Shown here: positions 1-40,420 of the stretch, piece after piece | How positions within the stretch are numbered: the first letter of the stretch is position 1 | Layout of the letters: each line of letters starts with the position of its first letter | Source: Microcystis aeruginosa Ma_MB_S_20031200_S102 | Lineage (GTDB): Bacteria > Cyanobacteriota > Cyanobacteriia > Cyanobacteriales > Microcystaceae | Length of the DNA: 40,420 nt | NCBI GenBank assembly: GCA_007095845.1 | Contig: SFBI01000042.1 | Location: forward strand, 1-40,420 | Direction of reading: 5' to 3' | The notes under the pieces: model-generated | The model's input: the letters and a program-made list of their open reading frames with translations, nothing else | Told to the model about the DNA's origin: nothing | Database searches by the model: none | Position numbers and translations under genes: made by a program

Positions 1-37
1 TGCAGCAGTTTCTCGCGACTATCGCTAGTATTAGTCA
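1..37. repeat. 37-bp terminal direct repeat, left copy
   Basis: These 37 bases are identical to the last 37 bases of the window (40384-40420), in the same orientation. The repeat lies inside a small minus-strand ORF whose 5' part is at this end and whose 3' part is at the other end. This is the pattern of a contig that closes on itself, though a repeated gene at both ends would look similar. Confidence 0.95.
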
Positions 38-140
38 GACTGGGGACGAGATTACGAGCTTGTAAAGCCATGTGAAGTTGTAGTTGAGCTACATACTCGC
101 GGATATCTTCACGGGTTTCTGATGGGTTAGGATGAAACAT
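1..140 (-). CDS. 5' part of a small helical protein gene, cut by the window edge
   Basis: The ORF starts with ATG at 140 (protein begins MFHPNPSETREDIREY) and runs off the left edge in frame. If the window ends are joined through their shared 37 bases, it continues at 40383 and stops at 40338, giving an uninterrupted 61-residue protein. The product is charged and looks largely helical, with no signal peptide or membrane segment; I recognise no family. Joined, it would be the first gene of the hydrolase/caspase-VMAP/MoxR/FGE operon, so a small adaptor or regulator of that system is one guess. The codon pattern and intact join support a real gene; the function is unknown. Confidence 0.6.
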   Translation of the reverse strand, partial: MFHPNPSETREDIREYVAQLQLHMALQARNLVPSLTNTSDSREKLL

Positions 141-376
141 AGAGAAACTGGAAGGGTTGTCTAGCTGATGGTGTCTTGTTGATAACTCCCTTACAAGTTA
201 TCACGAGAGCTTGGGTTCCAGTCAAGGGTCGGCTCCAACTCTACACATTTCTCAACAAAACTGATAACAGTTATCTTAATGGTAATGCAAGGTTTTTGAA
301 GCTCTCAATCCTCATAGTGTTAATATTCGGTAATCTCATGCAATTGGAAAGGCAAAATTTGAGAAAAAAGTAGAAG
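141..376. other. Intergenic, with a small hairpin
   Basis: No convincing gene is present; the plus-strand ORF at 176-373 has no homology I recognise and no ribosome binding site. A hairpin with 7-bp arms GATAACT/AGTTATC and an 8-base loop lies at 181-202, and a second palindrome GATAACAGTTATC follows near 262-274. There is no T-run, so this is not a clear terminator. The arms resemble the GATAACT tandem-repeat unit found elsewhere in the window. Confidence 0.5.
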
Positions 377-2491
377 TTAAGGAACGCGGAGCATTCGTTC
401 TTCGATTTCTTGCCAAACGGTAGGGGAAATATTAACAGCCACTTTTTTGCAGTCGAGAATCCGGAGATTAATATAAAAATAATCCTTGTTTATATCGTCA
501 AATTTGTAGGTGGATAAATTAAGTAATTTAGTTAAATTAAAAGCAGTATTCCACACTTCAAATAATTGATCAGCAAATTCTCGACGTTCTTTTTTAGTTG
601 CTTTATCATCAGGAATATTTTGTTTTAAAGCCTCTAAATCAGCGATTAATTGGAAAAAATTAACCCTAGAAACAATTCGATACTGAGCAAATAAGTTAAC
701 TAACTGGACATACTCATCGATGAGTTTCGGGGTAAAGAGTATCCTGGAGATGTTGTAGGCGATTTCGGGGGCGTAGGCGTAGGCGATGTCGATGCTGTTG
801 GTGATGGCGATACCGATGAAGTTGGCGTTGGCGGTGACAATGAAGTTGGCGTTGGCGGTGACGTTGGCGGTGGCGAGGAAGAGCCAATAGGCACTCGCTC
901 TTCTTCCTACAGGTTTAATCGGACTATCAACAGAATCTTTAGTCATCTCATCTGCCCATTGCAAAATCGGCACTAATTTTTGACCGAGGGGCGTTTTAAG
1001 ATAATTATGGGCTTCTTTCTCCATTGCTAATAACAATTTATCGGCTTTCCCTCGCATCAAACCCGCTACTAACAAAAACACCTCTTGCCAACGAGTTTCT
1101 GTTACATAATTCTTAACTGCTTCTTCAATCAACTCATTGTCATAGATATACTGAGCCGTGAGGTATTCCTGAAGGGTTAAATGAGAAAAAGAATAGACAT
1201 CTCTCGCCCGCTCTACTAAAATTCCCTGTTCAATTTCAATGGTTTTTAATACTTTTTCGCCGTCCAGATGTTGCGGAGCATTTAAGTTTTGTTTAAGGTG
1301 ATCTTTAATTTGCTTAACAACTTCTCGTTTTTCTAGAAAAAGTTTATCTGCTACAAAATTTTGATAAGCAATTTCAGATAGCAAAATTTCTTCTTGCTCA
1401 ATACTGAGATTTTCATAAACTAAACCGCGATTAGGTAAACGTTTTTCGGCTGACCATTTTTCCAATAAAATTCGTAACGCATCTTGATAAAGGCGACTGC
1501 GATTTGTGGGAAACGATTGATTTTCATCATAAACCAAACACAAAAAAGTCAACAATAACGGTGTATGGGCTAACTCTTTTGCACTTTTATACTCCTCCTT
1601 TTGCAACAGTTCCCAACAATTTTTAGCTGTCTCATTTTTGCGATCTAATTCCGAACTAAACCAATGTTCAATAAAACTTTGAATTTGCTGATCATCAAAT
1701 TCGACAATTTCAATATCGGTAAATCGTTGAAGATGAGTTCTAGCAGCAGTGCGACAGGAGAGAATAAAACGATTTTTGTAATGCCTATCTACAAAATCTT
1801 TAATTTTCTCGATTACATTATTCACATTAGCTGTTGGCACTTCATCCAAACCATCTAATAAAATTAGTAATTCTCCTTTTTCTAGTTTATTGCTAATATT
1901 TTTTTCCACGTTGGGAAAACCACAGATTTTAAACTCCTCTTCAATTAATGCCTGAATATTAATCTCGTTTTCTTTAAAGTTTTTCAACTCCAGTAAAACA
2001 GGTGTTAGAGAATGCTGATAACTGTCTTTATTTCCCTTGAGAGCTTCTAGCCCAACTTTTCGCAAAAATGTAGATTTACCCATGCCGGGATCACCAAGTA
2101 CCATTAAATATTGTTCTTGATTCGCCAAAAGTAAACCATCTTTTTTACCATCATCCCTAAAGTTAAAACGTCGCTGCTTACTCTCACGATATTTATTTTC
2201 TAAATTTTCATCATAATAATCCCTGACTAAATTCCCCAAACATTTGACATTAACATAAATTGACTCCAAATCCATCGGCTTAGACATTTTTAAAACCTTA
2301 ATCATGCCGTGCCGATCCCAGTAACGTTGAGTATATTCCCGTAAAAAAAGATACTTTCCTTCTTTGATAAGTTGCCCGACATCTTTATTCAATAACTCAT
2401 TTTTATTAATACCCTCCCACCCCGATTTAATCATTTGGCCAATAAAATTATTAGTCAATGCCGTTACAATGGTTGTTTCAATTCCTGTCAT
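377..2491 (-). CDS. NACHT-domain STAND NTPase with internal hypervariable-looking repeats
   Basis: A 704-residue NLR-like STAND NTPase. The P-loop GDPGMGKST is near residue 133 and Walker B LLILLDGLDEVP near residue 210, followed by the CRTA sensor region and a helical domain with FSHLTLQEYLTAQY near residue 440, typical of NACHT proteins. Such proteins couple ligand sensing to nucleotide-dependent oligomerisation, and many bacterial ones act in antiphage defence; the specific role here is inference. The N-terminal ~120 residues are not a recognised effector. Residues ~535-575 are a low-complexity run (TANANFIV, TANANFIG, then Ile/Ala/Tyr-rich) encoded by markedly more G+C-rich, repetitive DNA than its surroundings. 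If the window is circular, the gene sits about 240 bp upstream of the conflict operon, same strand. Confidence 0.9.
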   Translation of the reverse strand: MTGIETTIVTALTNNFIGQMIKSGWEGINKNELLNKDVGQLIKEGKYLFLREYTQRYWDRHGMIKVLKMSKPMDLESIYVNVKCLGNLVRDYYDENLENKYRESKQRRFNFRDDGKKDGLLLANQEQYLMVLGDPGMGKSTFLRKVGLEALKGNKDSYQHSLTPVLLELKNFKENEINIQALIEEEFKICGFPNVEKNISNKLEKGELLILLDGLDEVPTANVNNVIEKIKDFVDRHYKNRFILSCRTAARTHLQRFTDIEIVEFDDQQIQSFIEHWFSSELDRKNETAKNCWELLQKEEYKSAKELAHTPLLLTFLCLVYDENQSFPTNRSRLYQDALRILLEKWSAEKRLPNRGLVYENLSIEQEEILLSEIAYQNFVADKLFLEKREVVKQIKDHLKQNLNAPQHLDGEKVLKTIEIEQGILVERARDVYSFSHLTLQEYLTAQYIYDNELIEEAVKNYVTETRWQEVFLLVAGLMRGKADKLLLAMEKEAHNYLKTPLGQKLVPILQWADEMTKDSVDSPIKPVGRRASAYWLFLATANVTANANFIVTANANFIGIAITNSIDIAYAYAPEIAYNISRILFTPKLIDEYVQLVNLFAQYRIVSRVNFFQLIADLEALKQNIPDDKATKKERREFADQLFEVWNTAFNLTKLLNLSTYKFDDINKDYFYINLRILDCKKVAVNISPTVWQEIEERMLRVP
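760..885 (-). repeat. G+C-rich coding tandem repeats in the NACHT gene
   Basis: A clear 24-bp unit is repeated head to tail at 816-838 and 839-862, encoding NANFI-type octapeptides, flanked by shorter degenerate units (gttggcggt, ggcgtaggc types). Repeat length is a multiple of three, so gain or loss keeps the frame. Composition differs sharply from the A+T-rich remainder of the gene. Confidence 0.75.
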
Positions 2492-2535
2492 AACTTAACC
2501 CCTGTAAATCCTCTGACGCTTAGTATAAGCCAGAA

Positions 2536-2566
2536 AGCGGGTTTCCCAACAACTCAGAAACCCGCT
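2536..2566. repeat. Hairpin AGCGGGTTTC/GAAACCCGCT
   Basis: Perfect 10-bp arms enclose an 11-base loop, just upstream of the NACHT gene and next to a dispersed 147-bp repeat. Related strings (AACCCGCTTTCT, AACCCGTTTTCT) occur at about 2735 and 3684, suggesting a small family of palindromic repeats. Confidence 0.7.
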
Positions 2567-2713
2567 GGCTCTTTTGGATTTGGTGGGTAAAATGTATTCT
2601 GAGATATAGTCCTGCTGGCGAGGGAGTGGAGGGAACCACTCCAGACACAGAGGACAAAAAGATCGATCGATCATATAGTAAGTTAAACTTATCACACAGA
2701 ACCTAGAAGAGCC
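2567..2713 (-). repeat. 147-bp dispersed repeat, copy A (inverted relative to copy B)
   Basis: The reverse complement matches 32561-32706 along its length: both begin with (G/A)CTCTTCTAGGTTCTGTG, contain GATAAGTTTAACTTAC and end with ACATTTTACCCACCAAA followed by AGAGCC. This copy has short terminal inverted repeats GGCTCTT/AAGAGCC. It lies in the 5' flank of the first NACHT gene; copy B lies in the 3' flank of the second. No coding potential is evident, so it may be a MITE or another non-autonomous repeat. Confidence 0.85.
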
Positions 2714-2780
2714 ACCCGCTTACTTGAAGAAACCCGTTTTCTAAGAATATAATGTGCTTAAATTAGATAATTTCTAAGTC

Positions 2781-3092
2781 ATGAGAACGAAACCAGATAA
2801 AGATTTGCCCCAAGAGACTAAAATCGGCAAAAATGAGCGGTTAGAGGCTTGCATAACAGCAGAGCAAAAGCAACTGATGGAGATGGCTGCCTTTTTACGG
2901 GGACAGAACTTGACTGAATTTATGGTGTCAGTTTTGGCTGAGGCAGCTATGCAAACGATCAAAGATAGCCAATTGGTAGAATTAACCGAACGCGATCAAT
3001 TAACTTTTGTCGAGGCCCTGTTAAATCCCCCCGCTCCCTCCGAGCAGGCTCAAGCAGACGCTCAATGGTACGAGCAAATGATGAATAAATAG
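2781..3092 (+). CDS. DUF1778-type ribbon-helix-helix antitoxin
   Basis: A 103-residue protein with an N-terminal stretch (NERLEACITAEQKQLMEMAA, then RGQNLTEFMV) typical of DUF1778/TacA antitoxins, which use an RHH fold to bind their own operator and a C-terminal tail to neutralise a GNAT toxin. The acidic, Gln-rich C-terminus fits that tail. The GNAT toxin gene begins 11 bases after the stop codon, so the two form one operon. Autoregulation is expected from the family; no operator was identified. Confidence 0.85.
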   Translation: MRTKPDKDLPQETKIGKNERLEACITAEQKQLMEMAAFLRGQNLTEFMVSVLAEAAMQTIKDSQLVELTERDQLTFVEALLNPPAPSEQAQADAQWYEQMMNK

Positions 3093-3103
3093 TTGCTAGA
3101 TTT

Positions 3104-3631
3104 GTGTTAAATTCGGAATCTGTTGATTTTTGTCTAGAAACTCTCGAAAGCCATCACAATCGAGCAGCTTTTAGGTGTGGTAACGAACAACTGGATCGCT
3201 ACTTGCACGACCTCGCTACCCAAGATAAGAAGCGAAATATTGCCATTCCCTACGTTCTCGTTGACCGAGAACGCAAAAAAATCATGGGCTACTATACTTT
3301 ATCCATGAGTAGCATCAATCTCGAATCGCTACCCCAAAGTCTTGCTAAAAAGTTGCCTAAATATCCGCTAGTTGGCGTGACTTTAATTGGTAGATTAGCA
3401 GTGGATCTTGATTGTCGGGGATCTGGTTGGGGGAAATTGTTGATTATGGATGCTTTATATAGAAGTCTGAGAGTCAGTCAAACAACGGGGTGTTTTGCGG
3501 TGGTGGTAGAGGCGGTTGACGATAAAGCAGTGAGATTTTACCAAAGGTTTGACTTTCAAACTTTTCCTGACCAGCCTTATAAGCTGTTCCGTACCATGAA
3601 AAACCTTGCTCAGACTTTTGATTTACCCTGA
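3104..3631 (+). CDS. GNAT-family acetyltransferase toxin (TacT/AtaT-like)
   Basis: A 175-residue protein with a GTG start at 3104; an in-frame stop at 3086 excludes longer starts. It has family hallmarks: FRCGNEQLDRYL near residue 23, LIGRLAVD at ~93, the acetyl-CoA loop CRGSGWGKLL at ~104, and VVVEAVDDKAVRFYQRFDF near the end. Toxins of this group acetylate aminoacyl-tRNA and block translation, and are held in check by the DUF1778 partner encoded immediately upstream. The GNAT core is complete, so the module looks intact. Confidence 0.88.
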   Translation: MLNSESVDFCLETLESHHNRAAFRCGNEQLDRYLHDLATQDKKRNIAIPYVLVDRERKKIMGYYTLSMSSINLESLPQSLAKKLPKYPLVGVTLIGRLAVDLDCRGSGWGKLLIMDALYRSLRVSQTTGCFAVVVEAVDDKAVRFYQRFDFQTFPDQPYKLFRTMKNLAQTFDLP

Positions 3632-3646
3632 GATCAGAAAAGATGC

Positions 3647-3695
3647 TAGAAAGCAGTTTTCTTTTAAAAGAAGAAACCCAAAAACCCGCTTTCTA
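3647..3695. terminator. Cruciform-forming inverted repeat after the TA module
   Basis: Outer arms TAGAAAGC (3647-3654) and GCTTTCTA (3688-3695) enclose a perfect 14-bp palindrome TTCTTTTAAAAGAA (3659-3672). It lies between the GNAT toxin gene and the cysteine desulfurase gene, so it may end toxin transcription, but no clean T-run follows. It shares the CCCGCTTTCT motif with the repeats near 2.5-2.75 kb. Confidence 0.45.
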
Positions 3696-3760
3696 ATCCT
3701 TAAGCCCCTAAAATGAGAATAGCTGCCTGTCTTGACTCTCATTTCTCAGATTGTAAAATA

Positions 3761-4927
3761 ATGCAAATTTATCTTGACTATAGCGCCACTACCCCCACTC
3801 ATCCCCAAGTAATCGAGCGGGTTGCCACTATTCTGCGGCATCATTGGGGCAATCCCTCCAGTTTACACAGTTGGGGACAGGATACGGCGACAGTCATCGA
3901 AATGGCCAGAGAACAGGTAGCAGGGTTAATTAATGCCAATCCAGATCAGATTATCTTTACTTCTGGCGGCACAGAAGCCGATAATTTAGCGATTATCGGG
4001 GTTGCTCAACAGTATAACCGCCCCCGTCATATAATTATTTCTAGTGTGGAACATTCGGCGATCGCTGAACCCTGTAAACAATTAGAAGAGCAAGGTTGGC
4101 AAATTACTCGTCTTCCCGTCAATCGTCAAGGTAGAGTTAATCCTTTAGACCTAAAAGCCGCAATTCAAAGCGATACGGTCTTAATTTCCATTATTTACGG
4201 ACAAAGTGAGGTGGGAACCCTACAACCGATTGAAGAATTGGGCAGCATTGCCAGGGAAAGGGGAGTTCTTTTTCACACCGATGCCGTGCAGGTGGCGGCA
4301 AGATGCGACATTGATGTGCGGAAACTGCCCGTAGATTTATTATCTCTTTCTAGCCATAAAATTTATGGAATGCAAGGATCGGGAGCTTTATACATCAGAG
4401 CCGGTGTCGACATTTTACCATTACTGCGGGGCGGTGGTCAGGAAAAAGGCCTGCGATCGGGAACCCAATCCGTACCAGCGATCGCAGCTTTTGGTTTAGC
4501 GGCCGAATTAGCCCAAAAAGACTTAATTAGCGAAAAAATGCGTTTAATCGCCCTACGAGATCGATTATTTGACCTCTTAGCTGATTATCCTTATCTGCTG
4601 CCCACGGGGGACCGATTCTATCGTTTACCCCACCACGTCAGCTTTATTGTCCGTCCCGACGATAACAGTCACATCACGGGAAAACAGCTAGTTCGTCAGC
4701 TTAATTTAGCAGGAATCGGCATTAGTTCCGGATCCGCCTGTCATAGTGGCAAACTTTCCCCTAGTCCAATTTTAAAAGCTATGGGCTACAGCGATCGAGA
4801 AGCATTGGCGGGAATTCGTTTAACCCTGGGAAGGGACACCAGCGCAGCCGATATCGATTGGACTGCTCTAGTATTAAAACAAGTGATCGATCGCTGTTTA
4901 GCTGCTTTAATTGTCAGCAAGAGTTAG
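3761..4927 (+). CDS. Cysteine desulfurase (NifS/IscS family)
   Basis: A PLP-dependent enzyme that takes sulfur from cysteine to form an enzyme persulfide for Fe-S cluster and other sulfur transfer. The protein begins MQIYLDYSATTPTHP, as the family does. An ATG at 3713 would add 16 residues unlike the family, so 3761 is preferred (388 aa). Visible motifs are TSGGTEADNLAI (PLP phosphate binding), the VEHSA histidine, LSLSSHKIYGMQGSG with the Schiff-base lysine, and SSGSACHSGKLSPS with the persulfide cysteine. Length and motifs are normal. No Fe-S assembly partner is adjacent, and the next gene is convergent. Confidence 0.92.
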   Translation: MQIYLDYSATTPTHPQVIERVATILRHHWGNPSSLHSWGQDTATVIEMAREQVAGLINANPDQIIFTSGGTEADNLAIIGVAQQYNRPRHIIISSVEHSAIAEPCKQLEEQGWQITRLPVNRQGRVNPLDLKAAIQSDTVLISIIYGQSEVGTLQPIEELGSIARERGVLFHTDAVQVAARCDIDVRKLPVDLLSLSSHKIYGMQGSGALYIRAGVDILPLLRGGGQEKGLRSGTQSVPAIAAFGLAAELAQKDLISEKMRLIALRDRLFDLLADYPYLLPTGDRFYRLPHHVSFIVRPDDNSHITGKQLVRQLNLAGIGISSGSACHSGKLSPSPILKAMGYSDREALAGIRLTLGRDTSAADIDWTALVLKQVIDRCLAALIVSKS

Positions 4928-4928
4928 T

Positions 4929-5126
4929 TTATGCCTCAAATTGTCCTTCAATCAAGATAATTTCGCCAAAGTCGGGAATCCATGCCACCCAACGGCCTTG
5001 ATCCTGTTCACAGAGTAGTAGTGCTTCATCAAAGCTGTATGGAGAGGGAAGCATTCTTAGTCGTACCCATGTATTTGCTTGGGGACAAGTAACAACGGCA
5101 GTAGTGCGAGATTGTAGTAAGGACAT
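4929..5126 (-). CDS. Small conserved-type hypothetical protein (65 aa)
   Basis: A short soluble protein with a balanced composition (…QDQGRWVAWIPDFGEIILIE…), convergent with and 1 base from the end of the cysteine desulfurase gene. The WVAWIPDFGE stretch resembles small uncharacterised cyanobacterial proteins, but I cannot name a family. There is no signal peptide or membrane segment. It is kept as a likely gene because it fills the space cleanly and is not an antisense shadow. Confidence 0.6.
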   Translation of the reverse strand: MSLLQSRTTAVVTCPQANTWVRLRMLPSPYSFDEALLLCEQDQGRWVAWIPDFGEIILIEGQFEA

Positions 5127-5532
5127 ACACAGATCACCCTGATAATTCTGTATCTAAATTTACAAAAAAACCGATGACTGTGGGTAACTTTGTTTTAAAT
5201 CTTTACCTTTTCATTGGTAATTTGAGAAAAAATCTCTCTTTCTTGCTCACGGTTTTCGACTACCAATCCTAGTTAGGGTTTGCTGAATAAATGTGAAATA
5301 TAGACGAGGTAAGGGTTTTAGGTTTCTGTTTCGCTCCCACAGATGCGAGATTTTGAGAGAATCGTGGTTCAAAACCTTGCGTCTTCATCGGCCCGCGTCC
5401 TGTAGGGGTGAAGCATTCGGACAATAACCTATCCCTGAAACCGGAGATTTTCTATCCGAATGCTTCGCCCGTACTTTTTGCTGCAAACCCTAGTTATGAT
5501 CTTTAATGGTAAATGATAGTTAATAACTGGTA
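5127..5532. other. Intergenic region occupied mainly by a MITE-like element
   Basis: About 400 bp without a gene between the small minus-strand gene and the metallophosphoesterase gene. More than half is the repeat at 5276-5490. The remaining flanks are A+T-rich, and no promoter could be assigned with confidence. Confidence 0.6.
5276..5490. mobile_element. MITE-like element, 215 bp
   Basis: The ends GGGTTTGC and GCAAACCC form 8-bp terminal inverted repeats, each flanked by TAGTTA (5270-5275 and 5491-5496), which looks like a 6-bp target duplication or conserved outer end. Inside is a long stem: GGTGAAGCATTCGGA at 5407-5421 pairs with TCCGAATGCTTCGCC at 5455-5469 with one mismatch. There is no ORF. 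A solo TAGTTAGGGTTTGC end also occurs at 12946, so the family is dispersed. Confidence 0.65.
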
Positions 5533-6474
5533 ATGGTAAATTCTTTCCCTCGCACCTATAAAATCGCCGTCATCGGTGACGTTCACGACCAATGGGAAAT
5601 AGAAGATAATTTAGCACTAGAAGCTTTACAAGTGGATTTAGCCCTATTTGTGGGGGATTTTGGCAATGAATCCCTAGAAATTGTCGGTCGGATTGCTAGT
5701 TTGTCCTTACCAAAAGCCGTTATTCTCGGTAATCATGACGCTTGGTATAGCGCCACCCCCTGGGGACGAAAACAATGTCCCTACGATCGCGATCAAGAAG
5801 ATCGTGTCACCGCCCAGTTAGAATTATTAGGGGTTGCTCATGTGGGTTACTCAAAACTAGACCTACCCAGTTTAGAGCTTTCGATTGTTGGGGGTCGTCC
5901 CTTTACTTGGGGAGGTTCCGAGTGGAAAAATGGAGAATTTTTTCAAGAACGTTATAATATCAGCAGTTTTGCCGAATCTACTGCCAAAATTATCGCTAAT
6001 ATTCAAGATACTGCCTATAATAACCTGATTTTTTTAGGTCACAATGGTCCGGCTGGACTGGGAAAGGAAGCGGAAGCTATCTGTGGTCGCGATTGGCAAC
6101 CTTTGGGAGGGGACCACGGGGATCCGGATTTAGCAGCGGCCATCGCACAAGCACAGCTATTAGGAAAACAGGTTTCTCTCGTCAGTTTCGGTCATATGCA
6201 CCACCGTCTCCGTCATACTACTTCCCGTTTACGCAATCCCGTGGTCACTTCCGAGATGGGAACTGTTTATCTGAATGCTGCTAGTGTTCCTCGCATTCTC
6301 CACTCTGATAGGGGTAAATCTCGCAATTTTTCCCTAGTCACTCTTGAAGAAGGTCTAGTCACAGAAGCATCTTTAATCTGGTTGAACGATAATTTCGAGA
6401 TTATCAGTAATAGAAAACTTTATCACTCTGGGTCGTCAATCGATCGCCTATCTCCCCAATCTTGTTATTCTTAA
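5533..6474 (+). CDS. Calcineurin-like metallophosphoesterase, cyanobacterial/plant type (TIGR04168-like)
   Basis: A 313-residue phosphoesterase with the full dimetal signature: GDVHD (residue ~16), GDFGNE (~42), GNHDAW (~66), a GHNGP motif (~166) and GHMHH (~222). The WGRKQ region and overall length fit the family shared by cyanobacteria and chloroplasts, whose substrate is not established. It is soluble, with no signal peptide. It stands alone between a MITE-like repeat and a convergent permease gene. The fold assignment is firm; the substrate is unknown. Confidence 0.88.
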   Translation: MVNSFPRTYKIAVIGDVHDQWEIEDNLALEALQVDLALFVGDFGNESLEIVGRIASLSLPKAVILGNHDAWYSATPWGRKQCPYDRDQEDRVTAQLELLGVAHVGYSKLDLPSLELSIVGGRPFTWGGSEWKNGEFFQERYNISSFAESTAKIIANIQDTAYNNLIFLGHNGPAGLGKEAEAICGRDWQPLGGDHGDPDLAAAIAQAQLLGKQVSLVSFGHMHHRLRHTTSRLRNPVVTSEMGTVYLNAASVPRILHSDRGKSRNFSLVTLEEGLVTEASLIWLNDNFEIISNRKLYHSGSSIDRLSPQSCYS

Positions 6475-6522
6475 GTTTTGACAATAGACCTTTTCTTAAT
6501 CTTATGCGGTACAACCACTAAT

Positions 6523-6557
6523 ATCAGTTATCAGTTATCAGTTATCAGTTATCAGTT
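6523..6557. repeat. Heptanucleotide tandem repeat (ATCAGTT)x5
   Basis: Five near-perfect head-to-tail copies of ATCAGTT, a short tandemly repeated repetitive (STRR) sequence of the kind known from cyanobacteria. Its reverse complement (AACTGAT) recurs in the tracts at 16.4 kb and 23.9-24.05 kb. Confidence 0.9.
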
Positions 6558-6597
6558 TTCGGTTAACTGTTTACTGATTACTAAAAAAAGCTTCCCA

Positions 6598-6645
6598 ATT
6601 CATAATTCATAATTTATAATTTATAATTTATAATTCATAATTTCC
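6598..6645. repeat. Heptanucleotide tandem repeat (ATTCATA/ATTTATA)
   Basis: Seven-base units alternate between ATTCATA and ATTTATA. The tract ends at the stop codon of the permease gene. The same unit appears inverted (TATGAAT) at 7611-7643 on the other side of that gene. Confidence 0.9.
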
Positions 6646-7601
6646 TATAGATAGTTAATTTTTTGAGCGATTAAAGGTAAAGCAAGAGCGATAGCAACAC
6701 TAACAATCATACCGATAAAAGCTTTCAAGGCATCCCCTAAAACCAATTTACCCGTGGCGGCTAAATTAGGGGTTTCTCTGGTTAAAGTCAGAGAAATTTC
6801 TCGACCTCCTAATAAACCTAAAAATACCCAAGTGGTACTCATGGGAATATGATTATAGCCAACAAAAAAGAGTAAAATTAAGCCATAAATTAAGTTAATA
6901 ATTGTTGCAGAACGCGGATCATGGGCGTTAGTTTTGCTAGTGACAATTTTCTCGATTTGACCACCATGATTAATAAAAATGATGGTTTGCAGGAGTAGCA
7001 TAACTGTTAGAGATAAAACTAACCATGTTGCAGCTAACTTTCTGGGAAGATAGGCGAAAATATTTGCAAAATCTTGCATTAACCATTGACTCCAGAGAAA
7101 CCCGGTGGATAACCACTGTAAAACTACCCAGATTTTTTGAGGTTCTTTATTAACTGTTTCTAGGAAAAAGTTTTCTAATCGATAAATAATTCGATAGATT
7201 ACTAACCCCACTATAACAGCAATAGCATAACCCCAAGCAGATTTAATTAACATTTCATCTAGAGATTGGGGAGCAAAAACTGTTAAAACCAAAAAGGTTG
7301 TACTCACAGGTATTCCCCAAGTGGTGAGAATTAAAATTGCCAGGGGAGGAACGATATAAATCCAAGTAAAATTTTCTGGGAAGGGAATCATTTCTAGTCG
7401 ATTATAAGCCACATCTCCCTGATTAATGTACCAACCAGCGATAAAAATCGAGGCTAAGATTATACTGGAATACAGCCATAAAATCCACCAGGGACGTTCT
7501 TCATTGGCACTTAAAAAAGTACCTAAAGTTTGTAGGGAATCGTTGGCAACAATCGCATAAGCTGATAGGATAAAGCCAGCAATCATAAAAAAATTACTCA
7601 T
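6645..7601 (-). CDS. Divergent PiT-family (inorganic phosphate transporter-like) membrane protein
   Basis: A 318-residue protein with about eight hydrophobic segments. PiT permeases have an inverted duplication with GANDVANA and PVSTT signatures. Here the first half has YAIVANDSLQTLGTFL near residue 15 and IPVSTTFLVLTVFA near residue 98, and the second half has IPMSTTWVFLGLLGGREI near residue 253. The duplicated P-V/M-S-T-T motif supports the assignment, but the signatures are degenerate and the protein is shorter than usual, so the substrate may differ. It is monocistronic and bracketed by inverted heptamer repeats. Confidence 0.65.
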   Translation of the reverse strand: MSNFFMIAGFILSAYAIVANDSLQTLGTFLSANEERPWWILWLYSSIILASIFIAGWYINQGDVAYNRLEMIPFPENFTWIYIVPPLAILILTTWGIPVSTTFLVLTVFAPQSLDEMLIKSAWGYAIAVIVGLVIYRIIYRLENFFLETVNKEPQKIWVVLQWLSTGFLWSQWLMQDFANIFAYLPRKLAATWLVLSLTVMLLLQTIIFINHGGQIEKIVTSKTNAHDPRSATIINLIYGLILLFFVGYNHIPMSTTWVFLGLLGGREISLTLTRETPNLAATGKLVLGDALKAFIGMIVSVAIALALPLIAQKINYL

Positions 7602-7610
7602 AGACAGTGG

Positions 7611-7643
7611 GAATTATGAATTATGAATTATGAATTATGAATT
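7611..7643. repeat. Heptanucleotide tandem repeat (GAATTAT)
   Basis: Four and a half copies of GAATTAT immediately upstream of the PiT-like gene. They are the inverse of the tract at 6598-6645, so the gene sits between inverted repeats. Confidence 0.9.
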
Positions 7644-7713
7644 GGGGAGAATAAATAAAAATAATCTCATCTCCTGACAACTGGCTCCCCATCAATATAA
7701 CCGCTATACCTCC

Positions 7714-8262
7714 TTAATTTTGCTTTAAAAAATCCCTAGCTAGATAGAAAGCTGCTAAACTACCAGAGACAGTAATTTCCTGGGGATTAATTTCCTGTAA
7801 AGGTCGCAGAATAACTTCAATTTCCTCGGTAATATCTAACTTTTGTTGACCGGTGGGAGTAGCATTAAGAGCCAAAAAAATATGAATTCTGTTAGTATCT
7901 TTAACAGGATTATCGTACAAAACAGCTAGAGGTATTAGAGAATCACTTTGATAACCAGTTTCCTCCTCGAATTCCCGATGCGCTGCTGCGGTAATATCAT
8001 CTTCACCCGCATCCACTGCTCCAGCGGGAAATTCCAATAAAATTTCCTTAACTCCGTGACGATATTGACGAACAAAAACTAATTGATTATCCCCAGTAAC
8101 TGGAACAACTAAAACAATTTCAGGACGAATATTAACGAAATAATCATCGATAACTTGTCCAGAGGATAACTTCACCGCATCTTGACGGACTTGACACCAA
8201 CGATTCTGAAAAACTAGCTCAGACTTAATAATTTGCCATTTTTTTAAATTAGTCATCGACAA
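7714..8262 (-). CDS. NUDIX hydrolase, ADP-ribose pyrophosphatase-like
   Basis: A 182-residue soluble hydrolase with a complete NUDIX box, GAVDAGEDD followed by AAHREFEEETGYQ at about residues 80-101, preceded by VFVRQYRHGVKEILLEFPAG, which is characteristic of ADP-sugar/ADP-ribose pyrophosphatases (cleaving to AMP and a sugar phosphate). An alternative ATG two codons downstream is possible. It is divergent from ylqF with about 100 bp between. Confidence 0.88.
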   Translation of the reverse strand: MSMTNLKKWQIIKSELVFQNRWCQVRQDAVKLSSGQVIDDYFVNIRPEIVLVVPVTGDNQLVFVRQYRHGVKEILLEFPAGAVDAGEDDITAAAHREFEEETGYQSDSLIPLAVLYDNPVKDTNRIHIFLALNATPTGQQKLDITEEIEVILRPLQEINPQEITVSGSLAAFYLARDFLKQN

Positions 8263-8363
8263 TCCTGTTATAATTGCAGTGAAATTACTAAACTCTTTCT
8301 CAGATAATTATAGCTATCTAGGGACTATTCCTGATAAAATTTAATTTTATACTCCCATCTCCC

Positions 8364-9203
8364 ATGTCGTTAATTCAATGGTATCCTGGTCATATTGCCA
8401 AAGCGGAAAGAAAACTTAAGGAACATCTTAAACTCGTGGATGTGATCCTAGAAGTGCGCGATGCTCGCATTCCCTTAGCTTCCCATCATCCCCAGGTGGA
8501 CGATTGGATTGGCAATAAACCGCGCTTATTAATCTTAAATCGTCTCGATATGATTCCCGAATCTGCCCAGCAACAATGGGTAACATGGTTTAAAAGTCAA
8601 GGAGAAACCGTCTATTTTACTAACGCTAAACAGGGAGAAAGAGTTAAAGCAATTATCAAAGCGGCGGAAAAAATTGGTGATGAAATTAACCAAAAACGCC
8701 AACTAAGAGGAATGTTACCGCGTCCAGTACGTGCCGTGGTGATTGGGTTTCCCAATGTGGGCAAATCTGCCCTGATTAACCGTTTATTAGGGCGAAAAGT
8801 CGTCGCCAGCGCCCGCCGGGCCGGAGTAACGCGACAGTTACAATGGGTGCGAATTTCCGACACCTTAGAATTATTAGACGCACCCGGGGTGATTCCTTCC
8901 CGTTTAGAAAATCAAAAGGATGCGGTGAAATTAGCTATCTGTGAGGATATTGGGGATGCTGGTTATGATAACCAAAGGATAGCGGCGGCTTTTGTCGATT
9001 TATTAATAGAATTACAGTATGAAGGACTTTTACAATCTCGTTACGGGTTGAATACTCTAGACATAACCGGGGAGGATTTTATCGAAAAATTGGCCAATCT
9101 CAAATATCAAGAAGATAAAGAAAGGGCAGCCATGCAGTTACTCAATGATTTTCGTAAGGGAATAATCGGGGCTATACCCTTAGAATTGCCCCCTTCCTCT
9201 TGA
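8364..9203 (+). CDS. ylqF: Ribosome biogenesis GTPase YlqF (RbgA)
   Basis: A circularly permuted GTPase of 279 residues. The order is G4 (LNRLD at ~57), then G1 P-loop GFPNVGKSALIN (~129), G2 region and G3 DAPGVIP (~174), the YlqF/RbgA/YawG hallmark. It begins IQWYPGHIAKAERKL, the conserved N-terminus. The family assists late assembly of the 50S subunit. Length is typical, and it is transcribed alone. Confidence 0.93.
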   Translation: MSLIQWYPGHIAKAERKLKEHLKLVDVILEVRDARIPLASHHPQVDDWIGNKPRLLILNRLDMIPESAQQQWVTWFKSQGETVYFTNAKQGERVKAIIKAAEKIGDEINQKRQLRGMLPRPVRAVVIGFPNVGKSALINRLLGRKVVASARRAGVTRQLQWVRISDTLELLDAPGVIPSRLENQKDAVKLAICEDIGDAGYDNQRIAAAFVDLLIELQYEGLLQSRYGLNTLDITGEDFIEKLANLKYQEDKERAAMQLLNDFRKGIIGAIPLELPPSS

Positions 9204-9364
9204 AATCTCCTGTTTTTAACTCAATAGTTAATTACCCAATTTGTCAAAATTACCGCCTGTTAGTCCACTGAGCTGCCGATAAGATTAAAGAAATCGGTAA
9301 AGTTGCAGGGATCGATCGAACTCTGAAGGAAGATAGGGAATAAACGACAGAGATAAAAAAGACT

Positions 9365-10849
9365 ATGGGCAAACCGACTGGCTTTATCGAATTCCTGCGT
9401 GAACTTCCTTCCGAACTTACCCCCCTCGATCGCCTTCATAATTGGGATGAGTTTCATCTTCCCATGCCAGAAGATAAACTCCGCAATCAGGCCGCCCGTT
9501 GTATGGATTGTGGTACACCATTTTGTCACACGGGAACCCTAATTAGTGGCATGGCCAGTGGTTGCCCGATTAATAACCTGATTCCCGAATGGAATGATTT
9601 AATCTATCGAGGATTGTGGCGAGAAGCCCTCGATCGCCTCCATAAAACCAATAATTTCCCCGAATTTACTGGTAGAGTCTGCCCCGCTCCCTGTGAGGGT
9701 TCCTGTGTTCTCGGTATTCATAATCCCCCCGTTACGATCAAAAATATTGAATGTTCGATTATCGACAAAGGTTGGGAATCCGGTTGGATTACTGCCAATC
9801 CCCCCGCAATCCGTACCGGCAAAAAAGTGGCTGTGATCGGTTCCGGACCTGCTGGATTAGCGGCTGCCGACCAGTTAAATAAAGCTGGTCACTGGGTGAC
9901 AGTTTACGAACGGGCCGACCGTCCCGGCGGCTTATTAATGTACGGTATCCCTAACATGAAGTTAGATAAGGAAGAAGTGGTTCTGCGTCGTCTCCAGATG
10001 CTCGAACAGGAAGGGGTAAAAATGGTCTGTAACACGGAAGTGGGCAAGGATATCAGCAGCCAAGACCTCTTAAACGAATATGATGCCGTGGTTATCTGTA
10101 CCGGAGCCACCAAACCCCGGGATTTGAACATCGAAGGTCGCCCATTAAATGGCATTCACTTCGCCATGGAGTTTCTCACCGCTAATACAAAAGCACTACT
10201 AGACGGACAACCGGGGGAAGATTTTATCTCGGCTGCGGGTAAAGACGTAGTAATTATCGGCGGTGGCGACACGGGAACCGACTGTGTGGGGACTTCCCTG
10301 CGTCATAACTGCCGTAGCGTCACCCAATTAGAAATTATGCCGCAACCGCCCCGGGAACGGGCCACCGATAATCCCTGGCCCGAATGGCCGAAAATTTACC
10401 GTCTGGACTATGGACAAGAGGAAGCAGCCGCCCGTTTTGGCGATGACCCCCGGGTTTATACCACCACAGCGACTAAATTCGAGGGGGATAGCGAGGGTAA
10501 CGTCACAGGGATTCACACGGTACAGGTGGAATGGCAACGCAACGAAAAAGGGCAGTTTATCCCCCAACCAGTAGCGGGAACAGAAAAAGTCATCCCGACG
10601 CAATTGGTTCTATTGGCCATGGGATTTTTGGGACCAGAACAGCCTTTACTCGATGATTTGGGACTAGAAAAAGATGGCCGCAGCAATATCAAGGCCGAAC
10701 ATGGTCAATTTGCCACTAGCTTACCGAAAGTCTTTGCAGCGGGGGATTGTCGTCGTGGTCAAAGTTTGGTGGTTTGGGCGATTAATGAAGGCCGCGGGGC
10801 CGCCAGAGAATGCGATCGCTTTTTGATGGGGGCGACGGATTTACCGTAA
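9365..10849 (+). CDS. gltD: Glutamate synthase small (beta) subunit
   Basis: A 494-residue flavoprotein that passes electrons from NAD(P)H through FAD and Fe-S clusters to the large GOGAT subunit. The N-terminus carries the cysteine clusters CMDCGTPFC (~47) and [12 protein letters not shown] (~106); the FAD site is [13 protein letters not shown] (~158) and the NAD(P) site GGGDTGTDC (~298). The C-terminal FAD motif [18 protein letters not shown] is present. The protein is complete. The large subunit gene is not adjacent. It is convergent with rpaA. Confidence 0.95.
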
Positions 10850-10884
10850 ACCAGTAGTTACTCCCACCATTGTCCTGACTTGCT

Positions 10885-10900
10885 GGGGGCGCGTTCCCCC
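10885..10900. terminator. G/C hairpin between convergent gltD and rpaA
   Basis: GGGGG and CCCCC arms with a 6-base loop lie in the 124-bp convergent spacer. A second imperfect stem (GGGGAGCG…CGCTCCCT, about 10930-10969) follows. They could act as bidirectional terminators, but no T-run is present. Confidence 0.45.
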
Positions 10901-10973
10901 GGTCAAACCTTCTCAATCTGAACAGCAGGGGGAGCGAGGAAACAATTGTCCCTATTGCCTATCCGCTCCCTGT

Positions 10974-11714
10974 TTAAACTGTTGCCACCGATGAATCAAG
11001 CACCACCTGTTCATTGGTGGGTAACTCCAGACAATAACCCGCACCGTAAACGGTTTTAATATAGCGAGGGTGGCGGGGATCGGGTTCTAGTTTCGTTCTC
11101 AGATGGCGAATATGAACGCGAATAGTCTCGATATCATCATCGGGATCATATCCCCAGACTTCCTTGAGAATATCACTGGGGGAAACGGTTTGACCGTGAC
11201 GTTGGAGAAGACAGTGGAGTAACTCGAATTCTAGATGGGTTAACTTGACCACACCTTCAAACCAGACCGCCTCAAAACGTTCGGGAACCAGGGTTAAAGG
11301 TCCAAAACTGAGTATTTCTGAGTGTTTAGCTGCTTGGGGAATGCGATCAGTGCGTCTGAGGAGAGCGCGTACCCTAGCTAACATTTCCTCCACCTCGAAA
11401 GGTTTGGTCAGGTAATCATCGGCACCCGCATTAAAACCTTCCACTTTATCTTGGGTTTGTCCTAAGGCTGTGAGCATCAAAATCGGGATGTCGGACGTGC
11501 GTTCATCTCGTCGCAAACGCTGACAGACGGTAAAACCATCGACTTTGGGCAACATTAAATCCAGCATAATTAAATCGGGTTGTAACTGGACGGCCAAGGC
11601 CTGGCCTTTAATCCCGTCCTCTGCGGGGTTAACGTCATAACCCGCCATCTCCAAGTTGATGGAGACTAATTCCGCGATTGCAGGATCATCATCGATTACA
11701 AGTATTCGGGGCAT
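10974..11714 (-). CDS. rpaA: Response regulator RpaA (OmpR family)
   Basis: A 246-residue OmpR/PhoB regulator: receiver domain with acidic pocket DDD at 8-10, phospho-acceptor Asp52 in MLDLMLPK and Lys in LTKPFE, then a winged helix ([20 protein letters not shown]). The sequence closely follows cyanobacterial RpaA ([18 protein letters not shown] start; [19 protein letters not shown] linker), not RpaB. In cyanobacteria RpaA is the main output of the circadian clock, phosphorylated by SasA, and also affects phycobilisome coupling. The kinase and kai genes are not in this window. Confidence 0.93.
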
Positions 11715-12225
11715 TACCAGAGTGTTATGACTAAGGGTTGGGGTAGAGGGTTACTAAATGTGTTCTTACTGACATTGCGACTAGGGCTTTGTCTCTCAAG
11801 GGCTTGAGTTTAGCACAACATAAAGAATCCTGTACTGATTATAAGCATGATTGCTAAATTCGGTTTCAATTTGTGAAATTTTGCCGATATAAGTCTCCTA
11901 AATGTTAAGAATTTTTAAGAAGTGTAAACAGTGTTGGTCGAAAATTGATATTGGTGCTAAGTTACACCCTCTCCTGCCTAAAGATCAACTAGGGAGCAGT
12001 TTTTCACTAATCTTTACAATTACGCCATCTCGATGGATACCGGTTTTAACTGGCGGTTAAGTCCTTCTATATCTAAATTTCCCCCCTAAGCTTCCCCAGC
12101 GGCACTGTAAAAATTCTTAATAAAATTACCGATCGATTCAGTTTAATCTACCAAAATAGGCGGTTTTAGTAAGCATCTGTAACGAACCCGATCCATTCTA
12201 CTCATCCCAACAGGTGATCATAAAT
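11715..12225. other. Divergent promoter region of rpaA and ho1
   Basis: About 510 bp with no ORF of note. Both flanking genes are transcribed away from it, so it must hold two promoters and their leaders. Its length suggests long 5' leaders or regulatory sites. A direct repeat of TTAAGAA near 11903-11920 and A+T-rich blocks are visible, but I cannot assign a binding site or -10/-35 with confidence. Confidence 0.55.
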
Positions 12226-12945
12226 ATGAGCGTTAATTTATCAACTCAACTGCGAGAAGGCACGAAAAAATCCCACACCATGGCAGAAAACGTCGGTTTT
12301 GTCAAATGTTTTCTCAAGGGTGTAGTGGAAAAAACTTCCTATCGCAAACTGGTGGCTAACCTCTACTTCGTCTATTCGGCCATGGAAGAGGAGATGGAAA
12401 AACTTCGTAGTCATCCCGTCGTTTCTAAAATCTGTTTTCCCGAACTCAATCGCAAAAATGCGCTGGAACAGGATTTATATTTTTATTACGGTCCTAATTG
12501 GCGCAACGAGATCGCTTTATCTCCCGCAGGTCAGGCCTACGTTGACAGGATTCGGGAAATCGCCACAACAGAACCCGAATTATTAGTCGCCCATTCCTAT
12601 ACCCGTTATCTCGGCGATCTGTCCGGGGGGCAAATCTTGAAAAAAATCGCCGAAAAAGCGATGAATCTGGAAACTGGCGGCACAGCTTTCTATGATTTTA
12701 AAGATATTCCCGACGAAAAAGCCTATAAAAACCACTATCGTCAAACCCTCGACCAGTTACCGGTAGATCAAGTCATAGCCGATCGCATTGTTGCCGAAGC
12801 TAACGCCGCTTTTGGCATGAACATGAAAATGTTCCAAGAGTTGGAAGGTAATCTGATCAAAGCGATCGGAATTATGCTCTTTAATACTCTTACCCGTCGT
12901 CGCAGCAACGGCGGCACCGAAACTGGATTAGCAACGGCCGAATAG
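12226..12945 (+). CDS. ho1: Heme oxygenase (biliverdin-producing)
   Basis: Converts heme to biliverdin, CO and iron using ferredoxin electrons, the first step to phycobilins. The protein begins MSVNLSTQLREGTKKSH, matching cyanobacterial Ho1, so ATG 12226 is chosen over the GTG at 12214; AGGTGA, 8 bases upstream of this ATG, serves as the ribosome site. The proximal heme ligand His lies in REGTKKSHTMAENVG, and the distal-helix motif YLGDLSGGQILKKIA is present at about residue 127. It is complete at 239-240 residues and ends convergent with desA. Confidence 0.95.
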   Translation: MSVNLSTQLREGTKKSHTMAENVGFVKCFLKGVVEKTSYRKLVANLYFVYSAMEEEMEKLRSHPVVSKICFPELNRKNALEQDLYFYYGPNWRNEIALSPAGQAYVDRIREIATTEPELLVAHSYTRYLGDLSGGQILKKIAEKAMNLETGGTAFYDFKDIPDEKAYKNHYRQTLDQLPVDQVIADRIVAEANAAFGMNMKMFQELEGNLIKAIGIMLFNTLTRRRSNGGTETGLATAE

Positions 12946-12959
12946 TAGTTAGGGTTTGC
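12946..12959. repeat. Solo end of the TAGTTA-GGGTTTGC repeat family
   Basis: TAGTTAGGGTTTGC directly after the ho1 stop codon is identical to the left end of the 215-bp MITE-like element at 5276-5490. No matching right end was found nearby, so it is a truncated copy or chance capture of the end. Confidence 0.5.
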
Positions 12960-12982
12960 GGCAAAAAGTTTGTTCGTGGGGT

Positions 12983-13025
12983 CAGCCGAACAGAGTCCGT
13001 AGTCAATACTGACTCCGTTCGGCTG
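12983..13025. terminator. Strong stem-loop between convergent ho1 and desA
   Basis: The 15-base arms CAGCCGAACAGAGTC and GACTCCGTTCGGCTG pair with a single mismatch around a 13-base loop, in the 89-bp space between two convergent stop codons. It is best read as a bidirectional transcription terminator. Confidence 0.75.
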
Positions 13026-13034
13026 TCTCCTGAT

Positions 13035-14075
13035 TTAACCGCGGGTTTCCTTAAAGGTTTTATAGGCGGTTTCGGAGTCGAAAATATGGCAATAATCAAC
13101 GATTCGCCGCATTAATGCCCAAGAAAACTTAGTTTCTTTCAGGTGACTACCCCAATTTTCTTTGAGACTAGCGTGAACTTTGCGGAGGTTATAGGAGGGA
13201 ATCGCCGTCGAAATATGATGGGGGATATGGACATTAATATCGTGACAGAGAATTTCTACCCAACGGGGATAGCTACAGTGAACTGTTCCTTCTAGTTGCG
13301 CTAAAGCTTGATTCCACTCTTCGGGATAGTAAAATTGAATATCGGGGTCTGTGTGATGGACAAGGGTAAAGGTACTCATCCAAAAATGATAGACAAACCA
13401 AGGCACCACCCAAAATTTAACCAATCCCCAGACACCAGTGTAGAAAATGAGGGTTGGGAAAAAAATAGCGGCAAAAACTAGGACGACAATCATCGAAAAG
13501 CGGGCTTTTTCCCGTTCGTTCTCTTTGAATTGTTCGATGTTGAAGTGTAGAATAGCCCAGTGGGCGATCGAACCGAGCCACCAGAAACGTCCGCGAATAC
13601 CGCGATAAAAGAGACGCACCAGGGGATTGGCCGAGTTAAAAGCTTCTAATTCCCACGGATCCCAAGCATTATCTATCGTTACCATGTTAGTTTTAGCATG
13701 GTGGCGATCATGGAGGAAACGCCAACAGTGGAACGGATAGATAAGCGGTAAGAGGAAAATATGACCGACAAGATCATTAACCCAGCGTCGATTAGAAAAA
13801 GACCGATGACCGCCATCATGCGCGATCACAAAAAATCCCGTTAAAGCTGTACCTGTGAAAATCCAAGCTAAAGGCAGTAAATACCAGGGAGAATAAACTA
13901 GCATTACATAACCGGCAATGACCGCCAAAATATTCGTAATCACACCAAACCAAGCTTTAACCGGGTCTTTCTGGAAATATTCTTTGGGAATGCTTTGAAT
14001 AATATCTTTCAGTTTAAAGTCTGGCTCGATCGAGGTGATCAACTCCCCATGCAATTTATCCGTCGTTGCCGTCAT
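13035..14075 (-). CDS. desA: Delta-12 acyl-lipid desaturase
   Basis: A membrane di-iron desaturase that adds the second double bond to lipid-bound fatty acids, needed for membrane fluidity in the cold. Three histidine boxes are visible: HDGGH (where most relatives have HDCGH), HDRHH, and HIPHH near the C-terminus. The NDLVGHI, NAWDPW and NVHIPHH segments match DesA rather than the omega-3 enzyme DesB. ATG 14075 is chosen (346 aa) because GGAGA sits 6 bases upstream; a start at 14111 would add 12 unlikely residues. Ferredoxin is the usual electron donor. Confidence 0.92.
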   Translation of the reverse strand: MTATTDKLHGELITSIEPDFKLKDIIQSIPKEYFQKDPVKAWFGVITNILAVIAGYVMLVYSPWYLLPLAWIFTGTALTGFFVIAHDGGHRSFSNRRWVNDLVGHIFLLPLIYPFHCWRFLHDRHHAKTNMVTIDNAWDPWELEAFNSANPLVRLFYRGIRGRFWWLGSIAHWAILHFNIEQFKENEREKARFSMIVVLVFAAIFFPTLIFYTGVWGLVKFWVVPWFVYHFWMSTFTLVHHTDPDIQFYYPEEWNQALAQLEGTVHCSYPRWVEILCHDINVHIPHHISTAIPSYNLRKVHASLKENWGSHLKETKFSWALMRRIVDYCHIFDSETAYKTFKETRG

Positions 14076-14375
14076 GAAATCTCCAATTACACTTAGGTGA
14101 ACCCTTGACAATAAATCAGCTAGGAGGTTTGGCTAAATTCTGCTCCGTACCACAAGCCGTGTTTTTTGTCAATATATTTTTAACTTTAATTAATAAACTT
14201 CCGCGAAGCTTAATAATCCTTTACTTTATATACCATAAGAGGAGATTTTCTGTTTTGGCAAAATTTGACGGCGGGTGCATCTCATTTTTGTAAATCTACC
14301 AATTGGGATTTTTACGGGGAAACCCCCCTGCTAAAATCGGGTGTTGTTTCTGATTTTACCACTCAATCCAAGCTT

Positions 14376-14396
14376 TTGGGGGGTAGAACCCCCCAA
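14376..14396. repeat. Perfect G/C hairpin TTGGGGGGT/ACCCCCCAA
   Basis: Nine-base perfect arms with a 3-base loop, followed by further CCCCCC and GGGGG runs. No gene ends here, so it is a structural repeat rather than an obvious terminator. Confidence 0.8.
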
Positions 14397-14605
14397 ACCC
14401 CCCGTTGGGGGCGTGGCGCGGTCACTGAGCCTTTACATTGAGCCTGTCGAAATGTGTCGAAGTGCCGCCCCCAAACCCCGGAGCGCATTAGTTTTTCGGT
14501 AGGATGCTTACACGCAGCTGCTGATACATTTGTCATCATCTAAGAGTCACTGATAATTGCTGATTGTCGGTATTCCTGCAAATCTGAGATGCAGCCTTGA
14601 CGGCT

Positions 14606-14652
14606 GCCTTTTGCCTCTTGCCTTTTGCCTCTTGCCTTTTGCCTTTTGCCTT
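14606..14652. repeat. Heptamer tandem repeat (GCCTTTT/GCCTCTT)
   Basis: Head-to-tail seven-base units GCCTTTT and GCCTCTT, an STRR of a different sequence class from the ATAACTG family. Confidence 0.85.
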
Positions 14653-14667
14653 CAGAAGCTGATAACT

Positions 14668-14706
14668 GATAAAAACCCCTAAATATTGACTATTTTTAGG
14701 CGTTTT
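14668..14706 (-). terminator. Probable intrinsic terminator of the TPR gene
   Basis: Read on the minus strand immediately after the stop codon: CCTAAAAATA, a short loop, then TATTTAGG and GGTTTTT. The stem has one bulge and is A+T-rich, but position and T-run fit a rho-independent terminator. Confidence 0.5.
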
Positions 14707-15621
14707 TTAACGATTAGCGGTGCTTTCTAGGGATTTAATCTCCTCTTGTACCTTACGGTGTTCGCGATTTAACTGTTTTTTAACTGATTCGGGGAGTTGT
14801 TCCTGTTTTTTTAGGGCATTATTAAAGTAATCTAGTGCCAGTTTCAAAGAGCCAGTATTTTTATCCGTATTGCCTTGAATTCTCAGGATTTGACCCTTTA
14901 GATACATTAATTCTGGATTATCGGGGGTCGCTTCCAGAGCGTTATCGATAAACCGCAAAGCCTGATCATACTGCTTTAAATCCCGGTAAGCTAGAGCGAT
15001 ACCTCGATCGACCAAGTAATCAGGACTTCCATAGGTTTCTAGCCGTTGAATTGCCTCTTGGGGACTAGAAAAGGGCAGATTAACCGCTAAAATCAAATCC
15101 ATATAACCCTTTAACAGGTTCAATTCTGGGTCCGTAGGACTAACCTTTTCTGCGGTTTCCAAATACTGAAACACCTGTTGTAGCCTGGGGATAGCCGATA
15201 CTGCTCCTTCGGTTTGAAAAACGTAGGTTCCCTCCAAAAAACTCCCCACCGCAAGATACAAATTTCCCCTTAAAGGGTCGCTGTCCTGCATTTGTTTGGC
15301 CGCTGCCTTAGTTTTCTCGGAGTAGGTTTTGAGGGTGTTCCAATCCTGGTCGGTAAAAGCAAGAGAGGCACGCATAGCATGGGACAAAGGTTCTTGGGGT
15401 TCCTTTTCTGTGGCCTCAACAATTAATTTTTTTGCCTCTAGATAATTACCTTGTTTAAAAATAGCGTTAAAAGCGGCCTCGGTCTTATCACCAATCGGTC
15501 GGGGATTGGTTTTGCGGAAAGGATCTCCGGCCAACCCGGGACCAATCCAGTTAACCACTACCATAACAGCCAGCGAAGCACCGATCGCCATTTTTTTCGT
15601 TAAACCTAACCTCAGCACCAT
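14707..15621 (-). CDS. TPR-repeat protein with N-terminal membrane anchor or signal
   Basis: ATG 15621 is chosen because AAGGAG lies 10 bases upstream; the longer ORF to 15660 lacks such a site. The 304-residue product begins with a basic stretch and a hydrophobic segment (MAIGASLAVMVVVNWIGPGLAG), so it is exported or anchored. Several TPR-like helices follow, clearest near the C-terminus (DYLVDRGIALAYRDLKQYDQ and the NPELMYLKGQ repeat). TPR proteins serve as protein-protein scaffolds; no specific partner is evident. It is divergent from an ABC ATPase gene with an 85-bp shared promoter region. Confidence 0.8.
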   Translation of the reverse strand: MVLRLGLTKKMAIGASLAVMVVVNWIGPGLAGDPFRKTNPRPIGDKTEAAFNAIFKQGNYLEAKKLIVEATEKEPQEPLSHAMRASLAFTDQDWNTLKTYSEKTKAAAKQMQDSDPLRGNLYLAVGSFLEGTYVFQTEGAVSAIPRLQQVFQYLETAEKVSPTDPELNLLKGYMDLILAVNLPFSSPQEAIQRLETYGSPDYLVDRGIALAYRDLKQYDQALRFIDNALEATPDNPELMYLKGQILRIQGNTDKNTGSLKLALDYFNNALKKQEQLPESVKKQLNREHRKVQEEIKSLESTANR

Positions 15622-15662
15622 GGTCAAAAGTCTCCTTGAGCGAATGAAAAAATCTGTCACAA

Positions 15663-15678
15663 TAGAAACGGGTTTCTA
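15663..15678. promoter_or_regulatory. Inverted repeat in a divergent promoter region
   Basis: TAGAAAC-GG-GTTTCTA is a perfect inverted repeat with 7-base arms, centred in the 85-bp gap between the divergent TPR and ABC genes. It could be an operator, although it also resembles the GAAACCCGCTTTCT repeat family of this window. Confidence 0.35.
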
Positions 15679-15706
15679 GACTTAATTTCCAGTTATTTTC
15701 TTGTCA

Positions 15707-16354
15707 ATGCTTTATCTCAAAGATGTGGTTTATCATCCTCCCGCTGCCCTCAATCCCATTTTACAGGGGATTAATCTCGAATTAGCACCCCAGGAATTAG
15801 GTCTGATTGTTGGCCCCAGTGGTTCCGGAAAAACGACTCTTTTGGAAATTTTAGCAGGCTTTGCCGATAAAACAGCAGGGACGATTCACTGGCGGGACCA
15901 AGAATTAACGGTGCTGCACCTGCAACAATTAGGAGGAATCGTTTTTCAGTTTCCCGAACGTCATTTTTGCGGTAAAACCATCCTTGAGGAGTTGCGTCTC
16001 GGTCATCCAGAAATTAAAAGCGATCGCCTAACAGCGGCCTTAAAGGAGGTAGGATTAGAAAATACTCCTCTGGATACTTCTCCCCACAATCTTAGTGGAG
16101 GTCAACAGCGTCGTTTATCCCTCGCTGTTCAGTTAATCCGGCAGCCTAATCTGTTACTTCTCGATGAACCTACGGCCGGTTTAGATTGGTCGATGCGTCG
16201 TCAATTGGCTAAACTTCTCGCTAGTCTCAAACAACACTGGACTTTATTAGTAGTTAGTCACGATGCTGGCGAATTATTGCCTATCGCTGACCGTCACTGG
16301 AAAATTGAACAAGGACATTTGAGGGAAGTGAAAAATGAAAAAACAGATAGTTGA
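15707..16354 (+). CDS. ABC transporter ATPase (single domain, ECF/cobalt-type-like)
   Basis: A 215-residue ATPase: Walker A GPSGSGKTTL (~40), Q-loop, signature LSGGQQRRLS (~126), Walker B LLLLDEPTAGLD (~147) and switch His in VVSHD. ATG 15707 is preferred over an upstream TTG at 15701. The compact single domain is like ATPases of energy-coupling-factor vitamin/metal importers, also found in chloroplast genomes' relatives. No transmembrane partner is adjacent, so the substrate cannot be told. Confidence 0.85.
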   Translation: MLYLKDVVYHPPAALNPILQGINLELAPQELGLIVGPSGSGKTTLLEILAGFADKTAGTIHWRDQELTVLHLQQLGGIVFQFPERHFCGKTILEELRLGHPEIKSDRLTAALKEVGLENTPLDTSPHNLSGGQQRRLSLAVQLIRQPNLLLLDEPTAGLDWSMRRQLAKLLASLKQHWTLLVVSHDAGELLPIADRHWKIEQGHLREVKNEKTDS

Positions 16355-16404
16355 GGTTTTAGGGTTTTGGGGTATTAGTTGAAATTTCCCCACTCCCCTC
16401 ATAC

Positions 16405-16464
16405 CTGATAACTGATGACTGATAACTGATAACTGATAACTGATAACTGATAACTGATAACTGA
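16405..16464. repeat. Heptanucleotide tandem repeat (CTGATAA)
   Basis: Eight or more head-to-tail CTGATAA units (one reads CTGATGA) end a few bases before the rsmG start codon, occupying the space where its promoter or leader would be. Confidence 0.9.
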
Positions 16465-16468
16465 ATTA

Positions 16469-17146
16469 ATGATCCTTCCTGAATTATTTGACCTTTGGCA
16501 AGAAACCCTAGAATGGCAACCCGATGGGGCCAGACAAGCGCGATTTCAACAACTTTATGAGTTGATTTTAGAGGGTAATCAACGTTTTAATCTCACCCGA
16601 ATTACCCAACCGGAGGAGTTTTGGGAAAAACATCTTTGGGATTCTTTATCGGGTTTAGCTTGGTTAGAAAAATCCCAGCCAGATCTATTGACAAAATCCC
16701 TATCAGTCATTGATTTGGGGACGGGGGCCGGGTTTCCGGGGGTGCCAATTGCGATCGCATATCCCCATTGGTCGGTAACTCTCTTAGATTCCACCCAAAA
16801 AAAGATTAATTTTCTTGAAGAAGTTATTGACAAATTAGAGTTAAATAACACGAAAACTCGTTTAGGTCGGGCGGAAATTGTCGGGAAAAACCTTAAACAT
16901 AACTCTGCTTACGATATCGTCTGTTTGCGTGCGGTAGGTAATGTGGACATCTGTGTTAACTATGCTTTGCCTTTCCTGAAAAAGATCGGAATCACTATTC
17001 TCTATCGTGGTCAGTGGTCGTCGGAGGATAGTTTAAGTTTAGAGGAGAATCTAGGGAAAGCTGGCGGTAAAATCCTCGAAATTGTCAGTTTTACCACTCC
17101 CTTAAGCCAAAGCATCCGTCATTGTCTATATATCTGCAAGGGATAA
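16469..17146 (+). CDS. rsmG: 16S rRNA (guanine-527-N7)-methyltransferase
   Basis: A 225-residue SAM-dependent methyltransferase that modifies G527 in the decoding region of 16S rRNA. It has RFNLTRI (~40), the SAM-binding motif VIDLGTGAGFPGVPIAIAYP (~87) and VCLRAVGNVD (~149) expected of RsmG/GidB. Length is typical. Its stop codon lies 2 bases from the stop of the convergent Ca2+/H+ antiporter gene. Confidence 0.93.
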   Translation: MILPELFDLWQETLEWQPDGARQARFQQLYELILEGNQRFNLTRITQPEEFWEKHLWDSLSGLAWLEKSQPDLLTKSLSVIDLGTGAGFPGVPIAIAYPHWSVTLLDSTQKKINFLEEVIDKLELNNTKTRLGRAEIVGKNLKHNSAYDIVCLRAVGNVDICVNYALPFLKKIGITILYRGQWSSEDSLSLEENLGKAGGKILEIVSFTTPLSQSIRHCLYICKG

Positions 17147-17148
17147 CT

Positions 17149-18237
17149 CTAAGCGGTGAGAGGATGGAAAAAGAAAGCCAAGGCCAGGATAGTATAGGTA
17201 GCTAAGAGTAACATTCCTTCCAACCAATTCGATCGCCCATCACTACTAATCGAATTAGCCAACCACACCGCCACAGCCACTGCCACCAACTCAAAGGGAT
17301 TAAAATTGAGATCCATGGGCTGACCGATAACATAACCCATGATAACCAAAACCGGAGCCACAAACAGGGCGATCTGCATACTGGAACCGACGGCCACAGA
17401 TACCGATAGATCCATTTTATTCTTAAGGGCGACGGTGACGGCCGTAGCGTGTTCGGCCGCATTACCGATAATAGGCAAAAGAATCACCCCGGTAAACAGC
17501 GCCGTTAAACCTAACTGTTCCGTAGCCTCCTCTAGGGATGCCACTAATAATTCTGATTCTACGGCCACAGCGATGGTAACGATCAATAAAATCAAAGACC
17601 AAAACCAGATTTTCGGCTTTGCGGGGTTTTCTCCAGCGCTTTCCTCCTCAATACCAGCAACCCCGACATCGTAGAGATAGGTGTGGGTTTTCATGGAAAA
17701 CAAGAGACTTAAACCATAGACGAAAATTAACACCGCTGCCACGGCCACGGATAGACGCTGTAGGACTATTTCCCCGACTCCCGTGGAGGTAAATTGCACG
17801 GCAGTGGGTAAAAGGAGCGCCACCACCGCTAAATTCATGGCTGAAGCATTTAAACGAGCGGTTATTGGCTGAAATTCCTGTTCTTTGAAGCGTAAACCGC
17901 CTAAAAACATCGATAATCCCATAACTAAGAGTAAATTACCGATAATTGAGCCAGTAATCGTCGCTTTTACCACATCGATGAACCCTTCCCGCAAAGCGAC
18001 ATAGGCAAGAATTAATTCTGTGGCATTGCCAAAAGTGGCATTCATCAAACCGCCAATATTTGGCCCAACCACCACCGCAATCGCTTCCGTGGCTTCCCCC
18101 ATGTAGGCCGCTAGGGGGATAATGGCTAGACAAGCGGTGATAAAAACAACTGTTCCGCCCCAGTGTAACAGGGAACCGGCGATCGATAGCGGTACAAAAA
18201 TTAATAAGATGGCGAAAATGGTGTTTTTGTTTAACAT
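17149..18237 (-). CDS. Ca2+/H+ antiporter (CAX family)
   Basis: A 362-residue integral membrane exchanger with about 11 hydrophobic segments. The two family signatures are present in the inverted halves: GGLMNATFGNATELI near residue 62 and PIIGNAAEHATAVTVA near residue 255, whose glutamates and asparagines bind calcium. An acidic cytosolic loop (EESAGENPAKPK) separates the halves. It resembles the cyanobacterial antiporter involved in calcium and salt/pH homeostasis. Confidence 0.92.
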   Translation of the reverse strand: MLNKNTIFAILLIFVPLSIAGSLLHWGGTVVFITACLAIIPLAAYMGEATEAIAVVVGPNIGGLMNATFGNATELILAYVALREGFIDVVKATITGSIIGNLLLVMGLSMFLGGLRFKEQEFQPITARLNASAMNLAVVALLLPTAVQFTSTGVGEIVLQRLSVAVAAVLIFVYGLSLLFSMKTHTYLYDVGVAGIEEESAGENPAKPKIWFWSLILLIVTIAVAVESELLVASLEEATEQLGLTALFTGVILLPIIGNAAEHATAVTVALKNKMDLSVSVAVGSSMQIALFVAPVLVIMGYVIGQPMDLNFNPFELVAVAVAVWLANSISSDGRSNWLEGMLLLATYTILALAFFFHPLTA

Positions 18238-18264
18238 AAAGTGGGTAATTTTGTCAAGATAATT

Positions 18265-18888
18265 TTATTTTGATCGGAGATAGGGACTAGAATCGGATTC
18301 TAGCCAAAATTCCCCAGTAGAACCGGTTATTATCCATAATATTGCCCTAAAACCGTCTCTGAGCGACTTTTCTAGGGGTTCGGGGGGTGATTGGGAGGGA
18401 ACAGTCACCGGTTTAATCACGATTCCGCGACTACCAAAAACAATTTCTCCCACTAATCGCGCCCTTCTCATGTGATTATCGGAAGTGACTAGATAGACGC
18501 TATCAATACCTTGGGCTTTCAGTTGATCGGCTAGGCTAGTAAAATTAGTGACAGTATCTCGCGCATTGTAATCTAGATGAAGACGTTCTGGGGGAATTCC
18601 CGCTTTTTTAAAAATCTTTTTCACATATCGTCGCGGACTACCGGAAGACACCCAAATCGGTAGATCGGGATATTCCTTAGCTAATTTTGCCGCAAAACGT
18701 TCTCGATCGGCATGACCTCCCAAAACAAAAATCGCTTCCGGTTTTAGCCACTGCTGACGTAAATCGAGGTATAACCAGCCTAAACTCGCCAAAATTAGCG
18801 GAATAGCCAGCAATTTTAACCTAGATTTGCCTAACTTCCCTTGCGGAGAAACTCGCTTTTTTCTCTGAGAATTAGCCTTGAGAACCAT
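18265..18888 (-). CDS. DUF218 / YdcF-family protein with N-terminal anchor
   Basis: A 207-residue protein with a basic start and one hydrophobic segment (LLAIPLILASLGWLYLDL), then a DUF218 domain: AIFVLGGHADRE, the YNARDTVTNF motif, and LVTSDNHMRRA. The family includes YdcF and SanA/ElyC proteins, some linked to the cell envelope; the reaction is not established. It lies 27 bp upstream of the antiporter gene on the same strand and may be cotranscribed. Confidence 0.85.
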   Translation of the reverse strand: MVLKANSQRKKRVSPQGKLGKSRLKLLAIPLILASLGWLYLDLRQQWLKPEAIFVLGGHADRERFAAKLAKEYPDLPIWVSSGSPRRYVKKIFKKAGIPPERLHLDYNARDTVTNFTSLADQLKAQGIDSVYLVTSDNHMRRARLVGEIVFGSRGIVIKPVTVPSQSPPEPLEKSLRDGFRAILWIITGSTGEFWLESDSSPYLRSK

Positions 18889-19045
18889 ATAACAGTGATC
18901 GGTGAGCGGTTGTCAGCCTTCAGCTTTGTGGATTAAAGTGATCGAGGGTGAGGATCATTGAACTCACATTGACGTGGGAGATGGGGATTTTATTCCCTAA
19001 CTGACCGATAATTTTCCTAGACCTCAGGTTGATTGATGCAGTCGC

Positions 19046-20530
19046 TTACATTCCCCACCAACGGGCCACCGCTTCGGGAAGGGGGAGCAAAATACTTAAT
19101 AACAAAGCCAGGGAAAATAGACCTAATAAATCTCGTTTATTATCCAATTCGGTGACATCATTTAGAGCAGGTTGATCACTGACTGGCATTAATAAGAGAA
19201 TAATCGCCCAGAGTAAAAAATCTGGCTGCACTAGGGCTAAAATAAACAGGAATAATCGAGTTAATTGACCGATAATTATGGCGGTTTTCTGTCCATACAT
19301 GGCGTGAACAATATGACCACCATCCAATTGACCAACGGGCATTAAATTTAGGGCCGTAACGATAATTCCCACATAACCAGCTACCGCCAAAGGATGTAAA
19401 TGGATGGCTTTTCCTGCGATTAAATTACTGCCGAGAGCTAGTTTAGCTACGATAGACAAGAAAAAAGAAAACTGCGGATTTAAGGCCTGAAAATTTAATA
19501 AACTGCTTTGATTAGTTAGGGGAACTATTTCCGAGAGGGACAATCCCCAAAATAGTAAAGGAATAGCGATAACTATACCTCCTAAAGGACCGGCTACCGC
19601 CACATCAAATAAAGCTTTGCGGGTGGGGACTGGGGAGCGCATTTGAATGAAAGCCCCGAAGGTTCCGAGGAAGAAGGGAAAGGGGATAAAATAGGGCAAA
19701 GTAGTTTTAATTTTATATTTAACTGCTGTAAAATAATGACTGAATTCGTGCAGTCCTAAAATAGCAATTAAGCCTAAACTGTAGGGTAAACCTTGTAATA
19801 ATAAACTAGGATTATTTTCTAATTGTTGGGCAGTAATGCCACTTAATCCCGCACCGACCACTGTGGTGGTTAAGATAGTTAATAACAATAAACCCAGGGC
19901 AAGAAGGGGGCGAGTAACTTTTTCAGTTTCTATAGTTTCTGTTTTTTGCCGCCAGGGATTAGCCACAAGAGCGAAAAAAGGTTGTCCCTGAAAACTTTCT
20001 TGGAAAAGCAATAAAAAGCGATCCCCAAAAACCTTTTCCACATTGTTTTTAATCACTTGATAAGCTTCTTCGGGAACCGCTCGCAATTTCCCCCGACAGA
20101 GAATTGCTTGGGGACGATAATCGATATTTTGCAGATAATAAACACCCCAAGGAAAACAATCTCTTAGGGATTTTTCCTCTTCGGCAGTGATCGGTTTTAA
20201 ATCATTTTTAGGTGCAGGACTATCGATATTTTCTAGGACTAAATTCACCTTTTCTGGTGGTGATGGGGGACTTTCTTGGGGAGTAACCCGACCCGCCTGT
20301 ACTAGCCACCAATACAAAAAAGGGCAGATGACAAAAGGACCGATGAGCAAAAATGCTGGTATGGGAGTATCCTCCCCATAGATTAACGTCCAGCCGGTCC
20401 AAATTAGAGCCGGAGTCATCAGGACTAACCAAATTAACCATATTGGTGTTGTCGTGATTTTGGCCACGCTACGCTTGACGATAAAATAAGTAAAACCGCC
20501 AAGAATCCCTAATAACAACCACATTTCCAT
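19046..20530 (-). CDS. Site-2 protease family metalloprotease (EGY1/S2P-like)
   Basis: A 494-residue intramembrane protease. The zinc site HEFSH is near residue 261, the third ligand lies in LMPVGQLDGGHIVHAM near residue 400, and multiple hydrophobic helices surround them. The soluble N-terminal region (residues ~90-200, ending PFFALVANPW) is like that of cyanobacterial and chloroplast EGY-type proteases. Members cleave membrane-bound regulators; the substrate here is unknown. Confidence 0.9.
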   Translation of the reverse strand: MEMWLLLGILGGFTYFIVKRSVAKITTTPIWLIWLVLMTPALIWTGWTLIYGEDTPIPAFLLIGPFVICPFLYWWLVQAGRVTPQESPPSPPEKVNLVLENIDSPAPKNDLKPITAEEEKSLRDCFPWGVYYLQNIDYRPQAILCRGKLRAVPEEAYQVIKNNVEKVFGDRFLLLFQESFQGQPFFALVANPWRQKTETIETEKVTRPLLALGLLLLTILTTTVVGAGLSGITAQQLENNPSLLLQGLPYSLGLIAILGLHEFSHYFTAVKYKIKTTLPYFIPFPFFLGTFGAFIQMRSPVPTRKALFDVAVAGPLGGIVIAIPLLFWGLSLSEIVPLTNQSSLLNFQALNPQFSFFLSIVAKLALGSNLIAGKAIHLHPLAVAGYVGIIVTALNLMPVGQLDGGHIVHAMYGQKTAIIIGQLTRLFLFILALVQPDFLLWAIILLLMPVSDQPALNDVTELDNKRDLLGLFSLALLLSILLPLPEAVARWWGM

Positions 20531-20634
20531 ATCGGCTCTTTTCTCTTGAATAAAAAGCGGCTAATTTCAGCCGGTCCGGTCATCGATCGTGCTAAATTGT
20601 AAACCGCATTGATTGTGATTTGGATAGGCAAACC

Positions 20635-21306
20635 ATGCGATCGGAAACCGAATCGTCTCCTTTAGAGGTTAGCAAAACTACAAAACCCCCTCGATTAATT
20701 CTAGAAGGTTTATACGCTTTCTCGCCTAATCGGGAAACCCTAGGGGGAACCTCTTATCTTATTGTAGAAAATACTGGCAATATTCTGGTGGATTGTCCTG
20801 GCTGCGAGGAGAGCGAGCGGGATTTTCTCCGAGAAAAGGGAGTCCGTTACTTATTTTTTACCCATCGCGGGGGTCAGGGTAAACAGAGCGATTCTCTGCA
20901 AAGTTTACTTAATTGTGAGATTATTCTACAGGAACAGGAAGCTTATCTGCTTCCTCACCGTCAAATTACCGTTTTTCAGCAGCAAATCCAGTTATCTCCC
21001 ACTTGTAGCGGTTTTTGGACTCCCGGCCATTCTCCCGGTTCCTCCTGTCTCTACTGGAACCGTCACGGGGGGGTTTTATTTACCGGTCGTCATCTTCTCC
21101 CCGACACCAAGGGTCAACCGCGACCCCTACAGACCGCGAAAACTTTCCACTGGCCGCGGCAATTGCGATCACAAAGGGCCATTTTAGACCGTTTTAGCCC
21201 GGAAACTCTCTCCTATCTTTGTCCGGGTGCTAATACCGGCTTTTTGCGTGGTCGAGGAATTATAGATCGCGCCTACGAAAAAATCAGCGCCAATCCCCTT
21301 AACTAA
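20635..21306 (+). CDS. Metallo-beta-lactamase-fold protein with a degenerate metal site
   Basis: About 223 residues from ATG 20635; an upstream TTG at 20620 is also possible. The MBL fold is recognisable from GGTSYLIVEN, GNILVDCPG, FTHRGGQGK, TPGHSPGSSCLYW and VLFTGRHL. The normal HxHxDH motif is replaced by HRGGQGK and the TGD aspartate by TGR, so most first-site ligands are missing; only the GHSPGS histidine is clearly kept. It may be non-hydrolytic or use a different chemistry. thiL follows 39 bp downstream on the same strand. Confidence 0.75.
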   Translation: MRSETESSPLEVSKTTKPPRLILEGLYAFSPNRETLGGTSYLIVENTGNILVDCPGCEESERDFLREKGVRYLFFTHRGGQGKQSDSLQSLLNCEIILQEQEAYLLPHRQITVFQQQIQLSPTCSGFWTPGHSPGSSCLYWNRHGGVLFTGRHLLPDTKGQPRPLQTAKTFHWPRQLRSQRAILDRFSPETLSYLCPGANTGFLRGRGIIDRAYEKISANPLN

Positions 21307-21345
21307 AGACTTTTTAGAAGCTGCATCGTTCAATTCCCAGAAATT

Positions 21346-22314
21346 ATGAATTTAACCGTTAAAGACTTGGGTGAACAGGGATTGCTACCGATTCTGCAAA
21401 AATATTGTCCTGCGGAGATTATCGGTGATGATGGGGCGATTTTATCTCTCAAAGAGGGTTACTCTCTCGTTGTCACCACTGATGTTTTAGTCAATAACGT
21501 CCACTTTAGCGATCTTACTACCTCTCCCGAAGATGTGGGCTGGCGAGCGGCGGCGGCTAATTTATCCGATTTAGCGGCTATGGGGGCAGAACCCCTGGGA
21601 ATTACGGTAGGATTGGCTTTAACTCCCAATCTAGCCATCGATTGGCTAGAAGGACTCTATCGGGGTCTTAGCTCTTGTCTGCAAGTATATCAGACGGCGA
21701 TCGTTGGCGGCGATGTCTGTCGGGCCACGGAGATTAACATCAGCATCACCGCCCTGGGACAAGTGGCAAAAAATGAAGAAATTAGACGTTTTAACGCAAA
21801 AGTGGGCGATAGTATCGTTGTTACAGGTTATCACGGTTTATCGCGGGCTGGATTAGAGTTACTCTTCCACCCTGAAACCGGGAGTAATTTAAATTCCGCC
21901 CAAAAAAAGCGCTTAATCCAAGCTCATCAACGGCCGCGACCGAGACTCGATTGCATACCACATTTACAAAAAATTGTCAAGCAATTTCCCATCGCGGGCA
22001 TGGATAGCAGTGACGGGTTAGCAGATGCCATCATCCAAATTTGTCGCTGTAGTGGGGTTGGTGCTGAAATCGAGAGGATTCCCCTGCATCCAAGCCTGAA
22101 AGAATATGTAGGAGCCGAAAAAGCTCTAGAATGGGCTTTATACGGCGGTGAAGACTTTGAGTTAGTTTTGTGTTTGCCCCCGGACAGTGCCAGAGAATTG
22201 CTGGAGAAAGTGGGGGAAGAGGGGGCGATAATCGGTCAAATTGTCCGGGGAAAAGAGATGAAATTAGCCGACGGGAGAAACCTCAGTTTAAGCTCTGGAT
22301 TTCAACATTTTTAG
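21346..22314 (+). CDS. thiL: Thiamine-monophosphate kinase
   Basis: A 322-residue ATP-dependent kinase that makes thiamine pyrophosphate from thiamine monophosphate. Family motifs are IGDDGAIL near residue 26, VVTTDVLVNNVHF (~44), the AAANLSDLAAMGA metal-binding motif (~70), GGDVCR (~121), MDSSDGLADAI (~221) and YGGEDFELVL near residue 265. Length is typical, and no truncation is seen. Confidence 0.95.
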   Translation: MNLTVKDLGEQGLLPILQKYCPAEIIGDDGAILSLKEGYSLVVTTDVLVNNVHFSDLTTSPEDVGWRAAAANLSDLAAMGAEPLGITVGLALTPNLAIDWLEGLYRGLSSCLQVYQTAIVGGDVCRATEINISITALGQVAKNEEIRRFNAKVGDSIVVTGYHGLSRAGLELLFHPETGSNLNSAQKKRLIQAHQRPRPRLDCIPHLQKIVKQFPIAGMDSSDGLADAIIQICRCSGVGAEIERIPLHPSLKEYVGAEKALEWALYGGEDFELVLCLPPDSARELLEKVGEEGAIIGQIVRGKEMKLADGRNLSLSSGFQHF

Positions 22315-22466
22315 TGGATAATGACCAGATATAACCTGATCAGCCTTTTTCATCAACTTTTGAGCAGTGGTGCGTTTCGTTTTTGAATTGGCGACCTTTG
22401 AGTGAAGACCTAATTTAACAGCGTGATTGCTCTAAAATAAGGTCATCGCCTGATCAGTATATAGCA

Positions 22467-23105
22467 ATGACCTTAATCGCTGTCATCGATTATGACATGG
22501 GAAATCTGCACTCTGCCTGTAAAGGACTGGAAACCGTGGGTGCAGTGCCGAAAATTACCGATTCTCCCCTCGATCTCGAAAAAGCTGACGCTATTGTCTT
22601 ACCCGGAGTCGGTTCTTTTGATCCTGCTGTCCGGCAAATTCGCAGCCGTCATCTTGAAAAACCGATCAAAGTTGCGATCGCCAATGGTAAACCCTTTCTC
22701 GGTATCTGTCTCGGTTTACAAATTCTCTTTGACTCATCAGAGGAAGGTCAAGAGGCGGGTTTAGGGGTTATTCCCGGGACAGTGCGCCGTTTTCGCTCAG
22801 AACCGGGCATTACCATTCCCCACATGGGTTGGAATCAATTAGACTTCACCGAGCCGGATCATGCTCTTTGGCAGGGATTACCCCCGCACCCTCACGTCTA
22901 TTTTGTCCATTCCTATTATGTCGATCCCCTTGATAGTCATTTAACTGCCGCCACCGTCACCCACGGCAGTCAAACGGTGACGGCAGCGATCGCTCGTGAG
23001 CGTTTGGTGGCGGTGCAGTTTCACCCCGAAAAATCCTCCACTAATGGCTTAAAAATTCTGGCTAACTTTGTTGAACAGGTGCAAAAATTAGCTTTAGTCT
23101 CCTAA
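22467..23105 (+). CDS. hisH: Imidazole glycerol phosphate synthase, glutaminase subunit
   Basis: A class I glutamine amidotransferase of 212 residues that feeds ammonia to HisF in histidine synthesis. Visible are DYDMGNLHSACKGLE, the oxyanion loop LPGVGSFD, the nucleophile Cys in GICLGLQILFD, and His/Glu in VQFHPEKSS. hisF is not adjacent. The 3' end overlaps the convergent ABC ATPase gene by 12 bp. Confidence 0.95.
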   Translation: MTLIAVIDYDMGNLHSACKGLETVGAVPKITDSPLDLEKADAIVLPGVGSFDPAVRQIRSRHLEKPIKVAIANGKPFLGICLGLQILFDSSEEGQEAGLGVIPGTVRRFRSEPGITIPHMGWNQLDFTEPDHALWQGLPPHPHVYFVHSYYVDPLDSHLTAATVTHGSQTVTAAIARERLVAVQFHPEKSSTNGLKILANFVEQVQKLALVS

Positions 23106-23846
23106 ATAAGCCTTTAAAACCCGCTCGTTTTTTTGGATTTCGCTGGGAATGCCATCGGCTAAATTTGTCCCTTCTGCTAATACCCAAACGTGGTGACAAA
23201 GGGACATAATCACATCCATATTATGCTCGATAATCAAAAAGGTAATTCCCTGACGATTCCACTCGATAATATGGTCGCTGATTTGAGCGATTAAAGTGGG
23301 ATTAACTCCCGCGGCCGGTTCATCTAATAAAATTAATTTTGGCTCGGTCATTAGCGCTCGGCCAATCTCTAATAATTTGCGCTGTCCTCCCGATAAAGCT
23401 CCCGCATAATCTTGCGCTTTTTCCCCTAGACCGATCGAATCTAATATCTCCAAAGCTTTGACCCGATTTTCCTGTTCCTGTTGGCGAATTTTTGCCCCCT
23501 GAAACCAGACGTTGAGAAAATTTTCGCCCGTTTGTCTCGGACTAGCTAAGAGCATATTTTCTAACACCGTTAATCGAGATAATACCCTGGCGACTTGAAA
23601 AGTTCTCACACATCCTTTCAAAGCAATTTGATAAGAAGGCAGCTGATGAATTGGCTGACCATCAAGAAAAACTTCTCCTTGATCTGGGCGAATAAAATTA
23701 GATAAAAGGTTAAAAAGTGTGGTTTTGCCGGCTCCATTGGGACCGATTAACCCGGTGATGCTGCCCTGCGGCACCTCCAAATAAGCATTATTGACGGCGC
23801 GAATGCCTCCAAAACTTTTCGATAATCCTTTGGCAGAAAGTAACAT
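23094..23846 (-). CDS. livG: Branched-chain amino acid-type ABC transporter ATPase (LivG/NatA-like)
   Basis: A 250-residue ATPase with Walker A GLIGPNGAGKTTLFN (~33), Q-loop, signature LSGGQRKLLEIGRAL (~148), Walker B LILLDEPAAGVNP (~170) and switch His in IIEHNMD. The AGVNP stretch is typical of LivG-type ATPases. In cyanobacteria these belong to neutral/branched amino acid uptake systems (Nat). The matching permease gene lies upstream on the same strand, separated by about 200 bp of tandem repeats. Confidence 0.88.
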   Translation of the reverse strand: MLLSAKGLSKSFGGIRAVNNAYLEVPQGSITGLIGPNGAGKTTLFNLLSNFIRPDQGEVFLDGQPIHQLPSYQIALKGCVRTFQVARVLSRLTVLENMLLASPRQTGENFLNVWFQGAKIRQQEQENRVKALEILDSIGLGEKAQDYAGALSGGQRKLLEIGRALMTEPKLILLDEPAAGVNPTLIAQISDHIIEWNRQGITFLIIEHNMDVIMSLCHHVWVLAEGTNLADGIPSEIQKNERVLKAYLGD

Positions 23847-23850
23847 ATAT

Positions 23851-24050
23851 GAATTATGAATTATGAATTATGAATTATGAATTATGAAGTGGGAAGTGTT
23901 TTCAGTGAACAGTAATCGATGAACTGAAAACTGATAACTGATAACTTAAAACTGATAACTGAGGCCTGATAACTGAAACCTGATAACTGATAACTGAAAC
24001 CTGAAACCTGATAACTGATAACTGATAACTGATAACTGATAACTGAAATT
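23851..24050. repeat. Compound tandem-repeat block within the amino-acid transporter operon
   Basis: First GAATTAT units (about 23851-23887), then CTGATAA units mixed with CTGAAAC variants (about 23922-24047). The whole gap between the LivM- and LivG-type genes consists of these STRRs. Confidence 0.9.
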
Positions 24051-25164
24051 ATTTTCCCAAAGTTAACTCCTCTTTTTTGCCGAGGATACCCTGGGGGCGC
24101 CAGATCATTAAAACCATGAGCAGCAGACCGATAATCATAATCCGTAAAGCCCCTAATTGGCTATCATTAAAAATATCTAATTGGGGCAGAATAAAGCGAG
24201 TCAGGGAATCGTAAGCCCAGAAAATTATTGATCCTAGTAAGGTGCCAGCATTGCTACCGGAGCCACCGAGAATGATAATAATCCAAGCGTTAAAAGTCAA
24301 TAACGGTTCAAAATTAGTCGGGTAAATAGTGGTTAATTGCCATGCTAAAAAAGCCCCAGCTAAACCAGCGATCGCACCGCCTAACATCAAAGATTGTAAC
24401 TTATACCAAAAGACATTTTTTCCCAAAGCCCGGGGAATTTCTTCATCTTCCCGGATAGCTTTGAGGATGCGTCCCCAAGGCGATCGCAAAAGTAATTCTA
24501 AACCAGTATAAACGAGAGCGAGGAGGACTAAAACTACCACCATCAACCCGGCTTTGTAATTATAATCATTCAGAGCAATTACACCGTTTATATACAGAAA
24601 AAGCAGGATTATCGCCCCTAACAACCCCCAAAAGATTAAAGCTCTCTTTTGCGTCGGTTGATAGCTTTTGCCGCTAATTTGCCCCGCTTCGCGCCATTGT
24701 CGTTGCAGATTGCGCCCCAATTGCCAGAGAGCAAAGATAGCAAGCAGGGTAAACAGAGCAATAATTAACAATTTGACGGGAAAACTGGGATTTATATCCA
24801 AAGGTAGGGGATAACGTTGTAGTCCGAAACTGCCTTTCGTTAACCAATCCTCGTTAAGCACCAGCAAACGAATTAACTCAGACACCCCGATGGTGACAAT
24901 CGCTAGATAATCGGCTCTTAATCTCAGGGTGGAAAAACCGATAGCCAATCCCAACAATGCCCCTAGGAGCGCCCCGACAATGGCGGCAAAAATCATCGGT
25001 ACACCCTGTAAAGTCAATAAAACCGTGGCATAAGCCCCTAAAGTGGCAAAAGCAACGTGACCAAAGTTAATTAAGCCAGTAAATCCCCATTGTAGATTTA
25101 AACCGAGGGCAAAAATCGCGTAAATACCCGCCCAAATTGTCAGGGAAACTAAATAATCTGTCAT
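24049..25164 (-). CDS. livM: Branched-chain amino acid-type ABC permease (LivM-like)
   Basis: A 371-residue membrane protein with about ten hydrophobic segments. LivM hallmarks include GLNLQWGFTGLINFGHVAF near residue 22, LRLRADYLAIVTIGVSELIR near residue 80 and the EAA-like RSPWGRILKAIREDEEIP near residue 228, contacting the ATPase. About 60 residues around position 155-190 (QLGRNLQRQWREAGQISGKS) form a hydrophilic loop longer than usual. Partner permease and binding-protein genes are not in the window. Confidence 0.88.
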   Translation of the reverse strand: MTDYLVSLTIWAGIYAIFALGLNLQWGFTGLINFGHVAFATLGAYATVLLTLQGVPMIFAAIVGALLGALLGLAIGFSTLRLRADYLAIVTIGVSELIRLLVLNEDWLTKGSFGLQRYPLPLDINPSFPVKLLIIALFTLLAIFALWQLGRNLQRQWREAGQISGKSYQPTQKRALIFWGLLGAIILLFLYINGVIALNDYNYKAGLMVVVLVLLALVYTGLELLLRSPWGRILKAIREDEEIPRALGKNVFWYKLQSLMLGGAIAGLAGAFLAWQLTTIYPTNFEPLLTFNAWIIIILGGSGSNAGTLLGSIIFWAYDSLTRFILPQLDIFNDSQLGALRIMIIGLLLMVLMIWRPQGILGKKEELTLGK

Positions 25165-25424
25165 CTTAAGTAAAAAGTAAAAAAGGGGTTGGGGGAGTGG
25201 GAATTATCAATTATGAATTATGAATTATGAAGTCGGGAGTGAGGGAGTGGGGGAAGTGGGGAGAGGGGGAGAAAAAAGCTGAAAACTCACATCTGATCAC
25301 TGAACAAGCTGGTTACTGCTAGTATAATATCAGTTAAAACGGCCTCTGTAGCTTGATGGACAATTGTGACGAGCGGAGGGTGCTAGGCTATTAATACCGA
25401 AAAAACCTTGTCCTGTTGATTTCT
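25165..25424. other. Divergent intergenic region with STRR and a G-rich polypurine tract
   Basis: It contains GAATTAT-type heptamers (25201-25231), then a purine-only tract of roughly 35 bases with five runs of three or more G (25235-25269), then A+T-rich DNA before the regulator gene. Promoters for the divergent livM-like and regulator genes must lie here but cannot be assigned. Confidence 0.65.
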
Positions 25425-26081
25425 ATGCCTCTTTTGATTCTAATTGCCGATGATGACCCCGGTATCCGCCTAGCGGTCAAAGACTATTTAGAATTAGCAG
25501 GTTATAGTGTGGTAGCGGCGAGTAATGGTTTGGAAGCTTTAAATTTATTGGATACCTATCATCCCCATCTTTTGGTATCGGATATCAAAATGCCGCGTTT
25601 AGACGGTTATTCTTTGGTGACTAAGGTGCGGCAACAGCCAGAATTTAGGTTATTACCAGTAATTTTTTTAACCGAAAGAGGGTCAACAGAGGAAAGAATT
25701 CGCGGTTATCAAGTGGGTTGTGATATCTATCTTCCTAAACCTTTTGAGATGGAGGAATTAAAAGCAGTTATTCGCAATCTTTTAGAGCGATCGCAAATGG
25801 TGCAAAGTGAACGTCAATATCAGAAATTAAGACCAGAAGAAAGCCCCAAAACTAGGGATGTTTTAACTTCTTCTTTACAGGACGATTTTAAGTTAACTAA
25901 TCGTGAGCGGGAAGTGTTAGAACATTTAGCTCGGGGACTTTCTAATATTGAAATTGGGCAAAAACTACATCTTAGTTCTCGCACGATCGAGAAATATGTT
26001 AGCAGTTTACTCAGAAAAACAACTACTAACAATCGCGCCGAATTGGTTCGTTTTTCCCTCGAACATAGATTAATCGATTAG
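25425..26081 (+). CDS. ycf29: NarL/LuxR-family response regulator (Ycf29-like)
   Basis: About 218 residues from ATG 25425 (a TTG at 25416 is an alternative). The receiver has acidic residues DDD 9-11, phospho-acceptor Asp53 in LLVSDIKMP and Lys in YLPKPFE. A linker then leads to a LuxR-type helix-turn-helix (LTNREREVLEHLARGLSNIE, LHLSSRTIEKYVSSLLRK). It resembles Ycf29, a regulator kept in red-algal plastid genomes. The cognate kinase is unknown. Confidence 0.82.
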   Translation: MPLLILIADDDPGIRLAVKDYLELAGYSVVAASNGLEALNLLDTYHPHLLVSDIKMPRLDGYSLVTKVRQQPEFRLLPVIFLTERGSTEERIRGYQVGCDIYLPKPFEMEELKAVIRNLLERSQMVQSERQYQKLRPEESPKTRDVLTSSLQDDFKLTNREREVLEHLARGLSNIEIGQKLHLSSRTIEKYVSSLLRKTTTNNRAELVRFSLEHRLID

Positions 26082-26095
26082 CTGAAATAAAAAAC

Positions 26096-26569
26096 TTAAA
26101 TTTTGTTTTTTACTTCCTCTAAAAGACTGCCACAGGAGTCTAAAAGTAGCTCGATTACGCGGTCAAAACCTTCACGGCCACCGTAGTAGGGATCGGGAAC
26201 TTCTTTTTCTGGGTGATAACGAGCATAGTCACACATTAATTTGACCTTTTCTTGATATTTTCCTGTCCGATCTAGGGATAAAATATCTTGATAATTGGCT
26301 TTATCCATGGCTAGGATTAGATCAAAATTCTCGAAATCTTCGCGGGTAAATTGTCTAGCTGTCCCTTGCAGAGGAATACCGCGTTTTTTGGCCGCCGTAT
26401 TCATGCGAGAATCGGGAGGAGAACCGATATGATAACCGGCAGTCCCCGCAGAATCACAGAGGATTTTATTGCCTAATCCTTCTTGTTCAATCAGATAAGT
26501 CATGATATTCTCGGCAGCGGGAGAACGACAGATATTTCCTAAACAGACGAAGAGTAGTTTATAGGGCAT
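26096..26569 (-). CDS. Low-molecular-weight protein tyrosine phosphatase
   Basis: The protein beginning MPYKLLFVCLGNICRSPAAE has the CX5R active site (VCLGNICRS, Cys9, Arg15) at the normal place and the general acid in VPDPYYGG. ATG 26569 is therefore preferred (157 aa); the frame stays open to 26623, adding 18 residues that overlap the upstream gene. LMW-PTPs dephosphorylate tyrosine kinases of exopolysaccharide export (Wzb-type) or arginine phosphate; the substrate here is unknown. Confidence 0.9.
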   Translation of the reverse strand: MPYKLLFVCLGNICRSPAAENIMTYLIEQEGLGNKILCDSAGTAGYHIGSPPDSRMNTAAKKRGIPLQGTARQFTREDFENFDLILAMDKANYQDILSLDRTGKYQEKVKLMCDYARYHPEKEVPDPYYGGREGFDRVIELLLDSCGSLLEEVKNKI

Positions 26570-26616
26570 AAATTGACGGGTAGAATCATCACTAAATTGC
26601 CAATTATAGGGCATTT

Positions 26617-26910
26617 TTAACATCCCGATAAAGATTTATCCTCAAAAAACTCCTCGCTGTCCATTAACCTAATTTTGGCTAATCCCAAGCTTTCTAAATA
26701 ATCTTGCCACCCTTGGGGGGTATCTTCGATGGCTAATAATCCTAATACCCTAGCTACGTCTGCTACCCAGGGTAGGGTATGAATTCTATAACCCTGCCAG
26801 TTTACCTCTAAGGATAACCAAGCGGGAATCTCTTGGGGGTTAAATTGTTGGGAGGCAAGATAATCAGCTTGAAAGCAGTAAATCTGAGGTGGTTTTTGAC
26901 TCTCTAACAA
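26617..26910 (-). CDS. Conserved-type hypothetical protein (97 aa) upstream of the LMW-PTP gene
   Basis: A soluble, Trp- and Leu-rich protein (ending EEFFEDKSLSGC) with no motif I recognise. It is close enough to the phosphatase gene (47 bp or overlapping, depending on that start) to be cotranscribed. Absence of a signal peptide suggests a cytoplasmic protein. Confidence 0.65.
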   Translation of the reverse strand: MLESQKPPQIYCFQADYLASQQFNPQEIPAWLSLEVNWQGYRIHTLPWVADVARVLGLLAIEDTPQGWQDYLESLGLAKIRLMDSEEFFEDKSLSGC

Positions 26911-27040
26911 GGTTAAACACTCCTTCTAATCTGGACATTAATCTCTTTTCCCATATTTTAGGGGAACCTCAGCCTAATTTTTGTTAAATATGAACTTCTC
27001 TTGTCAAGAAATGGTTAAGTTTGCTCAAGACAATTTACCC

Positions 27041-27679
27041 TTAATTCTCCCCTAAGCGAGGACGAATAATTAAATAAATTGCCGGACCGATTAGAGGTAA
27101 AAGGGAAATTACCGGCAACAGGAAAGGATTTTTTAATCCCCGTCGGGTTAGATCATCTTGCAGCAAAATTGGACATAATAGGGTTAAAAGACAGAAATCT
27201 AAACTCATAACATGAATAAAACGGCTAGTTTGCCACTGATACCAAAAATCAGACCAATTGCCGTTAATTAATCCGTAAGCGATTAAAATTGCCGCAGTAA
27301 TTAGGGCAATTACTCCCAACCAAGGTGAGTCTAAAAGTTTAATGACCAGATTTTTTTTACCAGTAAAATTTCTGTTGGGTTGACGGAGGGTTAGATAGGG
27401 TAAAATAGCGAAAGCACCCACAGCAAAGGAGGCAAAAGCAAAGGGCCAAGCGATGATTTTTTGGTCACGACCATCGATAATTAAAAGGCTAGTGTAGATA
27501 AGTGGCCAAACTCCCATCAGGTTAAAAAGAGCGATAATTAACGGGTTAATATCTTGCCATTTGCCAGTGGAAAGATTGATAATTAAATTTATTGTATCTG
27601 GTTGGTCGGGGGGTGCTAGTAAAAAAGCGTATAATCCGAAGCATAACCAAAGTAAACCGAGAATAAATTTTGTTAACAT
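27041..27679 (-). CDS. Polytopic membrane protein of unknown function (DUF2834-like C-terminus)
   Basis: A 212-residue protein with six or so hydrophobic segments. The C-terminal part (WQTSRFIHVMSLDFCLLTLL, then LLQDDLTRRG) resembles a small domain common in cyanobacterial and plastid-targeted membrane proteins, which I believe is DUF2834. No transport or catalytic motif is visible. Confidence 0.7.
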   Translation of the reverse strand: MLTKFILGLLWLCFGLYAFLLAPPDQPDTINLIINLSTGKWQDINPLIIALFNLMGVWPLIYTSLLIIDGRDQKIIAWPFAFASFAVGAFAILPYLTLRQPNRNFTGKKNLVIKLLDSPWLGVIALITAAILIAYGLINGNWSDFWYQWQTSRFIHVMSLDFCLLTLLCPILLQDDLTRRGLKNPFLLPVISLLPLIGPAIYLIIRPRLGEN

Positions 27680-27785
27680 GGGAGTAGATAATTAGGTTAA
27701 TTGAGTAATGGGAGTCCAGCGGATATTTTAGTAGAAAAGTTATCAAAAGATCAAGCAAGATTACCTAATCAATGATCACTAATTT

Positions 27786-29393
27786 TTAGGGAAAACGACG
27801 AGGATTCATGGTTTCTCTTGGGGTAATTTCTGCACTTTTAGAGTGGAGTAAGCGAGTTTGTTCGAGGATAGTTTCTAAGTCTTCATCCGAGAATTCTTGT
27901 ACATAGTTTAATTTGACCTCTTCTAGGAAGATAATTAATAACATCTCGATTCTTTCTAGACTGTGACGGGATTGTAATTCCCCGGCGAGAGATTGCCCGA
28001 AACGTTGGACTAATTGCTGTAATAAACGCTCAAAAACTTCGTCTTCCTGGGTAATCTTTTCCGCTATATTAACAAAAGATTGATACAATTGACTAGATAG
28101 GCGATTGCTCAAGTCAGTTTTTAACCCTTTCATGCCGGGTAATCGCAATAAGCTCTGATAAGCGGGAGTTTGATTGATAATTTTCTCGATATTGTATTTA
28201 ATTAAAGCTTCTGCTTCTGGTTTAACTTGCGGTAAAACCTTGTCAACGGTGCTATTAACTACTAACCGAAAAATTTCGATAACTTCATTAGTATCATTGA
28301 GATTATTATAGCCACCATTAAGAGATTGATCGAGAAATTTCTCCACTTGTCCCCGTCGAATATATTCCTGTATTTGATTAATAATTCTCAGGAATATTAT
28401 CTCAGTAATATCTTTAGAAATTAGCGCAACTAAGCCTTTAACTGCCTGCTCTTTAATCACCCTTAAGTTAATAATTTTAACTTGATCTAGGCGAATAACG
28501 GTAGGAATAAATCGCAGCCATCTCCAGATAGGAATAAACAGAAAAATATCATACCATCGCCATAACATAGCCTCGCGCCAACGCAGACCTTTATGAGTGC
28601 GAGCAATCCACCAAGTTCTTAGCATAAATTCCCAGAAAAAGATGGTACCAAATAAAAAATCGATCGCCTCAAAGTTATCTATCGGTCTCCCATCTTCTCC
28701 CAGGGGACGAAAATAATTAGTTTCTATTAAAGGTTGAATTTCTTGATTGAAAAATTTCAACTCTTTTTCCCAGCCATTTTGACTGAGATAATCCCAAGTC
28801 CAAAACTTCTGAAAGGCTGCTTTTGCGGAAACATTTTCCGTTTGAAAAACCCGCAAGCGCATTCTATTTTTAATCTTCTCTAAAGTCCCAGTTTTCTCGG
28901 CCGAGGCAAAGGGATTATTATCGATCATATCGACACTTTTTTGGCGTAAATTGGCTAAAATCTTCTCAATCTCTTGGCGATATTCTTGCAGATTAAACTC
29001 TGGGTTAAAGACCTTTTGATTAATTATTTCATTAAGTTTATCAACCGTAGCTAAATATTCACTGGTACTGCGATAGGGTTTAATTCCTTTCACCACATCA
29101 TAATTAGCGATTCCTTTAACAAAGGGAATTTCTAGGGGTTTATCGGGAGGTATTTGTAATTCTTGAAAGGAAATCGTCCCGAGTTTTATTGGTTCATTAA
29201 ATCTTAATAAAGTTATTTGCAAGCGTCCCTGTAACCAAAAATCTCGCAGGGGAATATAGGTTAAATCGAAAATAACCAGAATATAATTACATAACACCAA
29301 CAGGGCCATGCAAGTCTCAAAGAGATTGCGTAGGGAAAAACGACGGTTTCTGATCACGGGGGTTTTAGTCAAAGTCATTAGCCTAGAAAGCAC
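27786..29393 (-). CDS. Large cyanobacterial membrane protein with a voltage-sensor-like segment
   Basis: A 535-residue protein with an N-terminal hydrophobic segment (residues ~28-45), a soluble part to ~245, then two to three membrane helices at ~246-330 and a long helical C-terminal half. The membrane portion has FFWEFMLRTWW, WRWYDIFLFIP and WRWLRFIPTVIRLDQ, which recall S2, S3 and S4 helices of ion-channel voltage sensors (Glu-x3-Arg, an Asp, then spaced arginines). There is no pore loop or selectivity filter. The channel-like reading is inference; otherwise the family is unknown. Confidence 0.65.
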   Translation of the reverse strand: MLSRLMTLTKTPVIRNRRFSLRNLFETCMALLVLCNYILVIFDLTYIPLRDFWLQGRLQITLLRFNEPIKLGTISFQELQIPPDKPLEIPFVKGIANYDVVKGIKPYRSTSEYLATVDKLNEIINQKVFNPEFNLQEYRQEIEKILANLRQKSVDMIDNNPFASAEKTGTLEKIKNRMRLRVFQTENVSAKAAFQKFWTWDYLSQNGWEKELKFFNQEIQPLIETNYFRPLGEDGRPIDNFEAIDFLFGTIFFWEFMLRTWWIARTHKGLRWREAMLWRWYDIFLFIPIWRWLRFIPTVIRLDQVKIINLRVIKEQAVKGLVALISKDITEIIFLRIINQIQEYIRRGQVEKFLDQSLNGGYNNLNDTNEVIEIFRLVVNSTVDKVLPQVKPEAEALIKYNIEKIINQTPAYQSLLRLPGMKGLKTDLSNRLSSQLYQSFVNIAEKITQEDEVFERLLQQLVQRFGQSLAGELQSRHSLERIEMLLIIFLEEVKLNYVQEFSDEDLETILEQTRLLHSKSAEITPRETMNPRRFP

Positions 29394-29721
29394 ACTTTGA
29401 CTATGGTAAACCGAAAACGCCTAATTTTTTGAACCCAAAGCGATAGAAGTGGTTAAAAAAGAGCGGTTAAACTTAGTTCTGCCTCGGCAATTAAGAGATG
29501 TGGTCTTCTATTCTGTGATAGCATCCTAGCAGATTCAGTTATATCCCAAGTTACGGCGTTTCTCCTAAAGATGAAGCCTCGTAGCCTCTTAGGTTGTGTT
29601 AAACGAAACAATACGGGGTCGAAAATGGCTCAATTCGATTGAAAAAGCGAAACCCAACCACCTCAACGGTTATTCTTACTTATATAATAGACTACATAAG
29701 CTTTATTGATCGCTTTGTCCT
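29394..29721. other. Intergenic region with a MITE-like repeat
   Basis: A 330-bp divergent region between the large membrane protein gene and the second NACHT gene. It holds the 69-bp repeat at 29591-29659; the rest is A+T-rich and must include both promoters. TATAATAG at about 29682-29689 could be a -10 box for the NACHT gene, but no clear -35 is seen. Confidence 0.5.
29591..29659 (+). repeat. 69-bp MITE-like repeat, copy A
   Basis: Near-identical, same orientation, to 33156-33224. It starts AGGTTGTGTT and ends AACCCAACC, giving imperfect terminal inverted repeats around a conserved core (CGAAACAATACGGGGTCG). No ORF. Confidence 0.85.
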
Positions 29722-32562
29722 ATGTCCGAATCAGCTGCTGGAATTTCTGTTTCCAAACCCCAAAATATCTGGAAACGACAAGTTAAAGTCAATCTGAGAA
29801 GTCTCTTTAGTACCCTGGGAAAAGCCGCTCTTAACGGGGCATTTTTGCAGTGGGATGATCTGGCCGAAAATGGAGTAGAAGTTTTAGATGCTCTTGGTTT
29901 AAGTCGGACTCCGGGGGAATTGGCGGGTTTATTAATAATTCGATCGCTAATGAAAGCGATGAAAGGATTACTTAAAAGTAATGCTGATTTACTGTCCCAA
30001 GAAGTTGAAAAGCTGCCTTTAAAAGAACTTTACCGTCAGATTACCGACTCTTTACAAGAGCAGGAATTAAATCTCGATCGAGATTTTTTTGAGCATCCCG
30101 AAAGATTACCCATAGTCGCACCAGTCCAAACAGCTTTTTTACAGTGGTTAACAACAAATAATTTAATCACTAATTCCCAGGAAGCGCAGAGCCTAAGTAA
30201 CCGTTTACCAGCTTATTTTGTCTCAGCGTTGCAGGAACAATGGAAAGATAAACGAGATGAATACAGTCTGCTTTTAGATGAAATCGACACTCCTTTTAAC
30301 AATGCTTGGAAACGAGAAAGCGGCTGGTTACATTATCGAGCTTGGTTGCAAAAACAGATCGATGAACCTATTTTTTGGGAAGCCTTTAGTTTAAAGCAAA
30401 TTTATGTACCTCTACGGGGATTTTATGAAGAAGAAGAAATCAAAGCCACCCCAGACACAGATTACCATCGAGAGCCATCATTTAAACGCATTGTCATCAA
30501 ACTCCAAGAGCAGTTAGAAACATGGTTAGAAGCGGCAAAATCCGATGATGCTATCCGTTTATTGACCGGTGGGCCAGGTAGTGGAAAATCGTCCTTTTGT
30601 AAGGTATTTGCTGCCCAACAAGCTGGTTTAGAAAAACAAGTTTTATATATTCCCTTGCATCGCTTGAGTTTCTCCACCGATTTAGTAACAGCAGTTAAAA
30701 CTTTTGTTCAACATGAAGGTTTTTTACCAGAAAATCCTCTAGAACCGAGCGATCAAGATTTACGATTACTAATTATCTTTGATGGCTTAGATGAGCTATC
30801 TATGCAGGGAAAAATCGCCCAAGAAGTCGCCCAAAATTTTATTAATGAAGTACGAGAACAGGTGAAAAGTTTTAATCAAAATAAAACCCGTTTACAAGTG
30901 TTGATTAGTGGGCGTGATGTGGTGGTACAATCCAATAAAAATAATTTTAAAAAACCTCAGCAAATTATCACTATTTTACCCTATTGGGTTGCTAAAAGCG
31001 ATGATTTTAGCGATGTCGATAACTTATTAAAAGTCGATCAACGTCATCAATGGTGGCAACAGTATGGGCAAGCTAAAGGGAAAAACTATGCACAATTACC
31101 GCCGGAATTATCGGGGGAAAATTTACAAGAAATTACCGCTCAACCGCTATTAAATTATCTTATTGCTCTCACTTTTGAACGAGGCGAAGTTCAATTTTCC
31201 CAAGAAACTAATCTCAATAATATTTATGACAATTTGCTCAAGGCAGTTTATGAGCGAGGTTATGAAAAAAATAGTCCAGGCCACCGGGCTATAGAAGGGA
31301 TTACAGAAAAAGATTTTGTGATAATTTTAATGGAAATTGCCCTTTCCTGTTGGCATGGTAATGGTAGAACCACCACCGTGAGAGAGATTGAAGAACATTG
31401 TGAAAATAATGGCTTAAAAAATCTCCTAAAAAATTTCCAAGATAGTTTTCAAAGCGATTCCCAAGGGAGTATTACCCGTCTTTTAACAGCCTTTTATTTT
31501 CGAGAAAGTGGCGATTTACGAGGCAGCGAAAAAACCTTTGAATTTACCCATAAAAGTTTTGGTGAATATTTAACTGCCCGCAGAATTGTTGACCGAGTTA
31601 AGCAAATTCATAAGAAATTACAAGACAGTGAAAATGATTATGACAATGACTACGATCCCAGACAAGCTTTAATCGCCTGGGCGACTTTATGCGGACCGAC
31701 GGCAATAGATGAATATCTTTTTCGTTTTGTTGTCAATCAAATACAATTACAGTCCCCAGATGAAGTGAAACAGTGGCAGAAAACTCTGGGTCATTTAATT
31801 GAATATCTTTTGGTCAAAGGAATGCCGATGGAGGGTTTAAAAAACCGCCCCAATTTTCAGGAGGAAATGCGACAGGCACGCAATGCCGAGGAAGCTTTAT
31901 TAGCGGTATTCAATGCCTGTGGGCGAGTCACCAAAGAAATTTTTCCCATTCAATGGCCTTCTCCTGAAGCTTTCGGCAATTGGTTAGCCCGTCTTCAGGG
32001 ACAAAGAATAGATTATAAGCCTATGTTTGTGTTAGATTGTCTCAGTTTTCTTGATTTACAAAACTGTCTGTTGATATATCGAGATCTTTGCGGGGCAAAT
32101 CTTGAAAGGGCTAATCTTGCAGGGGCTAATCTTAGATGGGCAATTCTTGCAGAGGCAAATCTTGCAGGGGCAAATCTTAGAAGGGCAATTCTTGTAGATG
32201 CAAATCTTGTAGGGGCAAATCTTGAAAGGGCAAATCTTGAATGGGCAAATCTTAAAGGGGCAAATCTTGCAGAGGCAAATCTTGAAAGGGCAAATCTTGA
32301 AAGGGCAAATCTTAAAAGGGCAAATCTTGAATGGGCAAATCTTAAAGGGGCAAATCTTGAAAGCGCTAATCTTGAAAGCGCTAATCTTGAAAGGGCATAT
32401 CTTGAAGGAGCAAATCTTGAAGGGGCAAATCTTGAAGAGGCTAATCTTAGATGGGCAATTCTTGCAGAGGCAAATCTGGTCGGGGCTAATCTTGAAGGGG
32501 TTAATTTTAAAGATGCTAACGTCAAAGGGACGATTCTCGATACGGAAGTTAAAACCGAGTGA
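29722..32562 (+). CDS. NACHT STAND NTPase with C-terminal pentapeptide repeats
   Basis: A 946-residue protein. The N-terminal ~280 residues are helical with no recognised effector. The NACHT core has Walker A TGGPGSGKSSFCK near residue 288 and Walker B LLIIFDGLDELS near residue 352, then a helical region with FEFTHKSFGEYLTARRIV near residue 611. From about residue 790 there are some 30 pentapeptide repeats (AxLxx; ANLER, ANLEW, ANLKG), forming a right-handed beta-helix that probably serves as a sensor or binding surface. Their DNA units are nearly identical 15-mers, implying recent expansion. A role in defence or programmed cell death is inferred from the class. Confidence 0.9.
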   Translation: MSESAAGISVSKPQNIWKRQVKVNLRSLFSTLGKAALNGAFLQWDDLAENGVEVLDALGLSRTPGELAGLLIIRSLMKAMKGLLKSNADLLSQEVEKLPLKELYRQITDSLQEQELNLDRDFFEHPERLPIVAPVQTAFLQWLTTNNLITNSQEAQSLSNRLPAYFVSALQEQWKDKRDEYSLLLDEIDTPFNNAWKRESGWLHYRAWLQKQIDEPIFWEAFSLKQIYVPLRGFYEEEEIKATPDTDYHREPSFKRIVIKLQEQLETWLEAAKSDDAIRLLTGGPGSGKSSFCKVFAAQQAGLEKQVLYIPLHRLSFSTDLVTAVKTFVQHEGFLPENPLEPSDQDLRLLIIFDGLDELSMQGKIAQEVAQNFINEVREQVKSFNQNKTRLQVLISGRDVVVQSNKNNFKKPQQIITILPYWVAKSDDFSDVDNLLKVDQRHQWWQQYGQAKGKNYAQLPPELSGENLQEITAQPLLNYLIALTFERGEVQFSQETNLNNIYDNLLKAVYERGYEKNSPGHRAIEGITEKDFVIILMEIALSCWHGNGRTTTVREIEEHCENNGLKNLLKNFQDSFQSDSQGSITRLLTAFYFRESGDLRGSEKTFEFTHKSFGEYLTARRIVDRVKQIHKKLQDSENDYDNDYDPRQALIAWATLCGPTAIDEYLFRFVVNQIQLQSPDEVKQWQKTLGHLIEYLLVKGMPMEGLKNRPNFQEEMRQARNAEEALLAVFNACGRVTKEIFPIQWPSPEAFGNWLARLQGQRIDYKPMFVLDCLSFLDLQNCLLIYRDLCGANLERANLAGANLRWAILAEANLAGANLRRAILVDANLVGANLERANLEWANLKGANLAEANLERANLERANLKRANLEWANLKGANLESANLESANLERAYLEGANLEGANLEEANLRWAILAEANLVGANLEGVNFKDANVKGTILDTEVKTE
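32088..32530 (+). repeat. Coding 15-bp tandem repeats (pentapeptide array)
   Basis: About 30 consecutive 15-bp units of the form gcaaatcttgaaagg, many differing only in the last codon pair. Several frames on both strands stay open because the unit is a multiple of three. High nucleotide identity points to ongoing unit duplication and loss. Confidence 0.9.
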
Positions 32563-32706
32563 CTCTTCTAGGTTCTGTGTGATAAGTTTAACTTACAATA
32601 TGATCGCTCAGTCTTTGTGTCCTTTGTGTCTTTGTGGTTTGTTACACCCCCTCGCTAGGAAGAATGTATCTTAGAATACATTTTACCCACCAAACCCAAG
32701 AGAGCC
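32561..32706 (+). repeat. 147-bp-type dispersed repeat, copy B
   Basis: Inverted copy of 2567-2713 (this one is 146 bp). It begins right at the stop codon of the second NACHT gene with GACTCTTCTAGGTTCTGTG and ends AAGAGAGCC. Together the two copies place the same repeat beside both NACHT genes in the window. Confidence 0.85.
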
Positions 32707-32774
32707 GATTATCTGGTGAGTGGGGATAAATCGGATTTGCTAAAACTAGCCTCGTAGGGTGTGTTAATAAAGTA

Positions 32775-32804
32775 TTGACAATGTAAATACATCCTGCCTA
32801 TACT
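32775..32804 (+). promoter_or_regulatory. Sigma70-type promoter of the RHH gene
   Basis: TTGACA at 32775-32780 and TATACT at 32799-32804 with an 18-base spacer form a near-consensus promoter. An inverted repeat ATACT-aca-AGTAT (32800-32812) overlaps the -10 box, and ACATCC/GGATGT (32789-32794, 32813-32818) surrounds it; either could be the operator of the RHH protein. Confidence 0.7.
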
Positions 32805-32828
32805 ACAAGTATGGATGTCTATTTTGTC

Positions 32829-32847
32829 CTCACGCAAGGAACGTGAG
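32829..32847 (+). promoter_or_regulatory. Hairpin presenting the ribosome binding site in its loop
   Basis: CTCACG/CGTGAG arms enclose the loop CAAGGAA, which contains the only Shine-Dalgarno-like AAGGA for the ATG at 32852. The structure lies in the short leader and could tune translation. Confidence 0.4.
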
Positions 32848-32851
32848 TATT

Positions 32852-33136
32852 ATGAAAGTTGAGGCATTAAAAAAACGACTGGAGAAAAATCGCCCTATGA
32901 CTACAATCACGATTCGTATTCCCGAAGATGTGATTGAAGATTTAAAGCGGGTTGCACCGTTGCTTGGTTTCTCAGGTTATCAACCTTTGATGCGTGCTTA
33001 CATTGGACAAGGGCTGCGTGCGGATTTGGAGCGTCTAGAGGGAGATACAATTTCTGCTCTTGTTGCTAGTTTGAAGCGTCATGGTGTAAGTGATGAAGTG
33101 CTGCAAGAGGCATTGAGTGAAGTTACTCCGCGTTAG
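32852..33136 (+). CDS. Ribbon-helix-helix (CopG/BrnA-like) DNA-binding protein, orphan antitoxin
   Basis: ATG 32852 is preferred (94 aa), AAGGA lying 11 bases upstream; a GTG at 32843 would be only 2 bases from it. The segment MTTITIRIPEDVIEDLKRVA, then GFSGYQPLMRAYIGQGLRADL, is typical of RHH antitoxins, where the beta strand (TITIRIP) reads the operator. No toxin gene is adjacent: upstream are a promoter and repeat DNA, downstream a broken transposase. It is probably the survivor of a toxin-antitoxin pair, or a free-standing regulator. Confidence 0.8.
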   Translation: MKVEALKKRLEKNRPMTTITIRIPEDVIEDLKRVAPLLGFSGYQPLMRAYIGQGLRADLERLEGDTISALVASLKRHGVSDEVLQEALSEVTPR

Positions 33137-33155
33137 TCTAGGTTTTCGGCCTCCT

Positions 33156-33224
33156 AGGTTGAGTTAAGCGAAACAATACGGGGTCGAAAATGGCTCAATT
33201 CGATTGAAAAAGCGAAACCCAACC
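33156..33224 (+). repeat. 69-bp MITE-like repeat, copy B
   Basis: Same orientation and nearly the same sequence as 29591-29659. It abuts the broken 3' end of the transposase pseudogene, whose reading frame runs from IS-like sequence directly into the repeat. The two copies bracket the segment carrying the second NACHT gene and the RHH gene. Confidence 0.85.
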
Positions 33225-33226
33225 AC

Positions 33227-33691
33227 CCCCAGACATATTGATTAATCAGTCCTAAAGGTATTCCTTGCGGTGAGACTCCTAAGGTGGTATGAACTTTGAG
33301 TCCAAAGGATTTTTTACAATCTAGATAACCCATTCCTTTTTTGGCTTTTTGTGTCGTAAAGTCTAAACTTGTTGTGTCTTGCACTGCCAAAACTATTGGA
33401 TGTTCTTTGATTCTTTCTACTGTACTTTTGGCCTGGGCGGCAATTATATCTGAGGGGTGAAAATAGGGGGAATTCCAAAAGTCAGATGTGGCACTCGCTG
33501 CCGCTAGATTTCCTGAAGCTTGTGGCACACTTGTACGCTTGTTGACTGGCCAAGTTTTCCACGATACTGATTAACCTTTTCTTTCTTCTGGTGTCCCCTA
33601 GGTCTGCATACTGTAATTCTTGGGCTGCCCATTTCTCCATTTTTTTGCTTACCTCCACCTTAATTTCTTCTTTCAAAACTATACCTATCAA
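33227..33691 (-). pseudogene. Truncated, frameshifted IS4/Tn5-like transposase
   Basis: The N-terminus (MEKWAAQELQYADLGDTRR) is the Tn5_N-type DNA-binding region. The reading frame changes around 33530-33550: one frame carries NLASQQ and the next frame continues SVPQASGNLAAASATSDFW up to VLAVQDTTSLDF and LDCKKSFGLKVHTTLGVS. After GLINQYVW the sequence enters the 69-bp repeat, so the C-terminal half with the last catalytic residue is missing. It is dead. Confidence 0.85.
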
Positions 33692-33920
33692 TCGTTTCCC
33701 CTTTTTTTAAGTTTCTTCTCTTTTTGTTAAGAAAGATCCGACTAATGGATAGCTTATCAAAGGGGGGCAGGGGGGATCCCCCCTTATCAAGGGGGGCAGG
33801 GGGGATCTAACCCCCTAGATAATTAACCACCCCTGAACTAATACACTTGTACTATAGTCTGCCCAAAAAAAATCCCGGAAAAGGGAATGAGGGTAAAAAG
33901 GGAAAAAAAGGGGAAAAGGG
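33692..33920. other. Intergenic DNA with G-rich repeats and a weak terminator
   Basis: Two direct copies of a 24-25-bp unit (TTATCAAGGGGGGCAGGGGG followed by GATC) lie at 33754-33778 and 33784-33807. After them come A+T-rich DNA and a purine tract up to the stop codon of the FGE gene. Confidence 0.7.
33865..33886 (-). terminator. Possible terminator after the conflict operon
   Basis: On the minus strand: TCCC, loop TTTTCC, GGGA, then eight T. The stem is only 4 bp, but position (35 bases after the stop) and T-run fit an operon end. A small G/C hairpin just 3' of a retroelement variable region is also a known accessory to diversification, so a second role is possible. Confidence 0.4.
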
Positions 33921-36452
33921 TTACAGGGTTCTCCCAGCACCGCACACCACCCGAAAACCGAAGTAGCTGTCGTCGTCGTAGTCGCGGCGGTAGTCGAGGC
34001 TGCGGCAAGCGGAACGGCAGTGATTCGGAAGGTCGAACCAAGAACCGCCCCGCAGTACACAATATCGGTCATCTGTCAATAGTTCATTTATACTATTTAA
34101 TAAATTTTGATAACGATTATTATTATTTTTTTCGTCCCAAACGCTCCCGTCTGTGGGCGGTGCGCCTTGATAATCACTATGCCACGGATCTAAACACCAC
34201 TCCCAAACATTCCCGTGCATATCGTACAGCCCAAAGGCGTTGGGGGGATAGGAGCGGACGGGGGTGGTTTTCTTTGGGGATTTTTTCGGCTTTTCTTGTT
34301 GATAGACCTTTGAACTATTGTAATTCGCCAGTTCTCCCTTGATCGTCGCACCAAAGTGGAAGGGGGTAGTTGTTCCCGCTCTACAAGCGTATTCCCACTC
34401 AGCCTCGCTCGGTAAACGGTAATTTTTTCCCGTGTGACGGGACAGACGGGCGCAGAATTCGATCGCATCGTACCAACTCACGCGCTCGACGGGGTTGTTA
34501 TCGCTTTGCTTAAAGTACGCGGGGTCTGGATTGAGGTCTTTTCCTTCCCTCGGTAGGTGGGCCACGAACCGCCATTGCGCCCGGGTAATCGGAGTCTGGC
34601 TCAGGTAGAAGGCACTGACGCTCACGAGGTGTTGGGGTTTTTCAGACTCGTTATCGTCCTTTTCTCCCGGTGAACCCATCAGGAATTCGCCCCCCGGGAT
34701 AGCAACCATAGTCAGGGGTTCGATTCCCTCGCCTAGGGGTTCCTCGTAGTAGTAGGCCTCCAGGGATTCTCTTTTGGTAATTTCTCCCCGTTTATCGACG
34801 TATAGGGTCTCGAAGGGGAATTTTAGGAGTTTTTCGGGGGTCAAGATTTCCTGTTTTCGCTGCCTCACTCTCTCCTCGATGTTTTGGGCGATATCGGCGT
34901 ACTCTCCCCCCCAAGTGCGGAGAACAGCCGCGTCCACCTCGGCAAAGTAGAGAGAGCGATCGCTGACTGCATCCTCTAGAGAACCCTGTGGATTGGGGAT
35001 TAGAGCCGAAAAATCGCGAAATTCGCCGTAATGGTCGCGAATATAATCGCCGATACCCCGCCAAATATCGATCGTGCGTCGGTTGGCACTATCTGCCAAC
35101 AGTAGCTGACGAATGCCGGGGTGAAAATCGTACCAAGCATCCGGAACCGTCGCTGCCTCCGGACTAAAAATAGACTTTTGCACCAGTCCGCTAAAAAAGA
35201 CCTCCGCTAGATGCCAATGTTTACTATCGGGTAAAAATCGCCGCTGTGCCAATCGCATCACCGGAGGAATCAGAGGAACGGCCGCCAGCACTTTGACCAG
35301 TTCTCGGGACAAGGGACTAGCATCGATTAAAAAGCCTCTCAATAACTCTTCCGGGGATTCCGCTTCCGGAGCGGCTGCCTCTTCTTCTCCGGTTTCACCC
35401 ATATTCACCCCCGCAGTGGTTGCTCCCATTAAAACCCCCTGAATCGAATTACCACCGCTCCCGGCGATAAATTTCGCCCAGGTGGCAAAGTGAGCGGGGG
35501 ATAGATTGAAAATGGGGAACCGATAGAGAATCTGCTTTGTGCGGAGTCTTTCCCCCACTTGCAGTGTTGCGTTGGCAGAAGCGGGACCGGGTGCGATCAA
35601 AGGCCGGAGGATCGCCCCCTCTAAAGCGGTTCGTTGCCATAGCTGCTGCGGGAAAATGTGAGCAATGGTGACGGGGTGTTCTTTGCCCAGATCCGCTAGG
35701 GTGGCGAAGGCAGACCCCGATCGCCAAGCTTTCCCCAAAGTATCGGTTAGGACAATAAAAAGTCGGTTCCCAGAGGGTGCAACCAGACTGCGAGGGTTCC
35801 GTTCGATTTGCCCCGCACCGGAAAGCAAACGAGCTTCATTTTCACCCGTCTCGAACCACCAAACCCGCACATCCCTAAAAAAGCCTTGCCAACGGAAGAG
35901 GGTGGTCATTCCCCCCGCTAGATCTCCCCAAAATTCCATCGGGGGAGAGCGATCGATCAACAGGTGAACCTCTAACCAACGTTCTAGGGGGGGTCGGAAA
36001 GCGAGCATCGGTAATCCCCCCGCTTCGGCCGTCCGTTCCACTGTAACCTCGATATCCAACTCGTCGGCCCGTAATCCAGGCACGCGACGCGCTAGGGGGA
36101 GAATTGCCTTACTGATGGCCGCGGGTTCGGGTATCGGAAAGGGATCGGGGACGCGAACGGGAGAAGAACGATCGCTCTCGACCGAATCGCGCTTCTGGGG
36201 TGTCTGCGTCGGGCGATCGATGTTTTCGGGATAGGCAACGGGGAGCGTTGACTCGATCGCTCCGGGGGGAGGGGTTTCTTCACCGCTGCCGGATGACCGG
36301 TTATCATCCTTGTCATTAGATGAGATTGGTTCCGAATGTTCAGACTGCTCGATCGACCAAGGCGCAATAATTCGATCGAGGTAAGCAGCGCACCAGATCA
36401 GTTCTGCCATTTCCCTCTCGTCTTCCCACCAGATGGCTTTTTTCCCTTCCAT
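33921..36452 (-). CDS. SAV_2336/vWA-like protein with C-terminal FGE-sulfatase (CLec-fold) domain
   Basis: An 843-residue protein. Residues 1-30 (EREMAELIWCAAYL) and ~110-300 match SAV_2336-type N-termini, including a vWA-like strand LLIDRSPPM with an altered metal motif. Residues ~40-110 are a disordered Pro/Ser linker, and ~370-560 are helical. From ~579 (IPGGEFLMGSPGEKDD, RLPSEAEWEYACRAG, MHGNVWEWCLD, VLRGGSW, GFRVV) comes an FGE/SUMF1 domain with C-type-lectin fold. The first cysteine of the catalytic FGE pair (after GGSW) is Asp, so it is probably a binding domain. Residues 806-831 look like a retroelement variable region. ATG follows GGGGAG closely, 8 bp after the MoxR stop. It is the likely sensor of the operon. 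Confidence 0.88.
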   Translation of the reverse strand: MEGKKAIWWEDEREMAELIWCAAYLDRIIAPWSIEQSEHSEPISSNDKDDNRSSGSGEETPPPGAIESTLPVAYPENIDRPTQTPQKRDSVESDRSSPVRVPDPFPIPEPAAISKAILPLARRVPGLRADELDIEVTVERTAEAGGLPMLAFRPPLERWLEVHLLIDRSPPMEFWGDLAGGMTTLFRWQGFFRDVRVWWFETGENEARLLSGAGQIERNPRSLVAPSGNRLFIVLTDTLGKAWRSGSAFATLADLGKEHPVTIAHIFPQQLWQRTALEGAILRPLIAPGPASANATLQVGERLRTKQILYRFPIFNLSPAHFATWAKFIAGSGGNSIQGVLMGATTAGVNMGETGEEEAAAPEAESPEELLRGFLIDASPLSRELVKVLAAVPLIPPVMRLAQRRFLPDSKHWHLAEVFFSGLVQKSIFSPEAATVPDAWYDFHPGIRQLLLADSANRRTIDIWRGIGDYIRDHYGEFRDFSALIPNPQGSLEDAVSDRSLYFAEVDAAVLRTWGGEYADIAQNIEERVRQRKQEILTPEKLLKFPFETLYVDKRGEITKRESLEAYYYEEPLGEGIEPLTMVAIPGGEFLMGSPGEKDDNESEKPQHLVSVSAFYLSQTPITRAQWRFVAHLPREGKDLNPDPAYFKQSDNNPVERVSWYDAIEFCARLSRHTGKNYRLPSEAEWEYACRAGTTTPFHFGATIKGELANYNSSKVYQQEKPKKSPKKTTPVRSYPPNAFGLYDMHGNVWEWCLDPWHSDYQGAPPTDGSVWDEKNNNNRYQNLLNSINELLTDDRYCVLRGGSWFDLPNHCRSACRSLDYRRDYDDDSYFGFRVVCGAGRTL
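33960..34037 (-). other. Putative diversity-generating retroelement variable region (VR)
   Basis: 26 codons (residues 806-831) between the conserved GGSW and GFRVV motifs of the CLec-fold domain. Six codons are ccg, cgt, gct or cgc (Pro, Arg, Ala, Arg). All other 20 are NNC (18) or NNT (2): six GAC and no GAT for Asp, three TAC and no TAT for Tyr, and Ser as TCC/AGC. This is the pattern left when template AAC/AAT codons are mutated at their adenines. DGR variable regions are typically at this place in CLec-fold proteins. The template repeat and reverse transcriptase are not in the window. Confidence 0.72.
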
Positions 36453-36460
36453 CTCTCCCC

Positions 36461-37561
36461 CTACCCTTGCAAGGATTTAAAGAGGGTGTCTAGGAGCGAT
36501 TGGCGATCGGTGGCGTTGAGGTCGTTTCCCTGTAGTAACAGATAGACCGCGTTGAGCAGTTGATCCGTGGCTAGTTTGTCTTTGCGTTTAATTCGATCGA
36601 GAAATTTCCGGATCAGTTCTCTGGCCGGTTCGTCCAATTGATTTAGGCTCTCCGGGGGGAAACGTTGCTCTAGTATCCGATAGAAATCATCCTCGTTATT
36701 GGGTTGTTCTAGTCTTAAACGCAAACATCGACGCAGAAAAGCGGGGGGAAACTCCCGGGCCTCGTTACTGGTCATGAATACTAGGGGAAACTCCTTGCAG
36801 GACACACAACCTCGATCGATCGGGATTTTTTCCTCGCTGTCATCCTGTTGACCGCGATAGGGAAGAACGGATTGGTCGCCGGTTTTTAATCGTGTCAATT
36901 CCGGAATCTCAAAAAATCCCTCCTCGAAAATATGGAGGAGATCGTTAGGCATATCGATATCGCTTTTATCGATCTCATCAATTAGCAGCACCGCCGGTCG
37001 TCCTGGAAGGGATTGTTTAAAAGCCATCCCCATGGGGCCTAATCTTAGATAGCTGCCGATATCTGGCTCCTCGTACTTTCCCCCCTCTCCCACTTTCTGT
37101 CTTTGTAGGGAAGCTTCCTGTAACCGTCCGATCGCATCGTAGGCATAAAGACCCTCTTTAAGGGTGGTGCGAGAAACGATCAACCAACGGTAGGGGCCGG
37201 GTAATCCCAATTCCCGCGCTACTGCGTAGGCCAGGGAAGTCTTGCCGGCGCCGGGGTTGCCCTCGATCAGTAGGGGACGACGCAAGCAGAGGGCCGCGTT
37301 TACCAGTTCCACCGCTTTCTTATCCGCGACGAATCCTAAAGCCCTAGGGTCGATTTTTGCCTGTTTGGGCGGTATTTCTTGGGATTTCGCCGCTTTTGTC
37401 CATTCTTCCGGGGACAGGCTAAAACTGCGCCAAGGGGGTGGGGGTGGGATGCGATCGAGATGTTTTTTTTGTTCTTTGGCTGTGGGTAAACTATCGGCAC
37501 TCAGGGTCAAACCCCGATAGATGCGAAGTTCTTCTGCTTTGGTAACTGGTTTATCGGCCAT
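36461..37561 (-). CDS. MoxR-type AAA+ ATPase of a ternary conflict system
   Basis: A 366-residue AAA+ ATPase. Walker A EGNPGAGKTSL is near residue 100, Walker B AVLLIDEIDKSD near residue 190, sensor FMTSNEAREFPPAF near residue 265 and the arginine pair FLRRCLRLRL follow. MoxR proteins remodel a vWA-domain partner; here the vWA-like partner is the next gene. The ATG overlaps the end of the caspase-VMAP gene by 11 bp and the stop is 8 bp from the next start, so the genes are translationally coupled. An insertion around residues 225-250 contains CVSCKE. Confidence 0.9.
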   Translation of the reverse strand: MADKPVTKAEELRIYRGLTLSADSLPTAKEQKKHLDRIPPPPPWRSFSLSPEEWTKAAKSQEIPPKQAKIDPRALGFVADKKAVELVNAALCLRRPLLIEGNPGAGKTSLAYAVARELGLPGPYRWLIVSRTTLKEGLYAYDAIGRLQEASLQRQKVGEGGKYEEPDIGSYLRLGPMGMAFKQSLPGRPAVLLIDEIDKSDIDMPNDLLHIFEEGFFEIPELTRLKTGDQSVLPYRGQQDDSEEKIPIDRGCVSCKEFPLVFMTSNEAREFPPAFLRRCLRLRLEQPNNEDDFYRILEQRFPPESLNQLDEPARELIRKFLDRIKRKDKLATDQLLNAVYLLLQGNDLNATDRQSLLDTLFKSLQG

Positions 37562-39401
37562 TGGATTCCACCACTTTCGTGTTTAGAGGTCTCGGTCTCG
37601 GTGCGGGTTTGGGGTATAGATCGTCCCAGAAAAGGGCGATTTTTCGCTTGTTTCTGCGTAATTCTTTGATATTATCGGGCCAGTTTCTCCATTCCGAGGG
37701 TTTTAGATCGTTATCTGTCATCGGTTGATTGGCGTTTCGACTCCAGACGGCGATCGGCAGGGATTCCACGATCTTGTCCAGATCGGCGATCGATGGTTCG
37801 GTTCCGATGTAGTAATGTTCCCGGTCAAGATCGCTATTATTTTCCCATAAAGCTCTCTTGATCCCCTCGATCTCGTCGCGGATCTCTCGGAAGTCTTCAT
37901 CGAAATAGCGATCAAAGGAGTTAATAAAAACAGGATACTCGTATCCGATAGATGGCCCATCACCGCATCTAAACTTAATATCTTCTAGGGAGTGTTTCAG
38001 CAAAGCAAATGGAAGGAAAAATTCAATCTCTAGTCTCGCTCGATCGGGTAAATAGTAAAATATTTCAGGAATTACCTGATAGAAACTATTTTGCATTTCT
38101 TCTGACCTAAAATTTTCTTCTTTTTCATAGATATTCCATAACTCAATTTTATTGTTTATTCCTACAAAAAACATCACATTTATATGAAAATATTCTGTTT
38201 GTAAGCCAGTATTATTATGTTTATCAATTGCGGGTGAGATTACAATTTGTATTCTTCCTTTTAGTTCGATATTTTTATTAAATTTATCCCACAATTCTCT
38301 CGCATATTTCTTAATTGTGTCTAATTGCACACCATCCCTATATCGAACAGCTTCACCTTTCCAAGTATCAATATTGTCAGCAATATCTAGGGTTTCATCC
38401 TTAAATAACTTCAACCTGCACCATTCAGAAAATAAAATCAAAGGACATATTTCTTGATTAACTGGCTTACTAGATAAATCTTTTAGTTTTCCTCTAAGCT
38501 CTTGTATGTTTGAAATAGATGATGATTTGGGATCATCATAGACTAACAGAAAAGAGTTGATTAAAAATAGACTATTATCGGAATTAATATTTAAAGTATC
38601 GAAAAGTTTTTCGATTAAATTAAATCGTTGATTTTCCCATTTTTGGTCAGCTTTAGGATAAGTAGGAAAAAACCTAGCATAGGTTTCAATTCCTAGCGCA
38701 GAATAATTAACACGCTGATTACTGTCAACATTCTGGTTCATTTTATCAACCAACCAACCTAGATCGACATATCCACGGTGGGAATAAAAATCGATCGCTT
38801 TTATGTCATCGAGAGCTTGTTGCAGCGATCGGGATAAAACGCCTTCGATCGCTGTATCTTTTGCCCTACAAGCTGCCATAACATGAATAGCTATATTAGC
38901 TCCTCGAACCGCTTCATATTGTTTGATCGCATTGCTAACAAATTTTATAATATCTCCCGCACCACTTTGGGAGTAACAAGTATCAATAATATAGAGAATT
39001 TGAGAGATGGTTACTTGCTTATTGTTAAGAGGACGAACTAAGTCTTGAGTCGGTAAAGCCGTTGAAGGGATATCGTCACTATTTGTATCTTTCAGGATGA
39101 GATAATGTCCATCACCTGGACAATATTCGCCATGACCAGAATAGTAGAAAATAAGAATATTTTTCGTTCCATGTCGCTCTCTATCCCGAAGCCAATTAGG
39201 GAATAATTTTTTAAGATCGTTAGTTGTGGGATTTAAATGTAAACTTGGCAGAACTCTTTCATATCCAAAACCACTGGTAAAGAGACTGTTCACCAGTTCT
39301 AAATCCGTCTCGACGCTGGGTAATTGCTCGAATGCGTTGTAATCCTTTGTCCCACAAGCGATTAGATAATACTTGATTTCTTCATCAATATCATTACCCA
39401 T
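37551..39401 (-). CDS. Caspase-like protease fused to VMAP C-terminal domain
   Basis: About 616 residues from ATG 39401, which overlaps the upstream TGA as TGATG (a TTG one codon earlier also exists). Residues 1-~190 are a C14/metacaspase-type domain with catalytic His in IFYYSGHGEY and Cys in YIIDTCYSQSGAG. A helical segment (~240-310) follows, which could be an adaptor. The C-terminal ~300 residues match VMAP-C: RARLEIEFFLPFALL, IGYEYPVFINSFDRYF, PIAVWSRNA and ALFWDDLYPKP. VMAP proteins link MoxR/vWA switches to effectors; here the caspase is the effector. Proteolytic targets are unknown. Confidence 0.88.
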   Translation of the reverse strand: MGNDIDEEIKYYLIACGTKDYNAFEQLPSVETDLELVNSLFTSGFGYERVLPSLHLNPTTNDLKKLFPNWLRDRERHGTKNILIFYYSGHGEYCPGDGHYLILKDTNSDDIPSTALPTQDLVRPLNNKQVTISQILYIIDTCYSQSGAGDIIKFVSNAIKQYEAVRGANIAIHVMAACRAKDTAIEGVLSRSLQQALDDIKAIDFYSHRGYVDLGWLVDKMNQNVDSNQRVNYSALGIETYARFFPTYPKADQKWENQRFNLIEKLFDTLNINSDNSLFLINSFLLVYDDPKSSSISNIQELRGKLKDLSSKPVNQEICPLILFSEWCRLKLFKDETLDIADNIDTWKGEAVRYRDGVQLDTIKKYARELWDKFNKNIELKGRIQIVISPAIDKHNNTGLQTEYFHINVMFFVGINNKIELWNIYEKEENFRSEEMQNSFYQVIPEIFYYLPDRARLEIEFFLPFALLKHSLEDIKFRCGDGPSIGYEYPVFINSFDRYFDEDFREIRDEIEGIKRALWENNSDLDREHYYIGTEPSIADLDKIVESLPIAVWSRNANQPMTDNDLKPSEWRNWPDNIKELRRNKRKIALFWDDLYPKPAPRPRPLNTKVVESNGR

Positions 39402-40252
39402 CAATCGATTAACCCCGATCGAATCGCTTCCCCAGTTTCAACCGCCGTCAGATACCTTTTGGCATCATGAGCCTCGCTACCATTATAAACTAGCTTATCC
39501 TCGACAGTTCCCTCAAATAAAGGGTTGAGTTGCTTTGTCAACGCCACCACATCGCCATCGTCCGCGATATTTACCCATCTTTTCACATTTCCGGGCCAGC
39601 GCCCCAGGTTATTGTGGGGGGATGGTTGCAGTCGATCGAAAATTAATTGTCTTATCCCCAAAGGAGAACCGAGGGTGACAAAGACTTTAATCGGCCATTC
39701 TGGATGCTGACATAAAGTTTCGTAACAGACGATCGAACCGAGAGAATGAGCTACAAGTACCCGCGTATCTTCATCGATAGATTCTATTACTCGCTTTTGA
39801 ATCTGCTGTTTTAGCTTTTGATCGTGTAAATAGCTCCCCACTTGCTTAAGATAAGAAATAACCAATTTCTCGGCAATGCCACCGAAAAATCGAGATTCAC
39901 TTAACCCCGACAAAGCTCTCTGGATAATTTTTGGGGTAGATTTTTCTCTCAAAAGGCTATTCGCATTGGGATGATTATTTTCCACTCGTTCCGTTTCTTG
40001 CCACCACGACTGGAGTAATTCTTTTTCCCAATCGGAATCGATATCACTAACATCGTAGTTCGGAATACCGATCGCTTTCGATTTTCCCCGAAAAATATCT
40101 CCGTAAAACGCACAACGAAAATCAGTATCGGACTCTAACTCGGTTCCCGCGAGTTTCAATCCATCCTTGAGACTCGGCAACCACTCAGCAGAAATCGTGT
40201 GGCTACCCCTAAATTCTTGCGCGATACCATGAACACCGACAATTTTAGCCAT
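39401..40252 (-). CDS. Alpha/beta hydrolase (lipase-like) in the conflict operon
   Basis: A 283-residue hydrolase. The N-terminus KIVGVHGIAQEF gives the first strand and oxyanion region, VLVAHSLGSIVCYE at ~166 holds the nucleophilic Ser, DDGDVVAL (~232) a likely acid and SEAHDAKRYL near residue 260 the catalytic His. It lacks a signal peptide. Such hydrolases occur in bacterial conflict operons, perhaps acting on membrane lipids or esters as an effector. The stop overlaps the caspase-VMAP start by one base. Upstream, 85 bp away, is the small split gene. Confidence 0.87.
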   Translation of the reverse strand: MAKIVGVHGIAQEFRGSHTISAEWLPSLKDGLKLAGTELESDTDFRCAFYGDIFRGKSKAIGIPNYDVSDIDSDWEKELLQSWWQETERVENNHPNANSLLREKSTPKIIQRALSGLSESRFFGGIAEKLVISYLKQVGSYLHDQKLKQQIQKRVIESIDEDTRVLVAHSLGSIVCYETLCQHPEWPIKVFVTLGSPLGIRQLIFDRLQPSPHNNLGRWPGNVKRWVNIADDGDVVALTKQLNPLFEGTVEDKLVYNGSEAHDAKRYLTAVETGEAIRSGLID

Positions 40253-40337
40253 GATCGTGCGTTTACAAGGCTTTCCTATCCCTGTTAATTTTCAATTTTA
40301 AAATGATAAAAAAAGTGACTGGGGTAAAATCGGTTAA

Positions 40338-40420
40338 CTAGAAATGACGGGAAACGATTTTTTCGATGGTTGCTTGGGTATCCTGCAGCAGTTTCTCGCG
40401 ACTATCGCTAGTATTAGTCA
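40338..40420 (-). CDS. 3' part of the small helical protein gene
   Basis: An in-frame ORF enters at the right edge and stops with TAG at 40338-40340 (C-terminus TQATIEKIVSRHF). Joined through the shared 37 bases to the ORF at 1-140, it gives a 61-residue protein. It lies 85 bp upstream of the hydrolase gene on the same strand, as the probable first gene of the operon. Confidence 0.6.
   Translation of the reverse strand, partial: TNTSDSREKLLQDTQATIEKIVSRHF
40384..40420. repeat. 37-bp terminal direct repeat, right copy
   Basis: Identical to bases 1-37 in the same orientation. Confidence 0.95.

Follow-up and report, generated by a model that had tools for sequence, protein, structure and literature searches.

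A putative conflict sensor of Microcystis aeruginosa with a hypermutated 3' end, and a matching template on another strain's plasmid

Introduction

Microcystis aeruginosa is a bloom-forming, colonial cyanobacterium. In the 40,420-nucleotide stretch analyzed here (contig SFBI01000042.1 of strain Ma_MB_S_20031200_S102, GCA_007095845.1; hereafter the window), a gene of a VMAP-type operon ends in a segment with the codon pattern of a hypermutated variable region (VR), which raises the question of what wrote this segment and whether its writer still resides in the genome. According to the original prediction, this segment is the VR of a diversity-generating retroelement (DGR) and forms the C-terminal end of an FGE/CLec domain encoded in a conflict operon; the retroelement itself was assumed to lie elsewhere in the genome. 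The BPP-1 DGR and Treponema TvpA combine adenine mutagenesis, a CLec fold and a C-terminal VR, as here; the BPP-1 DGR acts in cis on one target, unlike the system described below.

The available excerpts of Kaur et al. 2020 (PMC7159879) describe ~80% of cyanobacterial and gammaproteobacterial VMAP ternary cases as DGR-associated. In those of Vallota-Eastman et al. 2020 (PMC7517822), cyanobacterial variable proteins (VPs) lie far from the reverse transcriptase (RT), plasmid DGRs occur in Anabaena sp. 90 and Fischerella sp. NIES-4106, and the VP all3226 retains remnant homology between template repeat (TR) and VR with no proximal RT. For M. aeruginosa NIES-843, the accessible part of PMC8934634 lists seven RTs, each belonging to the group II intron type. 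Our literature search found no publication devoted to Microcystis DGRs.

Results

The 26 codons between GGSW and GFRVV coincide exactly with the VR core of Table 1, as predicted, and the predicted codon counts are correct: 20 codons are NNC/NNT (18 ending in C, 2 in T), and the other six encode Pro, Arg or Ala. C or T ends 25 of the 26 codons, compared with maxima of 21 per 26-codon window upstream in the same gene and 22 in the nine other window ORFs (3,501 windows). Asp is GAC six times and Tyr TAC three times in the VR, whereas elsewhere in the gene the counts are GAT 32 vs GAC 11 and TAT 8 vs TAC 16. Of the 20 codons originally taken to be free, 18 are so; TGC (codon 7) and TCC (codon 9) are constants in the template that fits. 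Adenine-bearing template positions hold 19 VR codons, namely these 18 plus the Pro codon, whose third base (CCG vs template CCA) is a mutated adenine; one of them is an extra codon of the AAC run. The CLec-fold gene carries the VR at its 3' end, followed by a tail that it shares with a template and that occupies the position of the IMH.

Table 1. Features of the target locus, in window positions
Feature	Position	Strand	Evidence
Target gene, 843 aa: SAV_2336-type N-terminal region and C-terminal FGE/CLec domain ending in the VR	33921..36452	-	PF03781 2.7e-51; NF041121 6.7e-131
VR 3' constant tail (GGTTTTCGGGTGGTGTGCGGTGCTGGG)	33933..33959	-	identical to class A' template, unlike resident template
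VR core, 26 codons, adenine-mutated	33960..34037	-	0/43 non-A and 18/32 A differences, one extra AAC-run codon vs NIES-2481 p1 template
VR 5' constant flank (GCGGGGCGGTTCTTGG), common to templates	34038..34053	-	sequence comparison
AAA+ ATPase, in place of MoxR component	36461..37561	-	PF00004 6e-8; PF07728 1.7e-5
VMAP protein with caspase-like domain	37551..39404	-	PF00656 3.3e-12; VMAP-M14 1.4e-27; VMAP-C 3.1e-11
First gene of same-strand run, 283 aa	39401..40252	-	no Pfam, NCBIfam or PADLOC match

DGR targets in VMAP-type operons are already known, and the window VR is a further example. A VMAP protein with an effector domain is present (VMAP-M14, VMAP-C, caspase); the ATPase matches AAA families and no MoxR-specific model, while the ATPase beside the FD4 plasmid target is annotated MoxR. 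No Pfam match to a vWA domain occurs in the operon, the N-terminus of the target being SAV_2336_NTERM. The VLVAHSLGS segment of the 283-aa protein looks like a hydrolase nucleophile motif, judged by sequence. PADLOC matched neither the 283-aa protein nor the target, whose sensing role is presumed; it matched the ATPase, the caspase protein and a NACHT protein weakly, and the RT described below with many RT models. This NACHT protein (29722-32562, plus strand), with an NNH3 N-terminus and many pentapeptide repeats, adjoins the operon as a second possible conflict gene. The CLec-type domain of the sensor is related to the known variable protein 2y3c (1.9e-32), and the AlphaFold model of the FGE domain has pLDDT <50 over residues 199-250, the stretch leading into and overlapping the VR, and was therefore set aside.

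We then searched the window's own genome (G000; a 4.57-Mb draft of 219 contigs, 99.68% complete). Window positions 33900-34090 have 17 DNA matches there, the window itself included, and the genome contains one RVT_1 match (C9:9643-10284). At C9:8364-10620, an Avd gene, an RT gene and an A-rich TR stand in succession, both genes being open, so that an A-rich near-copy beside a DGR RT and Avd does exist in this genome. The Avd matches NF033474 (137.8 bits, cut-off 80; 1.4e-40); the RT is an open frame of 352 aa (PF00078, 4.5e-21) with the TR directly downstream, and carries IGNLTSQ and YVDD motifs, which we take to be of DGR type. No NCBIfam RT model scored above its cut-off for this RT.

If this resident DGR writes the window VR in trans today, its template must have drifted since the last writing. 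RT, Avd and TR are indeed all in the same genome, and the comparison of TR and VR is still strongly A-biased, with 17 (17-18) of 30 template adenines changed vs 5 of 45 other positions (p 1e-5). Moreover, in G005 a gene whose counterparts in other genomes bear class A' VRs contains a VR with 0/45 non-A mismatches to the G000-type template, which indicates that this type of template has written in trans somewhere. The non-A mismatches at the window VR, however, include CCT/CCG and AAC/AAT differences common to sibling VRs, one codon differs as well, and the tails are unlike (GTAGTCTGC and a 24-nt insertion for the TR, GTGGTGTGCGGTGCTGGG for the VR). None of the 13 tabulated own-genome VR-like cores has <3 non-A mismatches to the resident template (two further ones, C148 and C160:24310, were only aligned by eye), 8 of the 13 fit the class A' template best, and a template with zero non-A mismatches exists elsewhere. 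Because of the five non-A mismatches, the differing codon and the different 3' tail, the resident TR is, by sequence, a sister of the window VR's own template. The prediction of a retroelement elsewhere in the genome therefore holds as to the presence of RT, Avd and A-rich template, whereas this DGR is probably not the author of the window VR, and current writing by it seems improbable.

Both targets beside the resident RT (L010, G000:C9, 7970-8072 and 11613-11713) are without a VR, TTGG being joined to the tail with different junctions, which may reflect real deletion or an assembly artefact. A 22-bp inverted repeat flanks each VR-less site, and its downstream arm also lies in the TR tail (10626); the repeat is absent from the 18 kb of the FD4 plasmid that were examined.

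The template with zero non-A mismatches belongs to class A' and reads TAC AAC AAT CCA AAT AAC TGC CGT TCC GCT TAC CGC (AAC)4 CGC CGC GAC (AAC)6 GGT. Its form, with a last run of (AAC)5-7, was deduced from the VR family before a matching template, with (AAC)6, was read on a plasmid: RT similarity led to plasmid p1 of M. aeruginosa NIES-2481 (NZ_CP025929.1), where a template of the deduced form adjoins an RT. The window VR departs from this template at adenines only, apart from one extra codon of the AAC run, and the counts in Table 1 correspond to p 4.9e-9. A near-copy template whose differences from the VR fall at adenines thus bears out the predicted DGR VR. In that record, the N-terminal ~103 residues of the NIES-2481 RT are missing, and a complete class A' DGR was therefore not observed; among full-length class-A RTs the nearest, in G003, has a slightly different TR. 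Across 12 Microcystis genomes, a 30-base class A' TR probe (≤3 mismatches) hit nothing but the G000 and G003 TRs and, in four genomes, five VR sites; a 141-base template piece was matched at ≥99% by NIES-2481 p1 alone among plasmid records, and the class A' probe had no match in viral contigs.

In the draft assembly of G000, no class A' TR was found, and of a class-A RT only a remnant is present: a C-terminal fragment on C15 with 69% identity over RT residues 266-349. At the DNA level, the remnant is 85-88% identical to class-A RTs over 263-268 bases, whereas the resident C9 RT matches it in pieces of 83 and 44 bases only (81% and 91%). The RT remnants G000:C15 and G006:C84 are interrupted by a short palindrome-like repeat (GATCTCGCGTAGCGAGCGCGTTGCGA). 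In strain FD4 (G009), plasmid p1FD4 (NZ_CP046974.1; G009:C2) carries a full-length RT, and the DGR with this RT is plasmid-borne. Next to a large FGE target (domains assigned by eye), the FD4 chromosome (G009:C1, L110 7038-8094) has a class A Avd-like gene and a truncated RT of 225 aa; no TR was seen there.

To quantify adenine specificity, 119 FGE VR-like cores were extracted from the 12 genomes, four of which are TRs, leaving 115 VRs (3 without class). The set is not exhaustive: of 113 pattern matches, it leaves out six taken as ordinary FGE ends, and it lacks the G000 B-tail VRs C148 and C160:24310, which failed the pattern expression. Two G003 cores truncated by that expression were extended by the following 21 bases of their locus for template fits (one also for the length count) and stayed truncated in pair and within-genome comparisons. 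With the class A' template as best fit, 33 of 115 cores have 0 non-A mismatches and 32 have one. In 112 of the 115 cores, at least one of five TRs fits with ≤4 non-A mismatches; over these, relative to the best-fitting TR, 1813/3415 template adenines are changed vs 93/4739 other positions. Choosing the best TR and a cut of 4 makes the non-A rate a lower bound. Among 79 class A' VRs, 19 were dropped for other spacing, and the first 57 bases of 55 distinct sequences gave 588/1100 changed adenines vs 40/2035 changes elsewhere. An earlier count against the G003 template gave 523/960 vs 75/1776; a single position, at which the G003 TR departs from the others, accounts for 47 of the 75. That count left out class A VRs carrying a TCT codon 9 or a GCG codon 10, so that those codons look invariant in it.

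Synonymous sites served as a control. At the Pro codon (template CCA), the 55 distinct class A' VRs hold CCG 21, CCA 16, CCT 12, CCC 5 and TTA 1 times, whereas codon 8, a synonymous non-A site, is CGT in 55/55; codon 9 is TCC in 48 and TCT in 7, and the class C Pro codon (template CCT) is CCT in 12 of 13 VRs. The bases found at template adenines are T 330, G 208 and C 88, with 534 unchanged. Differences in length fall mostly within the AAC runs: the part before TGC has 6 codons in 95 of 96 distinct VRs, and the last AAC run has 5-9 codons in 67 class A/B VRs. In G010, five tandem FGE VRs lie within one open frame of 1,438 aa (L242, C165:9900-15208, ORF 993-5309, minus strand), and their best-fit templates are of different classes.

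These counts bear on whether VR diversity could arise from recombination (gene conversion) among FGE paralogues instead of reverse transcription. Some VR tails are mosaic, identical VR cores precede different tails, and in G007 a class C cassette has replaced a class A' one at the window gene. Against this, 11 of 12 genomes contain no two identical cores (maximum within-genome identity 71-83%) and the twelfth, G010, has a single identical pair; of the other 114 cores, the one closest to the window VR is only 80.8% identical, so no donor is seen in the core set. Change is also concentrated at template adenines, one synonymous adenine included. We therefore reject gene conversion as the main source of diversity and regard it as very improbable. 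Ordinary positive selection on a ligand-binding loop combined with codon bias would suit a VR in a CLec-type domain related to 2y3c, but it is contradicted by the adenine-specific counts, cannot explain four-way variation at a synonymous template-A CCN next to the invariant codon 8 or an A-rich copy adjoining RT and Avd, and is, on its own, scarcely credible.

DGR writing, the reading retained here, was further examined by comparing strains. The FD4 orthologue differs from the window gene at 191 of 2,532 bases, 32 of them in the last 132 (VR and tail) and 159 in the other 2,400. The prediction had expected substitutions to gather at the mutable codons, and change is indeed concentrated at template adenines rather than being ordinary synonymous drift. 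In 74 of 240 reciprocal-best gene pairs, the upstream DNA is ≥93% identical over ≥450 bp. VR identity in these pairs is bimodal, 59 lying below 80%, 15 at ≥95% and none between; the pairs are not independent, 11 of the 15 high-identity ones concern one frozen class B VR, and two G003 cores are truncated. In 8 of 12 genomes (G001, G002, G003, G006, G007, G008, G010 and G011; e.g. G002:C1:3811606), a single class B VR recurs, either identical or with one base changed, before different tails, and is thus a frozen VR.

Full-length DGR-like RTs (≥66% identity) occur in 4 of 12 genomes, with RT fragments in others. In the other 8, no full-length DGR-like RT was found genome-wide, though VRs persist; two of these are assemblies of one or two contigs. 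G001 (one contig) has 13 VR-like cores, one without class, and G011 (two contigs) has 10, with no full-length DGR-like RT in either; plasmids may be missing from these assemblies. Of 31 gene pairs with a full-length RT in neither genome, 22 are rewritten and 9 frozen; the 22 imply rewriting close in time in genomes that now have no writer.

Core and tail classes largely agree: A'-A 55, A'-internal 11, B-B 11 and C-C 12, compared with A'-C 1, B-A 3 and C-A 2 (other tails 17; no class 3). The tail appears to determine by which template a VR is written. The G005 VR that fits the G000-type template is of class B and has a class B tail, whereas the VR of its counterpart in G000 (C73:25172; 96.7% identity upstream) belongs to class A'. 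In G007, the flanks of the window gene are orthologous (93.7% over window 34037-36538; 87.7% over 33812-33884), with the class C cassette between them. The exchanged piece extends beyond the TR-like part, so the cassette probably came by recombination of VR and tail, with DGR writing before or after.

Discussion

We consider it very likely that mutagenic retrohoming by a class A' DGR, not found complete in this genome, wrote the 3' end of the sensor gene, with the tail appearing to pick the template. An adenine-error-prone RT, together with Avd, would have reverse-transcribed the template RNA, and the resulting cDNA would have taken the place of the VR. The template used would be class A', and the extra AAC-type codon of the run probably arose by triplet slippage; in the available text of PMC12875486, AAC-repeat slippage is mentioned as proposed by Wu et al. 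2018. The writer would since have been lost from G000, gone with a plasmid, or be absent from the draft assembly. The sensor may now be frozen in a strain in which its own writer was not found. On the other hand, a class A' DGR plasmid could have been lost in culture or missed in the 219-contig draft, and the resident RT might still act on the window VR despite the template and tail mismatch, as the G005 class B case illustrates.

The system resembles the VMAP-ternary DGR targets in the available parts of Kaur et al. 2020 (PMC7159879) and Dore et al. 2024 (PMC10907252) in its FGE/CLec C-terminal VR on a sensor/effector, in a VMAP protein and an ATPase in the place of the MoxR component beside the target, in a TR nearby or elsewhere in the genome, and in an RT of the cyanobacterial DGR clade. 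It differs in that the matching template was not found in its own genome, where the resident DGR is of another template class. With the cyanobacterial systems in the accessible text of PMC7517822, it shares the remote target, the plasmid DGR and VRs without a proximal RT; here, however, 8 of 12 genomes keep VRs with no full-length DGR-like RT found genome-wide, and the template class of the VR can differ between orthologous genes. DGR 7 of Thiohalocapsa PB-PSB1, as described in the available part of PMC10907252, also has degraded DGR parts and VRs for which the reference genome contains no perfect template; intact variants occur there in the same population, whereas here the template lies on another strain's plasmid. 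In the partial texts retrieved by our literature search, no genus is reported in which VRs so outnumber writers and a VR template sits on another strain's plasmid.

A broader scenario, which we put forward tentatively and hold at somewhat below even confidence, is that of an itinerant writer in Microcystis: RT/template cassettes of at least three classes would arrive in lineages, write in trans on their chromosomal conflict sensors as directed by the tail of each VR, and then be lost, leaving frozen sensors behind. Parts of two of these classes are seen on plasmids. If this is true, the genus shares a distributed, episodic receptor-diversification system, not a per-genome one. The 115 VR-like cores in 12 genomes represent a large repertoire of hypermutated conflict-type sensors in Microcystis, and the contrast between frozen and rewritten VRs could serve to date writer activity. 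The case also makes testable whether anticipatory receptor diversification in bacteria needs a resident writer, or whether a mobile one serves the population.
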